Source of the DNA: Cohnella kolymensis
GTDB taxonomy: Bacteria > Bacillota > Bacilli > Paenibacillales > Paenibacillaceae
Length of the DNA: 64,000 nt
NCBI RefSeq assembly: GCF_000829465.1
Contig: NZ_JXAL01000001.1
Coordinates: forward strand, 62,001 to 126,000
Direction of reading: 5' to 3'
The translations under genes were made by a program, and so were the position numbers. How positions within the stretch are numbered: the first letter of the stretch is position 1; every line of letters begins with the position of its first letter. The notes beneath the pieces were generated by a model, which was given only the letters and a program-made list of their open reading frames with translations, ran no database searches and had not been told where the DNA came from. Below, one piece after another: positions 1-64,000 of the stretch.

Positions 1-792
1 TGATACAGATCACCGGCGTGGATGACCGGCTTACCCTGCTGCTCCTCCACTTGATAACCGTAAATGCCTACGACATGTGTTACCTCCGAGGGAGTGATCG
101 TGAGCTTCACATTTTGGGCCACCACGGACAGCAATCCCTGCAGTTCCTGATTGAAGATTGACGGAATATCGTCGGCCTTATCGATATAGTAGAAGTTGCC
201 GCCTCCGTGCTCAGCGATGCCTTCCATGAGTTCCTCGTCGAATCCGTCGCCTACGCCCATGGTTGTGATGCCGACACCGGAAGAGCGATATTCCTTAGCG
301 ATTGCGAACAGCTTCTCGCGGTCAGTGATGCCTTGATTCGCATGGCCGTCAGACAGCAGGATGACGCGGTTGATCATACCGTCCTCCTTACCCTTCCGAA
401 CATGCTGAGCGCCTTCGACCATCCCGCCGCTCAAATTGGTAGTGCCGCCCGTCTCAATTGATTCTATTCGCTGTTTGATCAAATCTTTATGGGTTACCTT
501 GGAGGGAGCAAGAACCGTCTTTACTTGACTATCAAACGTGACAAGGCTCAGCACGTCCGCAACATCCATCTGATCGGCGACAAACTGGCAAGCCTTCTTA
601 CTGTATGCCAGCGGTTCACCGGTCATGGAGCCGCTTCGGTCCAATACAAGTGACAGATTGATCGGCGCGCGATCCTTGTCCTTTTCTTCTCCGTTGCCTC
701 TGGCCTCAATGAGTAGATAAACTTTTTTCCGCGCCGCCTGTCGAAAGATAAGGCCGGCTCCAAGCCTGCGTGAAGGCGATTGTCTGTTTCAT
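1..792 (-). CDS. vWA (von Willebrand factor A) domain protein, partial, frameshifted
   Basis: The 3' end lies outside the window. The frame open to the left edge has a complete MIDAS metal-binding site: DRSGSM about 45 residues in, then TGGTTNLSG and LLSDGHANQG, with the fold continuing to the edge. vWA proteins of this kind are usually cytoplasmic or surface adaptors that bind partners through a divalent metal; the partner is unknown. The start is ATG at 792, with AGGGGG nine bases upstream. From there the protein reads MKQTIAFTQAWSRPYL, then the frame is lost at an A6 run (minus strand, plus-strand T6 at 723-728). Five A would join the two parts as GAEKVYLLIEARG. There is no credible start after the shift that keeps the MIDAS, so the gene is broken as written, either by a sequence error, a true mutation or slippage. 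An SOS-like box lies 65 bp upstream. Confidence 0.85.
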
Positions 793-856
793 CGAACAAA
801 ACCCCCTGTCGTTGATAAGCCCATTGTACGAAAACCTAACGGCAGCAGGATGTCAC

Positions 857-870
857 CGAATATATGTTCG
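857..870 (-). promoter_or_regulatory. Candidate LexA/SOS box upstream of the vWA gene
   Basis: On the minus strand the 14-mer is CGAACATATATTCG, one base from the palindrome CGAACATATGTTCG typical of Bacillus LexA operators. It lies between the ADP-ribosylglycohydrolase stop and the vWA start. A TACAAT hexamer (828-823) downstream could be the -10, but no good -35 is visible, so the promoter geometry is unclear. Confidence 0.4.
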
Positions 871-893
871 AAAATACAAAACTCCGCCTCTCC

Positions 894-1823
894 TTAAAGA
901 AGCGAAGTCGCCTTACGATACAGTCCTTCCGCAAACTGTTCGATCAAACCGCCCATAGCGAGCTTTTCGCGCCACCGAACAGGAACACTCTCCAAACCAT
1001 AGACCGCGCCGGCAATCTGCCCGTATACGGCACCTGTCGTGTCCGCATCGTCTCCCAGGTTGACCGCGGTCAATGCCCCATTTTCAAAATCATTCGTCTT
1101 ATAAAATGCCCACAGTGCCGCTTCGAGAGATTCCACTACGTATCCCGAGCCTTTGATGATCGGAGGTTCTTTGTGCTTATAAGAGCCGGCCAATATGGCA
1201 GAGATTTTGGGCGCCAATGAGCCCGTGTCGAACCAATCATCAAATGCCGAGGGATCCAGCATACGTTCCTTTGGCCAGCCGTAGAGCCCCGCCAAAATAT
1301 AACCGGCCATTAACCTGCAGGCGTCCACACATTCCTCGGAGGCATGAGTCGTTTTGGAACTGAGCGCAGCAAAAGCAATCGCCTGTTGCGGATCCGCAGC
1401 ATAGAACATCGGTACCGGACTCAGTCTCATGATCGACCCGTTACCGGCAGAATGAGGATTCGTAGATCCGCTGTAAGGCTCGCCCGTCTTCCCGAAACGG
1501 ATGAGCGCAACCTTGGTTGCTCCCCCGATATCGAAGCAGTGACCCGTACTGCTCAGATAGCCCTCGCGAAACCACCGTGTGTACAGTGTCATCTGATGGA
1601 CAGGGTCAAATCCGTCCGATTCAATCAAACTTTCAGCCAAGCACAATGCCAAGGAAGTGTCATCCGTCCACTCTCCCGCTTGCAGCCCGAACACCCCGCC
1701 GCCCACCATTTCCGTCACCGGTTTAAAATTCCCAGGTGTGCTGAACTCCACTGTCGTACCCAAAGCATCGCCGACTGCTAACCCGACCAGACTTCCTTTG
1801 TACCGATCAAGCTGAAGCATCAT
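894..1823 (-). CDS. ADP-ribosylglycohydrolase (DraG) family protein
   Basis: 309 residues, full length for the family. These enzymes use a binuclear Mg or Mn centre to remove ADP-ribose from proteins or small molecules. The metal-binding motifs are visible: GDALG at 18-22, TDDT at 53-56, a GNGSIMR segment near 128, and DDADTTGA at 258-265, followed by the YGQIAGA helix. It starts at ATGATG behind AAGGAGG. It lies 30 bp downstream of a WYL regulator on the same strand, so the two are probably one transcript, with the regulator controlling the pair. The natural substrate cannot be read from sequence; protein-arginine deADP-ribosylation is only one possibility. Confidence 0.92.
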   Translation of the reverse strand: MMLQLDRYKGSLVGLAVGDALGTTVEFSTPGNFKPVTEMVGGGVFGLQAGEWTDDTSLALCLAESLIESDGFDPVHQMTLYTRWFREGYLSSTGHCFDIGGATKVALIRFGKTGEPYSGSTNPHSAGNGSIMRLSPVPMFYAADPQQAIAFAALSSKTTHASEECVDACRLMAGYILAGLYGWPKERMLDPSAFDDWFDTGSLAPKISAILAGSYKHKEPPIIKGSGYVVESLEAALWAFYKTNDFENGALTAVNLGDDADTTGAVYGQIAGAVYGLESVPVRWREKLAMGGLIEQFAEGLYRKATSLL

Positions 1824-1853
1824 TTCAGGAGCCTCCTTCAGTAAGCAATCGTA

Positions 1854-2804
1854 CTATTGATACATCCCGATCCATTCAGAGAGCTGCAGCTTCAACGACT
1901 CCCGCACCGACTTCGGCTCTAATATCTCTGCAGATGGACCGTATTGGAGAATCCACTTCAGAAACTCTTTTTCGTTGTTGACGGTGACTTCGAAAATCAT
2001 GCTGCCGTCCTTCTGATCTTTCATGCGCGGGTGAACGAACAGCTCTTCTTCCTTGATATATCGGGCCACATCGGCGTTAAACCGAACTTTGTAAGTGATG
2101 TTCTTCTCTCCGCGATCGATCGACCATGTGTTTTTCAGATATTTCTTGATGTTGAAATCGCCCTTGTCGAACAACTGTCCGGTATTGTCCACCTTCTGAA
2201 AACGACTGATGCGGAACGTGCGAATATCCTGTTTTAAATGGCAATAACCGATCAGATAGAACCGTTGATCCCGGGGTACGAGGTAGTAGGGATCGATTTT
2301 GCGCTCGGTCGTTTCATTGCGGTATTGCGTATGGTAGACGGTATGTATACTTTTGTGCTCCAGAATGGCTTGAATGATGGGCTGAAGAAAATTGGGACTT
2401 TCCTTCCGGTACGCCGGTGTGCCCATTTGTATAATGTCGGTGATATCCTCGATGATGCTGTTTTGACGTGATTTTTCTTTTAAGTGGGTCGCCATCACTT
2501 TATCGTAAGCCGTATCAAAGCCCGGTGGCAGCTTGTCCTTGTCCAACACGGACGGCAGCAGCGAAAAAACAAGCGCCTCCTGCTCAGAGAAGTTAAGAGG
2601 ATAGAGAAAGAACTTGCCCATGAACCGATAGCCGGTGCCTCGTCCTTCATTGGTCACCGGTGCGATGAGACTTAAAATATCGAGATCCCTGTAGATGGTT
2701 CGGATGTTCACTTCGCATTTGAGCGCCAGATCGGCCGCCGAGATTCCGGGATTCGCCTGAATAGCGTTGATGATGTTAAAGATGCGGATGACTTTGTCGA
2801 TCAT
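1854..2804 (-). CDS. HTH-WYL transcriptional regulator (YafY/DeoR-like)
   Basis: 316 residues. Residues 1-60 form a winged helix: ISAADLALKCEVNIRTIYRDLDIL is the recognition region and GTGYRF the wing. Residues about 140-235 are a WYL domain (IDPYYLVPRDQRFYLIGY, then RTFRISRF), followed by the C-terminal extension usual for the family. WYL domains bind nucleotide or nucleic-acid ligands and switch the attached HTH. Start ATG at 2804 with GAGG upstream. It leads a two-gene unit with the ADP-ribosylglycohydrolase. WYL regulators often control defence or stress genes, but the ligand here is unknown. Confidence 0.9.
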   Translation of the reverse strand: MIDKVIRIFNIINAIQANPGISAADLALKCEVNIRTIYRDLDILSLIAPVTNEGRGTGYRFMGKFFLYPLNFSEQEALVFSLLPSVLDKDKLPPGFDTAYDKVMATHLKEKSRQNSIIEDITDIIQMGTPAYRKESPNFLQPIIQAILEHKSIHTVYHTQYRNETTERKIDPYYLVPRDQRFYLIGYCHLKQDIRTFRISRFQKVDNTGQLFDKGDFNIKKYLKNTWSIDRGEKNITYKVRFNADVARYIKEEELFVHPRMKDQKDGSMIFEVTVNNEKEFLKWILQYGPSAEILEPKSVRESLKLQLSEWIGMYQ

Positions 2805-2997
2805 GTGGGCAACCTCGCTTGTTGTTGTTAAGTAATCAAATTTGAGGTAAATTATTCGACATAATTAGCCGTCAATCCTCCACTTTTTTTGAAAGAGTTG
2901 ATTTCTAAAATTGTGCGATACAATTTTTAATTATATCTTTCATCAAGATCTCAACAAAGCACTTAAGGAAAATCGACTATATTTATGAAAAATTAAT

Positions 2998-3020
2998 AGC
3001 GTCCCCTAAGAGTGGACGCT
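2998..3020 (-). terminator. Hairpin terminator at the end of the small ORF at 3019-3213
   Basis: AGCGTCC (2998-3004) pairs with GGACGCT (3014-3020). On the minus strand the stem is followed by an AT-rich tail with a T run (ATTAATTTTTC). It overlaps the stop codon of the small ORF, which supports leftward transcription of this patch. Confidence 0.55.
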
Positions 3021-3213
3021 ACTTCTTGTCCCTATTCACCTGTTTGGTTATTTCCAGACTTTGCTGCACGAACTGTTTGTTTTCCAAAGGATCTCTACGA
3101 GGTTTCGTAAGATCGCTCGCAATAATTTTGCTTGCTTTCCCCCCGAGTTTATTGCCTTTCAGCTCCAACTCGATCACCGTCCATCGATAAGTATTGTTAA
3201 CAAATCCATACAT
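3019..3213 (-). CDS. Hypothetical protein, 64 aa
   Basis: Encodes a basic 64-residue protein with no domain I recognise. The open frame extends further upstream without a stop (FNYEDAKVYLYMYG) but without a standard start, overlapping the end of the broken MNT gene, so this may be the C-terminal remnant of a longer gene. The Shine-Dalgarno site is weak. It ends inside a good terminator hairpin, which is the best argument that it was once expressed. In MNT-HEPN modules a HEPN protein would stand here, but this sequence shows no HEPN RxxxxH motif. Confidence 0.35.
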   Translation of the reverse strand: MYGFVNNTYRWTVIELELKGNKLGGKASKIIASDLTKPRRDPLENKQFVQQSLEITKQVNRDKK

Positions 3214-3235
3214 GTATAAGTAAACCTTAGCATCT

Positions 3236-3526
3236 TCATAATTGAACGGCCTGACTAATTATTCGATCTCTTAATGTCCAGTGAACTGAGCTCTCAGTTA
3301 CTACATGAACAGAATAATCTAATAAGTGTTCCAGTTCATTCTTCAAGCGTATTAAATCAAAGAGAGTCCTGCCTTCCTCAAACTCCACTTAGAAATCAAT
3401 ATCACTTGCTTCATGATCTTCGGCGAGGACAACAGAACCGAATATACTAATCCTAATTACCTCGTTGGCCCGGGCAATACCTAAAATCAGTTTATGGTTA
3501 GGTTCAATCAATTCCTTTCGTGACAT
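3236..3526 (-). pseudogene. MNT-type minimal nucleotidyltransferase, nonsense-disrupted
   Basis: ATG at 3526 opens a frame of 96 codons, the usual length for MntA-like antitoxins. The nucleotidyltransferase core is readable: ISIFGSVV (the GS signature), then SDIDF, then VEFEEGRTLFDLI and VHVVTESSVHW. An in-frame TAA at 3391-3389 stands exactly where the family has leucine in SDIDFLVEF, so translation would stop at 45 residues. The GSxxRGE arm is also altered to GSVVLAED. The frame is otherwise intact to a TGA at 3238-3236. These proteins AMPylate or partner a HEPN toxin; no HEPN partner is visible next to it. This differs from the indel frameshifts elsewhere because the lesion is a substitution. 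Confidence 0.8.
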
Positions 3527-3571
3527 TGATTTCCACCTCTATTGACAGTATATGTTCGCCAGAGTCTTATT

Positions 3572-4220
3572 TCAAACAATAGTTACTTTCACATTAATAG
3601 ATTCCAGCCAATCGATGACACGCTCGCGATTCCGCTCTTCCATAAAAGTGTAATACCTTTGCAATTCTTGGCCATCTGAAGATAACGCATCCTTGAACTT
3701 TCGGAATATTTTTCTTCCGCCGTGTAATATGTTAAACAGCTTATTTCTCAATTTTTTCGTTAGAGACGGTTTCTGCAAAATCGAACATATCCATATACCC
3801 TTCCTCTGACTCCCTGTAGGGCATGCGATAATATATTTCGTTAAACGCTTCTTCAATAATCTCACTTATTAGCTGGTCTTCTTCATCCCTGTCGAAAGAA
3901 TTTAGCGTAACAATATCACCTGTTTCGATATTCAAGAAAAATTCAATTCCATCTACATGCATATCATAGGTTTCAATAAGCTCCTGAAGTTGCCGCTCCG
4001 TCAACTTCAATTCCTGCATTCGGCTCTCCCTCATATCTATTCGAGAGTCCGAGACATAGCTTTGTTTCGACTCATGTTCCTCCCATGTAATTCCATACGG
4101 CGCGCCGCCATCTGTATATCCTGCAATAAAATAGAAATGCTCATCTTGCTCGACTGCAGGAAATACAGGATTTTCCCGGTTTGTCTTTTTTCTTTTCTTG
4201 CTGCCATTCATGAAGATCAC
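3572..4220 (-). CDS. UPF0158 family protein, frameshifted
   Basis: Two overlapping frames join into one UPF0158 protein of about 212 residues. The upstream frame (GTG 4220 or ATG 4211, both behind AGGA) holds the acidic N-terminal part (IETGDIVTLNS, IIEEAFNEIYYRMPYRE) up to DFAETVSNEK. The downstream frame holds LRNKLFNILHGGRKIFRKFKD through RVIDWLESI. They meet at a minus-strand A6 run (plus T6 at 3752-3757); one A fewer gives VSNEKLRNKLF. The function of UPF0158 is not established. It lies 8 bp behind the DUF6155 gene, so the two are likely co-transcribed. Confidence 0.8.
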
Positions 4221-4228
4221 GTCCTAAT

Positions 4229-4795
4229 TCAGCTTAAATCATTGTACAAATCAGACAAGTTATCGTGAAAGCCCCAGCCGATGCCCTGACTATCGGACAC
4301 AACGGCGTGAATTCGATTCTTATATTCGTGGAGCAGTTCGCCGCTGTCATCAGCAATGACCGTTCCAATAACATCGGCATACACCGATTCTATGCTGCTG
4401 TAAAACCTTTGATCGATATCGCCGTAAGCAACGGTAAAAGCTACACCCATCTCCACATAGATCAGCTTCAATTCAAGGCTGTACCTGGCGTTCCCTGTCA
4501 GTTTCTCAAAATCGGAAATCGCTTTTTTGGCCTCCGCCAGCCTTAGCTTGCCATGACCACGTTGGGGAAAGAATTCATGCTCAACCTTCTTGCGGTATTC
4601 ATGAAAAAGCGACAGCACCGCTTCTTTCCCCATAATTCTAACGGCGAGAAACCTTTCCATGTCTTTACTCGCGTCAAAGCACTCTTTCACGAGTTCGATA
4701 AGCTGTTCCTGGCTCATGCTTTTCAAATGTTTGCTCATAGCCGATCTGGTTAGCTTTACGGGTTTTGTGTTGTGAATGTTGCGAGCACTGTTCAT
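4229..4795 (-). CDS. DUF6155 family protein
   Basis: 188 residues that match the DUF6155 pattern as I know it: a lysine-rich N-terminus, GKLRLAEAKKAISDFEKL in the middle, a YVEMGVAFTVAYGDID segment and the closing GIGWGFHDNLSDLY. No catalytic motif is evident and the function is unknown. ATG at 4795 has AGGAG eight bases upstream; an internal ATG at 4738 (MSKHLKSM) is an alternative. First gene of a unit with the UPF0158 gene, in an AT-richer patch. Confidence 0.8.
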   Translation of the reverse strand: MNSARNIHNTKPVKLTRSAMSKHLKSMSQEQLIELVKECFDASKDMERFLAVRIMGKEAVLSLFHEYRKKVEHEFFPQRGHGKLRLAEAKKAISDFEKLTGNARYSLELKLIYVEMGVAFTVAYGDIDQRFYSSIESVYADVIGTVIADDSGELLHEYKNRIHAVVSDSQGIGWGFHDNLSDLYNDLS

Positions 4796-4937
4796 CTCAG
4801 TCGCTCCTCTCCTTTGGCGGTTGCCGATTTCACAGTAGAGCAGGGCTGCGCACGTTCCTCCAAAATTGCACTTATTTTATCAAATTATATCATTTTCGCA
4901 CGAACTATTTGTTAACAACCAGCAATAATGGAATAGC

Positions 4938-4980
4938 AAAAAATCCCGCCATGTACAGTGAACGTACAATCAGCGGGAGC
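4938..4980 (-). terminator. Rho-independent terminator after the 5.0-5.4 kb gene
   Basis: TCCCGC (4944-4949) pairs with GCGGGA (4973-4978), with an inner TGTAC/GTACA stem. On the minus strand it is followed by T6. It follows the 131-aa gene. Confidence 0.8.
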
Positions 4981-4998
4981 CGAACTGCTGACATGTGA

Positions 4999-5394
4999 TT
5001 ACTTCCGATCCACGTGCAGCAAAGAAACTTTCTTCATCGTATATGTACCCTGCAGGTCATCTTCAGTAATGTCGTTTAGTTTTAACATGCTCGATATTTT
5101 AGAGGAATCGGCTTTGGAAATTTTCCACCACAGAGCAGGCAAAGCACGATAAAGCTTGTGCTCGTCGTACTCTCTTCTGTCTTGCGCGATGATTTTTACG
5201 CTGTAATTGCCGATCTCGAACTCCGTCAGTCCTTGATCCGTGCAATGGTTCATAATTTGTTGACGCAGCTCCGCCAGCTCTTGCTCTATTTCCTTTTGCT
5301 TTTGTTTCAATTGGTGATAACGCCTCACCGTCTGGTCCACGTTGACACTCTCCTTTTGGTCCATGTATATGAATGAAGAGTGCCGTTTAGACAA
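4999..5394 (-). CDS. Conserved hypothetical coiled-coil protein, 131 aa
   Basis: No family recognised. Residues about 25-50 (YHQLKQKQKEIEQELAELRQQI) form a strong coiled coil, followed by a compact basic domain (FEIGNYSVKIIAQDRREYDE, ALPALWWKISKADSSKISSML). The start is TTG at 5394 with GAGG nine bases upstream, or ATG at 5364 without a clear Shine-Dalgarno. It is monocistronic, diverges from the exonuclease gene and has its own terminator, so it is probably real. Confidence 0.65.
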   Translation of the reverse strand: MSKRHSSFIYMDQKESVNVDQTVRRYHQLKQKQKEIEQELAELRQQIMNHCTDQGLTEFEIGNYSVKIIAQDRREYDEHKLYRALPALWWKISKADSSKISSMLKLNDITEDDLQGTYTMKKVSLLHVDRK

Positions 5395-5538
5395 AATAAG
5401 AACCTCAAGGACAACATGAACCGGCCCTGCGGGTGCGTACTTTGCCTTTCTTTTTTTTTACCCTGACAAAATGCGGACAGAAGTCTATAATAACAAAGGT
5501 ACGGATTTTTTCGATCGAATGTCCTTGAGGTGCTTAAC

Positions 5539-6216
5539 GTGACCATTATCGTGTATGACCTGGAAATGACGGTGCGGCGCAAAAAAGGCCAAATCGCTGA
5601 AATTATAGAAATCGGAGCGGCCAAGGTAGGCCTGGTGGAAGAGATTCCCCAGATCATCAGCACGTTCCAGTCGTTCGTAAAACCGGTCATCGTTCCGCAA
5701 TTGACGGCGGATACGACTTCTTTTACCGGTATCTCGCAGGAAAATGTGAACTCCGCCGGCACTCTGGCCCAAGTGATTCGGGATTTTATCGAGTGGATCG
5801 GGCCTGAAGAGTATTTCTTGTGCGCATGGGGTCCCGACGACCAACGGCAGTTTGTGCAGGAATGTCGGCAGCATCATATCGCAACAGACTGGATCGTGAA
5901 CCACAATAACCTCCAAAAGATGCTTTCCAAAATCTTCAAGCTGGAAAAGCACCAGCAGATGGGATTGAAGCCCGCGTTGGAGATGCTTGAAATCCCTTTT
6001 TCCGGCTCCCATCACCGGGCGTTGGACGACGCTTTGAATACGGCGCAAATTCTGGTGAAGCTGTACGACCGGATGCAGTTCAAGCGCAACAAGCTGAGCG
6101 AAGAACCGAAGGTGGAAAGTGAAGTCGTGTACAAAACCGATCATTATGAAAATTTACCTTTCGCCGGATTGGCCAATTTGTTCCCGGATCAGAAGCAGCC
6201 CGATCGTAAAGATTGA
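5539..6216 (+). CDS. 3'-5' exonuclease, DEDDh family (KapD/ERI-1-like)
   Basis: About 225 residues. DEDD exonuclease motifs are visible: ExoI as VYDLEMT with EIIEIGA just after, ExoII in WGPDDQRQF, and ExoIII in HHRALDDALNTAQI with the catalytic His and Asp of the DEDDh type. Members trim 3' ends of RNA or DNA with two metal ions; B. subtilis KapD acts on the KinA sporulation pathway, but that role cannot be inferred here. GTG at 5539 is preferred because GAGG stands at proper spacing; GTG at 5530 is in frame too. The stop codon lies inside the terminator hairpin. Confidence 0.9.
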   Translation: MTIIVYDLEMTVRRKKGQIAEIIEIGAAKVGLVEEIPQIISTFQSFVKPVIVPQLTADTTSFTGISQENVNSAGTLAQVIRDFIEWIGPEEYFLCAWGPDDQRQFVQECRQHHIATDWIVNHNNLQKMLSKIFKLEKHQQMGLKPALEMLEIPFSGSHHRALDDALNTAQILVKLYDRMQFKRNKLSEEPKVESEVVYKTDHYENLPFAGLANLFPDQKQPDRKD

Positions 6217-6231
6217 GGCTGTTTTTTTTTT
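6196..6231 (+). terminator. Rho-independent terminator overlapping the exonuclease stop
   Basis: CAGCC (6196-6200) pairs with GGCTG (6217-6221), followed directly by T10. The TGA stop at 6214-6216 lies in the loop. Confidence 0.75.
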
Positions 6232-6306
6232 AACTTTTTATGCGGCTGCATCGTCTATTTAGGTAATCTGTTCACGAAAGTAGATGATCCCATGAAGGGT
6301 TTCATT

Positions 6307-7473
6307 ATGCGAGCTGCTGCGGCGCTTCTTATCCTCTTCATTCCTTCCGGCTGTTTATCTCCATCCTCCGTCGAAGTGCAGCCCACCGAAGCAAGCCATC
6401 CGCCCCCTGCTGTATCCTCTCCGCCGGCTGCAACGCCAACGCAAGCTCCCGTACAAACCAATGAGCCTATACCCTCAACTCCGATACCCAGCCAACCCCC
6501 TCCGGTACAGCTCGTCCAATATGAACGACCGGTGGAGCACATTTTCTTTCATCCTTTGATCGCGTTTCCCGAGCTTGCATTCGATGGCGATTCCTTGTCC
6601 GAAGGCTATGACAATTGGTTCGTGACCGTCCCGGAGTTTCTCGCCATGCTTGATGAACTATACAAACGCAATTATATGCTGATCGACATACATTCCTTAT
6701 ACCGGGTGGAAGTGAAAGACGGTCGTTCCGTTGTGCAAAAGGAATCCCTGACGCTGCCTGTCGGGAAAAAGCCGCTGATCCTCTCCGTCGACGATGTGAA
6801 TTATTACGATTACATGAGGAAGAACGGGAATATTTGGCGCCTCGTTGCCGATGAGGATGGAACCGTCACGGCGTGGAGCAGAACACCGGACGGAGAAGAA
6901 AAAACTTCCCGCGCGTGGGATCTGGTGCCGATTGTGGACGATTTCGTGAAGGAGCATCCCGATTTCTCCTGGCAGGGCGCCAAAGGGCTGCTGGCTTTGA
7001 CCGGATATGAAGGCGTTCTAGGTTATCGCACGAATAATCCGGACGATGCTTCTTATGACAATGAAAAGCGCGAAGCCGAGCAGATCGTGAAGAAATTGAA
7101 AGAATCCGGCTGGACTTTCGCCTCCCACAGCTGGGGCCATCTGGACGTGAACAAATCTTCTCTTTCCCGTTTGAAGAGAGATACCGCCCGATGGAAAAAA
7201 GAAGTGGAGCCGCTGGTCGGTCCAACCGACATTTTCGTTTATCCGTTCGGCAGCAGCGTGAAGTACGACGATCCGAAGTTTCAGTATTTGCAGGCTCAGG
7301 GATTCGCATTGTTCTGTTCGGTCGGGCCGTCACCCTATATTGCGTTTCGGCAAAATGCGGCGGTCATGGACAGGCGGCACATCGACGGCATGGCCCTGCG
7401 CACGCAGCGTAAAGGGCTCGCGCCGCTGTTCGGCGACCGGCCTATATTGGATCCGCTTCGGCCGCAGAAGTAA
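6307..7473 (+). CDS. Polysaccharide deacetylase family lipoprotein
   Basis: About 388 residues from ATG 6307, which has AAGGG seven bases upstream; ATG 6292 is in frame. A hydrophobic signal ends in IPSGC, probably the lipidated cysteine although the lipobox is not canonical. A Pro/Ser/Thr linker to about residue 75 follows. The NodB-like domain shows SVDDVNYYD (catalytic Asp pair) and SHSWGH (the HSxxxH metal site with one residue fewer), then VYPFGS. The protein probably acts on cell-wall or surface glycans outside the membrane. Monocistronic, upstream of ilvD. Confidence 0.85.
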   Translation: MRAAAALLILFIPSGCLSPSSVEVQPTEASHPPPAVSSPPAATPTQAPVQTNEPIPSTPIPSQPPPVQLVQYERPVEHIFFHPLIAFPELAFDGDSLSEGYDNWFVTVPEFLAMLDELYKRNYMLIDIHSLYRVEVKDGRSVVQKESLTLPVGKKPLILSVDDVNYYDYMRKNGNIWRLVADEDGTVTAWSRTPDGEEKTSRAWDLVPIVDDFVKEHPDFSWQGAKGLLALTGYEGVLGYRTNNPDDASYDNEKREAEQIVKKLKESGWTFASHSWGHLDVNKSSLSRLKRDTARWKKEVEPLVGPTDIFVYPFGSSVKYDDPKFQYLQAQGFALFCSVGPSPYIAFRQNAAVMDRRHIDGMALRTQRKGLAPLFGDRPILDPLRPQK

Positions 7474-7573
7474 GAAAACCACTGAATTGCCTCTTCTTAT
7501 ATAGTCAAATTGTCTGAATTTGTGATAGACTCAGAGATAAACAATCTCGATTGATGGAAAGTGAGGGACTTGG

Positions 7574-9259
7574 ATGTCAACTCCGAAAATGCGTTCGGAT
7601 ATGATAAAAAAAGGCTTCGACCGCGCCCCGCACCGCAGCTTGCTTCGCGCTGCAGGCGTTAAGGAAGAAGACTTCGGCAAGCCGTTCATTGCCGTTTGTA
7701 ACTCCTATATCGACATCGTCCCCGGACATGTCCATTTGCAAGAATTCGGTAAAATCGTTAAGGAAGCCATCCGCGAAGCGGGCGGAGTACCTTTTGAATT
7801 CAATACGATCGGCGTCGATGACGGGATTGCAATGGGACATATCGGCATGCGCTACTCGCTGGCCAGCCGTGAAATCATTGCCGACTCGGTAGAGACTATG
7901 ATCAACGCTCACTGGTTCGACGGAATGGTATGCATTCCGAACTGCGATAAAATTACTCCGGGTATGATGATGGGCGCATTGCGCGTTAACATCCCGACCA
8001 TGTTCGTCAGCGGCGGACCGATGAAAGCGGGAAAAACTTCCGACGGCCGTTCCATCTCGCTGTCCAGCGTATTCGAAGGTGTCGGCGCATTCCAAGCAGG
8101 TAAAATTGATGAAAAGAGTTTAACGGAGCTCGAGCAATACGGCTGCCCGACTTGCGGCTCCTGCTCGGGAATGTTCACAGCGAATTCGATGAACTGTTTG
8201 GCTGAAGCGCTTGGCTTGGCTCTTCCGGGCAATGGAACGATTCTTGCCGTAGCACCGGAACGCAAAGAATTCGTCAAGCAATCCGCACGCCAATTGATGG
8301 AATTGATCAAGCAGGATATCAAACCCCGCGACATCGTGACCAAAGAAGCCATCGACAACGCGTTTGCTCTCGACATGGCTCTGGGAGGCTCTACGAACAC
8401 GGTACTTCACACGCTCGCCCTTGCGATTGAAGCCGGCATCGATTACCCGATCGAGCGAATCAACGAAGTGGCGTCACGTGTGCCGCATCTTGCCAAAATT
8501 GCACCAGCATCCGATTATCACATTGAAGATGTGCACAACGCAGGCGGCGTGAGCGCAGTGATTAACGAGCTGCTGAAAAAAGAAGGCGCCATGCACGGCG
8601 ATACGTTAACCGCCACCGGCAAGACGTTGCGCGAGAATGTCGCCGGATGCGAGATTAAAGATACGGACGTCATTCGTACACTGGACAACCCGCACAGCGA
8701 GCGCGGGGGTTTGGCCGTTCTCTTCGGAAACCTGGCTCCTAACGGTGCCATCATTAAGGTAGGCGCGGTGGACAAATCCGTCGGCGGGTACCTGAAGGGT
8801 CCTGCCATCTGCTTTGACTCCCAAGACGATGCCTTGTCCGGTATTGCCAACGGCAAAGTCAAAGAAGGCCATGTGGTCGTTATCCGCTACGAAGGGCCGA
8901 AAGGCGGCCCCGGCATGCCTGAGATGCTCGCTCCGACATCGCAAATCGTCGGCATGGGCCTCGGCGCCAAAGTCGGCCTCATTACCGACGGCCGGTTCTC
9001 CGGCGCTTCCCGCGGCATCTCGATCGGCCATATCTCTCCCGAGGCGGCTGAAGGCGGCCCGATCGCTTTCGTTAACGACGGTGATATGATCGAGCTCGAT
9101 CTGAACAACCGCTCCATCACGCTGCAGATCACAGATGATGAAATGGACCGCCGCCGTTCGGAATGGAAAGGCTTCGAACAGAAAATCAAACGCGGCTACC
9201 TTGCCCGCTACTCCGCACTGGTCACGTCGGCCAGCACCGGCGGCGTAATGAAGATGTAA
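7574..9259 (+). CDS. ilvD: Dihydroxy-acid dehydratase
   Basis: 561 residues, the normal length. It dehydrates 2,3-dihydroxy-isovalerate and -methylvalerate in valine and isoleucine synthesis, using an Fe-S cluster and Mg. Family landmarks are [11 protein letters not shown] near 42, NCDKITPGM near 123, [18 protein letters not shown] near 193, and GRFSGASRG near 475, all with cluster cysteines present. ATG at 7574 follows GAGGG. It stands alone rather than in an ilv-leu operon, with a strong terminator behind it. No T-box or leader is visible in the short upstream gap. Confidence 0.97.
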
Positions 9260-9280
9260 CTTACGCGTAGCTATAACAAA

Positions 9281-9326
9281 AAGCTGTCCCACAAGCACAA
9301 GTTGTGCTAGGGACAGCTTTTTTTTT
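9281..9326. terminator. Bidirectional terminator between ilvD and the deacetylase
   Basis: AAGCTGTCCC (9281-9290) pairs with GGGACAGCTT (9310-9319), with a nested AGCACAA/TTGTGCT stem. T9 follows on the plus strand and AAAAA precedes it, so it serves the convergent genes on both sides. Confidence 0.9.
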
Positions 9327-9345
9327 CATTATGAGAAAATACCTT

Positions 9346-10821
9346 CTACTTGGATAAATTGATCGATCGCGTGTCTTCAAAAGGCGGGCTTTCCTGCTCT
9401 TTCGCCGGGGCGGCTGCCTTTGTTTCCGCCTCTTTTTTCGCAGTTCTGTTCGGCTTCAGCCGAACTTTGGACTCCGCCCAAGACAGCAAAATATCGCGAG
9501 GCATCAGCAGCATACGAGGAGACAGCTTCTCTCCCTGGTGGCGTACTCTTTCGTTGCCTTCGGGATGGATGACACGCATGAGAACCTTTAAATAGAAGTT
9601 GGTCATCCAGGAGAAAAGGCCGCGCGGCAGATCAAACGTCTCAAAGCCTAATGACTCCGACCCTCTGTGTATCATGGAAACGCCATATAGTCCTTTAACT
9701 TGATCGCCGTGCGGTGCGGTGCTGAGTTCGCGTGCCAAATGCGGCAGCGCCCTCTCCACCTCGCGAATCAGCTTGATTCCGGTATGCAGACTGGAGCGGG
9801 AATTCCTGCCCATGTCGAACAGCATCTGATTCTCAAAATGAAGCTCCATCACATAATCCCCGGAATGAAGCGTCGTATCTCCCCGCAAATCGAGCGGCGG
9901 ACCGGCGTAACGGCGAACGCGGTAGTTGAAGGACTTGCCGTCTCCGAGAGGACGCAGTCGGAACATCACATGAAATAGCTTTTCCCACAACATCCAGCCG
10001 CTGACGAGTACTTTCTTCAAGGGGGTTATCGATGTTCCCTGCTCACCATCAGATGGATGCGTCTTCACAGCTGATCTCCTTACAACCGATTTCCCGGCCT
10101 TCTGTTGTTGCCCGCGCTGTTCTGTCAAGGTGATCATTTCGTCGATACCGACAAAACGGTAACCCAGGTTCCGCCCGTCTGCCAAAATCCGCTCCAATGC
10201 CGTTATCGTATGCGCGGGCGCGTCGCGATCGGCCCCGAACGTCGTGCCGCAGTCATGCAGCAGCAACACTTCGCCCGGGCGAAGATGCCGCCTCATCCGC
10301 TTATAGAGTTTGTCGGCACCTATCTTTATACGCCAATCGCTGAACATCGAAGTCCATAACACAATCTGCAAATAGCCCAAATTCGCATAATCAAAAACAT
10401 TGACAATGCCCCAAGGCGGGCGATAATACATAGGCCTCGTACCGGTGATCCGCTTGATAATATCGGAGGTCCGGTGAATTTGCCGCTTGACCGTTCTAGG
10501 ACGCATAAACCAATTGGTATGGTGCACGTAATTATGAATTCCTATAATATGTCCCTCGTCATGAATACGCGCGATGATCTCGGGATAACGTTCAGCACTT
10601 TCTCCTACCACGAAAAAGGTGGCTTTCGCTCCTTCTTTTTTCAGCAGATCAAGGAGCTGCGGCGTATATATAGGATCCGGGCCGTCATCAAAAGTGAGCG
10701 CAATTTCCCGTTCCGTTTTCCCTCGCAAGAACACCCGAAAACCAAAGATTCGGCTGATCAGCGCGGGTAGAAATGCATAAAAAGTCCAAAAATAAAAAAT
10801 CATCCAAAGGATGAGCTCCAT
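9346..10821 (-). CDS. Polysaccharide deacetylase with C-terminal YkoP-like domain
   Basis: 491 residues. Residues 1-25 are a membrane anchor. Residues 38-230 are a NodB domain with TFDDGPD, IHNYVHH in place of the usual HSxxxH (Asn replaces Ser, both His kept), YRPPWG and LLLHDCG. A basic linker follows. Residues about 265-450 resemble the YkoP domain (LFHVMFRLRPLG, HSGDYVMELHFEN, LYGVSMIHRG, FSWMTNFYLKVLMR). The C-tail is rich in Ala, Glu and Lys. Likely a membrane-attached glycan deacetylase; the role of the second domain is unknown. It diverges from the AI-2E permease gene. Confidence 0.88.
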   Translation of the reverse strand: MELILWMIFYFWTFYAFLPALISRIFGFRVFLRGKTEREIALTFDDGPDPIYTPQLLDLLKKEGAKATFFVVGESAERYPEIIARIHDEGHIIGIHNYVHHTNWFMRPRTVKRQIHRTSDIIKRITGTRPMYYRPPWGIVNVFDYANLGYLQIVLWTSMFSDWRIKIGADKLYKRMRRHLRPGEVLLLHDCGTTFGADRDAPAHTITALERILADGRNLGYRFVGIDEMITLTEQRGQQQKAGKSVVRRSAVKTHPSDGEQGTSITPLKKVLVSGWMLWEKLFHVMFRLRPLGDGKSFNYRVRRYAGPPLDLRGDTTLHSGDYVMELHFENQMLFDMGRNSRSSLHTGIKLIREVERALPHLARELSTAPHGDQVKGLYGVSMIHRGSESLGFETFDLPRGLFSWMTNFYLKVLMRVIHPEGNERVRHQGEKLSPRMLLMPRDILLSWAESKVRLKPNRTAKKEAETKAAAPAKEQESPPFEDTRSINLSK

Positions 10822-11000
10822 GCCTTCCCCACCATCTTGATCGCATAATATAGTGCCTGCGGTTCTGCGCTTCCCTCTATTTTATCATACGCGGCTTTAA
10901 AATACGCATGATAATAGGCATCTTTTTTGTTATCGTGTACAATATCTATAACTCGGTACAAGCCACGGGAGCTTGTATGCTGACAAAGGTGGATAATCGG

Positions 11001-12146
11001 ATGTTATCGTTATATCAGAAATATTGGCGCACCGTGTTCGATATCGGCATCATCGCGCTCACCGTGTGGCTCGTTATGTATGTGTTCAGCTACCTGTACA
11101 ACATCGCAACACCCGTTTTTGTTCTTTTATCGTATTTCTGTGTATCGAACCGTTGGCCAAAAGACTGAATAAATGGGGAGTGCGCAAATCGATCGCCTCC
11201 GGCATCAGCGTCCTTCTGTTCACGTTGCTCATCCTTGCAGTTTTTCATTGGCATCGGATTTATTTTTACACAGCAAATTTCCCAGTTGATCGACAATCTC
11301 CCTGAGTACCAGAAAATGTTTGAGGAACAAATTGCCGGTCTGACCGGCAATGTGGAAGGTCGGATGTCTTTACTCCCCGCCGAAATCAGGGATAAAATAA
11401 CCGCAGCTGTGGGGTTCATCACCGCGCAGGGGGCTAAATTTGCCGGTATCTTTCTTGGGTGGCTGGTCGGATTTCTCACCTCATTCTCTTCTTTTATTCT
11501 CAATTTTTCAATTGCAATTATTTTGGCTTACTTCTTAAGCGTGGAGATCGATACGTGGAAACGTCTCGGCAAAGAACGCTCTCCCAAAACGCTGAAGGTG
11601 GCCGCTGAATTTCTGCGCAACAATGTATTCAAAGGCATAGGCGCCTACCTGAAAGCTCAAGGCATGCTGATCAGCATTACCTTCGGCATCATCTTTATCA
11701 CCCTGCTTTCCCTAGGCGTCAATAATGCTTTCTCTATCGCTCTGCTTGCAGGTATATTCGACATTCTCCCTTTGCTTGGAGTGAATACGCTTTTCATTCC
11801 TTGGGTGGTCTATCTGTTCATTGTCGGTGACACGAATCTTGCCGTGTGGCTCACCGGATTGCTCGTCGTCGTCACTCTGGCCAGACAATTCCTGGAGCCG
11901 CGCATCACCGGCCAGACCGTCGGCGTTTCCGCATTCACGATGCTGGCGTTTATGATGATCTCCCTCTCCTTGTTCGGAGTGGCCGGACTGATCTTGGCGC
12001 CGATTCTGATGATTCTGCTCAAAGCCTTATACGACCAAGGTTATTTCAACATATGGATCCGATATCCGCGCGAAGAGTTTATCGTCCCGCCTTTGGCGCC
12101 TCAGCCTGCTCCCGAAGGTCCTGATGACGGCGCAGCGCGTCCATAA
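11001..12146 (+). CDS. AI-2E family permease (YtvI/YrrI-like), two compensating frameshifts
   Basis: The reconstructed protein of about 381 residues is a multi-pass AI-2E/PerM family member, with ATG 11001 behind GGTGG. The first part (MLSLYQKYW to IATPVF) and the last part (FIGIGFIFTQQI to the end) share one frame. The middle (FIVFLCIEPLAKRLNK to LLILAVF) is one base off. One T seems missing from T5 at 11116-11120 and one extra in T5 at 11241-11245. Family signatures in the C-terminal half are SIALLAGIFDILPLLGV and LEPRITGQTVG. Family members export small molecules or act in sporulation; the substrate is unknown. The last 68 bp overlap the convergent PBP gene. Confidence 0.82.
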
Positions 12147-13913
12147 TATCGCCGAATAGAGCCGCCGCCCGGTTTCTCCGTTCGGCCGGTTGATCCTCGA
12201 TCAGTACAGCAACTGCATATTGGGGTATTCCTTTGGCAGGCCCGTAACCGACAAACCAATGGTCGTTGCGGGCTTTTTCTTTACCCGCCTGTTCAGCGGT
12301 TCCGGATTTCCCTGCCAGCGGCCATTCTGAATTTTTAAGTGAGTTGTACGCAGTTCCATTCTCAACGACGGACCTCATCCCTTCCCGCAAAAATGCAGCC
12401 GTCTCCGACTTGATTTGCCCATATTGCGACGGCGCGGAGTGGACAGGCAGCTTGGCCAGGAGGCTGCCGTCCGCATATCTCACTTCGCGAACGAGACGGG
12501 GTGAGTAGACGTTCCCATTGTGGAGCAAAGTGACAGCCATGTTGGCAGCCTGCAGCGGCGTTACACGCACATCGCGCTGTCCGATGCCGGTCCCCGTGCG
12601 CACTCCTCCATCCTTCGCATGCTCGGGGCCGGTGAATATGACACCCGGCTCTTCTTCTTCCAACAGCCGCAGAGGTTTACCGTCCACAAACTTCGAAGTG
12701 CTCCACGCGATTTGCCTTCCGAGTCCCATTCTATCGCCTGTAATCTGCAGCCAAGCCGGGTCCATGCGATCTGCCAGTTGTGCAAAAACGACGTTGCACG
12801 ACTCCGCAAAAGCTTGTTCCACCGTGAGAACGCCGTGCCCGCCTTCTTTCCAGCATTTTAAACCATACTTGTGATAGTGGCCGATACAACGGAATTTCTC
12901 TTTCCCGGTTATAAGCCTGATTCCAGCGCGGCAGCCAAAGTGACGATTTTAAAAACGGAGCCCGGTGCGGCAGCTGTGATCGCGTGGTTGCGTTCATCGG
13001 TGTTCACGGCGGCAATGTGGTACGGATTCAATGCCGGCATAGATACCATCGCGGCAATATCGGCATTGACGGCATCAAGAACAACGGCGGCTCCCTTGCG
13101 AACCCCGTGTTTGTGCATGATTTTCTCCACTTCCAGCTGCAGCTCTAGATCCAATGTTGTAATGACCTGGACCGGATAGTGCGGATTGTCCGGCGTCATC
13201 ACACGCAGTCCCAATCCTTCCAGCGGTCGTCTCGACGCATCGGTGACTTGTGCGACTGTTGTCGGCCCTACACCTTGCAGCAGACGGTCCATCGACTTTT
13301 CCAAGCCGGAACCGCCGATCGAACTCGTCTCCTGGATGTGATGGTCTGAAAGCTTCTGCTCATAGATTTCATGCACCCGCTCCGGATGCTGCGAAATGTA
13401 ACCAATCCCGTGAATCGGCGATACGCCGACGGGGTAACGATTGCGGTACGGCAATACCGTAACTCCCAGCAGCTGCGATTGTTTCACCTGCCTGGCTTGC
13501 GCATCCGTTAAATCCAGCGCACGAAGGGAGCCTGTCGGTCTCCAAACTTCCGGTGTCCGCAGATTCGTTAGCCAATCATCAAGCAGTTCTGATTTCACGC
13601 CTATCGACTGTGCGAGCTGATCTAGCGATTGCTCTGGCCCCCGCTGCATGCCGTAGTCCGGGAAGGCTGCCAGGCTTTGAACGGTCTCCCCTGTGATCAA
13701 GCGTCCATGGCGGTCCCTGAACTGCCCCCTCCCGCTATCCAGCACCAGCGCATCCGACCGCTGCTCTACCGCACGCTTGACCAATGACGCGCCTGCCGTA
13801 GTTGCACCGCCAAAACCAAGCTGAACCCACGCCAACCGTGCCCCTTCAACTCCGAATATAATGGCGATTACCAGTAATATATGAACAATCCGCATCCTCC
13901 ACTGCCCATTCAT
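12079..13913 (-). CDS. Class B penicillin-binding protein (transpeptidase), frameshifted
   Basis: About 611 residues when joined. A transmembrane anchor near the N-terminus (IVHILLVIAIIFGVEG) is followed by a dimerisation region and a transpeptidase domain with all three motifs: PGSVFK (SxxK), ESCN (SxN) and KSGTAEQ (KSG). It cross-links peptidoglycan on the outer face of the membrane. The frame breaks right after the first motif: AAALESGL ends in TAA near 12909-12914, while the next frame continues ITGKEKFRCIGHYHKYG. One inserted base at about 12914-12917 restores a single frame. ATG 13913 has AGGAGG eleven bases upstream. Which PBP subgroup it belongs to is unclear. Confidence 0.85.
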
Positions 13914-13998
13914 CTTGCCTCTAACCTCCTAACCGACCTCTCTTTCTCTCTATTATTGCCAAACTGCGTTTTGGTAGTCAGAGGACCACAACCCACTC

Positions 13999-14375
13999 CG
14001 CCCCTTTTTGAGCATTCCTGAGTGAAATGCATATACCTGCTCTCCACCCCTTTTTGAGTACACCTGAGTGAAGTGCATATATCTGCTCTACCCTTCTTCT
14101 TGAGTGCACCTGAGTGAACTGCCTACAACCGCTACACCCCTTTCCAGAGGTCCTGAGTGAAATGCATATATGTAGTTCATTCAGGTAGGTAAATAAGGGG
14201 TATATGAAGCTCAGGCATGCAGGTAAGTGAGCGGTATGTGTAGTTCACTCAGACAGGTAAGTGAGCGGAATATGTAGTTCACTCAGACAAGTAAATAAGG
14301 GGTATATGTAGTTCACTCAGACAGGTAAAAAAGCGGTACATGAAGCTCAAGCATGCAGGTCAATAAGCGGTGTAA
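13999..14375. repeat. Head-to-head repeat arrays with CTGAGTGA core, field 1
   Basis: This non-coding field between the PBP and chemotaxis genes holds two arrays facing each other. The left array has four units of about 43-46 bp with CCTGAGTGA at 14017, 14063, 14109 and 14152, each preceded by a CCCCTTTTTGAG-like stretch and mostly followed by TGCATATA. The right array has about six units of 33-35 bp in reverse orientation (GTAGTTCACTCAG, then a GTAAGTGAGCGG-like stretch) at roughly 14176, 14210, 14243, 14278, 14312 and 14345. The halves can fold on each other as a large imperfect palindrome. No open frame of note is present. Confidence 0.8.
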
Positions 14376-14388
14376 GTGCCTTCAAACG

Positions 14389-14427
14389 CAAAAAAACAGA
14401 CAAGGCATGTATTGCTCTCCTTGTCTG
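14389..14427 (-). terminator. Rho-independent terminator of the chemotaxis receptor gene
   Basis: CAGACAAGG (14397-14405) pairs with CCTTGTCTG (14419-14427). On the minus strand the stem is followed by T7. Confidence 0.9.
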
Positions 14428-14444
14428 CTATATTCAGTGGTGAT

Positions 14445-16517
14445 TTATGAAACGGTAAACCGGCTTAAAGACTCGCGGAGTTGGCCTGAGACGGCTTCCA
14501 AGCGGTTGGACAGCTGTACCAGCCCATCGCTGATATTCAGCTGCTCGTTGCTGAGGGACGCGACTTCCTCGGATGTCGCCGATGATTGTTGGGCGACCGC
14601 GCTCACATTCGTCATGGCGAGGGACAGTGTGGATTGTGCGCTTTCCAGCTGCTTGACGGAATCGGTCGCTGACTGCAAACGGCTCACGAAGCCCGTCATA
14701 TTGTTCTGAACCGTGAGGAAGATGTGGTTAGCTTCGCGCACGGATTCTATCTGCTCCCGGAAGATGGGGTACGCTTTGGACAGTACCGCTACCGTCTCGT
14801 CGATCTCCCGCTGAATGTTTTCTACAATTTCACCGACAACACCGATCGACTGCCGGGACTGATCGGCCAGTTTACGAATTTCGTCGGCAACGACCATGAA
14901 GCCTTTGCCTGCCGCGCCTGCCCGAGCCGCTTCGATCGTAGCGTTCAACGAAAGAATATTGGTTTGTTTGGTCATGTTGCCGAGAACGTCCAGGATCTTG
15001 CGTATGGAGCGCGTGCTTTCTTTCAGCTTATCTACCTTTTCAACCATCGACCGGGTCATTTCTTCGGTTTGCCCGGTTTTGTGTATGAGCGTGCCCATGT
15101 AATCGGAGCCTTTGCGGCTGGCCTGCTCGACCTCGTTCGCAGATTGGCCCATTTCGTTGTTCGAGTCGATTACCGACTGAACCTGTGTGCCGATGCGTAC
15201 GGTGAGATCGGTACCTCTTTCCGACTCGGTAGCCAGGTTCGTCGCACCGGTTGCTATCTCCTCCGTCGCTACGGCTATTTCCTTCGCAGCGCCGGCTGTT
15301 TTATGTGAGGACTCGGTTAAGGCTTCAGCCGTTGCCAGCACTTCCTGCGCCGAGAGGTTGGTTTGACGGACAAGCCCGGTGATTTCCTCCATCATGCGGT
15401 TAAAGCTGTCGGACACTTGCCCGATCTCGTCTTTTTTGCGAATGGTGGAACGTACGGTGAGATTTCCTTTTTCGCCTTCGTTCATCAGCGTGCGAAGCTG
15501 TCCGAGGGGACGGCCCACAGACAATACGACGACTAACCCGATTGCCCCGGCTATTAAGGCGGCCACTACAGTCATAATCCAGGTAAGAGTACTGATGGCT
15601 TTGGCATCCTTGACGAGTGACGATACCGGGATATTGCCGACGAGCTGCCATTGGTTTTTATCGATCATACCCGCCGTCGAAAGATGATCGGTCCCGTCTA
15701 TCGTAACCGTCGATGATTTGTCCTTGTCAGGCATCTCATACTCGTAGGATGTTCCTAACTTTGCCGGCTGCTGGCTGTATACGATCTTCTTGTCGGGCGA
15801 TACGATAAACGTGCTGCTGCCTTCGCCGAAATTTACGGATTTCATCTGCTCTTCCAGCGCCGCAGCCCTGATTTCTACGATGAGATAATAAGGTTCCCCT
15901 TGATTCAAAAACCGGCCGAGGGCAAAGGTAGGCTGGCTGCGCGCCTCGTCAATGCCTTTGGTCATCGTCGGAATCCAGACCGGTTTGCCGATTCCTTCGG
16001 AGATCGACTTGAGGAATGTAGCTTTCACAAATTTATCCTTCTGTATGGAACTGCCCGTCGTAATGAATGGGCGGCTCGGATTGTCAGGAACCATGGTAAT
16101 CGATTCTATGCTTCTATCGGCCATGGCCATCGCATTCAAGCGTTCGTTAAGTTGAGCGGCAAGTCCCGCAATCAAGTTCTCGTTGCCGGCGACCCTCATC
16201 GTGTTCAGCGCCGTGTTGAAATTATTGTCGGTAAAAAGCTGCATGGACTGCCGCTCATAGCCGTCAAGAAGCAAGTTGATTTTTCCGGCTGTCTGCTGAG
16301 CTGTTTGTTCGCTGGCATCCGCAACCTTTTGCTTGATTATGGAGCTTGACCTGGAATAAGAGAACCATCCCAAGCAGAGAACGACGGCTAATATGCTGCA
16401 AAAAATAAGCAAAAACAGCTTCATGCCCACGGACCGGATCGGGTTCTCAATCCTCGTCCATTCTTTCCAGTTCATGTTTCCTACACGATCCCGCAGCAAT
16501 CTTTTCATCCGTTTCAT
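14445..16517 (-). CDS. Methyl-accepting chemotaxis protein, Cache sensor
   Basis: About 690 residues from ATG 16517, which has GGAGG just upstream; an upstream TTG frame is unlikely. A transmembrane helix at about 30-52 is followed by an extracellular Cache-type sensor to about 290 ([27 protein letters not shown]), a second transmembrane helix ([20 protein letters not shown]) and a HAMP domain. The cytoplasmic signalling coiled coil has the tip [20 protein letters not shown] and [13 protein letters not shown], which binds CheA and CheW. It lacks the C-terminal pentapeptide tether, as usual for Firmicutes. Monocistronic; the ligand is unknown. Confidence 0.95.
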
Positions 16518-16621
16518 ACAACCTCCGACCCATCTATCACGTTGTGCGTGCAGCAAAAAAAAGACTTGTCAAATAAAATTCGACAAGTCTTGATAAATTC
16601 CTTTACTTTCCTTGAAAATAT

Positions 16622-17881
16622 TTATTGCAGCCGTTTGCGCATTAGGTCTAGAGGCATAACCGGCTGCGCCGTTTTCAGCCGTATTTTTTGCAGCGGATGG
16701 CGCGCCACGGACAGGGCATTGCCGTCTTCATCCGTGATCTCTCCAACCTGCTGAGCGAACTGCCGGCCGTCCGGTCCTATGAATTCCACTTCCATACCGG
16801 GGCGAAACGGGCTCCGCTGCTGCACGGTGGCAATGCCTTCGGCGGCGTCGTAATCGGTTACGACCGCGGCGAAGTCATAAGGAGCAGGCTTTTCTTCCGC
16901 TTCGTAAATATGCTCTTCCGCACCCGGCACGCTATAGAAAAACCCAGTATTGAGCGGGCGATTCGCGGCTTTGCCGATCTCGGCCACCCATTCGGGACGA
17001 AGCACATAGCCTTCGGGGTCCGCCATATAAGAGTCGATGGCCTGCCGGTATGCGTTCACGACGGAAGCTACATAGTGAATGCTTTTCATCCGGCCTTCGA
17101 TTTTGAAGCTGTCGACTCCGGCATCGATCAGGTCCGGTATATGCTGAATCATGCACAAGTCTTTGGAACTCATGGTGAACAGGTTCTGATCCACTTCGGC
17201 GATGGATGTCTCGTCCGCATGCAAGTTGTATTTCCACCGGCAGGATTGGCAGCAGCCGCCCCTGTTGGAGTCGCGATCGGTAAAATGGTTCGAAAGCACG
17301 CAGCGGCCAGATACGGAGGAACACATGGCGCCGTGAATGAACACCTCGAGCTCGATATCGACACGTGCCTTCATTTCGCGGATTTCATCCATCGTCGCTT
17401 CACGGGCGAGCACCACACGCGGTAAACCTTCTTCCTTCCAGAACTGAACGGCCTGCCAATTCATCGTCGATTGCTGGGTGCTTAGATGAACTTCGAGCTT
17501 CGGCGCCGCCTTCTGCGCGATTTCTACGATGGCCGGATCGGCCGCAATGATTGCGGAAATGCCGGCATCTTCAAGCTCACGCAAGTAATCGGCCACGCCG
17601 GCCAGATCCTCTTGGTGGGCATAAATATTGGTCGCGACAAATACTTTTGCTCCATATTTCGCGGCAAACTCCACACCCTGGCGCATTTCCTCGATGCTGA
17701 AATTGTCGGCATTGGAGCGTAAGCCGTATTTTTGTCCGCCGATATAGACCGCATCAGCCCCGTAGTGCACGGCAAATTTCAGCTTTTCCAAGCTGCCTGC
17801 CGGCGCCAGAAGCTCGGGCTTCGCCAGCCGCTGCCTTTTACCGGTTGTCCGGGGCTTATCCTGTAACGCGGTTGAAACCAT
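16622..17881 (-). CDS. yrrO: Peptidase U32 family protein (YrrO/RlhA-like)
   Basis: 419 residues from ATG 17881, which has AGGAGG at good spacing; the open frame runs further upstream only because it overlaps the previous gene. KPELLAPAGSLEKLKFAVHYGADAVYIGG is the U32 N-terminal signature. A cysteine cluster (CSSVSGRCVLS, then GGCCQSCRW) matches the conserved four-Cys set thought to bind an Fe-S cluster. Relatives include RlhA and TrhP, which install 5-hydroxycytidine or 5-hydroxyuridine in RNA; the peptidase name is historical. Second of two tandem U32 genes, with the upstream stop TAG touching its Shine-Dalgarno site. Confidence 0.93.
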   Translation of the reverse strand: MVSTALQDKPRTTGKRQRLAKPELLAPAGSLEKLKFAVHYGADAVYIGGQKYGLRSNADNFSIEEMRQGVEFAAKYGAKVFVATNIYAHQEDLAGVADYLRELEDAGISAIIAADPAIVEIAQKAAPKLEVHLSTQQSTMNWQAVQFWKEEGLPRVVLAREATMDEIREMKARVDIELEVFIHGAMCSSVSGRCVLSNHFTDRDSNRGGCCQSCRWKYNLHADETSIAEVDQNLFTMSSKDLCMIQHIPDLIDAGVDSFKIEGRMKSIHYVASVVNAYRQAIDSYMADPEGYVLRPEWVAEIGKAANRPLNTGFFYSVPGAEEHIYEAEEKPAPYDFAAVVTDYDAAEGIATVQQRSPFRPGMEVEFIGPDGRQFAQQVGEITDEDGNALSVARHPLQKIRLKTAQPVMPLDLMRKRLQ

Positions 17882-17892
17882 CGTTGCACCTC

Positions 17893-18878
17893 CTAATAAA
17901 CCTGTTCTTTGTATAAAAATCCGAAACCGAGCTCGCGATCCGGACTTTGAAGCTTCTGAATATCCGTCAGCCACGACTGTTCGAACCGGTAGCATCCGGA
18001 TCCGCATGCCATTTGTCAACGGCTTTTCGATAACTTCTCAGCACCGTTTCGTTGTACTCATCGGTCTTCAGCAGCGCTTCGATATAAAAGCTGTCGATAT
18101 CGGCGTTCAACAGCTCGGGTAACGCCTCGAGCAAACAGATGTCGTCCGGGCTCATCACGTGTGTGCCGTTATCATCTTCATAAACGGGGAATTTCTCCTC
18201 AGGGCGCTCTACTTCGACGAGGTACAGGCCTTGGTCCGGGCCTTTGCGAATTAATGTGACCTCCCGCCCCAAATGCTCCAAATAGCTTTGCAGCAAATTG
18301 CGCTGGGAGTAATAGATATTCGTCATACCGTGAACCTGGATCTGCACTTCCATTTGCGCCTTATCCTTCAGGTCCACAATTTCCTCTTCGTTCAGCTCGC
18401 GGGCTGCAACTGCCCGTACCGCTCCGCGCCGACCCCAATAAGAAGCGGTGGCCGAGTTGGTGCCGGTCATTTCCGCGTTCCAATGCCAAGGCAAATCGGG
18501 AGTATGCTGCCTGAGGTTCATGAGAACCGCCGGATCACCGAACACAACTGCGTCCGCGCCGGCCTGTTGAACGCGAATCAAATAGTCCGGCAATGCCGTA
18601 AGCTCGTCATTGCGAAACAATTTGTTCATATTGACATAAGCTTTCGCTCCTGATTTATGGGCAAGAGATACGGCCTGCGGCAATCGATCCGCCGGAATAT
18701 CGCCGGGCTGGCGCATCCCGAACCTGGATTCGCCGATAAGGACGGCCGAGGCTCCGGCCTCTATATAACGCTGCATCTGCTCGATTGATCCGGCGGAAAT
18801 GAGCAGCTCCGGTTTCGATCGGTTAATCGGTATACACCTCCGGGAAGTCTTCGACCCGGCGGGCGTACCGGCATCCAA
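17893..18878 (-). CDS. yrrN: Peptidase U32 family protein (YrrN-like), C-terminal frameshift
   Basis: About 328 residues if joined. KPELLISAGSIEQMQRYIEAGASAVLIGE is the U32 start region, and INxDxxxIEALLKT-like text (NADIDSFYIEALLKTDEYN) is near the end. The frame is lost after HADPDA at about 17991-17993. With one added base it continues YRFEQSWLTDIQKLQSPDRE and ends LGFGFLYKEQVY with TAG at 17895-17893, the expected family C-terminus, directly abutting yrrO. Its start is uncertain: TTG 18878 has no Shine-Dalgarno, while GGAGG stands at about 18842 with no ordinary start after it. It probably forms a heterodimer with YrrO. Confidence 0.83.
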
Positions 18879-18945
18879 AGATATCAGATGCTTCGGTACG
18901 ATGCTTGGCCGGGTCGGGTCGCGCCGTAATGGTCAGCGCTTCGTA

Positions 18946-20205
18946 TTATTGTTTCGCATTCTTTTCGCTTAATTTAATGTTCTTCTGATGCTGGCTGTAA
19001 GTGACTGCGAACAAGTGGCTGTTCGTGCCGTCTTTCTTCGTCACGTAATACAAGTAGTCCGTCTCGTTCGGGTAAAGCGCCGCCTCAATCGACTTGAAGC
19101 TTGGACTTGCGATCGGCCCTGGAGGCAAACCCGGATGCAGATACGTATTGTACGGGCTGTCGACCTTAAGGTCGGATTCCATCAGCCGTTCCTTTTGCTT
19201 ATCCAGCAGGTATTGGATCGTGGCGTCGATTTGAAGAGGCATTTTGATTTTGAGACGGTTATGGATGACGCTTGCTACGATAGGCCGTTCTTCGTCGATA
19301 ACGACTTCGCGCTCTACGAGAGACGCGATTGTCAGCAATTGATGAACGGTGAGTCCGCGCTCCTGCAACGTCGTCTGCCAGTCCTCCGGAAGCTGAGCCA
19401 GCTTGCGGTCCAGCTCGAACAACATCTTGTTCAGGATTTCGGTTTCCGTGCTGCCCTGCTTCATCTCATAAGTTTCCGGGAACAAATATCCTTCAAGCGG
19501 GTACCTGAGCTTGCTGTCTGCAGGCAGGGATTTGGTCCACACGGAACCGGTCCACTTATCCGGCTGAGCAGCCGCTTCGAGGAAGTTATCTTTATTTACT
19601 TTGCCTTGCTGCGCTATACGTTCCGCGATTTGTTTCACAGTGAAACCTTCGGGAATCGTAAAATGAATAGCCTCTGCCGCAACCGCCTCGCCTGCGTTAA
19701 GCTTGGCGACAATCTGGTCGCGCGTCATCCCCGGCTTCAAATCATATACTCCGGCTTGAAACCGGGAACCCTCGTTCTTGATTTTCATCCATCCGCTGAA
19801 AAGAAAAGCATCGCGTATAAGTCCGTGTTGTTCAAGCGCTTCCGCTACATCTTTAGCACGCATTCCTTTTTCTATCGTAAAACGAACCGGGGCGTCGGCA
19901 GCAGGCACCGGGCGCAATCCGTTCCAAAGATAAACCGCCACTCCGCCGGCTACGGCCAACACCAAACCTAGCGCAATCAAAAAAGACCACAGCAGCACGC
20001 GAGGTTTGCGGCGGCGGACGGCTAACGGCGAAGGCGCCCGAGCGGCTTCGGCTGCAGCGGCGGCTTCGCCGGTCACATTGTGACCCTGCTCCGGGCTTTC
20101 ATGGTGCGCATCCGTCACGGAACCGGATTTATCCCCATCTTCCTTGTTATTCGAGTAAATGGATTTCCAACCTTGCGATTGCGACGACTCCTCGTCTCTG
20201 TCCAC
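18946..20205 (-). CDS. mltG: Endolytic murein transglycosylase MltG (YceG-like)
   Basis: 419 residues from GTG 20205 behind GGAGGGG. A hydrophilic cytoplasmic tail of about 65 residues leads to a basic stop (RRRKPR), then one transmembrane helix (VLLWSFLIALGLVLAVAG). Next come a LysM-like region (FTIPEGFTVKQIAERIAQQG) and the catalytic YceG domain, with Glu in SLVEREV and the SPYNTYLHPGLPPGPI signature. It cleaves nascent glycan strands at the outer face of the membrane and sets their length. It sits between DUF1292 and the U32 pair as in Bacillus yrrL. Confidence 0.95.
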   Translation of the reverse strand: MDRDEESSQSQGWKSIYSNNKEDGDKSGSVTDAHHESPEQGHNVTGEAAAAAEAARAPSPLAVRRRKPRVLLWSFLIALGLVLAVAGGVAVYLWNGLRPVPAADAPVRFTIEKGMRAKDVAEALEQHGLIRDAFLFSGWMKIKNEGSRFQAGVYDLKPGMTRDQIVAKLNAGEAVAAEAIHFTIPEGFTVKQIAERIAQQGKVNKDNFLEAAAQPDKWTGSVWTKSLPADSKLRYPLEGYLFPETYEMKQGSTETEILNKMLFELDRKLAQLPEDWQTTLQERGLTVHQLLTIASLVEREVVIDEERPIVASVIHNRLKIKMPLQIDATIQYLLDKQKERLMESDLKVDSPYNTYLHPGLPPGPIASPSFKSIEAALYPNETDYLYYVTKKDGTNSHLFAVTYSQHQKNIKLSEKNAKQ

Positions 20206-20274
20206 ATTTTCCCCTCCAGCAGCCCTTCACGTATTGGAAAAAGAGCGGTTGCCCGCTCTTCGTTCCCTAAGTAC

Positions 20275-20571
20275 TCAGGGCTGGTCGTCACTTCCGAACT
20301 GCAAATCATCGTAGGCTTCCGATACTCTATCCCACTCTTCGTCGTCTTCAACCGTCTCGAGCTGAAGGCCGCCGTCGGGCTCTGTAAGAACGCGAAAAAC
20401 CTCGATCTCTTCTTCTATTTTCATCGTTTCCGACTGAAGCACCGCATAACGGTTGCCGCCGACAGTGAGCTCCGCCAAAATCCGGAAGGATTCCGGCGCT
20501 TCCGCTTCCGCGTTCAGTTCAACGGTATCGCCGAACAATTCCTTAAGACTGGGAAGCTGCTGCGCGCTCAT
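20275..20571 (-). CDS. DUF1292 family protein, second copy
   Basis: 98 residues from ATG 20571, which overlaps the TGA of the previous gene as ATGA. It is rich in Glu and Asp, with the DUF1292 layout (FRILAELTVGGNRYAVLQSE, IEVFRVLTEPDG, EDDEEWDRVSEAYDDL). Function unknown. It looks like a diverged tandem duplicate of the preceding gene; translational coupling is likely. Confidence 0.85.
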   Translation of the reverse strand: MSAQQLPSLKELFGDTVELNAEAEAPESFRILAELTVGGNRYAVLQSETMKIEEEIEVFRVLTEPDGGLQLETVEDDEEWDRVSEAYDDLQFGSDDQP

Positions 20572-20891
20572 TGGCCTTTGCTGCCGCCGTCGGTTTCGGC
20601 TTCGTCGAATTCCCCGATCAATGTATTGAAAGTCTCTTCCACCATATCCCATTCTTCTTGCTCTTCAATAGGAAACAGCTTGATCTCTTCATTCTCTTCT
20701 TCGTAACGGAAGGCGAACACTTCCTGTTCCTCTTCCGTATCTTCTTCAGCCGGAACGACCATCAAATATTTGCGGTCGGTGCCGTCGTCCAACTCGAACC
20801 GCATGATTACCTCGAACGCTTCTTCATTGCCCTCGTCGTCCGGAATATAAATGATCTCAGCATCTTCCGTCAGGTTGTTTTCGTCCGTCAC
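20568..20891 (-). CDS. yrzB: DUF1292 family protein (YrzB-like)
   Basis: 107 very acidic residues with the DUF1292 pattern: EIIYIPDDEGNEEAFEVIMRF, RKYLMVVPAE, EVFAFRYEEE and EEWDMVEETFNTL. Function unknown. It follows ruvX closely and precedes mltG, as in the Bacillus yrzL-yrrK-yrzB-yrrL order. Confidence 0.9.
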   Translation of the reverse strand: MTDENNLTEDAEIIYIPDDEGNEEAFEVIMRFELDDGTDRKYLMVVPAEEDTEEEQEVFAFRYEEENEEIKLFPIEEQEEWDMVEETFNTLIGEFDEAETDGGSKGQ

Positions 20892-20900
20892 GGTTATCCC

Positions 20901-21314
20901 TCATTTCGCTCTTGAATCGAGATAGTTTTGCAATAAAATGGCTGCGGCCATTTTATCCACCACTTGCTTCCGTTTCTTGCGGCTCACATCGGCTTCCAAA
21001 AGCGTCCGTTCAGCGGCGACCGTCGTCAGTCGTTCATCCCAAAGCTGGACAGGCATGGATAGTTTCTGCCGCAATCGCTCTGCGAATGCCATGCAAATTT
21101 CCCCACTCGGACCGATGCTGCCGTTCATGTTCTTCGGGAGGCCTACGACAAGCGACTCCACCTCGTATTGCTCGACCAGCTCCGCTACACGGGCTAATTC
21201 GTCGCTAACGAACTTGCGGTCGATCACTTCTATTCCTTGAGCGGTCCAACCGAACGCGTCGCTCACCGCCACGCCGATCCGCCGCTCTCCGTAGTCTAGC
21301 CCCATGATCCGCAT
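20901..21314 (-). CDS. ruvX: RuvX/YqgF family Holliday junction resolvase homologue
   Basis: 137 residues. RNase H-like fold with MGLDYGERRIGVAVSD at the start, VVGLPKNMNGSIG in the middle, WDERLTT and a final DKMAAAILLQNYLD. Family members process the 5' end of pre-16S rRNA or resolve DNA junctions. ATG 21314 begins one base after the ireB stop, so coupling is likely; ATG 21305 is an alternative. The longer open frame to 21368 overlaps ireB and is not needed. Confidence 0.94.
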   Translation of the reverse strand: MRIMGLDYGERRIGVAVSDAFGWTAQGIEVIDRKFVSDELARVAELVEQYEVESLVVGLPKNMNGSIGPSGEICMAFAERLRQKLSMPVQLWDERLTTVAAERTLLEADVSRKKRKQVVDKMAAAILLQNYLDSRAK

Positions 21315-21315
21315 A

Positions 21316-21591
21316 CTAACGGTTCTGCTGCAGATAGAAGCGTACGAGCTCTTCGATGATTTCGTCACGCTCCTTCTTCCGGATGAGGCTGCGAGCGTTG
21401 TTGTGGCGCGGAATGTAAGCCGGGTCTCCCGACAACAGGTAGCCGACGATTTGATTGATGGGATGGTACTCTTTTTCTACAAGGGCATCATGCACCGTAA
21501 ATAAAATTTCCCGGGATGAAACTTGCTCAGGATCCGCTACCACGTCAAACTTGACCGTTGTGTCCATTTGATTCTTGTCCGCGGATTTCAC
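21316..21591 (-). CDS. ireB: IreB family regulatory phosphoprotein (YrzL, DUF965)
   Basis: About 91 residues. MDTTVKFDV and [20 protein letters not shown] then [21 protein letters not shown] are diagnostic. In enterococci IreB is a substrate of the PASTA kinase IreK. GTG 21591 has GAGG eight bases upstream; ATG 21567 (MDTTVKF) is the alternative with a weaker site. It leads ruvX and follows alaS by about 110 bp. Confidence 0.93.
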
Positions 21592-21701
21592 CGTCAGCAC
21601 CTCGCTCTCACTGTCAAACATGCAATTCTTTGTCTCATCATAACACATTCTGTTGTACACAGGAAATTAGTGGCTCAACTATCATCCGGCCAGCGGCGTA
21701 T

Positions 21702-24343
21702 CTATTTTCCGGAAGTCTGTGCGAGCACCAAATGTTCAGCGGCTTGAAGCGCTTCGTCCAGCTTCGACGGATCTTTACCGCCGGCTTGTGCCAGCTCAGG
21801 TTTGCCGCCGCCTCCCCCGCCGCAGATGGCGGCCATTTCCTTGATCAGTTTGCCGGCATGCAAGCCTTGGCTGACAAGGTCAGGCGTAACGGCGACGACC
21901 AGATTCACTTTGTCGTCGGCAACCGCGCCGAGCGCGAGCACGGCTGAGCCGAGCTTTGCTTTCAGCTCATCGGCAACGCCGCGCAAAGCTTCCATGCCGC
22001 CTGCATTCACCCGGGCTGCAAGCAGAGTGACTCCGCCGATGGTTTTCGCTTGACCGGCGAGCTCTGCGGCTTCCAGCCGGCTCAGCTTGCTTTGCAGCGA
22101 TTCATTGTCGCGCTGCAGTTGACGCACGTCGCCTTGCACGGCCTCGACTCTTTTGGATACATCCACCACGCTGCATTTAAGAAGAGCGGCGGCGCTTTTT
22201 AGTACGTCGAGCTGCTCATCCAAGTATTCGTAAGCGTTGCGCCCGGTGACGGCCTCGATCCGGCGGACGCCCGAGCCGATGCCGCTTTCGCTGACAAGCT
22301 TGAACAAGCCGATCTGCGCGGTGTTGCGGACATGGCAGCCGCCGCACAGCTCCAAGCTGTAATCGCCGACACGCACGACGCGCACGATATCGCCGTATTT
22401 TTCTCCGAACAGGGCCATCGCGCCCATTCCCTTAGCTTCAGCAATCGGTTTGAACGCAATATCCACGTCGGTACCGAGCCAGATTTGTTCATTCACGCGC
22501 CGCTCGACGGCAGCCAGCTCTTCGGCGGTAATTGCGCCAAAGTGGGAAAAGTCGAAGCGCAGACGATCCGGTTCCACCAGGGAACCCGCTTGGTTTACAT
22601 GCTCTCCGAGCACTTCTTTCAGCGCTTTATGAAGTAGATGCGTCGCCGTGTGGTTACGGACAATAGCGCTGCGCTCGGCTGCGTTAACCGCGGCTTTAAC
22701 CGTATCGCCGACTTGTAAAACGCCTCCCGTCACCGTTACCTGATGAACATGCTGGCCGTGCGGAGCTTTCGTCAGGCCGGTCACTTCCGCCTCCACTCCG
22801 TTGCCGGACAGTACCCCGCGGTCGCTGACCTGACCGCCGCTCTCCGCGTAGAATGGGGTGCGATCAAGCAGAACCAGCACCTTGTCGCCTGCTCTTGCCG
22901 AATCTGCAAACCGGTTGTCTGCGACAATTGCAATCACGCGGGCGTCTGCGCTCAAACTGTCATAGCCGACGAATTCGCTTCGTTCGGTGTAATCCGCCAA
23001 AGGACCGCCCTGTACCTTCATGCTTTCCCCTTCATGGCGCGCCGAACGCGCGCGCTCACGCTGCTCTTCCATGGAAGCGTCGAAGCCTTCGCGATCGACG
23101 GTCATCCCTTGTTCAGCCGCATAGTCTTCCGTCAAGTCGAACGGGAACCCGTACGTATCATACAGCTTGAAAGCGTCAGGACCGGAGATCTGTCTCTTGC
23201 CCTCCGCCGCTGCGTTCTTGCAAAGCTCGGCCAGGATAGCCAAACCGTCCGAAAGAGTCTTATGGAACTGCTCTTCCTCCGTACGGATAACTTTTTCGAT
23301 AAAATCGCGTTTGTCTACACTTCCGGGTAAAATCCGCCCATAACTTCGCCAACCGTCGAGGTCAACTCCCATAGGAACGGACGGTCGACACCGAGAACTT
23401 TTCCGTATCGGACCGCACGCCGCAGAAGCCGTCGAATGACATAACCGCGGCCTTCGTTGGAAGGCAGAACGCCGTCGCCCACGGAGAACGCCACGGTCCG
23501 GATATGGTCGGCGATGACTTTCAACGCCACATCCGTGTCTTCGCCGGCTTTATACTTGACACCTGCAATGGCACACGTACGCTCGATCAGAGGCATGAAC
23601 AGATCCGTGTCAAAGTTCGAGTCGACGTCCTGCACGATGGAAGCGAAACGCTCCAGCCCGGCGCCGGTGTCGATATTTTTGTCCGGGAGCGGCGTGTAGC
23701 TGCCGTCTTTGTTGTGGTTGAACTGGGTGAATACCAGGTTCCATACTTCGAGGAAACGCTCGTTTTCCCCGCCCGTAACACATTCAGGATCCGCCAGATC
23801 CCCATACTTCTCGCCGCGGTCGTAGAAAATTTCGGTACACGGTCCGCACGGGCCTTCGCCGATATCCCAGAAGTTCTCCTCCAGCCGGTAAATCCGTTCC
23901 GCCGGCAGTCCGATTTTCTGGTTCCAATAACGGAACGCTTCCTCATCGTCAGGATGGATCGTGACGGACAGCTTCTCCGGCTCAAACCCGATCCACTGGG
24001 GCGCGGTGAGAAATTCCCAAGCCCAGGTAATCGCTTCTTCCTTGAAATAATCTCCGATTGAGAAGTTGCCGAGCATCTCGAAAAAGGTATGGTGCCGGCG
24101 CGTTTTGCCTACGTTCTCGATATCGTTCGTGCGGATGCATTTTTGCGAGTTGGCGATTCTCGGATTAGCCGGTTTTACCCGGCCGTCGAAATAAGGCTTC
24201 AGCGGCGCCATGCCTGCGTTGATCCAAAGCAGCGACGGATCGTTGTGCGGTACGAGTGAAGCGCTCGGTTCGATGTTGTGTCCTTTGCTTGCGAAAAATT
24301 CCAGCCATTTGGCGCGGATCTCAGCCGCTTTCATCGGTTTCAT
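21702..24343 (-). CDS. alaS: Alanyl-tRNA synthetase, frameshifted
   Basis: About 880 residues when joined, normal for AlaS. It charges tRNA-Ala and edits mischarged tRNA. The N-terminal catalytic core starts at ATG 24343 behind GGAGG ([24 protein letters not shown]). The editing domain has [11 protein letters not shown] and CGGCHVRNT, and the C-terminal part ends in the glycine-rich [15 protein letters not shown]. The first frame stops with TAG at 23317-23315 after GGFYPEV, while the next frame resumes [11 protein letters not shown]. Adding one base near 23316-23320 gives GGFYPEVVDKRDF. A gene this essential is unlikely to be truly broken unless another copy exists. It is preceded by a T-box leader. 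Confidence 0.95.
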
Positions 24344-24374
24344 GGGATTATCCTCCTCTTAAATACGTGCAGAA

Positions 24375-24650
24375 AATAAAAAAAACGCCCCCTAAAATCA
24401 GGGACGAATGTATTCGCGGTACCACCCTGGTTATCGCATCCGTCAGGAATGCGATCTCCTCAGCAGGGATAACGGCCTTCGCCGGCGGACTTGTCTCCGC
24501 ACTCAGAAACCAGCTTCCCATGCCCTTCGCAAATGAAGATCATTCCAGCCTTGCCTCGTCCTCATTCAGCTGTATCGGCTGCTCGGGAAAAAGCGCGTAA
24601 TCTTCTCTCTGGCTTGCGGACTGCACAGTACTTATGTTCCCTCAACGTAT
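24375..24650 (-). ncRNA. T-box leader of alaS
   Basis: On the minus strand the conserved T-box AGGGTGGTACCGCG lies at 24428-24415, followed by a terminator that pairs CGTCCCTGA with the complementary arm and ends in T8 (to about 24377). Upstream, a Stem I region carries the AGAGAG motif near 24605. Uncharged tRNA-Ala binding would stabilise the antiterminator and turn alaS on. A possible alanine specifier is GCU in GGGAAGCUGG at 24514-24512, but I cannot prove this by folding. Confidence 0.92.
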
Positions 24651-24697
24651 TTCAATATGCATAGTATTTAAATTATAGACGGCGGTTTTCCACACTG

Positions 24698-25768
24698 TCA
24701 AACGGTTTTTCTGTGAATGTAGTATGCCGCGATATGCTGCACGATCACTTTCATCGCCGCATAGAACGGAACCGCCAAAATCATCCCCACCAAACCGGCC
24801 AGCTCCCCGCCCACGAGCAGGACCAGTATGATCGTGAGCGGATGCATTCTCATCGTTCGGCCTACCACTTGCGGGCTGACGACATTGCTCTCGAGGTTTT
24901 GGCAGATCATGTTAACGACAATGACCAAAACAACCATTTCCCACGATATCGTAGCCGCCATGAGGAGAGCAGGCAAAGCCCCGAAGAATGGGCCGAGATA
25001 GGGAATAATATCGAACAACGCGACGAAACCGGCCATGAGCAGCGGATACGGCATCCCGATGAGAAGATACCCGATATAAGCGAAAACGCCCGTGAAAATC
25101 GACACAAGCAGCTGCCCGCGTATGTAGCTGCCAAGCGCATGATCAATATCCTTCAGCAGCCTTACCGTATGCTTGCGCTGGGCCCGCGGCACATATTTCA
25201 AAGCGGCACGCTCAAATACGTCCATATCCTTCATCATGTAGAAGGCAAGGAACGGCACGATCATGGCGATGAACAATACATTCACGATCGCATCGATGTT
25301 ATTCAGGAACCCGGCGATCCGGACCTCTATTTGATGCTCAAGCCCGGCGAGAGAACGATTAACGCCGTCCCGCACGGAGTCCGGCAGGTCGTTGTTATTG
25401 TTGAACTGGTCAAATAGCGTCTGCGCTCTCATGATCATCTCGGGCAGATGCTCGTTCAGCTCTTTCACCTGCTCGATGAACATCGGAATGACGTTCATCA
25501 GAATAACGACGCATGCAGCGATAAATACGGCGTAAATCAACAGCACTGCAGCAGTGCGGGGCACCTTTCGATTGTGAAGAAGATTGACTATCGGATTCAG
25601 CATGTAGGAAATGATCATAGCGATAAGAAAAGGCGCAAATACGGCTCTGAGAAAATCATATATGGACCATATCATCGGGCGCACCAATGACAGTAAATAC
25701 AGAACCAGCAAAAGAAGTATCGTATAGATCAGCACGCTGAAAAAACGGCTTTGGACAAACCGGTTCAT
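24698..25768 (-). CDS. yrrI: AI-2E family permease (YrrI-like)
   Basis: 356 residues from ATG 25768, which has GGTGGAG upstream. Six to eight transmembrane helices (FSVLIYTILLLLVLYLLSL, AVLLIYAVFIAACVVILMNV, VNVLFIAMIVPFLAFYMM), then the family core IPYLGPFFGALPALLMA and VSPQVVGRTMRMHPLTI. It is intact, unlike the paralogue at 11 kb. It stands just upstream of alaS in the Bacillus order yrrD-yrrI-alaS. The substrate is unknown. Confidence 0.93.
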   Translation of the reverse strand: MNRFVQSRFFSVLIYTILLLLVLYLLSLVRPMIWSIYDFLRAVFAPFLIAMIISYMLNPIVNLLHNRKVPRTAAVLLIYAVFIAACVVILMNVIPMFIEQVKELNEHLPEMIMRAQTLFDQFNNNNDLPDSVRDGVNRSLAGLEHQIEVRIAGFLNNIDAIVNVLFIAMIVPFLAFYMMKDMDVFERAALKYVPRAQRKHTVRLLKDIDHALGSYIRGQLLVSIFTGVFAYIGYLLIGMPYPLLMAGFVALFDIIPYLGPFFGALPALLMAATISWEMVVLVIVVNMICQNLESNVVSPQVVGRTMRMHPLTIILVLLVGGELAGLVGMILAVPFYAAMKVIVQHIAAYYIHRKTV

Positions 25769-25856
25769 CGCTCCACCCCCTGTACTCGCCCCAGACCGTC
25801 GGTTTGCCTTCTTTTCAGTATATGTACTTGTCCTGAGAGCTAAACCTTGGGGAAAG

Positions 25857-25896
25857 CAAAAAAGCCCCGATCTCCAGTGGAGAATCCGGGCTTTTG
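25857..25896 (-). terminator. Rho-independent terminator after the YrrD unit
   Basis: AAAGCCCGGATTCTCC pairs across ACT with GGAGATCGGGGCTTT on the minus strand (one internal mismatch), then T6. It ends the unit formed by the PRC-barrel and zinc-ribbon genes. Confidence 0.9.
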
Positions 25897-25913
25897 GTGT
25901 CAAGCCGTAGTTT

Positions 25914-26120
25914 TTATATACCGTTTGCGTGAATCTGAGGCGCGATCGCCTCGCTGAAAAACAAGTCGTCCAGCGAGCTGAGCGTTCCGTCTTCTTCTAC
26001 TTGATATACAGACATCTTTTCGCCGTTTACTGTCAGCTCGATGAAACAGCTCCAGCAATAAAATTGATGGGAACCGATTTTCCCGATGTCTTTGGAATTG
26101 CAATTCGGGCATCTCATCAT
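25914..26120 (-). CDS. Small zinc-ribbon protein, 68 aa
   Basis: Two Cys pairs (CPNCNSKDIG and FYCWSCF) form a zinc ribbon in the first half; the acidic second half has no known motif. Function unknown. The start ATG overlaps the stop of the PRC-barrel gene as ATGA, so it is translationally coupled, and a terminator follows. Confidence 0.85.
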   Translation of the reverse strand: MMRCPNCNSKDIGKIGSHQFYCWSCFIELTVNGEKMSVYQVEEDGTLSSLDDLFFSEAIAPQIHANGI

Positions 26121-26662
26121 CCGTCTTCACCTGTCACTTTCCAAGTATGGTCTTTCTCTAATACCCGCTCAAAAGAGACAGGCACCATTATGGCATCCTC
26201 GCCAAGAGTTACTTCGTCAGGTCCCTCCGGCAGGAATAGTCTGCGCCTGCCCTGCATCAAATCCGCAAGAAAACCGTCCGTTAATTCATATCCTATTACT
26301 TGTGTACCCTTTGACTTCTTAAAATAAACGTCAGCGACTTCACCGAGGTACTGACCTTCCTTCGTATATACCGGCATGTCCTTTATGCTTACGACTCCGG
26401 AATGAAAGGTCCGCAGCAGCTGCTTCTTATCTACCGTCGTTATGATCGCATCGTTTCGAATTAACAGGGCATCATGCTCGCAGGAAATGACGTCGTCCCA
26501 GCTGACTACTTTCGCAGCTTTACGGAACCAGACGCGGGCGTCCAGCACGATAGCGGTCATTGTCCAAAATTCATCGAACCAAATGTCTCTCACTTTGCCT
26601 GCCCGCTTACCATTTTCCAGTATAACAGGGAGATTGAGTATGTGTTGAACCTGGATAATCAT
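26117..26662 (-). CDS. yrrD: PRC-barrel domain protein (YrrD-like)
   Basis: 181 residues with two PRC-barrel repeats: residues about 5-75 (GKRAGKVRDIWFDEF, VLDARVWFRKAAKVVSWDDV) and 90-170 (GQYLGEVADVYFKKSKGTQVIGYELTDG). PRC barrels bind RNA or protein partners; RimM uses one in ribosome assembly. The exact role of YrrD is not established. It lies between the cysteine desulfurase and yrrI. Confidence 0.9.
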   Translation of the reverse strand: MIIQVQHILNLPVILENGKRAGKVRDIWFDEFWTMTAIVLDARVWFRKAAKVVSWDDVISCEHDALLIRNDAIITTVDKKQLLRTFHSGVVSIKDMPVYTKEGQYLGEVADVYFKKSKGTQVIGYELTDGFLADLMQGRRRLFLPEGPDEVTLGEDAIMVPVSFERVLEKDHTWKVTGEDG

Positions 26663-26689
26663 CGGTGGCCCTCGCGTTTAAAGTGCCTG

Positions 26690-27841
26690 TTATCTATTAC
26701 GTAATCGCGCTGAAATGGTTGCAACGATTTTAGCCGTTTCGACGGCTTCTTCTGTAGTATTACCCAATCCGAAGCTGAAACGTACGGCAGACGCTATACG
26801 ATCCTGTGACAATTTCATGGCGGTCAGCACATGGGACGGCTGAAGCGAGCCCGATGTGCATGCGGATCCGCCTGAAGCCGCTACACCTTCCAGGTCCAGA
26901 TTCATCAGCATACTCTCTGACGATATGCCGGGAAAGCTTAAGTTTACGATGTGCGGAAGTCTCTGCTCGAGGTGACCGTTCACCGTAAAGTGTTCGCGGC
27001 CTATCATCTCGCTTAATGCCCGCAGTAGCTCATCGCGAATGCCTGCGGCATGACTCCATCTGGATTCTCGTTCGTTTAATGCTAATTCAGCGGCTTTGGC
27101 GAATGCCGCAATGCCGGCCACGTTCTCGGTACCGGCGCGCCGATTGCGCTCTTGGCTCCCTCCGAAAATAACCGGATGGAACGGAACCCCTTTTCTTACA
27201 TACAGAAGACCCACACCTTGGGGGCCGTTGATTTTGTGCGCGGAAATGCTGAGGAGATCGATGGGAAGCTCTCGCAGATCCAGCTGCAAGTAACCGAAAG
27301 CCTGCACGGCATCTACATGCATGAGTGCCTTATGTTTTCGCGCCAATTCGCCGACTTCGGCAACCGGCTGTAATGTGCCTGTTTCGTTGTTGCCGGCCAT
27401 GACGCTCACAACCGCTGTCTTCTCGTTAATGGCAGCCTCGGCAGCCGAGGGTGAAATGCGTCCATGCTCATCAACCGGTAAGATCGTTAAACGAAAACCC
27501 TGCGCCTCGAGCTCCAGGCAAGTATTCAGCACGGCATGATGCTCCACCGCAGTCGTTACGATCCCGTCGCGGCCCCGTTTAAGCTGGGCGCGTGCCGCCC
27601 CGAATAAAGCGGAGTTGTCGCTTTCGCTGCCGCTTCCTGTAAACACAAGCTCTGAGGCCTGGCAGCCAAGCAGACGCGCGAGACTGTCCCGCGCAGCTGT
27701 AACCCGTCCTCTGCCGGCACGGCCGTAGCCGTGAAGGCTGGACGGGTTGTGCGGACCGCCGGCTGCAGCTTCGACGTACGCTTCTACCGCCTCGGCCCGC
27801 ATCGGCGTGGTAGCCGCATGGTCGAAATATATACTGGTCAC
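26690..27841 (-). CDS. iscS: Cysteine desulfurase (IscS/NifS-like, YrvO)
   Basis: About 383 residues. A PLP enzyme that takes sulfur from cysteine. Landmarks are YFDHAATTP at the start, HHAVLNTCLELE, GNNETGT, the PLP lysine in SAHKINGPQG, and the catalytic cysteine in ASGGSACTSGS. GTG 27841 is preferred because GAAGG stands eight bases before it; GTG 27850 is in frame. Next to cymR and mnmA, it is most likely the sulfur donor for MnmA-dependent tRNA 2-thiouridine, as YrvO is in Bacillus. Confidence 0.95.
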   Translation of the reverse strand: MTSIYFDHAATTPMRAEAVEAYVEAAAGGPHNPSSLHGYGRAGRGRVTAARDSLARLLGCQASELVFTGSGSESDNSALFGAARAQLKRGRDGIVTTAVEHHAVLNTCLELEAQGFRLTILPVDEHGRISPSAAEAAINEKTAVVSVMAGNNETGTLQPVAEVGELARKHKALMHVDAVQAFGYLQLDLRELPIDLLSISAHKINGPQGVGLLYVRKGVPFHPVIFGGSQERNRRAGTENVAGIAAFAKAAELALNERESRWSHAAGIRDELLRALSEMIGREHFTVNGHLEQRLPHIVNLSFPGISSESMLMNLDLEGVAASGGSACTSGSLQPSHVLTAMKLSQDRIASAVRFSFGLGNTTEEAVETAKIVATISARLRNR

Positions 27842-27855
27842 GCCTTGCACCTTCT

Positions 27856-28275
27856 TTAGATGTAAAACATATAATTGTCCGTCTTGTTCTCACCTTTAAA
27901 CTGAATCAGATCCGCAAGGTTCGTGGAATCGAGAACTTGCGCGATACTGTCGCGAATGCGCAGCCACAAATCCCGTTTCGCAGGATCGTCCTCTTCAGTG
28001 AAATCGACGGGACTGATCGGCCCTTCCAATACCCGGATAACATCACCAGATGTTATACTCTCCGGTTCCTTGGATAAAATGTATCCGCCATAAGCTCCTC
28101 TTACGCTTTTAACCAGGCCCGCATTTCGCAGCGGAGCTATCAACTGTTCCAAATAATGCTCGGACAGTCCGTTTTTCTCCGCAATGCTTTTAAGGGAAAT
28201 GGGCCCTTCGCCGAATCTGGCCGCAAGTTCCATCATGATCGTTAAGCCGTAGCGGCCTTTCGTCGAAATTTTCAA
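27856..28275 (-). CDS. cymR: Rrf2 family regulator CymR
   Basis: 139 residues from TTG 28275, with AGGTG upstream; the longer open frame to 28359 lacks a Shine-Dalgarno. MKISTKGRYGLTIMMELA and KSIAEKNGLSEHYLEQLIAPLRNAGLVKSVRGAYGGY form the Rrf2 winged helix. It has no cysteine triad for an Fe-S cluster, which fits CymR rather than IscR. CymR represses sulfur and cysteine metabolism genes together with CysK. It is cotranscribed with the cysteine desulfurase (gap 14 bp). Confidence 0.92.
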   Translation of the reverse strand: MKISTKGRYGLTIMMELAARFGEGPISLKSIAEKNGLSEHYLEQLIAPLRNAGLVKSVRGAYGGYILSKEPESITSGDVIRVLEGPISPVDFTEEDDPAKRDLWLRIRDSIAQVLDSTNLADLIQFKGENKTDNYMFYI

Positions 28276-28363
28276 AAGAACACCTGCTTTCTTGCCGGCA
28301 GCACGGATTTTATCGCCGTATGTCTGTCCATCCGGTAAATACGGGTATCCCCATAACAAATCT

Positions 28364-28394
28364 ATGTTATCACATATAATTCCTTTTTGGTCAA
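28364..28394 (-). promoter_or_regulatory. Possible cymR promoter
   Basis: Minus-strand TTGACC (28394-28389) and TAACAT (28369-28364) are separated by 19 bp. The spacing is long and the -10 is poor, but it is the best candidate before cymR. Confidence 0.35.
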
Positions 28395-28420
28395 TAAAAC
28401 CGTGACATATTCACGAATGA

Positions 28421-29635
<1,215 letters not shown>

Positions 29636-29687
29636 CGGTCATTAAGCCGCATTCGTTGTCGAGAACTAAGCCGCAATTTCTTGGACT

Positions 29688-29720
29688 AAGCCGCAACCCA
29701 TCTCGGGCTTGCGGCTTTTT
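29688..29720 (+). terminator. mnmA terminator with repeated 5' arm
   Basis: AAGCCGCAA (29688-29696) pairs with TTGCGGCTT (29709-29717), then T5. Two more copies of TAAGCCGCA lie upstream (about 29643 and 29667), which could pair with the same 3' arm. Confidence 0.85.
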
Positions 29721-29748
29721 CCTATTCACTCGATCCCAGACGCCACCT

Positions 29749-29820
29749 CCATTTCCCTTTCCATTTACCTTTCCATTTACCTCTCCATTTACCTCTCCAT
29801 TTCCCTGTCCAAATCCCTTA
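29749..29820 (+). repeat. 12-bp tandem repeat, six units
   Basis: Six consecutive 12-bp units of the form CCATTTACCTCT cover exactly 72 bp, the outer ones diverged. No gene is affected. It lies between the mnmA terminator and the second CTGAGT repeat field. Confidence 0.9.
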
Positions 29821-29884
29821 CAATATCCTCCGCTATTTTCCCATTCCTGCTAAACCGAACATACCCATCAATATCCTCGTTTCA

Positions 29885-30420
29885 CCGCTCCTGAGTGAAG
29901 TACACATACCAGATATATCCTTGTTTTCCGCCACCTGAGTAAAGTGAAAGTGCACATATCCGTCTTTTTTCCGCTCCTGAGTATATCCTCGTTCTCCCGC
30001 CACCTTGAGTAAAGTACACATACCCATCAAATATCCCTCGTTTTTCCTCACTCCTGAGTAAAGTTGCACATATCCGTCTTTTTTCCGCTCCTGAGTAAAC
30101 TGCACATACCCCCACAATATCCGTCTTTTTTCCGCTCCTGAGTAAACTGCACATACCCCACAATATCCGTCTTTTTTTCGCTCCTGAGTAAAGTGCAGAT
30201 TATGGTGCAGCTTTGGCCATCTCCATGAAACTCTATATTTGAGCAGCGTTTGGAAATCTCAGTGCCCCTTTTCCGTTATAGGACTTATGGCATATATGTA
30301 GATCACTCAGGTCGGTGGAAAAGGGGTTATACACGTGGAATTATAGATCACTCAGATGGGCGGAAAAGGGGTTATACACGTAGATTAATAGATCATTCAC
30401 ATGGGGTGAAAAGGAGTTAA
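29885..30420. repeat. Head-to-head repeat arrays with CTGAGT core, field 2
   Basis: The left array has eight units with CTGAGT or CTTGAGT starting at about 29891, 29934, 29976, 30004, 30053, 30090, 30137 and 30183, spaced 28-49 bp. A typical unit is TCCTGAGTAAACTGCACATA followed by a CCCCACAATATCCG-like part and CTTTTTTCCGC. The right array has three units 45 bp apart in reverse orientation (GATCACTCAG at 30301 and 30346, GATCATTCAC at 30391), each followed by GGAAAAGGGGTTA-like text. They share core and C-rich/T-rich flank with the field at 14.0-14.4 kb. Confidence 0.8.
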
Positions 30421-30484
30421 TTACGTGGACGTTACCCGGTAATTGCCCGGCAGCCCATCTCTTCGACTAAATACAACTAACTAC

Positions 30485-30538
30485 TTGAAAGAAGAACATA
30501 TGTTTGGTAAAATTGTGATTAATAGGAACAGACGTTCG
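30485..30538 (+). promoter_or_regulatory. Sigma-A promoter with two LexA/SOS-type boxes
   Basis: TTGAAA (30485-30490) and TAAAAT (30508-30513) are 17 bp apart, an ideal sigma-A layout. AGAACATATGTTTG (30493-30506) fills the spacer and GGAACAGACGTTCG (30525-30538) lies just past the start site. Both fit the Bacillus LexA pattern GAAC-N4-GTTY, and their centres are 32 bp apart, about three helical turns. This predicts LexA repression and DNA-damage induction of the gene at 30558. Confidence 0.65.
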
Positions 30539-30557
30539 TAAAAAAGGGGCGGTTGTT

Positions 30558-31152
30558 ATGTTGTCGATACGGCGGTTTATGGAGCTTTTTCCGGATGATG
30601 AGTCATGCCGACAGTATATATACAAGGTGCGCTGGCCGCATGGTTTCATTTGCCCTAAGTGTACGGAAAACAAATACACGCTTATTCGGTCGCGTAATCT
30701 CTATGAATGTTCTTTTTGCAAGGCGCAAACATCCGTTACCGCTGGTACTGTTATGCATCGGACAAAGCTGCCGCTGAGCTATTGGCTGTTCACCTTTTAC
30801 TGGATTGCCTCGGGTGAACGCTGTTCCGCACGTAAACTCTCCATTACTCTAAACCTCAACTATCGTACGGCTCTGCGAATGCTTCATGCTGTCAGATCAG
30901 CGATGAGCGCAGCGAATGGAAACTACATGTTCGCATTTTGGAAACCGGCGCGCTTCAGCATGGTGAGAAGAGCTAACCGGATGATGCGAAAGCGGGCACA
31001 TCAGTTTATTTATTCCTACTATCGCCGCGTCGCCCCCAAAAAATCTACATAGTTATTTCAGTGAGTTTTGGTTTCGCAGCGACAATGAAAGGGATCGAAC
31101 ACAAGCACTTGAAAAATTGATTACCGCCGGTACTGCGTCTAATTGGGCATAA
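30558..31152 (+). CDS. IS1595-like transposase-derived protein lacking the DDE core, frameshifted
   Basis: The N-terminal part is a clear IS1595 zinc-ribbon (FMELFPDDESCRQYIYKVRW, CPKCTENKY, CSFCKAQTS, then VTAGTVMHRTKLPLSYW) followed by the helix-turn-helix (LSITLNLNYRTALRMLHAVR). The DDE catalytic domain that should follow is absent. The sequence goes directly to the family C-terminus, RRVAPK, then NLHSYFSEFWFR. These last parts are in different frames, joined by removing one A from A6 at 31038-31043, giving about 197 residues ending at TAA 31152. It cannot catalyse transposition as seen. It may be a degenerate IS or a DNA-binding protein derived from one. An SOS-type promoter precedes it; no inverted terminal repeats were found. 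Confidence 0.75.
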
Positions 31153-31172
31153 AAAAGAGGCCTGCAGGCCTC
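31151..31172 (-). terminator. Terminator of the YebC-family gene
   Basis: The perfect palindrome GAGGCCTGCAGGCCTC (31157-31172) is followed on the minus strand by T6. Confidence 0.9.
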
Positions 31173-31222
31173 CTCCTTTGATTAGAAAAGAATAGCAAAA
31201 CCACGAAAAGCAGAGTGACCGG

Positions 31223-31965
31223 TTAACCCAGCCGTTCGGCTTCTTCATCACTGATCTCGAAATTGTGATACACGTCCTGCACATCGTCATTATCGTCGAA
31301 GGCATCCATCATTTTGAGCAGCTTTTCGGCGTTTTCGCCTTCAGCGGCCACTGTGTTTTGCGGAAGCCAGCGAATGCCTGCGGTCTCGAATTGATATCCG
31401 GCGGCTTCCAGCGCCGTTTTGACGGTCTCGAAGTCGCTCGGTGCCGTCAGCACTTCAAAGCTGTCCACATTGACGACCACATCTTCCGCTCCAGCTTCCA
31501 ACGCATGCATCAGCACCGCATCTTCATCCGGCTGCCCGTGCTCACGAGGAATAACAAACAAGCCTTTTTCATCGAACATATAAGCGACACAGCCCGATTC
31601 ACCCATATTGCCGCCCCGTTTACCGAAAATGGCGCGCACATCCGCCGCTGTACGGTTGCGGTTATCGGTGAGGCATTTCACCATGATGGCGACCCCGCCC
31701 GGTCCATATCCTTCATAAATAATTTCTTCATATTCCACGCTGTCGCTCCGCCGGCTGCTTTCTTGATCGCTCTTTCAATATTGTCATTCGGCATCTGAAT
31801 AGCCCGCGCGCTGGCGATGGCGGTCTTAAGTCCGTAATTCGCTTCCGGATTCGTGCCGCCTCTTCGCGCCTGTACATATATTTCACGAGCAAGCTTCACG
31901 AATTGATTGTTTTTGGCTTGATCGGCTTTGCCTTTACGATCGGCAAACAGCTTAAATTTTGGCAT
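31223..31965 (-). CDS. yebC: YebC/PmpR (TACO1) family protein, frameshifted
   Basis: About 247 residues when joined. The N-terminal part (KGKADQAKNNQFVKLAREIYVQAR, MPNDNIERAIKKAAGG) and the C-terminal part (YEEIIYEGYGPGGVAIMV, LTDNRNRTAADVRAIF, GESGCVAYMFDEKG) are in different frames. They meet near 31739-31740: one added base gives GGATAVEYEEI. Family members act as translation factors that relieve stalling or as DNA-binding regulators. The first residues (MPKFKLFADRK) differ from the common HSKWANIKHRK form, so a second local error near the start is possible. It converges on the transposase-like gene. Confidence 0.88.
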
Positions 31966-32057
31966 TACGACGTACCCCCGTTTAAAACGTTATTACCCAT
32001 TAGGTCGACAACAGTTTACCACTTCGGCATCCGAATGGTCAAAGGCGGACAAATGTC

Positions 32058-32084
32058 AAAGCCCCCGGCTGCGGCCAGGGGCTT
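32058..32084 (-). terminator. Terminator of the cold shock gene
   Basis: AAGCCCCTGGCC and GGCCGGGGGCTT-type arms around GCA form a strong GC stem on the minus strand. The T tail is short (TTTGAC), so efficiency is uncertain. Confidence 0.6.
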
Positions 32085-32133
32085 CGTTCGTTTACGGTCG
32101 TGTTATGAAGATAAGTCTTCGCGTATGCGAGAC

Positions 32134-32331
32134 TTACAGTTTCACCACGTTGGATGCTTGAGGACCACGGTTGCCTTCAGTGATGTCGAACTCAACCGCT
32201 TGGCCTTCTTCCAAAGTTTTGAAGCCGTCGCCTTGGATTGCAGAGAAGTGAACGAATACATCGTTGCCGTCCTCTACGGAGATAAAACCATAACCTTTTT
32301 CTGCGTTAAACCACTTAACTGTTCCTCTCAA
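32134..32331 (-). CDS. cspB: Cold shock protein, CspA/CspB family
   Basis: 65 residues, standard size. RNA-binding motifs RNP1 (KGYGFI) and RNP2 (VFVHF) are present, with [16 protein letters not shown] at the start and [10 protein letters not shown] at the end. It binds single-stranded RNA and melts secondary structure. Translation starts at TTG 32331 with AGGAGG nine bases upstream. It has its own promoter with a short leader. Confidence 0.96.
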
Positions 32332-32377
32332 ATGAACAACCTCCTAAAATCTCGCCGTTAATCGGCGAATGAGGTAA

Positions 32378-32406
32378 TTATAACCGAATTGACCTAAAGT
32401 TGCAAT
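32378..32406 (-). promoter_or_regulatory. Sigma-A promoter of the cold shock gene
   Basis: Minus strand TTGCAA (32406-32401), 17 bp spacer, perfect TATAAT (32383-32378). The leader would be about 40 nt, containing a small CGCCG/CGGCG hairpin (32354-32368) just before the Shine-Dalgarno. That is shorter than the long cold-shock leaders of enterobacteria. Confidence 0.8.
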
Positions 32407-32495
32407 ATGTTCAGCCCCTGTGAAAATTGCAAATAAACCAGTCACAGCAAGGAAATTCGGTCCCGGCAAGCCGAAAAATCGGCAGGCAGAATTTA

Positions 32496-32620
32496 CTATC
32501 GAATCAGCCTGAAAATCTCATTTTCTTGAAACAAAACGGCATAGACTTCTAGTTGAGGTTTACGGCGCAGCGCCTGAATGATTCCGGGTCGTTCAGCGGC
32601 ACGTTGATTTCTCCGCCCAT
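32496..32620 (-). CDS. Possible small protein, frameshifted
   Basis: Two frames join into protein-like text: GGEINVPLNDP in one and GIIQALRRKPQLEVYAVLFQ plus ENEIFRLIR in the other, meeting near 32584-32588 where one added base would fuse them. GTG 32602 has GGAG eight bases upstream; ATG 32620 is an alternative. I recognise no family, and the sequence could be an accident of frame. The remainder of this roughly 340-bp gap holds only the csp promoter. Confidence 0.3.
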
Positions 32621-32672
32621 CTCTTCTATGATGAGGAAAACGGCAGGAGCTGCCAGAATCAGGAGAGTATAA

Positions 32673-32906
32673 ATGTTCGCAAAACATACCGTCTACAAAC
32701 ATGACAACTACAATATGCTGACTGTCGAGGTTCAAGGCAAAACGCTTGTCGTCCGCGAAATATCGGATCAGTGGGGTGAAGAGAGCCATAAGTTCATCAG
32801 CCGCCCAGAAATGATGGATTGGGCGCAAAAGCGGTTCCGTCCTGATGATTTTCCCGGAGGCGAAGAGGAATACAATCGCACTATGGAAACACTGCGTAAC
32901 ATTTAA
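32673..32906 (+). CDS. Conserved hypothetical protein, 77 aa
   Basis: A small soluble protein (FAKHTVYKHDNYNMLTVEV, WAQKRFRPDDFPGGEEEYN) with no domain I can name. ATG 32673 has AGGAGAG at correct spacing. It is followed 31 bp later by a small membrane protein gene on the same strand. Confidence 0.7.
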   Translation: MFAKHTVYKHDNYNMLTVEVQGKTLVVREISDQWGEESHKFISRPEMMDWAQKRFRPDDFPGGEEEYNRTMETLRNI

Positions 32907-32937
32907 CGCCATCCGACTGTGAGGAGGCATCCGCGGT

Positions 32938-33135
32938 ATGGATGTGAGTACCAATGTCATTTTTATTATCGCCGCCTTCAGCTTGGCGGTCGTACTGATC
33001 ATGAGCAGAGAGCGGATCCCTCCAAACCTGCGCCGAGGGCTAGCCCTCCTCTCTATTCTCCTGGTGCTGTTCGCCTTTTTCCTCATCGTCTGGAGTTTTT
33101 TTTCGCGCGGGTACATAGCTCCGACATTCTTATAA
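32938..33135 (+). CDS. Small membrane protein, 65 aa
   Basis: Two transmembrane helices (VIFIIAAFSLAVVLIM and GLALLSILLVLFAFFLIVW) separated by a short basic loop (RERIPPNLRR). Shine-Dalgarno AGGAGG lies ten bases upstream. Function unknown. Probably cotranscribed with the 77-aa gene. Confidence 0.7.
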   Translation: MDVSTNVIFIIAAFSLAVVLIMSRERIPPNLRRGLALLSILLVLFAFFLIVWSFFSRGYIAPTFL

Positions 33136-33318
33136 TGCAATCCTGCAAGGACATACTAATCCGGTAACTATTTCCTGTTCCGGGGGCGTATAATGAAGCC
33201 GTATGTGCTGCCGTTCGCCGCCGTTCTGTCGGCGGTGATCTGTCTGTATCAGAGCGTCAATCCAATCGAACCCATCCAAGAATCAGCTGAAACCATATCC
33301 AGGAGGTTATCATCGCCT

Positions 33319-35115
33319 ATGAGCCAATTGCCGAAAAGAACAGAAGTCCCGTCGGATCACCGTTGGAAGCTCGAACATATCGTTGAGAATCAGAAAGCCT
33401 GGGATTCCGAGTTCAGCCAAGTAAAGGGAATGCTGGGCCAAGTGACCGAGTTTCAAGGCAAGCTGAAAGACGCAGAAACGATCGCCCGCTGTTTTGCGCT
33501 TGAAGATGAAATCTCACTTCAAACCGAACGTCTTTATGTGTACGCGAATATGCGCCATCATGAAGATATGGCCGAACCGACTTATCAAGCTTTATCGGAT
33601 AAATCCAAAAAGCTGAGCGTCCAAGTCAGTGAAGCCCTCTCCTTCATTACACCGGAAATTTTGAGCCTCTCCGAGGAGCAACTCAAAAAGCTGATCGCCG
33701 AGCCCTCTCTCGCCAAATACAAACGCACCTTGGAAGAAATGCTGCGCCAGAAGCCGCATGTCCTTTCCAAGGATGAAGAATCGCTGCTCGCTCAGGTCGG
33801 TAACGTCTCCCAGGCTCCGGGCACCATTTTCGGGATGATGAACAATGCGGACATGAAGTTCCCCAAAGTGAAGAACGAGCAAGGCGAAGAGGTGGAGCTC
33901 ACCCACGGCCGCTACATACAATTTCTCGAGAATCGTAAACAGGAAGTGCGCCGCGACGCTTTTAAAGCGATGTACGATACTTACGGCAAATGGCGCAATA
34001 CGCTGGCCGCCACTTTGAACGCGAACGTCACGAAGAACTTGTTCTATTCCAAAGCCAGACATTATGATTCCGCTTTGGAAATGGCGCTGTTTGGCGACAA
34101 CATTCCCCAGTCGGTGTATGACAATCTCATTGCTACGATCCATGAGCATCTGCCGCTTATGCATCGCTATATGAATTTGCGCAAAAAGTTGCTAAAGCTC
34201 GATGAGCTGCATATGTACGACCTTTTCACACCGCTTGTCGACGAGTTCGACATGGACATTACTTATGAAGAAGCCAAGAAGAAAGTATACGAAAGCCTGT
34301 CTCCTCTTGGCGACAACTATCGCAAAACGCTTCAAGAAGGCTTTGAAGGCGATTGGATCGACATTTACGAGAACGAAGGAAAACGGAGCGGCGCTTACAG
34401 CTGGGGAGCGTACGGTACGCATCCGTATGTGCTGCTGAACCATAATGACAACCTCAATAGCATGTTCACGCTGGCGCATGAGATGGGCCACGCGCTGCAT
34501 TCTTATTTTTCGGATGAGAACAACGATTATCGGGAAGCTCAATACACCATTTTCCTAGCCGAGGTTGCCTCCACGCTCAATGAAGCGCTGCTCATGAATA
34601 ATATGCTGGAGAACTCGAAGGATCCGAAAGAAAAGATGTACCTGCTGACCTACTACGCCGACCAGTTCCGGACGACTGTATTCCGTCAGACGATGTTCGC
34701 CGAGTTCGAAAAAATCATTCACAAAAAGGCCGAGGACGGCGAAGCGCTCACACCGCAGGAGCTTTCCAGCATCTATTACGATCTGAACAAGCAATACTAC
34801 GGCGACGAGATGGTCGTAGACAAAGATATCGAAATGGAATGGGCGCGCATCCCTCACTTTTATACGAGCTTCTATGTGTACAAATACGCAACGGGTTTTT
34901 CGGCGGCCACCAGCTTTGCCAAGCAGATTCTCGATGAAGGTCAGCCTGCCGTGGAACGCTACCTCGGATTCCTCAAAAGCGGAGGAAGCGACTATTCCAT
35001 CAATATTCTGAAAAAGGCCGGCGTCGATATGTCCTCTCCGGAACCGATCCGTCAGGCGATGAGTGTGTTCGAAGGCTTGATTGAGCAGATGGAGCAGCTT
35101 ACGGCTAAACAATAA
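33319..35115 (+). CDS. pepF: Oligoendopeptidase F (M3 family)
   Basis: 598 residues from ATG 33319, behind AGGAGG; the open frame upstream to 33193 is not needed. Cytoplasmic zinc metallopeptidase that cleaves short peptides. The HExxH site is in TLAHEMGHALHSYF near 384, with the third ligand Glu in FLAEVASTLNEALL about 25 residues later. The N-terminal PepF helices (RTEVPSDHRWKLEHIV) and the C-terminal GFSAATSFAKQIL are present. The opp importer at 48-54 kb would supply suitable substrates. Confidence 0.95.
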   Translation: MSQLPKRTEVPSDHRWKLEHIVENQKAWDSEFSQVKGMLGQVTEFQGKLKDAETIARCFALEDEISLQTERLYVYANMRHHEDMAEPTYQALSDKSKKLSVQVSEALSFITPEILSLSEEQLKKLIAEPSLAKYKRTLEEMLRQKPHVLSKDEESLLAQVGNVSQAPGTIFGMMNNADMKFPKVKNEQGEEVELTHGRYIQFLENRKQEVRRDAFKAMYDTYGKWRNTLAATLNANVTKNLFYSKARHYDSALEMALFGDNIPQSVYDNLIATIHEHLPLMHRYMNLRKKLLKLDELHMYDLFTPLVDEFDMDITYEEAKKKVYESLSPLGDNYRKTLQEGFEGDWIDIYENEGKRSGAYSWGAYGTHPYVLLNHNDNLNSMFTLAHEMGHALHSYFSDENNDYREAQYTIFLAEVASTLNEALLMNNMLENSKDPKEKMYLLTYYADQFRTTVFRQTMFAEFEKIIHKKAEDGEALTPQELSSIYYDLNKQYYGDEMVVDKDIEMEWARIPHFYTSFYVYKYATGFSAATSFAKQILDEGQPAVERYLGFLKSGGSDYSINILKKAGVDMSSPEPIRQAMSVFEGLIEQMEQLTAKQ

Positions 35116-35150
35116 GCAGTCCGAAAGGCATGGGAGAGGATGCGGGGAAA

Positions 35151-35674
35151 ATGGAAGAGTTACGATATCCGATCGGAAAATTTGAGTATGCGGAGGGCGG
35201 CAGCCCCGAACAAAGACAGCGGCGGATCGACGAAATTGCGGCCACTGCAATCATTCTTCGCCGTGCAGTCGAAGGATTAACCGACGCGCAGCTGGATACG
35301 CCCTACCGGCCGGAAGGCTGGACTGTCCGGCAAGTGGTGCACCATGTGGCAGATGCTTCTATGAACGCGTTCATGCGCGCTAAGTTGACGTTGACGGAAC
35401 AGCAGCCGACCGTCAAGCCGTTCGAAGAGAACGAGTGGGTCAAGCTGCCGGATTCTGCCGAGCTTGCGGTTGAGCCTTCATTGCAGATGCTGGAAGGTAT
35501 CCATGCACGTATGGACGCAGTGCTGCGTGAGCTTCCTGAAGAATCGTTCGCTTTCACTTTTCATCACCCTGCCAACGGGCAGATGAACCTGGATAAGCTG
35601 CTCGCCTATTTCGCATGGCATGGGCGGCACCATACAGCTCACATCACATCGCTAAGGCAGCGGATGGCTGGTAG
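35151..35674 (+). CDS. DinB/YfiT family putative metal-dependent hydrolase (bacillithiol transferase type), frameshifted at the C-terminus
   Basis: About 174 residues. YRPEGWTVRQVVHHVADASMNAF and WHGRHHTAHITSLRQRM carry the three metal-binding His of the DinB fold; YfiT/BstA-like proteins are proposed bacillithiol S-transferases. The frame as written runs on for another 120 codons across a terminator and antisense to the next gene. With one added G near 35666-35667 the protein ends RQRMGW, the usual family end, at TAG 35672-35674 just before the terminator. ATG 35151 is preferred; ATG 35130 is in frame. Confidence 0.85.
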
Positions 35675-35681
35675 AAAAGTC

Positions 35682-35729
35682 GGGGCGGTCCCGGAAGTCT
35701 GTTACCAGACTTTCGGACCGCCCCTTTTT
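35682..35729 (+). terminator. Strong terminator after the DinB gene
   Basis: GGGGCGGTCC (35682-35691) pairs with GGACCGCCCC (35715-35724), with an inner AAGTCTG/CAGACTT stem, then T5. It may also slow transcription of the convergent glycosylase gene. Confidence 0.9.
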
Positions 35730-35732
35730 CAA

Positions 35733-36245
35733 TCATACGTATTCCAGAATGACTCTCCAAGCCTCAAGACGATCCTCGAAGCCCCGAAACTTCTGTGTGG
35801 GGATGGGGCTTGTCGAAGGCAGCCGGAACACGTCACGCTGCTTTACCTGCGCATCCTTTCCGAAATTTTTGTTAAACTCCGAAAAAGACTTCGCCCCGTT
35901 ACACCCCACCGCTATCACGCTCGGGTAACTCGCCAGAAGCGCCGGAATATCGTTCGGCACCGCGTCTTTAATATCAACGTCCAAGCTCCCATCTCTCACA
36001 CATGCGGCAATAGAATCCCATAGTGCGATCCCATGCTTCAGGGCAAAGGAAAGCCTGCTGTCATAGTCCTCGTCCGGTGCCCGGTCTCCCAACAGCTTGT
36101 ACAAGATCGGCCAAAAATGATTGCGGGGATACCCATAGTACTGACCGGCCTGCAAGGAAACGACACCCGGCATGCTGCCGAGGAGCAGGAGGCGGGAATC
36201 CGAATTAATGACGGGTGGAAAAGAGTAGACGATCAGTGCAACCAT
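35733..36245 (-). CDS. DNA-deoxyinosine glycosylase (uracil-DNA glycosylase superfamily)
   Basis: About 170 residues. LLLGSMPGVVSLQAGQYYGYPRNHFW and the closing RLPSTSPIPTQKF are typical of the hypoxanthine-DNA glycosylase branch. It removes deaminated adenine from DNA. The start is uncertain: the open frame begins at 36284, but AAAGGAG lies directly before ATG 36245, and a CTG nine bases further on is better spaced. It diverges from the MBL-TetR pair, and palindromes occupy the shared upstream region. Confidence 0.88.
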   Translation of the reverse strand: MVALIVYSFPPVINSDSRLLLLGSMPGVVSLQAGQYYGYPRNHFWPILYKLLGDRAPDEDYDSRLSFALKHGIALWDSIAACVRDGSLDVDIKDAVPNDIPALLASYPSVIAVGCNGAKSFSEFNKNFGKDAQVKQRDVFRLPSTSPIPTQKFRGFEDRLEAWRVILEYV

Positions 36246-36285
36246 CTCCTTTAAAATCTCTAGCTCTATTTTATTCGCTTGCATA

Positions 36286-36323
36286 AACTAATCATATTAG
36301 TTAAAGTAATAATATCATTAGTT
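36286..36323. promoter_or_regulatory. Candidate TetR operator
   Basis: AACTAAT-CAT-ATTAGTT (36286-36302) is a perfect 7-bp inverted repeat, and a second half-matching copy ends in ATTAGTT at 36317-36323. It lies between the divergent glycosylase and MBL-TetR units, just before the MBL Shine-Dalgarno, where the downstream TetR protein could repress its own operon. Confidence 0.5.
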
Positions 36324-36337
36324 TATGGAGGGTCTAT

Positions 36338-37060
36338 ATGAAAAAGAATACATGGGGCGCCGTGACCCAAATCATGTTCTATCCTGCGTTGTTTCCGATG
36401 AACGCATATCTGGTGGAGGAAGAAGACGGACTCACCTTGATCGATGCGTGTATGCCGTTCGCGGCCAAAGGGATTCTTCAGGCGGTGCGCGACGCGAATA
36501 AACCTCTAGCCCGCATTCTGCTCACTCACGCTCACGAGGATCATGTGGGATCCGTCCCCTTTTTAAAACAACATTTTCCGGAGGCTAAAATAGGTATATC
36601 AGCCAGGGAAGCCGCCATTTTGAAAGGGGATCACTCCCTGCTCGCTCACGAGCCCCAAACTCCTCTGCGCGGCGGATTGCCGAAAAACTCGCCATTAAAG
36701 GCCGACTTCTACATCGAGGATAACGATCGGATCGGGTCGTTGCTCACCGTCTCTTCACCGGGTCATTCACCCGGACATATGGCTTTTCTCGAGACGACGA
36801 GCGGAACACTGATTGCAGGCGATGCATTTCAAACGAAAGGCGGCTTGGCGGTGTCGGGACATATGAAGCTCTCTTTTCCATTTCCGGCTATGGCTACCTG
36901 GCACACCCCTACCTCCATTGCAAGTGCGCAAAAATTAATTCAATTGAACCCCGTCCGGCTTGCGGTCGGACACGGTCCCGTGCTGGAGCAGCCGCTCGCA
37001 GCGATGAAGCAGGCGGTTCGCGACGCTGAGCAAAGATGGAACAGGAGGAACCCCGCTTGA
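36338..37060 (+). CDS. MBL-fold metallo-hydrolase
   Basis: 240 residues. Zinc motifs: THAHEDH (HxHxDH), SPGHSPGHMAF, GDAF and the final VGHG. A hydrolase of the glyoxalase II/lactamase-like superfamily with unknown substrate. ATG 36338 follows GGAGGG. Its 3' end overlaps the TetR gene by 25 bp, so the regulator likely controls it, perhaps in response to its substrate. Confidence 0.92.
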   Translation: MKKNTWGAVTQIMFYPALFPMNAYLVEEEDGLTLIDACMPFAAKGILQAVRDANKPLARILLTHAHEDHVGSVPFLKQHFPEAKIGISAREAAILKGDHSLLAHEPQTPLRGGLPKNSPLKADFYIEDNDRIGSLLTVSSPGHSPGHMAFLETTSGTLIAGDAFQTKGGLAVSGHMKLSFPFPAMATWHTPTSIASAQKLIQLNPVRLAVGHGPVLEQPLAAMKQAVRDAEQRWNRRNPA

Positions 37061-37641
37061 GAGCAGGCAGAGCAGGCATTAAACCCGAAATTGTGATCGC
37101 AGCTGCCGCAGAAATCGCCGATGAGAGCGGATGGAGCCATGCCACATTGGCCAACGTCGCCGGGAAACTGGAAATTAAGACGCCTTCTTTATACAATCAC
37201 GTCAAGGGATTGGCCGACCTGCGGCACAAGCTGGCTGTACACGGAGTTCAGCTTCTGAGAGATGTGATGTTTGACGCCGCCATAGGAGAAACCGGTAAAG
37301 AAGCCATTCGGAAAATCGCCATCGCTTATGTTGATTTTGTCCGCACTCATCCCGGTCTCTACGAAGCCATCAACCGTGTAGATGATTCAGCGGAACCTGA
37401 TTTTGCAAAAGCATCCGACGATCTGCTGAGCATATTCGGGCGGCTTCTTCGGCCGCTGGCGCTCTCGGAAGAGGAAATGGTCCACGTCGTTCGCGGGCTG
37501 CGCAGCTTGGTGCACGGTTTCGCTTCTTTAGAAGCAATGGGCGGCTTTCAAATGCCTGAAGATACAAAGACAAGCTTGACGAAAGCGATCAATTATTATT
37601 TCGACGGCATAGCGGCAAATATAAACCAGCGGCCTAATTAG
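37036..37641 (+). CDS. TetR/AcrR family regulator with WHG-type C-domain
   Basis: 201 residues. HTH at about 20-65 (AAAEIADESGWSHATLANVAGKLEIKTPSLYNHVKGLADL). The C-terminal ligand domain matches the WHG type (YVDFVRTHPGLYEAINR, VVRGLRSLVHGFASLEAMGGF). It probably represses the MBL operon through the palindromes at 36.3 kb. It ends QRPN inside a perfect palindrome shared with the opposite gene. Confidence 0.92.
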   Translation: MEQEEPRLRAGRAGIKPEIVIAAAAEIADESGWSHATLANVAGKLEIKTPSLYNHVKGLADLRHKLAVHGVQLLRDVMFDAAIGETGKEAIRKIAIAYVDFVRTHPGLYEAINRVDDSAEPDFAKASDDLLSIFGRLLRPLALSEEEMVHVVRGLRSLVHGFASLEAMGGFQMPEDTKTSLTKAINYYFDGIAANINQRPN

Positions 37642-37649
37642 GCCGCTGG
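37626..37649. terminator. 24-bp perfect palindrome at convergent gene ends
   Basis: CCAGCGGCCTAA meets its reverse complement at a central AATT. Both TAG stops (tetR on plus, the 67-aa gene on minus) lie in its centre. It has no T tail on either side, so termination is only possible. Confidence 0.6.
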
Positions 37650-37837
37650 CGGGATGTTCTTCTTGTAAGCCAAGTATGTGCCGAGATCAACACGACGAAA
37701 ACGGCCAACACGACAATCAGCGTCCACAACCGTTCTACCTGTGAGCCATCCGCCATGAGCACAGGACCTATTCCAAAAAAAGCGACGAGCAAATATAAGG
37801 CAGCAAACACGAAATGCACGAGCATCCGCATCCCCAT
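37634..37837 (-). CDS. Small membrane protein, 67 aa
   Basis: Two transmembrane helices (VHFVFAALYLLVAFFGIGPVL and LWTLIVVLAVFVVLIS) and a basic C-tail (RRTSRQRPN). No family recognised. Start ATG 37837 with GGGGGATGGGG-type Shine-Dalgarno. It overlaps tetR tail to tail by 8 bp. Confidence 0.65.
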   Translation of the reverse strand: MGMRMLVHFVFAALYLLVAFFGIGPVLMADGSQVERLWTLIVVLAVFVVLISAHTWLTRRTSRQRPN

Positions 37838-37868
37838 CCCCCTTTTCCTCGTATCTTTTACTTGAAGC

Positions 37869-38498
37869 TCAGTCTTGCAGTTTGACTGTTGACCGTCCTA
37901 CACTTTGTTCATTCCACGATAGATCTAACTCATCCCCATCATGAAGCGAACCGACACCGGCCGGTGTTCCGGTGAACAACAGATCGCCAGCCGACAATCC
38001 GTAATTGCTGCCGGCAAAGTCGGCCAGCTGCTGTAAATCGAACACCATATCCTTAATATTGCCTCGCTGAACCTCTTTGCCGTTAATTTGCATGGCAAAA
38101 TCATGGTTCGCCAATGCCTGCAGCCCCGGAAACTCCATCCAATGACCAAGCGGAGCGGAATTTCGGAAGCCTTTGGCGGCGAGCCATGGATGCCCCTTTG
38201 CCTTCAAGCGGTCTTGAACGTCGCGCAGCGTCAAATCCAATCCGACTGTAAAGCGAGAAAAAAGCTCATCGCAGCGAATGCCTTTTTCATACGGACGGCC
38301 CACGGCAACAACCAGCTCAGCCTCGTAATGCAGGGCACCCTGAGAGCCGGAGAGCGTCAGCAAGCCTCCATCCATAGCACATGCGGCGTGTGTAGGTTTG
38401 GTGAACAGCATCGGGGAAGACGGCACTTCGTTGCCAAGTTCCGCCGCATGAAGCCGATAATTACGTCCGACACAATAAATATTGCGAATGTCCATCAT
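37869..38498 (-). CDS. Fumarylacetoacetate hydrolase (FAH) family protein
   Basis: About 209 residues from ATG 38498 (or 38495). Signatures: IYCVGRNYRLHAAELG, ALHYEAELVVAVGR (metal-binding E-x-E), GLDLTLRDVQDRLKAKGHPW and GDLLFTGTPAGVG. Members act as C-C hydrolases or oxaloacetate/acylpyruvate hydrolases or tautomerases with Mg. It overlaps the GDPD stop by four bases and is the last gene of the long leftward run from hemE. Confidence 0.93.
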   Translation of the reverse strand: MMDIRNIYCVGRNYRLHAAELGNEVPSSPMLFTKPTHAACAMDGGLLTLSGSQGALHYEAELVVAVGRPYEKGIRCDELFSRFTVGLDLTLRDVQDRLKAKGHPWLAAKGFRNSAPLGHWMEFPGLQALANHDFAMQINGKEVQRGNIKDMVFDLQQLADFAGSNYGLSAGDLLFTGTPAGVGSLHDGDELDLSWNEQSVGRSTVKLQD

Positions 38499-39259
38499 GA
38501 TCGTCTGTTCTCCTCTTTGACGGCTGCCAGCCAGCGGTCCGGATAATTGGTGCAAATCTGAAAAGGCTCGGGCCGGTTCATCAATCGGCGTAAATCAGCG
38601 GGCGAGTTTACAGTCCAAGCCATCACGTCGATGCCGGCGTCTGCCGTCTGCTGCAGCAGCAGCGGGCTTAAGTGCCGGAACCCGATTGATAGATAAGAAG
38701 CTCCTAAAGATCGCAGTGTTGAAACCAAATCCTGCGGAAACGCATCTATAATGAGTCCCGTTCTGATCGATGGAAAATAATTTCTCACCGCAATCAGAAT
38801 ATCCGGTTGGAAGGACGTAATAACGGCGTGCTGTTCGAATTGATGGGAACGAATGACGTCAACTGCTCTGGCAGCGAGCAGAGTGCGATCCGCATCGTCC
38901 CCTTTCAATTCGATATTCAATCGGCATCTGCCGGATGTCAGTGAGAGCACCTCAGCAAGCGTCGGAACACCTTCGGTATAAAAAGAGGGATGAACCCAGC
39001 TGCCCGCATCCAACCGGCCCAGCTGCTCCGCCGTCAAATCGCGCACACGCCCTTCACCGTTGGTTGTACGTTTCAATATACCGTCATGTATGACGACCGG
39101 CACATCATCCCGGGAAAGATGAACGTCCAGCTCCATCCATTGCACGAAAGGCTGCGTCATCGCCAGGCGAAACGCGGCCATCGTATTTTCGGGCGCCATG
39201 CCGGACCAGCCGCGATGTGCGACACAAGGATGCAGCGAAGCGCGGGTCTGCTCATCCAT
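38495..39259 (-). CDS. Glycerophosphodiester phosphodiesterase
   Basis: About 254 residues from ATG 39259, with AGAGGA nine bases upstream. The TIM-barrel motifs are HRGWSGMAPENTMAAF, MELDVHLSRDDVPVVIHD and NIELKGDD. It splits glycerophosphodiesters into glycerol-3-phosphate and an alcohol. No signal peptide, so likely cytoplasmic. Confidence 0.94.
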   Translation of the reverse strand: MDEQTRASLHPCVAHRGWSGMAPENTMAAFRLAMTQPFVQWMELDVHLSRDDVPVVIHDGILKRTTNGEGRVRDLTAEQLGRLDAGSWVHPSFYTEGVPTLAEVLSLTSGRCRLNIELKGDDADRTLLAARAVDVIRSHQFEQHAVITSFQPDILIAVRNYFPSIRTGLIIDAFPQDLVSTLRSLGASYLSIGFRHLSPLLLQQTADAGIDVMAWTVNSPADLRRLMNRPEPFQICTNYPDRWLAAVKEENRRS

Positions 39260-39308
39260 TCTGATCATTCCTCTCGAGGAAAGTCGATTTGCGGGATTCA
39301 AATAGCTT

Positions 39309-40550
39309 TTAATTCTTTGCCACAATACGGCCATCCTCCTCTACCGAGGCACCGTATGACAGCCTCGACAGATTCGCGAGAAGTTGTTGTGCGGCCGCAG
39401 GAGCCATGGGTGCCGGCTGTGATGCATTCGCGAACATCGGCTGGAATTGCATCGAGCAGTTTCCATCTTTGCCGCACTCCGCGGTAAGGATGCCGGTCTG
39501 CGCACTTTTGGTGCTTGTCGTCGAGAACACAAAGTTGCCCAAGCTGTATGCGATCCATTTTCCTTTATACGCCTCAAAACCTTGCAGCACATGGGGGTGA
39601 CTGCCGATCACCAGGTCGGCCCCGGCATCCACAAAGGTGCGCGCCAAATACGTTTGATGCTTCACCGGCTGTTCTTTTCTTTCCTCGCCCCAATGTACCA
39701 TAACCACAACGATATCGGCGTTTTTGTCGGCTTCGCGAATGGTTGCGGCCGCGCGTGTCGGCGTGTACGTCTCCGCCACACCCGGGTGCGCCCGGTCGGC
39801 TTTCCATGACACTTCAGGAACAACCCTGGTCACGGCGACGAAAGCCACGGTAACTCCTTTAACTTCTATGTAAGCCGGTGTAAAAGCCTGCCGGTCGTCA
39901 GAACCCGCTCCTGCATGCAGCAAATCAATGTCATCCAAAGCATCCATCGTATCGCTCAGCCCAACCCAGCCGTAATCCAACGTATGATTGTTGGCGAGCG
40001 ACATGAAATCAAAGCCCGCTTCCTTGATCGCGGTCAAAGCCTCTTTCGTCCCGCGGAATACATACTGTTTGTTCTCGGCACCGGTACCCCGGTCCGTTAT
40101 CGGGCTTTCCAAATTTCCTGCGGCGATATCGGCGGCTTGGATAGCGGTGTTCGCGTGGCGGAACGGGTAATCGTAGCCGTTCTTTTTCATCAGCTCCAAC
40201 ACACGGGCGGCAGGCAGCACATCACCGACAAAAGAGATGGTGACCGGTTCGGCCGGCTGCTCGGGCTTAGGACTTCCCTCATTCGCAGCGGGCGGTTCGC
40301 CGGGGCTAGTAGATGGCTCTGGCGTCACCGTTGATGGAAGGGCTGCAGGAGGAGTCGACGCCGCTTGTGCTGCCGGAGATGTGGAAGCGTTTCCGGGCTT
40401 GCCCGAATGATCACCGGATCCGTACCATACCGCTCCTACTGCTCCAACAATAAGCACCAGCAATATGAGGTTCAAATATAGTAAAAAACGAGTGCGGCTG
40501 CGGCGTTCCGTCTTCTTTTTCTGCTGCGTGCGCGAGCGCGAATAAGACAT
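39309..40550 (-). CDS. CapA family protein (metallophosphatase-like, poly-gamma-glutamate type)
   Basis: About 413 residues from ATG 40550, with GGAGGGG upstream. A basic N-terminus (RTQQKKKTERRSRTR) and a transmembrane helix are followed by a low-complexity Ser/Thr/Pro linker, then the CapA fold: FVGDVLPA, GNLESPITDRG, SLANNHTLDYG, VHWGEERKEQP, GSHPHVLQG and YSLGNFVFS. The domain faces outward. No capB or capC is nearby, so polyglutamate synthesis is not implied. Confidence 0.9.
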   Translation of the reverse strand: MSYSRSRTQQKKKTERRSRTRFLLYLNLILLVLIVGAVGAVWYGSGDHSGKPGNASTSPAAQAASTPPAALPSTVTPEPSTSPGEPPAANEGSPKPEQPAEPVTISFVGDVLPAARVLELMKKNGYDYPFRHANTAIQAADIAAGNLESPITDRGTGAENKQYVFRGTKEALTAIKEAGFDFMSLANNHTLDYGWVGLSDTMDALDDIDLLHAGAGSDDRQAFTPAYIEVKGVTVAFVAVTRVVPEVSWKADRAHPGVAETYTPTRAAATIREADKNADIVVVMVHWGEERKEQPVKHQTYLARTFVDAGADLVIGSHPHVLQGFEAYKGKWIAYSLGNFVFSTTSTKSAQTGILTAECGKDGNCSMQFQPMFANASQPAPMAPAAAQQLLANLSRLSYGASVEEDGRIVAKN

Positions 40551-40612
40551 ATTGTAAGCTTCCCCTCCGTAATCTCTCTGCCCGTTATTATACATGAAGA
40601 AGAAGCCTCCGA

Positions 40613-41128
40613 CTATTCGGAGACTTTGAACCAATGCACGATATATTTCAGCAGCGCATCATTATTGTCGCTGCCATAAACGAACAATGGGGAGCCGCAC
40701 GACTCTGCCAGCAACTTGACGGACTCACTCTGCTCACGGACCGCTGCGGCGACCAGATTGGGCAGCTGCAGCAGATCCGCATCCCCCTCGTCTCGGAGCA
40801 GGACGATTTTAGGATAAGGCGCTGTTTTGAAGCCCTCTGCAATTACGCCGTCCAAACCATGATCCCGCATGGACCCCAGCAGTTCAGCGATCTCGGTCGG
40901 ACGTTCGACGTACCAGGCCGTTCTATGAGCGGACGAGATGGCCGTAACGTGAGCTCCGGCTTGCCGATGACGCCAAGTATCTTTGCCTGGCGCATCGGGC
41001 TCGAAGTCATGCCCGTCATGTTTAACCGTGCCGATTCTCAGACCCCGGGCCGTTAAAGATCGGATGAGTTCCACCGTCAATGTGGTTTTTCCTGCGTTTT
41101 TGTAACCGACCACCTGCAGGATCTTCAC
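40613..41128 (-). CDS. mobB: Molybdopterin-guanine dinucleotide biosynthesis protein MobB
   Basis: About 171 residues from GTG 41128, with GGGGGC upstream. Walker A GYKNAGKTTL near 7, then VKHDGHDFEPDAPGKDTWRHRQAG and VIAEGFKTAPYPKI. A GTPase that assists MobA in making bis-MGD cofactor. It directly follows moeA. Confidence 0.94.
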   Translation of the reverse strand: MKILQVVGYKNAGKTTLTVELIRSLTARGLRIGTVKHDGHDFEPDAPGKDTWRHRQAGAHVTAISSAHRTAWYVERPTEIAELLGSMRDHGLDGVIAEGFKTAPYPKIVLLRDEGDADLLQLPNLVAAAVREQSESVKLLAESCGSPLFVYGSDNNDALLKYIVHWFKVSE

Positions 41129-41139
41129 CTTGTCGCCCC

Positions 41140-42399
41140 CTATTCGATTCGCCATGCCGTTACCAGTTCACCCTGCTCCAACGTTTCTTTCAGAGGAGGA
41201 ATTTCGATCAAACAATCCGCGCCGACAATGGTGGTCATGAGGCTCGATTTATCCTCTCCGGTCGGTGTCACCCAAACCATCCCGTCGCGCACCTCGCTGC
41301 TGCCGCGAATATATCGGCGGAACGCATTCACTTTAGGGAATTCCGCGCCAAGCCGGGCTGTGAATGATTTCCCATATGGATTGCTCACTCTCTGCATCGC
41401 TTTCAGCGCCGGTAAGACAAACAGGTTAAACCCGACGAAACAGGCGCCGGGATTGCCGGACAGTGCGATCAGCAGCTTGCCGTCCAATACGGCTGCCGTT
41501 GTGGGGCTTCCCGGCCTCATCGCCACCTTGTTGAACAGCATTCGTCCGTCCCAGTTCGCCAGCACATCGACCATCACATCATAATCGCCAACGGAGACAC
41601 CGCCGGTTGTAAGCAGCAAGTCACATTCCCGCAATCCTTTCTCCACAAGCGTTCGCGCCGCCTCTATGTCATCCGGCACTTTGCCTAGCATCACCGGTTC
41701 CACATGGGCTGCCTTCAGCAGAGCGGCGAGCATAGGAGCGTTGCTGTTGCGGATTTTGGCCGGTTCCAGCGGTTCATCCACCTCAAGAAGCTCGGAACCG
41801 GTGGACAGCACACCGACCCGCGGACGCCGTGTGACGGATACAGGCGCGCAGCCGCACGCTGCGAGCAGTGCGGTTTCACCTGTACCGATCAACTGACCCG
41901 CTTCCAGCAATCGTGCTCCGGTTTGCATCTCACTGCCGATTTCTGAAATATTATTGCCTGCCGGCACGCGTTTGGAAATGAGGACGTATGAATTGCCTTC
42001 GCGCTGTTCCGTTTTGGTCATTTCCAGCATAACGACGGCATCGGCGCCTTCCGGCACCATTCCGCCCGTCATGATGCGGCACGCCTGCCCCGGTCCGAGC
42101 GGAAAGCGAGGCGCCTTGCCTGCGGGAAGGGATTCCACAACGATCAATTCTGCCGGGCCATCCGCTGCAGCATTCATTAAATCTGCCGTCCGAACAGCAT
42201 AACCATCCATTCCCGAGCGTCGGAACGGAGGAAACGGATGGGGCGCGGCAACCGGCTCGGCCAAACGCCTGCCCCAAGCCTCAAGCAGCGGGACGGATTC
42301 AACGGGCAATGGGCGAACATGTTCCAGGATCAGCCTCTGCGCTTCCTCCGGCTGCAGGGCATGGCGATGAAACCTTTCAGGATTAGGATCAGGCTGCAT
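41140..42399 (-). CDS. moeA: Molybdopterin molybdenumtransferase MoeA
   Basis: 419 residues. Inserts molybdate into adenylated molybdopterin. PFRRSGMDGYAVR, RIMTGGMVPEGADAVV, GVLSTGSEL, LLTTGGVSVGDYD and KVAMRPGSPT are all family hallmarks. ATG 42399 follows AAGGAG. In a mobA-moeA-mobB group; no moaA or molybdate importer is in the window. Confidence 0.96.
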   Translation of the reverse strand: MQPDPNPERFHRHALQPEEAQRLILEHVRPLPVESVPLLEAWGRRLAEPVAAPHPFPPFRRSGMDGYAVRTADLMNAAADGPAELIVVESLPAGKAPRFPLGPGQACRIMTGGMVPEGADAVVMLEMTKTEQREGNSYVLISKRVPAGNNISEIGSEMQTGARLLEAGQLIGTGETALLAACGCAPVSVTRRPRVGVLSTGSELLEVDEPLEPAKIRNSNAPMLAALLKAAHVEPVMLGKVPDDIEAARTLVEKGLRECDLLLTTGGVSVGDYDVMVDVLANWDGRMLFNKVAMRPGSPTTAAVLDGKLLIALSGNPGACFVGFNLFVLPALKAMQRVSNPYGKSFTARLGAEFPKVNAFRRYIRGSSEVRDGMVWVTPTGEDKSSLMTTIVGADCLIEIPPLKETLEQGELVTAWRIE

Positions 42400-42416
42400 A
42401 GCGCTCGCTCCTTCTT

Positions 42417-43028
42417 TTATTCCTCACGATATAAAAGCTTCGCTTGATTGTATTGTTCAGGCGTATCAACATCATCGGCAAAATGTAACGGTATACCGCG
42501 ATCCTTAAACTCCTGTTCCTCGATACCGCACCAACTGATGCCTTGCAACAGGGAAACGAGCTTTCTTTCACCACTGAGAATTAGCGCCTCAACAGAATCG
42601 GCAAGCGCTTTGCGGTACAGTCCATGCAGAGGTTGAAGCCGTCCTCGGATGACAGGGATTACAGCTTGAAAGCTTCCTGCCTCCATCCGCTCGGACAAAA
42701 GAAGTGCGGCATCCACACTGATAAAAGGCTGATCGCACGCCATTAACCAGACAGGGTCGTAAGTTGCGGCCTTCAATCCGGCATGCAAACCGGCGAGCGG
42801 ACCCTCTCCTACGAACCGGTCGGCTGCAATCCGCACAGGCTTGCCGGGAGAGATACGATCTCCGAAGGCTTTGTCATTGGAAACGACGATAATTTCATCG
42901 GCCCATCGGCCGGCAATCCGAATCTGCCGGTCAATCAATGTGCCGTCGCCCCAAGGAAGCAAAGCTTTATTGACGCCGCCCATACGCCGTCCTTGCCCGC
43001 CGGCCAAAATAACAGCGGATACCGCCAT
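42417..43028 (-). CDS. mobA: Molybdenum cofactor guanylyltransferase MobA
   Basis: 203 residues. AVILAGGQGRRMGGVNKALLP is the nucleotidyltransferase signature, followed by GPLAGLHAGL and MACDQPFI. It adds GMP to molybdopterin. It starts 12 bp after hemY and precedes moeA by 17 bp, which puts heme and molybdenum cofactor genes on one transcript. Confidence 0.95.
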   Translation of the reverse strand: MAVSAVILAGGQGRRMGGVNKALLPWGDGTLIDRQIRIAGRWADEIIVVSNDKAFGDRISPGKPVRIAADRFVGEGPLAGLHAGLKAATYDPVWLMACDQPFISVDAALLLSERMEAGSFQAVIPVIRGRLQPLHGLYRKALADSVEALILSGERKLVSLLQGISWCGIEEQEFKDRGIPLHFADDVDTPEQYNQAKLLYREE

Positions 43029-43040
43029 GGAGCCGCCCCC

Positions 43041-44507
43041 TTAACGCACAGATTGGATGAGAGCCGCCGCGGCTTCTCTTCCTTGCTCGACGCAGTCGGG
43101 CAAACCCACCCCGCCGAATGCGGCTCCCGTTGCCAATACGCCGGGAAGCCGGCGGGCAAGAAGCTCGCGCAGCGCAGCAATAGCGTCCACATGGCCCACA
43201 GGATATTGCGGCATCGAATGTCGCAGCCGGGTAATCTCTACAAATACAGGCGCTGCGGACAAGCCCATCAAATCCTGCAAGTCCCGGCGCACCGCCGCCG
43301 TTAACTCCTCATCCGGCAATTCCACGCCTTGTTCATCACCTGCACGCCCGACATAACAGCGGATGAGCCGCTTGCCTTCCGGCGCCGTATGCAGCCACTT
43401 GGCCGAAGTCCAAGTGCTTGCGGTAATCTGCCGATTCTCGGACCGGGGCACAAGAAAGCCGGAGCCGTCAAGCTCGGCGCCGAAATCTGCCGCATCATAG
43501 CCGAGCACCACATTGGCGACCGAGACGTAACGGATATTCGTAAGCGCCGCCGTCTCCATGTGCGGTTGGAGCAGATCTACAGCCGCATACGCAGGCAGTG
43601 TACTAATGACACCGTCCGTCTCCAACGTGCTGCCATCCGATAATTCCAATCGATATACCGCTTGCTTACCGTCTATACCCGATGCTTTGGCGAGCGAAAC
43701 GACGCGGGCACCGAGACGGATGTCACAGCCTTCCGAGCGCAGACGCTGTGCGAGCGCTTCGACGATCGTCGACAATCCCCCGCGAAAAGTAAGGAACACC
43801 GATGCAGGCAAAGTACCACCGGCCGCTGGCACAGCCGCTCCTGAATTTATCTGTGCGGTTTTGCGGTTCTCAGTCATTCCGCGGATGAGACTGCCGTACT
43901 GTTGTTCCATCTCCTTGAACTGCGGGAAAGTCGCCTGCAAACCTAAACGGTACAAATCGCCGGCATGAATTCCCGCTAGCAGCGGTTCGAATATTCCGGT
44001 CACCATTTCCCGCCCAAACCGCCGCTCCAGAAAAGCGCCGACGGATTCATCGCTCGTATCGCTGCTGCGTGGGATGTCCATCTCTTCGAGCGCGCGCCGT
44101 TTGCCCTCATCGGAAATCAGCCCGGTCTCCATAAACTTATCAATATCCGCTGGAATGCCTAACGTCAGCCCTTGAGGCATCGGATGCAGCACCCCGTTCC
44201 GCGCGATATAAGTTTTCTTGGCGGCAGGGTTCGTGCCGGTCAATTCCTCTGTCAGCCCAAGCTCCTCAGCCAGCCGGATCATCGGGAGCTTGCGGCCGAG
44301 AAAGGAATCCGGGCCGCGTTCGATGACGAACCCGTCTCTGAGCAGCGTATTCACTCGACCGCCTAGTCTGTCGGATGCTTCGAGAACCGTAACCTCTGCG
44401 CGCTCTCCCCGCTCAGCGGCGTATTTCATTAAATAAAAAGCGGCGCTAAGGCCGGTGATGCCGCCGCCCAGAACCGCCATCCGGCGTACTTGCTGCGTTA
44501 TCATCAT
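43041..44507 (-). CDS. hemY: Coproporphyrinogen III oxidase / protoporphyrinogen oxidase (HemY/CgoX)
   Basis: 488 residues. FAD-binding GGGITGLSAAFYLMK near 14, ERGPDSFLGRK, GLQATFPQF and the C-terminal GVLATGAAFGGVGLPDCVEQGREAA. In Firmicutes it oxidises coproporphyrinogen III to coproporphyrin III. The start overlaps the hemH stop as ATGA. Confidence 0.95.
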   Translation of the reverse strand: MMITQQVRRMAVLGGGITGLSAAFYLMKYAAERGERAEVTVLEASDRLGGRVNTLLRDGFVIERGPDSFLGRKLPMIRLAEELGLTEELTGTNPAAKKTYIARNGVLHPMPQGLTLGIPADIDKFMETGLISDEGKRRALEEMDIPRSSDTSDESVGAFLERRFGREMVTGIFEPLLAGIHAGDLYRLGLQATFPQFKEMEQQYGSLIRGMTENRKTAQINSGAAVPAAGGTLPASVFLTFRGGLSTIVEALAQRLRSEGCDIRLGARVVSLAKASGIDGKQAVYRLELSDGSTLETDGVISTLPAYAAVDLLQPHMETAALTNIRYVSVANVVLGYDAADFGAELDGSGFLVPRSENRQITASTWTSAKWLHTAPEGKRLIRCYVGRAGDEQGVELPDEELTAAVRRDLQDLMGLSAAPVFVEITRLRHSMPQYPVGHVDAIAALRELLARRLPGVLATGAAFGGVGLPDCVEQGREAAAALIQSVR

Positions 44508-45445
44508 TCACTCTCCTTAAGCGCCGCCAGCACCGACTCAGCCAGTGCAGTCATATATTGAGCGTCGTCATTCAGCATTCGAATCCGCTCAAGTCTCATA
44601 CCGCGTTCCTCAGCGAACTTTCGGGCTTCAATATCGAGATCATACAATACTTCCAGATGATCCGACACGAAGCCGACAGGGGCGACGAGTACCGATTTCA
44701 CGCCTTCGCCGTTGAGCCGGTCCAATGTCTCCAGAATATCCGGTCCGAGCCAAGGCTGCCCGGTTTGGCCGGCGCTTTGCCATGTGAACTCCCATTTCCG
44801 GACACCTGCCTCCTCTGCGACTGCACGCGAGGTTTCCAGCAGCTGCTCGGGATAAGGATCCTTCATCTCAACAATTCTTGCCGGAAGACTGTGGGCGCTG
44901 AACAGAACCATCGTGTCTTCCCGCGATCCGCCAAAACGATCCAATCCTTCTTGAACACGGCTGCTGAGCTCATCGATTAACTGAGGATGCAGGTGATATT
45001 CACGCACGGTTTGCATCTTAATGCCGTGTTTTGCCGCTTCTTCCTCTGCGCGCTTCATATACCCGCCCACACTCATAACGGAGTACTGAGGCGTCAGCAC
45101 GATCGCCACGGCCTTCTTAATTCCATTTGCAGCCATCGCGGCTACTCCGTCTTCAATAAATGGAGAAGCATGCTTCAGCCCTTGATAGCACACGAATGCG
45201 CCTTCACCGGCGAGCTCATCAAGCGTCCGCTGCAATGCGGACACTTGCCGGTCGGTATTTTCCCGCAAAGGGAAAACGCCGCCGACAATCGCACGATAAC
45301 GCGCCGTCAAATCTGCCAATTGCTCAGCGCTGGGCGGATTGCCCCGCCGGATGTGGGTATAGTACGCTTCCACGCCTTCTAAGGATTCGGGAGTTCCGTA
45401 TGACATCACGAGAACTCCAATTGCGTTGCTCTCTTTCGTACTCAC
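44504..45445 (-). CDS. hemH: Coproporphyrin ferrochelatase (HemH/CpfC)
   Basis: 313 residues from GTG 45445, overlapping the hemE stop as GTGA. MSYGTPESLEGVEAYYTHIRRG near the start, FSAHSLPARI with the metal-binding His, and PVGFVSDHLEVLYDLD with the catalytic Glu region. It inserts iron into coproporphyrin III. Confidence 0.96.
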   Translation of the reverse strand: MSTKESNAIGVLVMSYGTPESLEGVEAYYTHIRRGNPPSAEQLADLTARYRAIVGGVFPLRENTDRQVSALQRTLDELAGEGAFVCYQGLKHASPFIEDGVAAMAANGIKKAVAIVLTPQYSVMSVGGYMKRAEEEAAKHGIKMQTVREYHLHPQLIDELSSRVQEGLDRFGGSREDTMVLFSAHSLPARIVEMKDPYPEQLLETSRAVAEEAGVRKWEFTWQSAGQTGQPWLGPDILETLDRLNGEGVKSVLVAPVGFVSDHLEVLYDLDIEARKFAEERGMRLERIRMLNDDAQYMTALAESVLAALKESE

Positions 45446-46497
45446 GGCTTCACCCCCGCGGCGATGCGGCTTTCCGAGTAGGAATGAACGAATTCCGTCA
45501 ACTCACGCAATTTCTCCAGCGAAGCTTCCGGGTATAATCCGTGTCCAAGGTTAAAAATAAAGCCGGGCTCCTTCATTCCTTCATCCAGCAAACGACGCGC
45601 ATGCTGATGAATGATCTCGGTCGGAGCGGTCAATACATACGGGTCGAGATTGCCCTGAACAGCGAACTTGCCTGCTGTGCGAAGACGACCGTCCGTTAAC
45701 GAAACGCGCCAATCCAGTCCCACGACTTCCGTTTTCAGACCGGTTAAGTGAGGCAGCAGTTCCCCGGAGCTCACCCCTGGGAAATAGATTTTGGGAATGT
45801 CCAGATCGGACAATCTGTCGAAAATATGCTCAACATGAGGAAGCACATATTCCTTGAAGTCGTGAGGCGCCAGCGAGCCTACCCAGCTGTCGAACAGCTG
45901 CACTGCTTTCGCACCTGCCTTCACATGGGCGCGCAAATAGTCCGCTGCCATATCGGACAGCTTGCTCATGAGGCGATGCCACACTTGCGGTTCACCGTAC
46001 ATCAGCGCCTTGGTTTGCAAATAAGTTTTGGTCGGACGTCCTTCCACAATATAGCTGGCCAAAGTAAACGGTGCGCCCGCGAACGTAATGAGCGGCACCT
46101 CCAGCTCCCGATCCAATATCGCGATCGTCTCCAGAATGTGAGCCAGGTCGCCTTCCACATCGATGGGCTTCAGCCGATCCACATCGCTGGCCTGCCGTAC
46201 CGGATTTTGAATGACCGGTCCGATATTCTTCACGATATCGAAGTCAATGCCAATGGAAGCGACGGGATTCATAATATCGGAATAAAGAATGGCGGCATCC
46301 ACCCCCAGCTTGCGCACAGGCATTAAAGTAACCTCTGCCGCGAGCTCCGGCTGTCTGCAAATCTCCAGAAGCGTATATTTCTCTTTTATTTTGCGATAAT
46401 CGGGATCGTAACGGCCGGCTTGCCGCATGTACCACACAGGCACCCGATCCACGGCTAGCTTGCGGCACGCTCGTAAAAAACGATCATTATAGCTCAT
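45442..46497 (-). CDS. hemE: Uroporphyrinogen decarboxylase
   Basis: 351 residues. VPVWYMRQAGRYDPDYR near 19, AILYSDIMNP, GAPFTLASYIVEG and FNLGHGLYPEA are conserved. It turns uroporphyrinogen III into coproporphyrinogen III. ATG 46497 follows GAGG. First gene of the nine-gene leftward run. Confidence 0.97.
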   Translation of the reverse strand: MSYNDRFLRACRKLAVDRVPVWYMRQAGRYDPDYRKIKEKYTLLEICRQPELAAEVTLMPVRKLGVDAAILYSDIMNPVASIGIDFDIVKNIGPVIQNPVRQASDVDRLKPIDVEGDLAHILETIAILDRELEVPLITFAGAPFTLASYIVEGRPTKTYLQTKALMYGEPQVWHRLMSKLSDMAADYLRAHVKAGAKAVQLFDSWVGSLAPHDFKEYVLPHVEHIFDRLSDLDIPKIYFPGVSSGELLPHLTGLKTEVVGLDWRVSLTDGRLRTAGKFAVQGNLDPYVLTAPTEIIHQHARRLLDEGMKEPGFIFNLGHGLYPEASLEKLRELTEFVHSYSESRIAAGVKP

Positions 46498-46679
46498 TTA
46501 GCGTCCTCATTTATTCGATGGAATGGTTAATCTTTGCTTTCATTATGCCCTTTTTGCCGTCCCCGAACAACCTCGAACATCCCGCCGACTATGACAATAG
46601 TTTGACAATGGGCGCAATGCCCCGTGTCGGGCATGTGCTATACTGTCGTTATTGAGCCTTGTAATGAAAGGAGAAACAG

Positions 46680-47886
46680 ATGCAGCGGTGGAAAATTAAT
46701 CTGGTGGTTTTGTCCGGCGGCAACTTCCTGGTGATGGCCGGAATGACCATGATTATGCCATTCTTGGCGCTCTACATACAGGAGCTGGGCGTTACGGATG
46801 AGCACGCGGTCGGCGTTTGGGCCGGTTTGATTTTTGCAGCGAACTTCGTCACAGCGTTTCTTTTTCAACCGATTTGGGGAAAGCTTTCGGATCGTTACGG
46901 CCGTAAAATGATGCTGCTGCGTTCGGGGTTCGGGATGGCGATCGTCATGCTGTTGATGGGCTTTGCGGCGGCGCCGTGGCATCTCCTCGTGCTGCGGCTG
47001 CTGAACGGCATTATATCCGGTTTCGCTCCTGCGGCGGTCGCGCTGGTTGCGGCCACAACGCCAAAGGAAAGAATGGGCTTCGCCATGGGGACGCTTCAAT
47101 CAGGCGCTACTGCCGGAACGATATTGGGGCCGTTCATCGGAGGTCTGTTGGCGGACACCTTCGGGTTTCGCCCGATCTTCTATATCACGGGCTCGCTCTT
47201 ATTCGTAGCCTCCGTGCTCTCATGGCTGTTAGTGAAGGAAAACTTCGATCGCGCCGCGGCTTCCAAACGTGTACAGGTCAGCGTGTTCAAAGGGCTGCGT
47301 GAATTAATCGTCATTCCTCAGCTCCCGGCGCTGCTGTCTGTGACATTCCTCATCCAGTTTGCGATGCTAAGCCCAATGGCTCTTATTCCGCTTTATGTGC
47401 AGCATCTTCATGGCACAACCGAGAATCTGGCGTTTTATGCCGGGTTTGTCGGGTCTGTAACCGGCATCTCGAATATGGTCTCCGCCTCCGATCCTGGGAC
47501 GTCTCAGCGATCGCATCGGAGCGTCCCGCATACTGATTTACTCCATTGCCGGAGCCGCGTTGATGCTAATACCCCAGGCATTCGTCGGATCGGTCGGCGA
47601 GCTGCTCGTTTGGCGCTTTTTGCTTGGGTGCTTTATGGGAGGCCTAATCCCCACTGTGAATGCGCTCATCCGTCGCTATACGCCCGACGGAATGGAAAGC
47701 CGCGCCTTCGGCTTTAACGGCAGCGCCATGAGTCTCGGCAACATGGCCGGTCCGGTGGTGGGCGGCGCGTTGTCCGGTCTCATCGGCATTGAAGGGCTGT
47801 TCCTTCTCGCAGCGGCCCTCTTATTCATCACCTGCGCCTGGGCATCCCGAAGCCTTCAAGTCCCCTTAACGAAAAAGAGCTTGTAA
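46680..47886 (+). CDS. MFS multidrug-type exporter (DHA1, MdtG-like), frameshifted
   Basis: About 401 residues when joined, twelve transmembrane helices. Motif A is GKLSDRYGRK near 65 and motif C-like GATAGTILGPFIGG near 145, which are typical of drug/H+ antiporters. The frame breaks near 47481-47490: GISNMVSA continues as PILGRLSDRIGASRILIYS only if one base is removed from the CCTCC stretch. Start ATG 46680 behind AAAGGAG. Confidence 0.88.
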
Positions 47887-47909
47887 CCCTTAACGAAAAA
47901 GAGCTTGTA
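47863..47909 (+). repeat. 24-bp tandem duplication at the exporter stop codon
   Basis: CCCTTAACGAAAAAGAGC plus TTGTAA occurs at 47863 and again at 47887. The first copy encodes the last residues and stop of the exporter; the second lies just beyond. Confidence 0.9.
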
Positions 47910-47937
47910 GTAATTGCATTGTATTGACAGGCAAAGA

Positions 47938-48051
47938 GGGGAAAGTGTCTCCTGGAGGAGCGAGAGCGTGTCCCTTTAAAATCGTGAAATAACCTTAAGA
48001 ACCATTCAAATTTCACGATTTTAACAGGACCCGGAAGGAGATACTTTCCCC
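47938..48051. repeat. Nested inverted repeat element, about 114 bp
   Basis: Outer arms of 16 bp (47938-47953 and 48036-48051, one mismatch; GGGGAAAGTGTCTCCT type) enclose inner perfect arms of 15 bp (47976-47990 and 48010-48024; TTAAAATCGTGAAAT). It could fold into a long two-part hairpin. No coding capacity; identity unknown. Confidence 0.75.
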
Positions 48052-48079
48052 GTAAAATCAGCCGATCATAGCAAAAAAT

Positions 48080-48115
48080 TAGGGTGGCCCAAGACAACTT
48101 GGACCACCCTTTTTC
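48080..48115. terminator. Bidirectional terminator between exporter and opp operon
   Basis: AGGGTGG-C-CCAAG (48081-48093) pairs with CTTGG-A-CCACCCT (48098-48110), with T5 on the plus side and TAATTTTTT on the minus side. Confidence 0.9.
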
Positions 48116-48117
48116 GT

Positions 48118-49077
48118 CTAGGTGTGCAAATGACAAGCGACGAAATGCCCAGGCTCAACTTCCTTGAACTCAGGCATCACTTGCGCGCACACATCCATCG
48201 CGAATGGACAGCGCGTCCGGAACGGACAGCCGCTCGGCGGGTTCAGCGGGCTCGGAATTTCTCCCTTAAGGATAATTCGTTCCCTCTTCCGCTGCAGCTG
48301 AGGATCCGGAATCGGAATCGCGGATAACAGCGACTGTGTATAAGGGTGCAGCGGCTTTGCATATAATTGCTCGGAAGGCGCAACTTCCGCCAGCTTGCCC
48401 AAATACATAACGCCGATACGGTCGGAAATGTGTTTCACCATTGCAAGGTCATGGGCGATGAACAGATACGTCAAGCCATGTTCCCTTTGCAGCTTCTTGA
48501 ACAGGTTCACGACCTGCGCCTGAACCGAAACGTCAAGCGCGGAGATCGGTTCGTCGGCAATGATGAACTGAGGCTCGATCGCCAATGCGCGGGCAATTCC
48601 GATCCGCTGGCGCTGGCCGCCCGAAAACTCATGCGGGAATCGGCTCGCGTGTTCCTCGTTCAATCCGACATCGTTCAGCAGCTCGCTGACGCGCTCCCGG
48701 CGCTTTTTACCGCTTGCCAGACCATGAATATCAAGGCCTTCGGCGATAATATTACCGACGGTCATACGCGGGTTAAGCGAAGCATACGGGTCTTGATAGA
48801 CCATCTGCATATTGCGGTACAACTGCTGCCTTTGTTTCCCCTCAAGCTTGCGAATGTCTTTGCCATTGAACAATACTTCGCCGTCAGTCGCCTCATACAG
48901 GCGAATGATGGTACGCCCGGCAGTTGACTTACCGCAGCCGGACTCTCCGACAAGTCCGAAGGTTTCCCCTTTATTGATGGCAAAGTTAACCCCGTCCACC
49001 GCTTTTAATATTTTACCGTCGCCCAAGTTAAAATGTTTCCTTAGGTTTCTTACTTCCAAAATGGGTTGTTCAGCCAT
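48118..49077 (-). CDS. oppF: Oligopeptide ABC transporter ATP-binding protein OppF
   Basis: About 319 residues from ATG 49077, with AGGAGG eight bases upstream. Walker [10 protein letters not shown], signature [15 protein letters not shown], Walker B FIIADEP and [10 protein letters not shown]. The oligopeptide/dipeptide C-terminal Cys motif is present ([14 protein letters not shown]), which in some members binds an Fe-S cluster. Energises peptide import together with OppD. Confidence 0.96.
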
Positions 49078-50101
49078 GGGTGCGACCTCCTGCTTCAATC
49101 GGCCGCTCTACGTTCGGCGCATCCTCGTGGAGCAGCCAGCAAGCGGAACTGTGAGTATCTGAAACGCGGAAATGTCCGGGGTCGATCTCGGTGCATACCT
49201 TCATGGCATAGGGACAACGTGCTGCAAAAGCACAGCCTTTCGGCGGTGCGAATAAGTCGGGCGGCGTTCCCGGAATGGATACGAGCGCGCTCTTGGTGTC
49301 GCTGTCCAATCGCGGAACCGAGCGAAGAAGACCCCAAGTATACGGATGTTGAGGATTATAAAATATTTCGTCCAAATAGCCCTGTTCGACAACTCTTCCC
49401 GCGTACATGACCAGGACACGCTGCGCGATTTCAGCGACAACCCCGAGATCGTGCGTGATGATAATGATCGACGTTTCCGTCTTTTTCTGAATATCCCGCA
49501 GCAAATCGATGATTTGCGCCTGAATCGTAACGTCGAGCGCCGTCGTAGGTTCGTCGGCAATGAGAAGCTTCGGATTACAAGCGAGCGCGATTGCGATCAT
49601 GACCCGCTGGCGCATACCGCCGGACAGCTCATGCGGATATTGATGAAGCCGCTCATGCGGATTGGAAATGCCGACAAGTGCGAGCAGATCGGACGCCCGC
49701 AGCAGCGCTTCTACTTTCTTCACCTTTTGATGTTTGCGAATGCCTTCTGAAATTTGCGCTCCGATGGTCATCGTCGGATTGAGAGAGGTCATCGGATCTT
49801 GGAAAATCATACCCATCTCTTCCCCGCGCACATGTTCCATTTGAGAGTTTGTCAGCTTCGTAATTTCATGCTTGCCGTCAAACAATATCGACGATCCTTC
49901 TTTGATGATGCTGGGCGGTGTCGGATTCAATCTCATAATCGTCTGGGCGGTAACGGATTTACCGCAGCCGGACTCTCCGACGATTGCGAGAACTTCCCCT
50001 TTATTCAAGGTGAATGAGACGCCGCGGACCGCTTGCACTTCTCCCGCATACATCTTGAAGGAGACTCGCAAATCGTTCACTTCAAGTATAGGCTTGGCCA
50101 T
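49070..50101 (-). CDS. oppD: Oligopeptide ABC transporter ATP-binding protein OppD
   Basis: 343 residues. Walker [11 protein letters not shown], signature [15 protein letters not shown], Walker [13 protein letters not shown]. The C-terminal motif [14 protein letters not shown] matches the Opp/Dpp ATPase tail. Its stop overlaps the oppF start by eight bases. Confidence 0.96.
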
Positions 50102-50114
50102 ACGACACGCCTCC

Positions 50115-51029
50115 TTATTTTCTCATTTTCGGATCGAGAGCGTCACGCAGACCGTCTCCCAATAAGTTAAAGCTGAGCAAGATTAAACTGAAAAGAATGG
50201 TAGGGTAAAGCAGAAGATGAGGTTGGTATCTCATCACTTGGGCGCCTTCGCTGATCAGCTTACCTAAAGAAGCCATAGGCGGCCTGATACCAACCCCGAC
50301 GAAGCTAAGGAACGCTTCGAAGAAAATGGCTGTCGGCACAACGTATGTGAGTTGTACGATTATAAGTCCGAGCACGTTCGGCACAAGGTGCCTCAAGATA
50401 ATCCGTGCCGGCCTGGCGCCAAGCGTCCGGGCTGCGAGAACGAATTCCTGTTCCTTAAGAAGCAGCATTTGACCTCGTACGAGCCGCGCCATCGTTACCC
50501 AACCGGAGATGGCATAAGCGATAATAATCGAGCTGATACCCGGACCCATAAATACAATGAACAGGATCGCCAGCAAAAGAAGGGGTATCGCGTAAATGAT
50601 TTCAAGAATACGCTGCATGATGTCATCGACACGGCCGCCGAAGTAAGCGGAAATGCCGCCGTAAAGGACACCGACAACCAAATCGATCGCCGCTGCGGCG
50701 AGACCGATAAACAATGAAATCCGAACGCCCCACCAAACCCTCACCCAAAGATCGCGGCCTAATTGATCGGTACCGAACCAGTGCGCGGAGGAAGGCTTCA
50801 GAAACGTATCTTTCAACACCTGGGTCTTATAATCATGACTGCTGAACATAGGTGCGAATATAGCAAACCCAGCTAAAATAATGAGAACGATCAAGCCTGC
50901 CATTGCCATTCTATTTTTTTTCAAACGCCTCCATGCGTCCTGCCAATAAGTAACAGAGGGGCGGACGATCGCTTCGACGTTTGCAGTTTTCTCTGCCGGT
51001 TGAAACTTTTCTTTCGAGATTGCTTCCAT
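50115..51029 (-). CDS. oppC: Oligopeptide ABC transporter permease OppC
   Basis: 304 residues with a long cytoplasmic N-terminus and six transmembrane helices (MAMAGLIVLIILAGFAIFAPM first). FGTDQLGRDLWVRVWWGVRISL and the EAA loop (AARTLGARPARIILRHLVPNV) identify the OppC group. Confidence 0.95.
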   Translation of the reverse strand: MEAISKEKFQPAEKTANVEAIVRPSVTYWQDAWRRLKKNRMAMAGLIVLIILAGFAIFAPMFSSHDYKTQVLKDTFLKPSSAHWFGTDQLGRDLWVRVWWGVRISLFIGLAAAAIDLVVGVLYGGISAYFGGRVDDIMQRILEIIYAIPLLLLAILFIVFMGPGISSIIIAYAISGWVTMARLVRGQMLLLKEQEFVLAARTLGARPARIILRHLVPNVLGLIIVQLTYVVPTAIFFEAFLSFVGVGIRPPMASLGKLISEGAQVMRYQPHLLLYPTILFSLILLSFNLLGDGLRDALDPKMRK

Positions 51030-51032
51030 CGT

Positions 51033-51968
51033 CTACCTCCTCCCCGCGACACGGATACGCGGATCTACCAATCCATAAACGATATCCGTAACGAACATCA
51101 CCACTACCAATATGGATGCGTAGAAAAGCGTCAGTCCGGTGATCATCGTATAATCATTGGAATATATGGATTCTACAAACTGGGCTCCTAAGCCCGGTAC
51201 GGCGAATATTCTTTCTACGACCAGCGTTCCCGTTATTACGTTAACCGCAATCGGGCCGAGAATGGTAACGACCGGAAGAATGGCATTCCTGACCATATGG
51301 TTTCTTACGACAGCTGTAGTGGACAGACCTTTGGATTTAGCGGTCTTGATATAGTCCATACTTGACACTTCCAGCATAGAAGCCCGCATCATACGCGCCA
51401 GGATCGCAATCGTACCGAAAGACAGCGCTATGGCCGGCATGATGCGATGCTCAGGACCATCCCAGAGACCCGGTGGCAGCCACCCGGCTTTAACGCCTAC
51501 ATAGAGCGAAAGCAGCGGTCCGACAACAAATGAGGGAATTGAAATGCCGACCAGAGCGACGAACATCGCGGAATAATCGCCCAATTTGTTATGCTTCAGA
51601 GCGGCAACGGTGCCAAGAGTCAAGCCGACGATAATAGCAAGAAACAGAGATTCAAGTCCGAGCTCCAATGAGGCTTGAAAGGATTTGCTGATCACTTCGG
51701 CTACGGTACGTGTCGGATATTGATACGAAACGCCGAAATCCCCTTGAGTGATGTTGACTACGTACTTCAGATACTGCTTCCATTCAGGCTGATCCAGCCC
51801 ATACTGTTGAATGATGATTGCCAGAGCTTCCGGCGGCAATTTCGCCGAAGCGTTGGCGAAGGGGTTTCCGGGCAGCAATTTCATGAGAAAGAAAGTGGCC
51901 GTAACAATAACCCACAAGGTAATGATCATGTAGATGATACGGCGCACAGCGTACTTTAGCACAACCAT
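51033..51968 (-). CDS. oppB: Oligopeptide ABC transporter permease OppB
   Basis: 311 residues, six transmembrane helices, starting RRIIYMIITLWVIVTATFFLMKLLPGNPF, the OppB hallmark. The EAA loop is YIKTAKSKGLSTTAVVRNHM. Three bp before oppC, so tightly coupled. Confidence 0.95.
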   Translation of the reverse strand: MVVLKYAVRRIIYMIITLWVIVTATFFLMKLLPGNPFANASAKLPPEALAIIIQQYGLDQPEWKQYLKYVVNITQGDFGVSYQYPTRTVAEVISKSFQASLELGLESLFLAIIVGLTLGTVAALKHNKLGDYSAMFVALVGISIPSFVVGPLLSLYVGVKAGWLPPGLWDGPEHRIMPAIALSFGTIAILARMMRASMLEVSSMDYIKTAKSKGLSTTAVVRNHMVRNAILPVVTILGPIAVNVITGTLVVERIFAVPGLGAQFVESIYSNDYTMITGLTLFYASILVVVMFVTDIVYGLVDPRIRVAGRR

Positions 51969-52017
51969 TCCCCCTTTCAGTAACGATATGAAAATTTTTC
52001 CTTAAAGTATTAAGAAC

Positions 52018-52052
52018 ATGAAAGAAGCCGTCCTATAAACGGCCTCTTTCAT
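52018..52052 (-). terminator. Hairpin between oppA and oppB
   Basis: ATGAAAGA and TCTTTCAT arms with inner GCCGT/ACGGC pairing and a one-base bulge form a stem in the 118-bp gap. The downstream sequence is AT-rich without a clean T run. It may attenuate transcription or protect the oppA message so that binding protein exceeds permease. Confidence 0.55.
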
Positions 52053-52086
52053 GAATTGCTAGTTGTGCAGTTGTGAAAAGAGCGAT

Positions 52087-53787
52087 TTATTCTTCAATCG
52101 AAGTCCATTTCAATTCGAATTCCACGCCGTAAGGAGGCTGGATCAAACCTTTGACTTTCGGCTTAACCATGATGTTCAGCGTACGATAGTAAAGCGGTGA
52201 TACCGCAGCTTCGTTCATCAGGATTTTTTCTGCTTCGACAAGGCTCTTTGCACGGTTTTCCAGGTTTGTGTCTGATTGTGCGCCCTTAACCAACTTGTCA
52301 TACTCAGCGCTGGACCAATCTTGAGTATTGAAGGAACCGCCAGTCAGATACATATCGAGCCATGTCATCGGATCGTTATAGTCTGCGCCCCACAATGTGG
52401 ACACGATTTCGTAGTTTTTGTTCAATTCAAGTTCAAGACGGTTGGCGTGCGGCATTGGAGAAGTTTTAACCTTAACGCCCAGGTTTTGTTCCCACTGGCC
52501 TGCCAAGAATTCCAACACTTTAGGACCTGTGCCGTTGTCATCTCCGATGATTGTTAATTCAGGCATTTCTTTCAGTCCTGCTTCAGCCAGTCCTTGTGCA
52601 AGCAATTCTTTTGCTTTAGCCGCATCGAAAGGCTGCTCAAGATCGCCGGCAACTTTACGGAATTCCTGACCGTTTCCATCCAGGTTACCGCTAGGTGTAT
52701 AACCTACTGCAGCTGTATTTCCTTGCAGTACAGTATCGACAAGACCTTGACGATCGATTGCCGCTGTATACGCTTGGCGGATCTTCACGTTTTTGAAAGC
52801 TGGAACTTTCGTGTGCTGGAAGTTCACGTAACCTGTTACAAGCTCTTTCTTACGAACCAATTCTTTATTATCTTTCAACTGCATGTATTGCGTTCCATCA
52901 AGAACCGTATAGTCGGCTGCGCCGGTGTCGTACAGGTTCAATCCGGTAGCGTTGTCTTTAACGACGTTCAAAGTAACTTTATCTAATTTGACATTGGCTG
53001 CATCCCAGTACTTAGGGTTTTTCTCGAGAACGAGCTTTTGGCCGTGATCCCAAGTTTTGAGAACGAAAGGACCTGCGCCCAATACTTTGTCGGCATCGGC
53101 GCCGCTTTTCTCGTTGCCCCACTTGTCAACGAATTCTTGCTTCTGCGGATAGAAGTTCAAGAATGCGAGAGTCGAGGTAAAGAATGCGACCGGTCTCTCA
53201 AGCTTGATTTCCAAAGTTTTTTCATCGAGTGCTTTAGCGCCCAATGCTTCCTGAGCTTTTTTAACGTCTTCAGGAGTTTTAGCCGTCATTACAGCCTCTC
53301 CGCCTTTGATCCATGCGACCATGAAAGCGTAAGTCGCTTTAGTGGCAGGATCCAACGTTCTGCGGAAAGAGTATACAAAATCTTGAGCGGTTACCGGAGT
53401 ACCGTCTGCCCATGTGATTCCGTCGCGCAATTTGACTGTGTAAGTAAGTCCATCGGGTGAAATTTGCGGCAGCTCTGCAGCAAGAGCCGGCTGCGGCTGC
53501 AAATCTTTATCCAAACGGTACAATCCTTCGCTGATTGCTCCAAGGATGGTGAAGGAAGACGAGCTTTCGGCAATGGATACGTCCAGAGCCGGCGGATCCG
53601 TACGGTAGTTGATTACCAATTCTTGCGGCCCGGTAGGTTTAGCGGATGCGCTGCCTGATGCAGGTGCGCTGCTGTTACCAGCCGACTCAGAAGCGTTGCT
53701 GCCAGAGTTGTTGCCGCTGCAAGCAGCCAATAGGCTTCCTGCAAGTGTAAGTACGAGTGCTGTTGACGTAAACTTCTTGAACTTCAT
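52087..53787 (-). CDS. oppA: Oligopeptide-binding lipoprotein OppA
   Basis: About 566 residues from ATG 53787, with GGGGAGG upstream; the open frame to 53913 is a non-coding extension. Signal peptide MKFKKFTSTALVLTLAGSLL ends at lipobox LAAC, followed by a Ser/Gly/Asn linker. The SBP_bac_5 domain shows ISEGLYRLDKDLQPQPALA, DGTPVTAQDFVYSFRR and FQHTKVPAFKNVKIRQAYTA. It captures peptides outside the cell and delivers them to OppBC. Confidence 0.95.
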   Translation of the reverse strand: MKFKKFTSTALVLTLAGSLLAACSGNNSGSNASESAGNSSAPASGSASAKPTGPQELVINYRTDPPALDVSIAESSSSFTILGAISEGLYRLDKDLQPQPALAAELPQISPDGLTYTVKLRDGITWADGTPVTAQDFVYSFRRTLDPATKATYAFMVAWIKGGEAVMTAKTPEDVKKAQEALGAKALDEKTLEIKLERPVAFFTSTLAFLNFYPQKQEFVDKWGNEKSGADADKVLGAGPFVLKTWDHGQKLVLEKNPKYWDAANVKLDKVTLNVVKDNATGLNLYDTGAADYTVLDGTQYMQLKDNKELVRKKELVTGYVNFQHTKVPAFKNVKIRQAYTAAIDRQGLVDTVLQGNTAAVGYTPSGNLDGNGQEFRKVAGDLEQPFDAAKAKELLAQGLAEAGLKEMPELTIIGDDNGTGPKVLEFLAGQWEQNLGVKVKTSPMPHANRLELELNKNYEIVSTLWGADYNDPMTWLDMYLTGGSFNTQDWSSAEYDKLVKGAQSDTNLENRAKSLVEAEKILMNEAAVSPLYYRTLNIMVKPKVKGLIQPPYGVEFELKWTSIEE

Positions 53788-53913
53788 ACCTTTGCCTCCC
53801 CATTTTTCTTCAATGTTCTTAGAAGCGTTTTCAGTTGGTGCAAATTGCAAATCCCCCACCTGGTTTCGGTGTATTATTTTGCAAAAATCAACTCCTGAAA
53901 TTACTTTGAACAT

Positions 53914-54276
53914 TTCAAATATTACTATATAACCTGCGGAATCCGCAATAAATTAATTACAAAAAGCTGCTTTAAAACCGCTTATGTTATAAAAATTGAC
54001 ATCCACATAACAGGAAACGTTTTCTTTTACTGAATTATAATTTATCCCAGTGCATATTTATCCAAATTTCTCAAACCTGCGATAAAGCTGTACAATCAAA
54101 CTTCTCACCTTTACAATTTTTTTCTATTAAATAGCAACAAATTGTAATTTTTGGGTAATAAATTTGTAATATATTAAGTAAATTTTTTAATGAAAAAATG
54201 AAAACGCTTTATATGCATTCCTTAAGTAAATGAAGTCCCTTTATACGTAGCGGGTTTTAGAGGTTGACACCACTTT
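53914..54276. other. AT-rich intergenic region before oppA with cre-like sites
   Basis: This gap of about 360 bp is strongly AT-rich and holds the oppA promoter region. Two catabolite-responsive-like elements are seen: AGGAAACGTTTTCT at 54012-54025 and TGAAAACGCTTTAT at 54199-54212. Both sit well upstream of the oppA start, so direct CcpA control is only a suggestion. No small ORF with a good Shine-Dalgarno was found. Confidence 0.4.
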
Positions 54277-54918
54277 TCACGCTTTTTTATGCACTCTCGC
54301 TAAAGCCAAGCCGTCATAAGCCGGCAAATGGGTGCCTATGAGATACGGGTCCTGTGCGATTCTCCGATTGAATTCACGCATCGCCGACACGGATGGCCCC
54401 TGCTTGTCCGGATTTACCGTCCGGCCTCTTAGAAGAGTATTATCCGCGGCGATCATCGCACCCTCATTGGCAAGCGTTATACACCGGTCCAGGTAATTAG
54501 GATAATTCTCCTTGTCTGCGTCAATAAAAAAGAAGTCGAACCGCGCCCCCTCCGCTTCTAACTGCCGCAAGCTTAACATTGCGTCGCCAACCATATATTG
54601 AACGCGATCACCGAGTCCCGCATCCGCTAAATTCGACTGCGCAATCGCGGCATAGTCCTCACGGAGCTCCAAGGAAACGAGCCTCCCGCTGCCGGTCAAT
54701 CCCCGGCCCAGACAAATGCCGCTGTATCCGCCGAGCGCACCGATTTCAAGCACGCTGTGGGCGTTTGACATTTTAACCAGCAGGGTGAGCAATCTGCCAT
54801 AGCCGGGAGCGATGGAAATATCCGGCATCCCATGTGTGCGAAGGTTATCCTTAACTCTCTCCAATTCCGGATCGGCAGGAAACAAGGAATCGAAGTAAGA
54901 CTCAGCAGATATGTCCAT
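54277..54918 (-). CDS. O-methyltransferase (class I SAM, YrrM/COMT-like)
   Basis: About 213 residues from ATG 54918, with AGGTG upstream; GTG 54927 is in frame. Motif I is VLEIGALGGYSGICLGRGL. The metal-binding aspartate region FFFIDADKENYPNYLD and AADNTLLRGRTVNP match Methyltransf_3, Mg-dependent catechol-type enzymes. It likely corresponds to Bacillus yrrM, but stands away from the yrrL-yrrN block. Substrate unknown. Confidence 0.92.
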   Translation of the reverse strand: MDISAESYFDSLFPADPELERVKDNLRTHGMPDISIAPGYGRLLTLLVKMSNAHSVLEIGALGGYSGICLGRGLTGSGRLVSLELREDYAAIAQSNLADAGLGDRVQYMVGDAMLSLRQLEAEGARFDFFFIDADKENYPNYLDRCITLANEGAMIAADNTLLRGRTVNPDKQGPSVSAMREFNRRIAQDPYLIGTHLPAYDGLALARVHKKA

Positions 54919-55055
54919 ATATAACACCTTCCATCTCCGATTTTGTAAAGCGATACAACAAAAGCTATACTGATTTTATTTGGAATTTACATTGCGTTAA
55001 CAATAATCATGATCGAGCGGTTCAGCGCTCAGATCCAAGGAATGGTGATCGTTAC

Positions 55056-57029
55056 ATGTTCGCGCAGTTACACACTGCTTCCCGCAAAGGCCTCCGACTA
55101 AGTCTGGATGGTCTCCGGCTGTGGCCCTACTGGTCTATAACCCTGTTAATCGTCTCGATATTATATAAATTAAACTGGCTCGATCATCAATTTAACGTCG
55201 GCGGCATGAACCATTGGAAGTGGAAGGTTAACCTCGGTGCCATGTTTTTCGCGACGTTTTGGATCGTTTTTTTGGGACGGCACGGACGTCTGATTGCAGT
55301 GGCGTTGGTGGATACCGTACTCAGTTTTCTATTATTCTCCGATTTGGTTTATTTCCGCTATTTTAAGGATTTTATCTCCATTCCCGTACTCCTGCAAGCC
55401 GGCCAGGTGGGAGAGCTGGGCGACAGCATCTGGAGCCTCATACAGACGAAGGACTGGCTGCTTTTCGCCGATATCCCCGTTGCGGCGGTCATGGCTGTTT
55501 GGGCTTTGCTCAGGATCAAATCGGAACGCCGGTCCAGAGCCCGGGTTTCTCATGCAACCGCGCGCAGACCGATGCTGTACAAAACCGTTGCCGCCTTCAT
55601 TGCGCTCGTATTGGGATGGTCGCTTATCTATTTTCCGGTCGAGAGTCAAAAGAACGGCTGGGCTCGAGGCTTATTCACAGGCAACTGGTGGAACGTTCCG
55701 ATTTATAATGTAACCGGCTTGCTCGGCTTTCACGGTTATGACACTTACCGTTATGCCAAGGAGCATTGGTTCGGCGGCGGGCTCTCTGAAGAACAAACGC
55801 AGCAAGCGGAAGCATGGTTCAAAGAACGTCGAAAGCTTCAGGAACAAGCGGAGTCCGAGCCGTTATTCGGAGCATATAAAGGGAAGAACGTCCTGATCGT
55901 GCAAGCGGAAGCATTCCAGGAGTTCGTCATCGGACAATCGGTGAACGGTAAAGAAATAACGCCGAACTTGAACGAGCTGATCAAAAAAAGCGCCTATTTC
56001 CCTAACTTTTATCATCAGACGGCTCAGGGCCGCACTTCGGATGCGGATTTCGCCACAAGCTGCTCCATGCATCCGCTGCCCACCGGCTCGGTATTCATAC
56101 GTTTTGCCGGCAACACTTTTGACTGCATGCCCTCCATACTGAACGGCGAAGGCTATGATACGACCGTGCATCATGCGTACGACGGAAGCTTCTGGAACCG
56201 GCATAACATGTACAGCGGGATGCAATATGACAGATTTTACACGGTGAAAGACTACAAGATCGACGAACCGATGGGATGGTCGTTAGGTGACAAATCGTTT
56301 TTCAGGCAAACGATAGATCAGCTGAAGGAGAGAAACCATTCGCCATTTTACGCGTTGACGATCACCTTGTCGAGCCACCACCCGTACAACCTGCCCTATT
56401 CCAAACGTGAGCTGAACGGCGGTGCTTTCGACGGAACGATGTTCGGAGATTACCTGCAGTCGGCGCACTATGTGGACTCCGCCGTCGGCGAGCTGGTCGA
56501 TCTGTTAAAGAAGCAGGATCTTTGGGATAATACGATTCTCATTTTTTATGGAGATCACGACAATTCGATATATGACTGGAAGCCCTATGAGAAGTTGCTA
56601 GGCAAGCCGGTGACCGCTTTGGACCAAGACGCAATAGTGAAAAAGGTTCCTTTTCTCATTCACCTGCCGCGAGATGAGCATGCCGGCATCGTGGGCAAGG
56701 CCGTCGGTCAGATCGACACCGCTCCTACGTTAATGCAACTGCTCGGAATTCCGATGGATGACCGTTATATGATGGGTGTGAGCATGTTTTCGCGCGCGGC
56801 CAAACCCGTCGTATTCCGCAATGGAGGCTTTACGGACGGCCGAGTGTACTATGTGCCGAGCGCAGACGGCATTGCCGGCAACGGATCATGCTATGCCCTG
56901 CCTGACGGCAGTGCCGCAGATCCGGCTTCCTGCACCGCTCCGGCTGAAGCGGCCAAACGGGAACTCGAAGTTTCCGACCGTGTCATCGAGCATAACTTGA
57001 TTTCCACGTTTCGCGGCAAAGAGAAATAA
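55056..57029 (+). CDS. LTA synthase family protein (LtaS-like sulfatase-fold enzyme)
   Basis: 657 residues. Five transmembrane helices in the first 215 residues, then an extracellular sulfatase-fold domain. VLIVQAEAFQEFVIG holds the first metal Glu, QGRTSDADFATSCSMHPL the catalytic Thr, SSHHPY and FYGDHDNSIY further ligands. It transfers glycerophosphate from phosphatidylglycerol to lipoteichoic acid or primes it. Which LtaS or YqgS-type paralogue it is cannot be told. Confidence 0.93.
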   Translation: MFAQLHTASRKGLRLSLDGLRLWPYWSITLLIVSILYKLNWLDHQFNVGGMNHWKWKVNLGAMFFATFWIVFLGRHGRLIAVALVDTVLSFLLFSDLVYFRYFKDFISIPVLLQAGQVGELGDSIWSLIQTKDWLLFADIPVAAVMAVWALLRIKSERRSRARVSHATARRPMLYKTVAAFIALVLGWSLIYFPVESQKNGWARGLFTGNWWNVPIYNVTGLLGFHGYDTYRYAKEHWFGGGLSEEQTQQAEAWFKERRKLQEQAESEPLFGAYKGKNVLIVQAEAFQEFVIGQSVNGKEITPNLNELIKKSAYFPNFYHQTAQGRTSDADFATSCSMHPLPTGSVFIRFAGNTFDCMPSILNGEGYDTTVHHAYDGSFWNRHNMYSGMQYDRFYTVKDYKIDEPMGWSLGDKSFFRQTIDQLKERNHSPFYALTITLSSHHPYNLPYSKRELNGGAFDGTMFGDYLQSAHYVDSAVGELVDLLKKQDLWDNTILIFYGDHDNSIYDWKPYEKLLGKPVTALDQDAIVKKVPFLIHLPRDEHAGIVGKAVGQIDTAPTLMQLLGIPMDDRYMMGVSMFSRAAKPVVFRNGGFTDGRVYYVPSADGIAGNGSCYALPDGSAADPASCTAPAEAAKRELEVSDRVIEHNLISTFRGKEK

Positions 57030-57058
57030 ACACCACCTGCAGGACTCTTCCATCCATC

Positions 57059-57084
57059 AAAAAAGCGGCCGTTCGGCCGCTTTT
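57059..57084. terminator. Bidirectional terminator between ltaS-like and DUF1450 genes
   Basis: Perfect palindrome GCGGCCGTTCGGCCGC (57065-57080) flanked by A6 and T4, serving both convergent genes. Confidence 0.9.
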
Positions 57085-57335
57085 CATATTTTCAAATATT
57101 TGCGCGCTTTCTCGATCGCTTCGTCTTCCGTAGGCGCCGTCACATAACGGCCGTTGACAAACACGAATGCGTAGCGTGAGCACGGTCCGCAATAGGACTT
57201 GCAGCCCACTTTGACTTCGGTGCCCGGCGACATTTTATCAAGCTTCGACAGCATGGATTTCACGCGCATATGCTTGCATTTGTCGCAGATCCGAATATCG
57301 TTAAGCGCAGCAGAGGTGCTTTCAATGCTCTCCAT
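57084..57335 (-). CDS. DUF1450 family protein (YuzB-like)
   Basis: About 83 residues from ATG 57335, with AAGGG upstream. ICDKCKHMR and GCKSYCGPCSRYAFVFVNGR hold five conserved Cys, suggesting an Fe-S or zinc site, and APTEDEAIEKARKYL ends the family. Function unknown. It overlaps the HesB-like gene by 14 bp, so the two are coupled. Confidence 0.9.
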   Translation of the reverse strand: MESIESTSAALNDIRICDKCKHMRVKSMLSKLDKMSPGTEVKVGCKSYCGPCSRYAFVFVNGRYVTAPTEDEAIEKARKYLKI

Positions 57336-57624
57336 GGTTACCCTTGCTTGGATTCGTAATGACAAATCCTTCTTGCGGAAAATATAAATAATCGATTTTC
57401 ACACCGTCGAGGAACTCATCCCCTTTGGCTAACAGAACATCGATTTCTTTATCCGTCGACACGAGCTCATCCTTGTCGGTCTGCTCGCCCATATCCATTC
57501 CGTAATGTGCGTGATCTCCGTGACTGTGCGTTACGAATACGCGCAGCTTTTTGCCCGCATTCTCCGGCTTGTCCAATTCACGGCGAAGTACATTCGCTGC
57601 ATTGCGAGTAATTTTGCATTTCAT
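57322..57624 (-). CDS. HesB/IscA-like protein
   Basis: About 100 residues from ATG 57624. The A-type carrier fold is suggested by ITRNAANVLRRELDKPENAGKK, FVTHSHGDHAHYGMDM and VKIDYLYFPQEGFVITNP. The three classical cluster cysteines are missing and His-rich text stands in their place, as in the HesB/YneR-like subgroup, so an Fe-S carrier role is doubtful. Confidence 0.82.
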   Translation of the reverse strand: MKCKITRNAANVLRRELDKPENAGKKLRVFVTHSHGDHAHYGMDMGEQTDKDELVSTDKEIDVLLAKGDEFLDGVKIDYLYFPQEGFVITNPSKGNHGEH

Positions 57625-57694
57625 CTGGCGTTCCACTCCCGTCTGCTTTATCCTCTTTTATTGTAATGAAACGCCCGGTATCATGCAACATGCA

Positions 57695-57934
57695 TCATAT
57701 TTTTTCCGAACCGTACTTGCGTTCCATCGCCCGCGCGAACCAGGTTGCCGCAATTGCCGTGACCGCGGCATCGTCAATCGGCATAAAAGGCATAAAGTCA
57801 GGAAGCACCCAATAGAGCGCCACCGGCACGATGAACAGCAGCTTATCCTTAAGGGCAATGCGATCGGAGCGCAGAATACGCCAGACGCGGCTGGGCAGAT
57901 GTCTCCATAACGCGAACAAAGATCGGCGGGGCAT
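57695..57934 (-). CDS. DUF1232 (YkvA-like) small membrane protein
   Basis: 79 residues. SDRIALKDKLLFIVPVALYWVLPDFMPFMPIDD is the DUF1232 core, with one hydrophobic hairpin. Function unknown. It lies 19 bp after the M14 peptidase gene on the same strand. Confidence 0.87.
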   Translation of the reverse strand: MPRRSLFALWRHLPSRVWRILRSDRIALKDKLLFIVPVALYWVLPDFMPFMPIDDAAVTAIAATWFARAMERKYGSEKI

Positions 57935-57953
57935 AACCGGGCCTCCTTTTCAC

Positions 57954-59069
57954 CTAACTTTCATCAAGTTTACCCCACCCCGCCTGAAACGAATCACCTC
58001 GGCGCGAGTCCAACGCCTCAGCCAGCAGCTTTGCGATGTCGTCATAAATGTCGTCAAAATCGTCCAAACTGAGCGGGTTGTGCCCCCAGCCGGCTTCAAC
58101 CGTAAAACCGGGCCTGCCGAACTTTGATATAAACCAGTCTTTGTATCCGGCATCGCTGCCTTCCAAATAAACGGCCCGATAACCGGCAGCCTTCGCCATT
58201 CGGTGCGCCCACTGTTCCGCCTCAGGCGGCTCACAGCTGCGATAATTCCAATATATCTCCTCACCCTGAGTATGGAGCGCAAGAACGGCATCGAAGTCCA
58301 TTCGCTCCGTCCATTCCGCAAGCGCCGATGCTTCCGGCTCCGATAACGGCGCAGGTCCGCCGTAATCACGGGGGCCGGGCGCGCTCACACCCCGACGCTG
58401 CCTCTCTTCATCCCAATGCGCGGGAAATTGGTCGTTCAAATCCACCCCCCTTGCGTTCGATTTCCAACGATGAAACCGCGTGGAACCCCGATTCCACCGG
58501 AGCAATTCATCATAGAGCGGATGTTCAGGGTGTAGCCCCTCTTGCGCCAGCTGCGCTCCATCGGGATTCAGCATGGGGACGATCCACAGACTGCAACGGG
58601 AGAAAAGATCGGCAGCCGGTTTGCCCCCGATGGTCTTACCGCGCTCATAAGCCTTCGCATAATCCTCCGCAAATTTCATCAGCAGCAGTGAGGTGATCCA
58701 TTCATTCGCATGACAAGCACCGTTGAAATGCCAGAGGAAAGGACCGCTGCCTATATTCAGTGCGTGGAGCGGTTGACTGAGCACACTCCGCCCGATTACT
58801 CCTGCTTTGATAGACGGGTAAACCTGCGACAATCTTTGTATGTCGCCGCTTAACTGCGCCGGACCGTATTCGGCCGCGGTCATTACGATCGTATCCGGAT
58901 CATGGTTGTGCGCAAGCAATGGAATGTTAATGGTTTCTCCCGGGACAATCGGAGTCTTGGGATCCCATTGCGGATTGGCAGACATGAGCGAAATCCGGGT
59001 GATACCGAGATTCTGCGCAATCCTCCTCGGCGTATCCCTCTGTTGTACGACATAACGTCCCTTTGTCAC
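57954..59069 (-). CDS. LysM-M14 peptidase (gamma-D-glutamyl-L-diamino acid endopeptidase I type)
   Basis: About 371 residues from GTG 59069, with GGGAGGAG nine bases upstream. Residues about 5-52 are a LysM domain (YVVQQRDTPRRIAQNLGIT). The M14 domain has the zinc motif HxxE in FNGACHANEW, the loop WIVPMLNPDGA, LHTQGEEIYWN with the third His, and the catalytic Glu in FTVEAGWGHNP. This resembles the spore or wall enzyme ENP I/YqgT that cuts between D-Glu and diaminopimelate in muropeptides. No signal peptide. Confidence 0.92.
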   Translation of the reverse strand: MTKGRYVVQQRDTPRRIAQNLGITRISLMSANPQWDPKTPIVPGETINIPLLAHNHDPDTIVMTAAEYGPAQLSGDIQRLSQVYPSIKAGVIGRSVLSQPLHALNIGSGPFLWHFNGACHANEWITSLLLMKFAEDYAKAYERGKTIGGKPAADLFSRCSLWIVPMLNPDGAQLAQEGLHPEHPLYDELLRWNRGSTRFHRWKSNARGVDLNDQFPAHWDEERQRRGVSAPGPRDYGGPAPLSEPEASALAEWTERMDFDAVLALHTQGEEIYWNYRSCEPPEAEQWAHRMAKAAGYRAVYLEGSDAGYKDWFISKFGRPGFTVEAGWGHNPLSLDDFDDIYDDIAKLLAEALDSRRGDSFQAGWGKLDES

Positions 59070-59139
59070 TTTAGACGTCTCCTCCCTCATTTTACGTTTA
59101 CTTGATGTATGAGGGCATTCTCCCGAATATGACCGCACG

Positions 59140-59193
59140 AAAAAAAGAGCGCTTGCTGCGGCCACCCTTTAACGGATGCCATGGCAAGCGCTC
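59140..59193 (-). terminator. racE terminator
   Basis: GAGCGCTTGC (59193-59184, minus strand) pairs with GCAAGCGCTC (59156-59147), then T7. Confidence 0.9.
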
Positions 59194-59202
59194 GTTTAAA
59201 CG

Positions 59203-60015
59203 TTACATACTGATATGAGGGACTTGCCAGATGACAGGGGTCAAACGGATTTGCTCGCCCAGCCAGTTCTGTGCGATGTCTTGAAACTTGCGGGAATCCC
59301 CGCTGCAGAAAAATTGGTGAACGGGAACTTCGTCTCTGCCGGCCAATTGATGTTTTTCATGCAAAATCGTGCTGATTTCGCGCGCCGTTTCCTCGGCGGA
59401 ATTGATTAATGTTACGTCGGAACCCATCGCTTCCGAAATGGCGTCGGACAGGAAAGGGTAATGAGTGCATCCGAGAATGAGACAATCCATCTCGTTGTTC
59501 CTGAGTGATGCCAGCGAAGCCGATACGGTCTCATAAGTTTCCGGCGAGAGGAAGTTGCCGTCCTCCACGAGGGGAACGAACGCGGGACATGCCCGGCTCA
59601 CGACTGCAACACGCGGCGACAAGGTTTTCAGCGCCGTTTCATAGGCTCGGCTTTTGATCGTTCCTTCCGTGCCGATGACGCCTACCATGCCGCTTTTGGT
59701 CCGCCCGATTGCTGCACGGGCGCCGGGATTAATGACGCCTACCACAGGCAGATCGATGCGGCTGCGGATATCCTCAAGAGCCACCGCCGTTGCTGTATTA
59801 CAAGCGATGACAACCATTTTCGGTTGATATTGAACGAGATAATCAACAATTTCACGGGTAAAGGATATGACTTCTTCCGCCGGCCTCGGGCCATAAGGGG
59901 TTCGTGCGGTGTCACCGAAGTATAGTATTTTTTCCCTGGGAAGCTGACGCATTACTTCTCTGACGACTGTTAGTCCGCCAACGCCGGAATCCAGGATTGC
60001 GATCGCCTGCTGCAC
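59203..60015 (-). CDS. racE: Glutamate racemase
   Basis: 270 residues from GTG 60015. Makes D-glutamate for peptidoglycan. LDSGVGGLTVVREV with the catalytic Asp nearby, YFGDTARTPYGPR, first catalytic Cys in IACNTATA and second in LILGCTHYPFL. Monocistronic with its own terminator. Confidence 0.97.
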   Translation of the reverse strand: MQQAIAILDSGVGGLTVVREVMRQLPREKILYFGDTARTPYGPRPAEEVISFTREIVDYLVQYQPKMVVIACNTATAVALEDIRSRIDLPVVGVINPGARAAIGRTKSGMVGVIGTEGTIKSRAYETALKTLSPRVAVVSRACPAFVPLVEDGNFLSPETYETVSASLASLRNNEMDCLILGCTHYPFLSDAISEAMGSDVTLINSAEETAREISTILHEKHQLAGRDEVPVHQFFCSGDSRKFQDIAQNWLGEQIRLTPVIWQVPHISM

Positions 60016-60125
60016 GTGAACACCGCTTTCTGCAAATATAATGATGTCGATTCTCGATAGATTATGACCTACAGATAAAAAATGTACCTACATTTTAGCC
60101 TATAAAAGGACAAGCTTCAAGCAAA

Positions 60126-60162
60126 CAACAACGCCGCGCGGCGGGAGCAGGCGGCGTTGTTG
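60126..60162 (-). terminator. Terminator of the YtxH unit
   Basis: CAACAACGCCGC (60126-60137) pairs with GCGGCGTTGTTG (60151-60162). The T tail on the minus strand is short (TTTGCTTG). Confidence 0.7.
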
Positions 60163-60175
60163 CACGATACGGCGG

Positions 60176-60517
60176 CTATAATGCCGCGGAATTGTCGTCG
60201 ACAAACGTTTGTGTTTCCGACACATCATCGGCGGCTGCGCCGTTTTTGGGCGACCGGATATCGGTTACGAATCGTCCGGCAGCCGCTTTGGCGTCCACCG
60301 CGAAGTCCGTCGTTCTTTTGGCTAAGGTCTGCACCGCGCTTCCGGCCTGGCGGCTTATATCCACCGTCTTCTCCCCGACTAGCTGCGCGGTGTCGGTAAT
60401 ATCTTTTCGCAGCTCACGACCTGGTTTCGGAGCAAATAATAGAGCGGTCACCGCACCGGTAACTACTCCCGTGACTGTGCCCCAGAAAAAGGATTTCAGC
60501 GCCTTTTTGTCTGCCAT
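60176..60517 (-). CDS. YtxH domain protein
   Basis: 113 residues. A glycine-rich hydrophobic N-terminus (FFWGTVTGVVTGAVTALLFAPKPGRELR) is the YtxH signature, followed by an amphipathic helix region. In Bacillus ytxGHJ is a general stress and stationary-phase operon, and here too YtxH follows a DUF948 gene. Confidence 0.92.
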   Translation of the reverse strand: MADKKALKSFFWGTVTGVVTGAVTALLFAPKPGRELRKDITDTAQLVGEKTVDISRQAGSAVQTLAKRTTDFAVDAKAAAGRFVTDIRSPKNGAAADDVSETQTFVDDNSAAL

Positions 60518-60523
60518 GAAAAT

Positions 60524-61018
60524 TCACTCTCCTTGTGATGGATCCGCACTCGGCCCCGAATTCGGCAAACAGTCGGCCGGCCCGCGTCCTCCGGTCCGCT
60601 TCTTCCAAAGCTGCCGGATATTTCGGCCCAATTGAATCCAATCCTGAGCCTGGAGGCCGTTGTCATCTTCACGCTCTTCAGCAGCGGCGATGCCGGATCC
60701 GGCTCGGTGTTTCCATATGCCTGCCACCTGGGACACGGAATGTGCGGCTGCCTGCGCCGCCTCGCCGAGCACTCGCGCCCCCTCCGCAAGTGCAGCAAAG
60801 CCTTCGATGTTGCGGCGGCCTGCACGCACGGCACCGGCTGCCTCTTCAGCCAACTGCCGGCACTCCGTTAATGCGGCTTCCGTCTCTCGGGAGAGCGTCT
60901 CTACGTTCCCGGCAATGCGCTTCAACAGCCTGCAAGCTTCAACAATGCCCCATACGCACGCTGCGGCGATCGCGATAACCGCAAACGCTATTCCGTAAGC
61001 CGTCACATCCCATGCCAT
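60524..61018 (-). CDS. DUF948 domain protein (YtxG-like)
   Basis: 164 residues. One N-terminal transmembrane helix (IAFAVIAIAAACVWGIVEACRLL), then a long Ala/Glu/Arg coiled-coil region typical of DUF948. Function unknown. Six bp upstream of the YtxH gene. Confidence 0.87.
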   Translation of the reverse strand: MAWDVTAYGIAFAVIAIAAACVWGIVEACRLLKRIAGNVETLSRETEAALTECRQLAEEAAGAVRAGRRNIEGFAALAEGARVLGEAAQAAAHSVSQVAGIWKHRAGSGIAAAEEREDDNGLQAQDWIQLGRNIRQLWKKRTGGRGPADCLPNSGPSADPSQGE

Positions 61019-61120
61019 CCGTTGCCGCCTCCTGTTTTACGGTACCCGGGCGAATGCCCATGCGGTTAATGACAGTATAAGAAGGCACAGCTTGTATTGA
61101 CACAAGGGACAACAAAATAA

Positions 61121-61157
61121 AAAGGGTTTCTCTGCTACGGAAGCAGATAGACCCTGA
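61121..61157 (-). terminator. Terminator of the SufR-like regulator gene
   Basis: GGGT and ACCC outer arms plus TCTGCT/AGCAGA inner arms form a hairpin followed on the minus strand by T5ATTTT. Confidence 0.8.
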
Positions 61158-61165
61158 CAATAACA

Positions 61166-61810
61166 TTATTGAGCTGCGCTCTTGGGGCGAATTGCATACG
61201 TACAGCGCCCTCCGCCTTCCGCCAGACATTCCGTCCGCTCTACCTGGGCGTCCAGCAATGTTTCAAAAAGCTGCTGTTCGCATCTGCAGGCCTGCCGATA
61301 CCGATTCGCGACTTGAGCGATCGGACAATTATATTCATGTAGATGCAACGTTCCGCTGTCTTCGGCTCTCTCCCACTCCGTCATATAGCCGCCTGCGTTC
61401 TGAATGGACGTTAGCTCGGATACGCGATCCTCCAAAGGTTTATCCTGCATCTGAGGCCGATAGCGGTCTTCCAGCTTGTCGCGTCGGCCTTGAAACATCA
61501 GATCGATCACTTCCGGACCGCCCGTCTGTTCTTCCAGTTCGCTTAACAAATCCAAAGTAAGCTGCGGATAGTTTTTCGGAAACAGATCGTCCGCCTCGGG
61601 CGTTAAGCTATAACTATACATCGGACGTCCCATTGCCTGCCTCACCAGAGTGGATCGAATAAGGCCATCCCGTTCCAAAGTGTGAATATGGCGGCGCACC
61701 GCCATCTCGGTAATGCCGAGCGGTTTGGATAATTCACCGATTCCGCAGCTGCCTTGCGTCTTAAGCAGCTGAAGCAGCTGGCGTCTTGTTGAATATTGTT
61801 CCTCCGCCAT
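61166..61810 (-). CDS. Helix-turn-helix regulator, SufR/DeoR-like with C-terminal Cys cluster
   Basis: About 214 residues from ATG 61810, with AGGAGG nine bases upstream. HTH at 10-60 (TRRQLLQLLKTQGSCGIGEL, LGITEMAVRRHIHTLERDGL). The C-terminal part has Cys in YNCPIAQV, ACRCEQQ, ERTECLAEGGGRCTY, the pattern of SufR-type Fe-S or effector-sensing regulators. Target genes unknown; suf genes are not in the window. Confidence 0.88.
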   Translation of the reverse strand: MAEEQYSTRRQLLQLLKTQGSCGIGELSKPLGITEMAVRRHIHTLERDGLIRSTLVRQAMGRPMYSYSLTPEADDLFPKNYPQLTLDLLSELEEQTGGPEVIDLMFQGRRDKLEDRYRPQMQDKPLEDRVSELTSIQNAGGYMTEWERAEDSGTLHLHEYNCPIAQVANRYRQACRCEQQLFETLLDAQVERTECLAEGGGRCTYAIRPKSAAQ

Positions 61811-61932
61811 GAGCATTCTCCTCCTTTTCACACGGCCTGTGTATCCGTTCCATCGGAATAAAGGGTGTTTTGGCTTAATTGTAGCGGAAACGGAGCCGTC
61901 CGTAAATCGCCAAATCAAAGGAGAAACCGAAT

Positions 61933-62358
61933 CTAAGCGTCCAGCTCTTGGTGCAAATAGTCGCTGACCTGTGTCGAAAAAGCGTTCAAAACCGCAGGCA
62001 GTTCCGCAGACAACGGATGCAGCTCACGACGCGGCCAGCTGTCGTATTCCTGTACGAGTCTCTTTCGGAGTGCGGCAAGCCGGCGAAGCGGTTCAGCAAC
62101 CTCGCCGGAAATCACCTTTTCGGTCGCTATAATCTCAATGATATCCTCATAGCTGCTTGCATCTCTCATCAGAAAACCGTCAATCAACGCATTGCCCACA
62201 TCGGTTACGATTTCCGCAGCCAAATGAAGAGCACGTTCCTGAGCCAAGCCTTCTATCAATGTGCCTTTCCATGAGGCAGCCGCCCCGGAGAGCGCCTCGC
62301 CCACTTCAGGTAAGCAGTCCAGCCGGCTGCGAATGCTTTCCCTATTGACATAATACAT
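61933..62358 (-). CDS. DUF86/HEPN family protein (YutE-like)
   Basis: 141 residues from ATG 62358. Helical protein with HLAAEIVTDVGNALIDGFLMRDASSYEDIIEI and LRRLAALRKRLVQEYDSW. The HEPN RNase motif RxxxxH reads RKRLVQEY here, so the catalytic His is absent and toxin activity is doubtful, as in chromosomal YutE proteins. No MNT partner is adjacent. Confidence 0.85.
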   Translation of the reverse strand: MYYVNRESIRSRLDCLPEVGEALSGAAASWKGTLIEGLAQERALHLAAEIVTDVGNALIDGFLMRDASSYEDIIEIIATEKVISGEVAEPLRRLAALRKRLVQEYDSWPRRELHPLSAELPAVLNAFSTQVSDYLHQELDA

Positions 62359-62374
62359 CGAGGTCGGCCCCCTG

Positions 62375-62500
62375 TTATTTTCGTTTGCGCTTGTTCCTTC
62401 GCTTTAACCAGATCGTCATGACCACCGCGCTAATCACAATAACCAGCAGATAAGTCATCATCTCGTAAACGTCACGCATGCTTGCGGTATCTTCTGCCAC
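62375..62500 (-). CDS. Small membrane protein, 41 aa
   Basis: GTG 62500 with GGGAG six bases upstream opens a 41-codon frame: a short acidic N-terminus (MAEDTASMRDVYE), one transmembrane helix (MMTYLLVIVISAVVMTIWL) and a basic tail (KRRNKRKRK), positive-inside toward the C-terminus. No family recognised. It fits tightly between the Dabb and HEPN genes on the same strand. Confidence 0.6.
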   Translation of the reverse strand: MAEDTASMRDVYEMMTYLLVIVISAVVMTIWLKRRNKRKRK

Positions 62501-62513
62501 GGGAATCTCCCTC

Positions 62514-62801
62514 TCAGCTCTCGTAGTCCACGCTGACCGAAGATTCACGGACAGACGCCATATGCTCGATGACCGGTTGATGTACAGGATGGGCCTGATA
62601 AGCCTGCAGAGCTTCCATGGAATCGAATTTCGTGATCAAGGCAATATCATAAGAGCGGTCGGAGCGGAGGAAATCGGTCCCGACCTCTATGTGCCGAAGC
62701 ACATCGATTTTCCCTTCCATACTGCGCAGAACTTCTGCCGTACGCGCAATGCTATCGGGAGTGCGATCTTTCAACTTAAACAAGACCATGTGTGTAATCA
62801 T
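62514..62801 (-). CDS. Dabb (stress-responsive alpha-beta barrel) family protein
   Basis: 95 residues. ITHMVLFKLKDRTPDSI, GTDFLRSDRSYDIALITKF and LQAYQAHPVHQPV match the Dabb ferredoxin-like fold, which dimerises. Exact role unknown. Likely cotranscribed with the 41-aa and HEPN genes. Confidence 0.92.
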   Translation of the reverse strand: MITHMVLFKLKDRTPDSIARTAEVLRSMEGKIDVLRHIEVGTDFLRSDRSYDIALITKFDSMEALQAYQAHPVHQPVIEHMASVRESSVSVDYES

Positions 62802-62825
62802 AGTTATTCCCTTTCTTTCATTATT

Positions 62826-62850
62826 AAAAAGGAGCCTTTACGGCTCCTCG
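62826..62850 (-). terminator. Terminator of the cupredoxin gene
   Basis: AGGAGCC (62831-62837) pairs with GGCTCCT (62843-62849), then TTTTTAAT on the minus strand. Confidence 0.85.
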
Positions 62851-62856
62851 TCGTTA

Positions 62857-63237
62857 TTACTCTACAATTATTACCGATTTCATGTTCGGGTGCCCTGGTC
62901 CGCACATAATGGAACATTTCAGTTCATAAGTACCCGGCTTATCGAAAGTGACTTCCGCGACCGGATTGTCTTTATCCAGCTTGACGTCAAGACCTTGGAA
63001 CTCGACACCATGATTGCCCAGGCTGTTGGAGAATGAAATCTTATAGTTGGTGCCTGCTTTAACCTTGTACTCTTTCTTGTCAAACTCAAAGTTAGTGGCG
63101 GTGATTTTCAGCAATTCCTGGCCTGGTTTCAATCCGCGAGACTCGTCAATCGGCTTGTCGGGCAATCCCGTCGCTAACAAGAACACGCCCATAACGCAAG
63201 CGACCGCGATCAAAGTAGAAAATAGCCATTTATGCAT
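62857..63237 (-). CDS. Membrane-anchored cupredoxin with CuA-like motif
   Basis: 126 residues. An N-terminal anchor or signal (WLFSTLIAVACVMGVFLLATG) is followed by a single cupredoxin domain. The copper ligands read NHGVEF and CSIMCGPGHPNM, matching the CuA spacing CxxxCxxxHxxM of cytochrome oxidase subunit II. It may be an electron carrier or copper chaperone on the outer membrane face; no oxidase genes are adjacent. Confidence 0.87.
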   Translation of the reverse strand: MHKWLFSTLIAVACVMGVFLLATGLPDKPIDESRGLKPGQELLKITATNFEFDKKEYKVKAGTNYKISFSNSLGNHGVEFQGLDVKLDKDNPVAEVTFDKPGTYELKCSIMCGPGHPNMKSVIIVE

Positions 63238-63362
63238 CGTGTGCTCCCCTGCTTCCCTTGCGAATTATCTCCTACTATATTACCTAAAAGAAGCGTTTGA
63301 ACTCAAGTGCATATGAGAGAGATGAGATAACTTTTTTTAGTTTTGTCAAAATGATGAACGAT

Positions 63363-63578
63363 TTAACCGTACCTGCGTGCCCGGCCCACAATGCGGAAAG
63401 CCAGCACCCTGTCGCTGTGAAACAGCCGAATGCCGCGCCGCAGATAGCAGTACGCCCGTATATTGCCGCCGCTCACGGAATCCACCCTTATACGCCTCTG
63501 ACTGATCGCGCCCGTGCGATCAAGATAAATGATCAAAGCCACATCGCCCGTGTGACGGGATAACGGATGAATGTCCAT
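63363..63578 (-). CDS. Small WYL-domain protein, 71 aa
   Basis: 71 residues from ATG 63578, with GGAGGGG upstream. ALIIYLDRTGAISQRRIRVDS, NIRAYCYLRRGIRLFHSDRVLAFRI resemble the WYL core without any HTH. A free ligand-binding domain, perhaps a co-regulator. A TATAAT -10 (63601-63596) is just upstream, and an SOS-like box abuts it. Confidence 0.75.
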   Translation of the reverse strand: MDIHPLSRHTGDVALIIYLDRTGAISQRRIRVDSVSGGNIRAYCYLRRGIRLFHSDRVLAFRIVGRARRYG

Positions 63579-63601
63579 TGTGAACCCCTCCAAGCATTAT
63601 A

Positions 63602-63615
63602 CGAACTTATGTTCT
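63602..63615 (-). promoter_or_regulatory. Candidate LexA/SOS box in the small WYL gene promoter
   Basis: AGAACATAAGTTCG on the minus strand (GAAC-N4-GTTC perfect) lies directly upstream of the TATAAT at 63601-63596, inside the -10/-35 spacer. The -35 is weak (GTTATA at 17 bp). Confidence 0.5.
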
Positions 63616-63627
63616 TATTATAACCAA

Positions 63628-63652
63628 AAAAAAATAACCGACACAACACCGG
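63628..63652 (-). terminator. Terminator of the holin gene
   Basis: On the minus strand ACCG and CGGT arms around GTGTTGTGT are followed by TATTTTTTTTT. The stem is short. Confidence 0.6.
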
Positions 63653-63656
63653 TAGA

Positions 63657-64000
63657 TTATTCCTTTCCCACTCGATCCCGAAGGATTTGGATGACCTTAC
63701 GTAAGCTGGGAGGCAGGGGGACTCCAATGCGGCCGAAATTTTCAATGACGGAGAGAAGTTCGTTCACAATATAAAAATACACCGCGCCTCCCATGACCAT
63801 TTCGGTGCCGAGCAGCACGTCCACACGGTGAGCAAGCAGCACAACGAGCAGAATCAAGCCCTTTTTAAATAAACCCCAGAAGCCGACCTTGCTATCCAGC
63901 CCGCTTCCGTCCCGTATCGCGGCTGTTACGCCGGTTATATAATCGATAGCGATCAGAACCGACAACAGAGTGAGTGTTTCCGTCCACTGTCCAAATGCGA
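63657..64000 (-). CDS. Phage holin family protein (Bhl/TcdE-like), partial
   Basis: The N-terminus is outside the window; the open frame reaches the right edge. Transmembrane helices LLSVLIAIDYITGVTAA, GLFKKGLILLVVLLAHRVD and VMGGAVYFYIVNELLSVIENFG match the holin_4 family. Such proteins are common as lone chromosomal genes in Bacilli. No phage genes are seen nearby. Confidence 0.9.
   Translation of the reverse strand, partial: AFGQWTETLTLLSVLIAIDYITGVTAAIRDGSGLDSKVGFWGLFKKGLILLVVLLAHRVDVLLGTEMVMGGAVYFYIVNELLSVIENFGRIGVPLPPSLRKVIQILRDRVGKE

Follow-up and report, generated by a model that had tools for sequence, protein, structure and literature searches.

Core-less relatives of IS1595 transposases with LexA-type boxes in their promoters, and the repeats that adjoin them in Cohnella

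Introduction

Why would a gene that keeps the zinc ribbon of an IS1595 transposase, and has lost its catalytic core, stand behind a promoter with two LexA-like boxes? The question is raised by a locus between mnmA and yebC in a 64,000-nucleotide stretch of the Cohnella kolymensis genome, which we refer to as the window; its order is taken here to be Paenibacillales and its class Bacilli. An earlier note on this DNA had proposed that the gene is not a dead insertion sequence and that it encodes a DNA-binding protein recruited to the DNA-damage response. We examined the gene and its promoter, its relatives in other genomes, the promoters of the wider IS1595 lineage, the loss of the catalytic residues, and the repeats found beside these genes and away from them.

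Results

The gene of the window and its promoter

The zinc ribbon (Pfam Zn_ribbon_IS1595, PF12760) is recognised in residues 12-57 of the window protein with 54.6 bits, above the cut-off of 25.4, and is its sole match above cut-off; the DDE domain (PF12762) is absent by Pfam, and on a short-family protein the NCBIfam model NF033547 scores 35.6, under its cut-off of 75. We also assume a helix-turn-helix region in the window protein, helices being predicted in its relative L039. The earlier statement that the zinc ribbon was kept and the core lost is borne out, whereas the C-terminal tail that the same note placed in the gene is found in another frame (Table 1). Since the 18 aligned relatives read through this tail in frame, the allele in the window is a shortened one. 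The gene that follows, yebC (31223-31965, minus strand), is likewise divided between two frames, both pieces being named yebC, so that a sequence error is possible in the stretch that holds the short gene. The frame changes in the two genes suggest that this stretch either contains indel errors or is genuinely decaying, and the window allele may be impaired or mis-sequenced. A cspA thermoregulator RNA (Rfam RF01766, 81 bits) is located at 32055-32535 on the minus strand.

The TTGAAA-17-TAAAAT promoter described previously is present at 30485-30513 and is the sole sigma-70-like site obtained from a scan of 30400-31300; shuffled sequences yield 1.1 ± 1.1 such sites, so that chance could account for the hexamers taken alone. 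The two LexA-like boxes are also as described, one in the spacer and the other downstream at 32 bp from centre to centre, and they match 8 and 9 of the 10 fixed positions, respectively, of CGAACNNNNGTTCG, which we took as the LexA-box consensus for scoring. Single boxes are frequent in the 64 kb (51 matches with at most 2 mismatches vs 37 expected), and two boxes in one upstream segment were found in 1 of 1400 letter-shuffled segments; relatives of the gene conserve both boxes in kind. The operator overlapping the promoter of the window gene matches the motif at the lexA and recA genes of the host: lexA (TIGR00498, E 8.6e-75) has four sites of the same motif, and recA has one box of the form seen at the window gene. 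Elsewhere in the window, the LexA-like sites CGAATATATGTTCG and CGAACTTATGTTCT (857-870 and 63602-63615) have one mismatch each to the consensus.

Table 1. Positions of the features discussed, numbered from the first nucleotide of the window.
Feature	Position	Strand	Basis
Second array pair, core CCTGAGTnAAnTGCACATACC, forward then reverse	13996-14371	.	Repeat search
Tandem array, core CCTGAGTnAAnTGCACATACC, forward copies at 29890, 30004, 30090, 30137, 30183	29871-30197	+	Repeat search
Tandem array, 45-bp units, core reversed; exact 19-mer at 30293-30311, minus strand	30299-30419	-	Repeat search
-35 hexamer TTGAAA	30485-30490	+	Promoter scan and sequence reading
Spacer, 17 nt	30491-30507	+	Sequence reading
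LexA box 1, AGAACATATGTTTG, within the spacer	30493-30506	+	Motif scan
-10 hexamer TAAAAT	30508-30513	+	Promoter scan and sequence reading
LexA box 2, GGAACAGACGTTCG, downstream of the promoter	30525-30538	+	Motif scan
Short-family gene, 164 aa (ATG 30558, stop 31050-31052)	30558-31052	+	ORF and Pfam
Conserved C-terminal tail of the family, with stop, in a frame different from the ORF	31042-31152	+	Alignment and frame reading

A family of short proteins under purifying selection

Among 197 genomes, including that of the window, 18 other genes align with the window protein along almost its entire length, at 47-61% identity. Together with the window protein they make up a short family of 19, carried by Cohnella and a few Paenibacillus, whose lengths, except for that of the window protein, range from 201 to 233 aa. 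The DDE domain is missing in 18 of the 19 and gives a marginal match (E 0.0038) in the remaining one, and a LexA box precedes all 19 genes; orthologues with the same internal deletion and the same boxes, a test set beforehand, do therefore exist.

The place between mnmA and yebC is common to the window gene and to L038, L042, and L045 (from C. silvisoli, C. luojiensis, and C. endophytica), and a degraded remnant of the gene (residues 2-38) occupies it in genome G025. The other short genes are found at other chromosomal places, some of them common to several genomes. At one place in Paenibacillus, L053, L055, and L056 have both flanks in common and L054 the right flank only; the orthologue-like proteins encoded there have 201, 211, and 319 aa (L053, L055, L056) and 271 aa (L054), with a middle that varies by more than 100 residues between two conserved ends.

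Estimates of dN/dS (Nei-Gojobori) are 0.05-0.12 in 7 of 12 short-family pairs, which overlap in members and have some dS values above 1; the other five pairs are saturated, including both that contain the window gene itself. The relatives in the short family are thus under purifying selection. The AlphaFold2 model of L039 (pLDDT 85.5) shows the strands of the zinc ribbon, helices, and a helical region at the C-terminus, and that of a triad-less full-size paralogue (pLDDT 86.5) retains strands in its middle. Fold searches against the PDB gave best E values of 0.016 and 0.74, the latter being the best Foldseek match of the short model, so that the case for the proposed DNA binding is built on the family of the zinc ribbon and on the predicted helices.

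LexA-type boxes across the IS1595 lineage

The boxes are not peculiar to the short family. In the order of the window, 64 of 70 IS1595-like genes have a box upstream and 39 have at least two, as compared with 7 of 66 segments downstream of the genes, 1 of 70 inside them, and 51 of 1400 shuffled segments, a control that rules out chance as the origin of the boxes; the 70 come from 73 rows, L006, L057, and L081 being left out as their upstream DNA is absent. Boxes precede all 13 triad-intact genes, 9 of which belong to genome G166 (two more intact copies, outside the 13, have no upstream DNA), 49 of 57 other triad-less genes, which are degenerate, variant in length or fragmentary, and the one partial gene. 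The eight boxless genes include L019 and L023, which together form the sister group of the short family in the tree, and L006, whose upstream sequence is only about 100 bp long. In the genome of the window itself, six of the seven IS1595-like genes have boxes, and the seventh, located where a contig ends, has about 100 bp of upstream DNA.

Outside this order, a box was found in 3 of 47 relatives (5 of 54 in a wider count), which rules out the box as a feature of IS1595 everywhere; the count by class covers 142 of 149 rows with at least 85 aligned N-terminal residues. Other types of LexA box were represented before 54 outgroup genes by one E. coli-type and one alphaproteobacterial-type match. 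In other families of the class Bacilli, the box is present in 15 of 16 readable loci from 13 genomes, two of the matches being weak; this sample draws on 22 of 30 loci, of which 5 have no readable zinc ribbon and L243, from the family of the window, was kept out of the 16.

In this lineage, the promoters of the transposase genes contain a LexA-type box between -35 and -10, and many have another box about 25-32 bp farther along. Among genes with boxes, this arrangement, with at least 8 of the 12 hexamer letters, is found in 17 of 19 short genes, 34 of 46 other triad-less genes, 12 of 13 intact genes, and the one partial gene, as the best of several offsets and scored on the real sequences without shuffles. 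In G166, two copies of 1018-1019 bp that are 98% identical have inverted ends of 15 bp, are flanked by target duplications of 8 bp, and hold the box-in-spacer promoter inside those ends. We rejected the idea that a dead copy recruited the promoter, since triad-intact copies have the same one, and the part of the earlier proposal that spoke of recruitment to the DNA-damage response is not supported. The intact copies and the boxes in other families of Bacilli make it probable that the gene owes its SOS promoter to inheritance from the insertion sequence.

Loss of the catalytic triad and multiplied copies

On the tree of N-terminal regions, three clades consist of triad-less genes and have 39 rows, 25 rows (including the short family), and 7 rows, each with SH-aLRT support of 99-100; the tree, built by a quick method from 123 columns, is unrooted and leaves 56 of 138 inner branches open. 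These well-supported clades suggest that catalysis was lost at least three times, and the triad-less clades mostly keep their boxes. Of 54 further or repeated loci, none has all three catalytic residues, and eight keep the first two.

Several genomes hold multiple copies with SOS-type promoters and no canonical catalytic triad (L301-L314 in C. silvisoli, G031; L315-L318 in G054; L319-L320 in G020). The 14 copies fetched from C. silvisoli keep the first aspartate, vary in the second residue, and have lost the third; six of them, compared pairwise, are 90-94% identical over blocks of 1.3-1.6 kb, and no clean target duplications were read for these copies in the portion inspected. The four copies of G054 are 92-96% identical, and the two of G020, both at contig ends, share 97% over 642 bp. 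In the 14 genomes that bear short genes, no near-full-length match above 42% identity to the intact L061 protein was found, short pieces reaching at most 51%, and a plasmid search with the intact protein gave a best identity of 44% among the matches listed (40 of 115 records).

Repeats beside the genes and away from them

Many IS1595-like genes adjoin tandem arrays with a common core. In the window, the core has 12 loose matches (at most 4 mismatches) as compared with none in the reversed control; the arrays near the short gene are on one side of it, and the search of 29500-31300 reported no inverted arms flanking the gene. None of the seven IS1595-like genes found in the genome adjoins the second array pair. 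Palindromes of the core are frequent beside short genes, that of L039 being perfect with 23-bp arms. A separate 12-bp tandem repeat, TCCATTTACCTT, is present in 5.3 copies at 29748-29811 of the window, downstream of mnmA.

The short genes of Cohnella adjoin inverted repeats with the pattern CCTGAGYNANNTRCANAYA. In most of these genomes such repeats are scattered elsewhere as well, and in four genomes they form inverted pairs 35 bp from start to start. The pattern was searched in 40 genomes, G024 (78% complete) having been left out of the 37 of Cohnella, and the reversed control gave 3 matches. It is present in all 11 Cohnella genomes with a short gene (95 matches, 1-33 per genome), in 2 of the 25 without one (one match each), and in none of 4 genomes from outside Cohnella, three of which, from Paenibacillus (G039, G054, G069), carry short genes. 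One of the two exceptions is G025, which the count scores as lacking the gene despite the remnant between mnmA and yebC. Twenty-four of the 95 exact matches, in 10 of the 11 genomes, are within 1.2 kb of a short gene, and in G028 the exact pattern was not found near the gene; these near-gene counts are partly circular, as the pattern itself was derived from arrays beside short genes.

When distal matches alone are considered, the pattern is present in 8 of 11 vs 2 of 25 genomes (Fisher 2e-4, kinship ignored). A test of independent pairs on the mnmA tree, which holds 35 of the 36 Cohnella genomes (G034, with no match, was left out), is not significant with only about 2-3 independent gene changes; the gene changes only three times on this tree, which leaves the test of association without power. 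The highest counts are those of G006 (33) and G023 (23), and at 20 loci fetched from these two genomes, in unannotated stretches of 0.6-1.5 kb, 14 have no match inside an open frame of at least 100 codons and 6 have at least one.

Within 1.5 kb downstream of mnmA in 35 genomes, the exact motif is found in G000, G029, and G031, all of which have the gene there. In G032 (L421), a repeat pair lies between mnmA and yebC and the short gene is about 25 kb away; the motif is absent from this region in the other 31 of the 35, including the gene-bearing G028. In the genome of the window, the full-size triad-less genes have different flanking repeats, as judged by eye; one core among these, GGGGATANYGNNNATAAG, has 9 exact matches (control 1), 4 beside two full-size triad-less genes and 5 elsewhere.

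Discussion

The selection seen in the relatives and the common chromosomal place speak for a protein with a function and against a dead insertion sequence, in agreement with that part of the earlier proposal. The window gene most likely encodes a LexA-repressed protein with a zinc ribbon and a helix-turn-helix that would act on REP-like repeats, and we hold it rather probable that it belongs to a domesticated, nuclease-less family derived from an IS1595 transposase and placed under SOS control. LexA would repress the short gene, and DNA damage, through RecA and the cleavage of LexA, would release it; the zinc ribbon and the helix-turn-helix would then bind the CCTGAG-type repeats, the C-terminal helices perhaps serving for dimerisation. 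At REP-like sites, a protein without a nuclease could act as a repressor or as an architectural or bridging factor, or else it might provide the DNA recognition for a movement machinery that obtains its nuclease from another source. The effect of binding is the least certain element of this reading; we favour a regulatory or architectural role, with mobilisation in trans as the bolder alternative.

If the gene were instead a decaying, functionless IS1595 copy with a fossil promoter, its missing catalytic core, the tail out of frame in the window copy, and the remnant at the same place in G025 would be readily understood. We nevertheless regard this as very unlikely, given that the low dN/dS of seven pairs of relatives (with five more saturated) is not what relaxed selection leaves, that the tail is open in 18 relatives, that the synteny with mnmA and yebC is held in common, and that all 19 genes have boxes. 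It could also be supposed that the core-less protein inhibits sibling transposases by competing for their ends or by forming mixed multimers, as the promoter type common to short and triad-intact genes implies co-induction in the SOS response and their N-terminal DNA-binding halves are alike. We regard this, too, as very unlikely, given that the 14 genomes with short genes lack a near-full-length match to the intact protein above the identity given, that no locus of the 54 has the whole triad, and that the repeats adjacent to the genes are unlike the ends of the intact element by eye.

A further reading is that the gene lost its triad and is still spreading, moving with its flanking repeats as a unit by means of a nuclease supplied in trans or of an unrecognised catalytic site. 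Triad-less or non-canonical copies have indeed multiplied in G031, G054, and G020, and short genes occupy several chromosomal places, mostly with adjoining repeats; however, clean target duplications were not read for the G031 copies in the portion inspected, and the multiplied cases are full-size genes and not members of the short family, which makes this reading unlikely for the window gene. Returning to the domesticated, SOS-controlled family that we prefer, we tentatively suggest, as a possibility that we would not yet count on, a wider REP-like system, served by a nuclease-less transposase descendant and switched on by DNA damage, in which an SOS-controlled IS1595 lineage of Bacilli would have produced triad-less proteins at least three times. 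At least two of the resulting groups would have repeats of their own, both next to the genes and scattered, and some genes without the triad would still be multiplying with no DDE site that can be recognised.

The nearest known counterpart is the system of REP or REPIN sequences with RAYT (TnpA-REP) proteins, already described (PMC2817692, PMC3116915, PMC8266576). In both, a gene derived from a transposase adjoins palindromic repeats of which further copies are scattered through the genome, here in Cohnella only. However, RAYTs are tyrosine (Y1/HuH) nucleases, whereas the short proteins have the IS1595 zinc ribbon as their sole domain above cut-off, no recognised nuclease, and no Y1/HuH domain by Pfam; the copies with the exact pattern are also few here in comparison with REP/RAYT, at 1-33 per gene-bearing Cohnella genome. 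To our knowledge, descriptions of RAYTs do not include an SOS promoter.

Insertion sequences under SOS regulation are likewise known, with a LexA box overlapping the transposase promoter (ISCR1/2/8, IS10, Tn5/IS50 debated; PMC13393415, PMC4265352), and this overlap is what they have in common with the genes studied here. The boxes of the ISCR elements follow the pattern CTGT-N8-ACAG, whereas those studied here are of the Firmicutes type, often two, and they span an IS1595 lineage and persist after the loss of the catalytic triad. With the IS1595 family of transposases (PF12760/PF12762, NF033547) the short proteins share the zinc ribbon and the N-terminal half, and they differ in that 18 of 19 have no DDE domain. 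With the LexA regulon of Firmicutes (lexA, recA, yneA) the common element is the operator motif in the same genome; we know of no IS1595 gene that belongs to that regulon. Judged by titles and abstract openings, no report of LexA control of IS1595 was found among the papers listed, the papers naming both IS1595 and LexA having other subjects, and nothing was found on Cohnella, palindromic repeats, and transposase together; SOS-controlled transposases and RAYT/REP systems are themselves known.

If LexA control of this IS1595 lineage is real, DNA damage would release an insertion sequence family across much of the class Bacilli, which would offer a path, open to direct testing, by which DNA-damaging stress could rearrange genomes. 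If the core-less proteins act on the dispersed repeats, they would form a counterpart of RAYT/REP that has no nuclease and is linked to DNA damage; if true, this would bear on why cells keep tamed transposases and their repeats.

Apart from the IS1595-like genes, pairs of LexA-type boxes precede small ORFs at two other loci of the same genome, L227 (904-944) and L118 (447-484). These ORFs, of 76 and 66-69 aa, respectively, have no NCBIfam match and are possible unknown SOS genes. At L227, a gene for an ABC-type ATPase is divergent from the small ORF.
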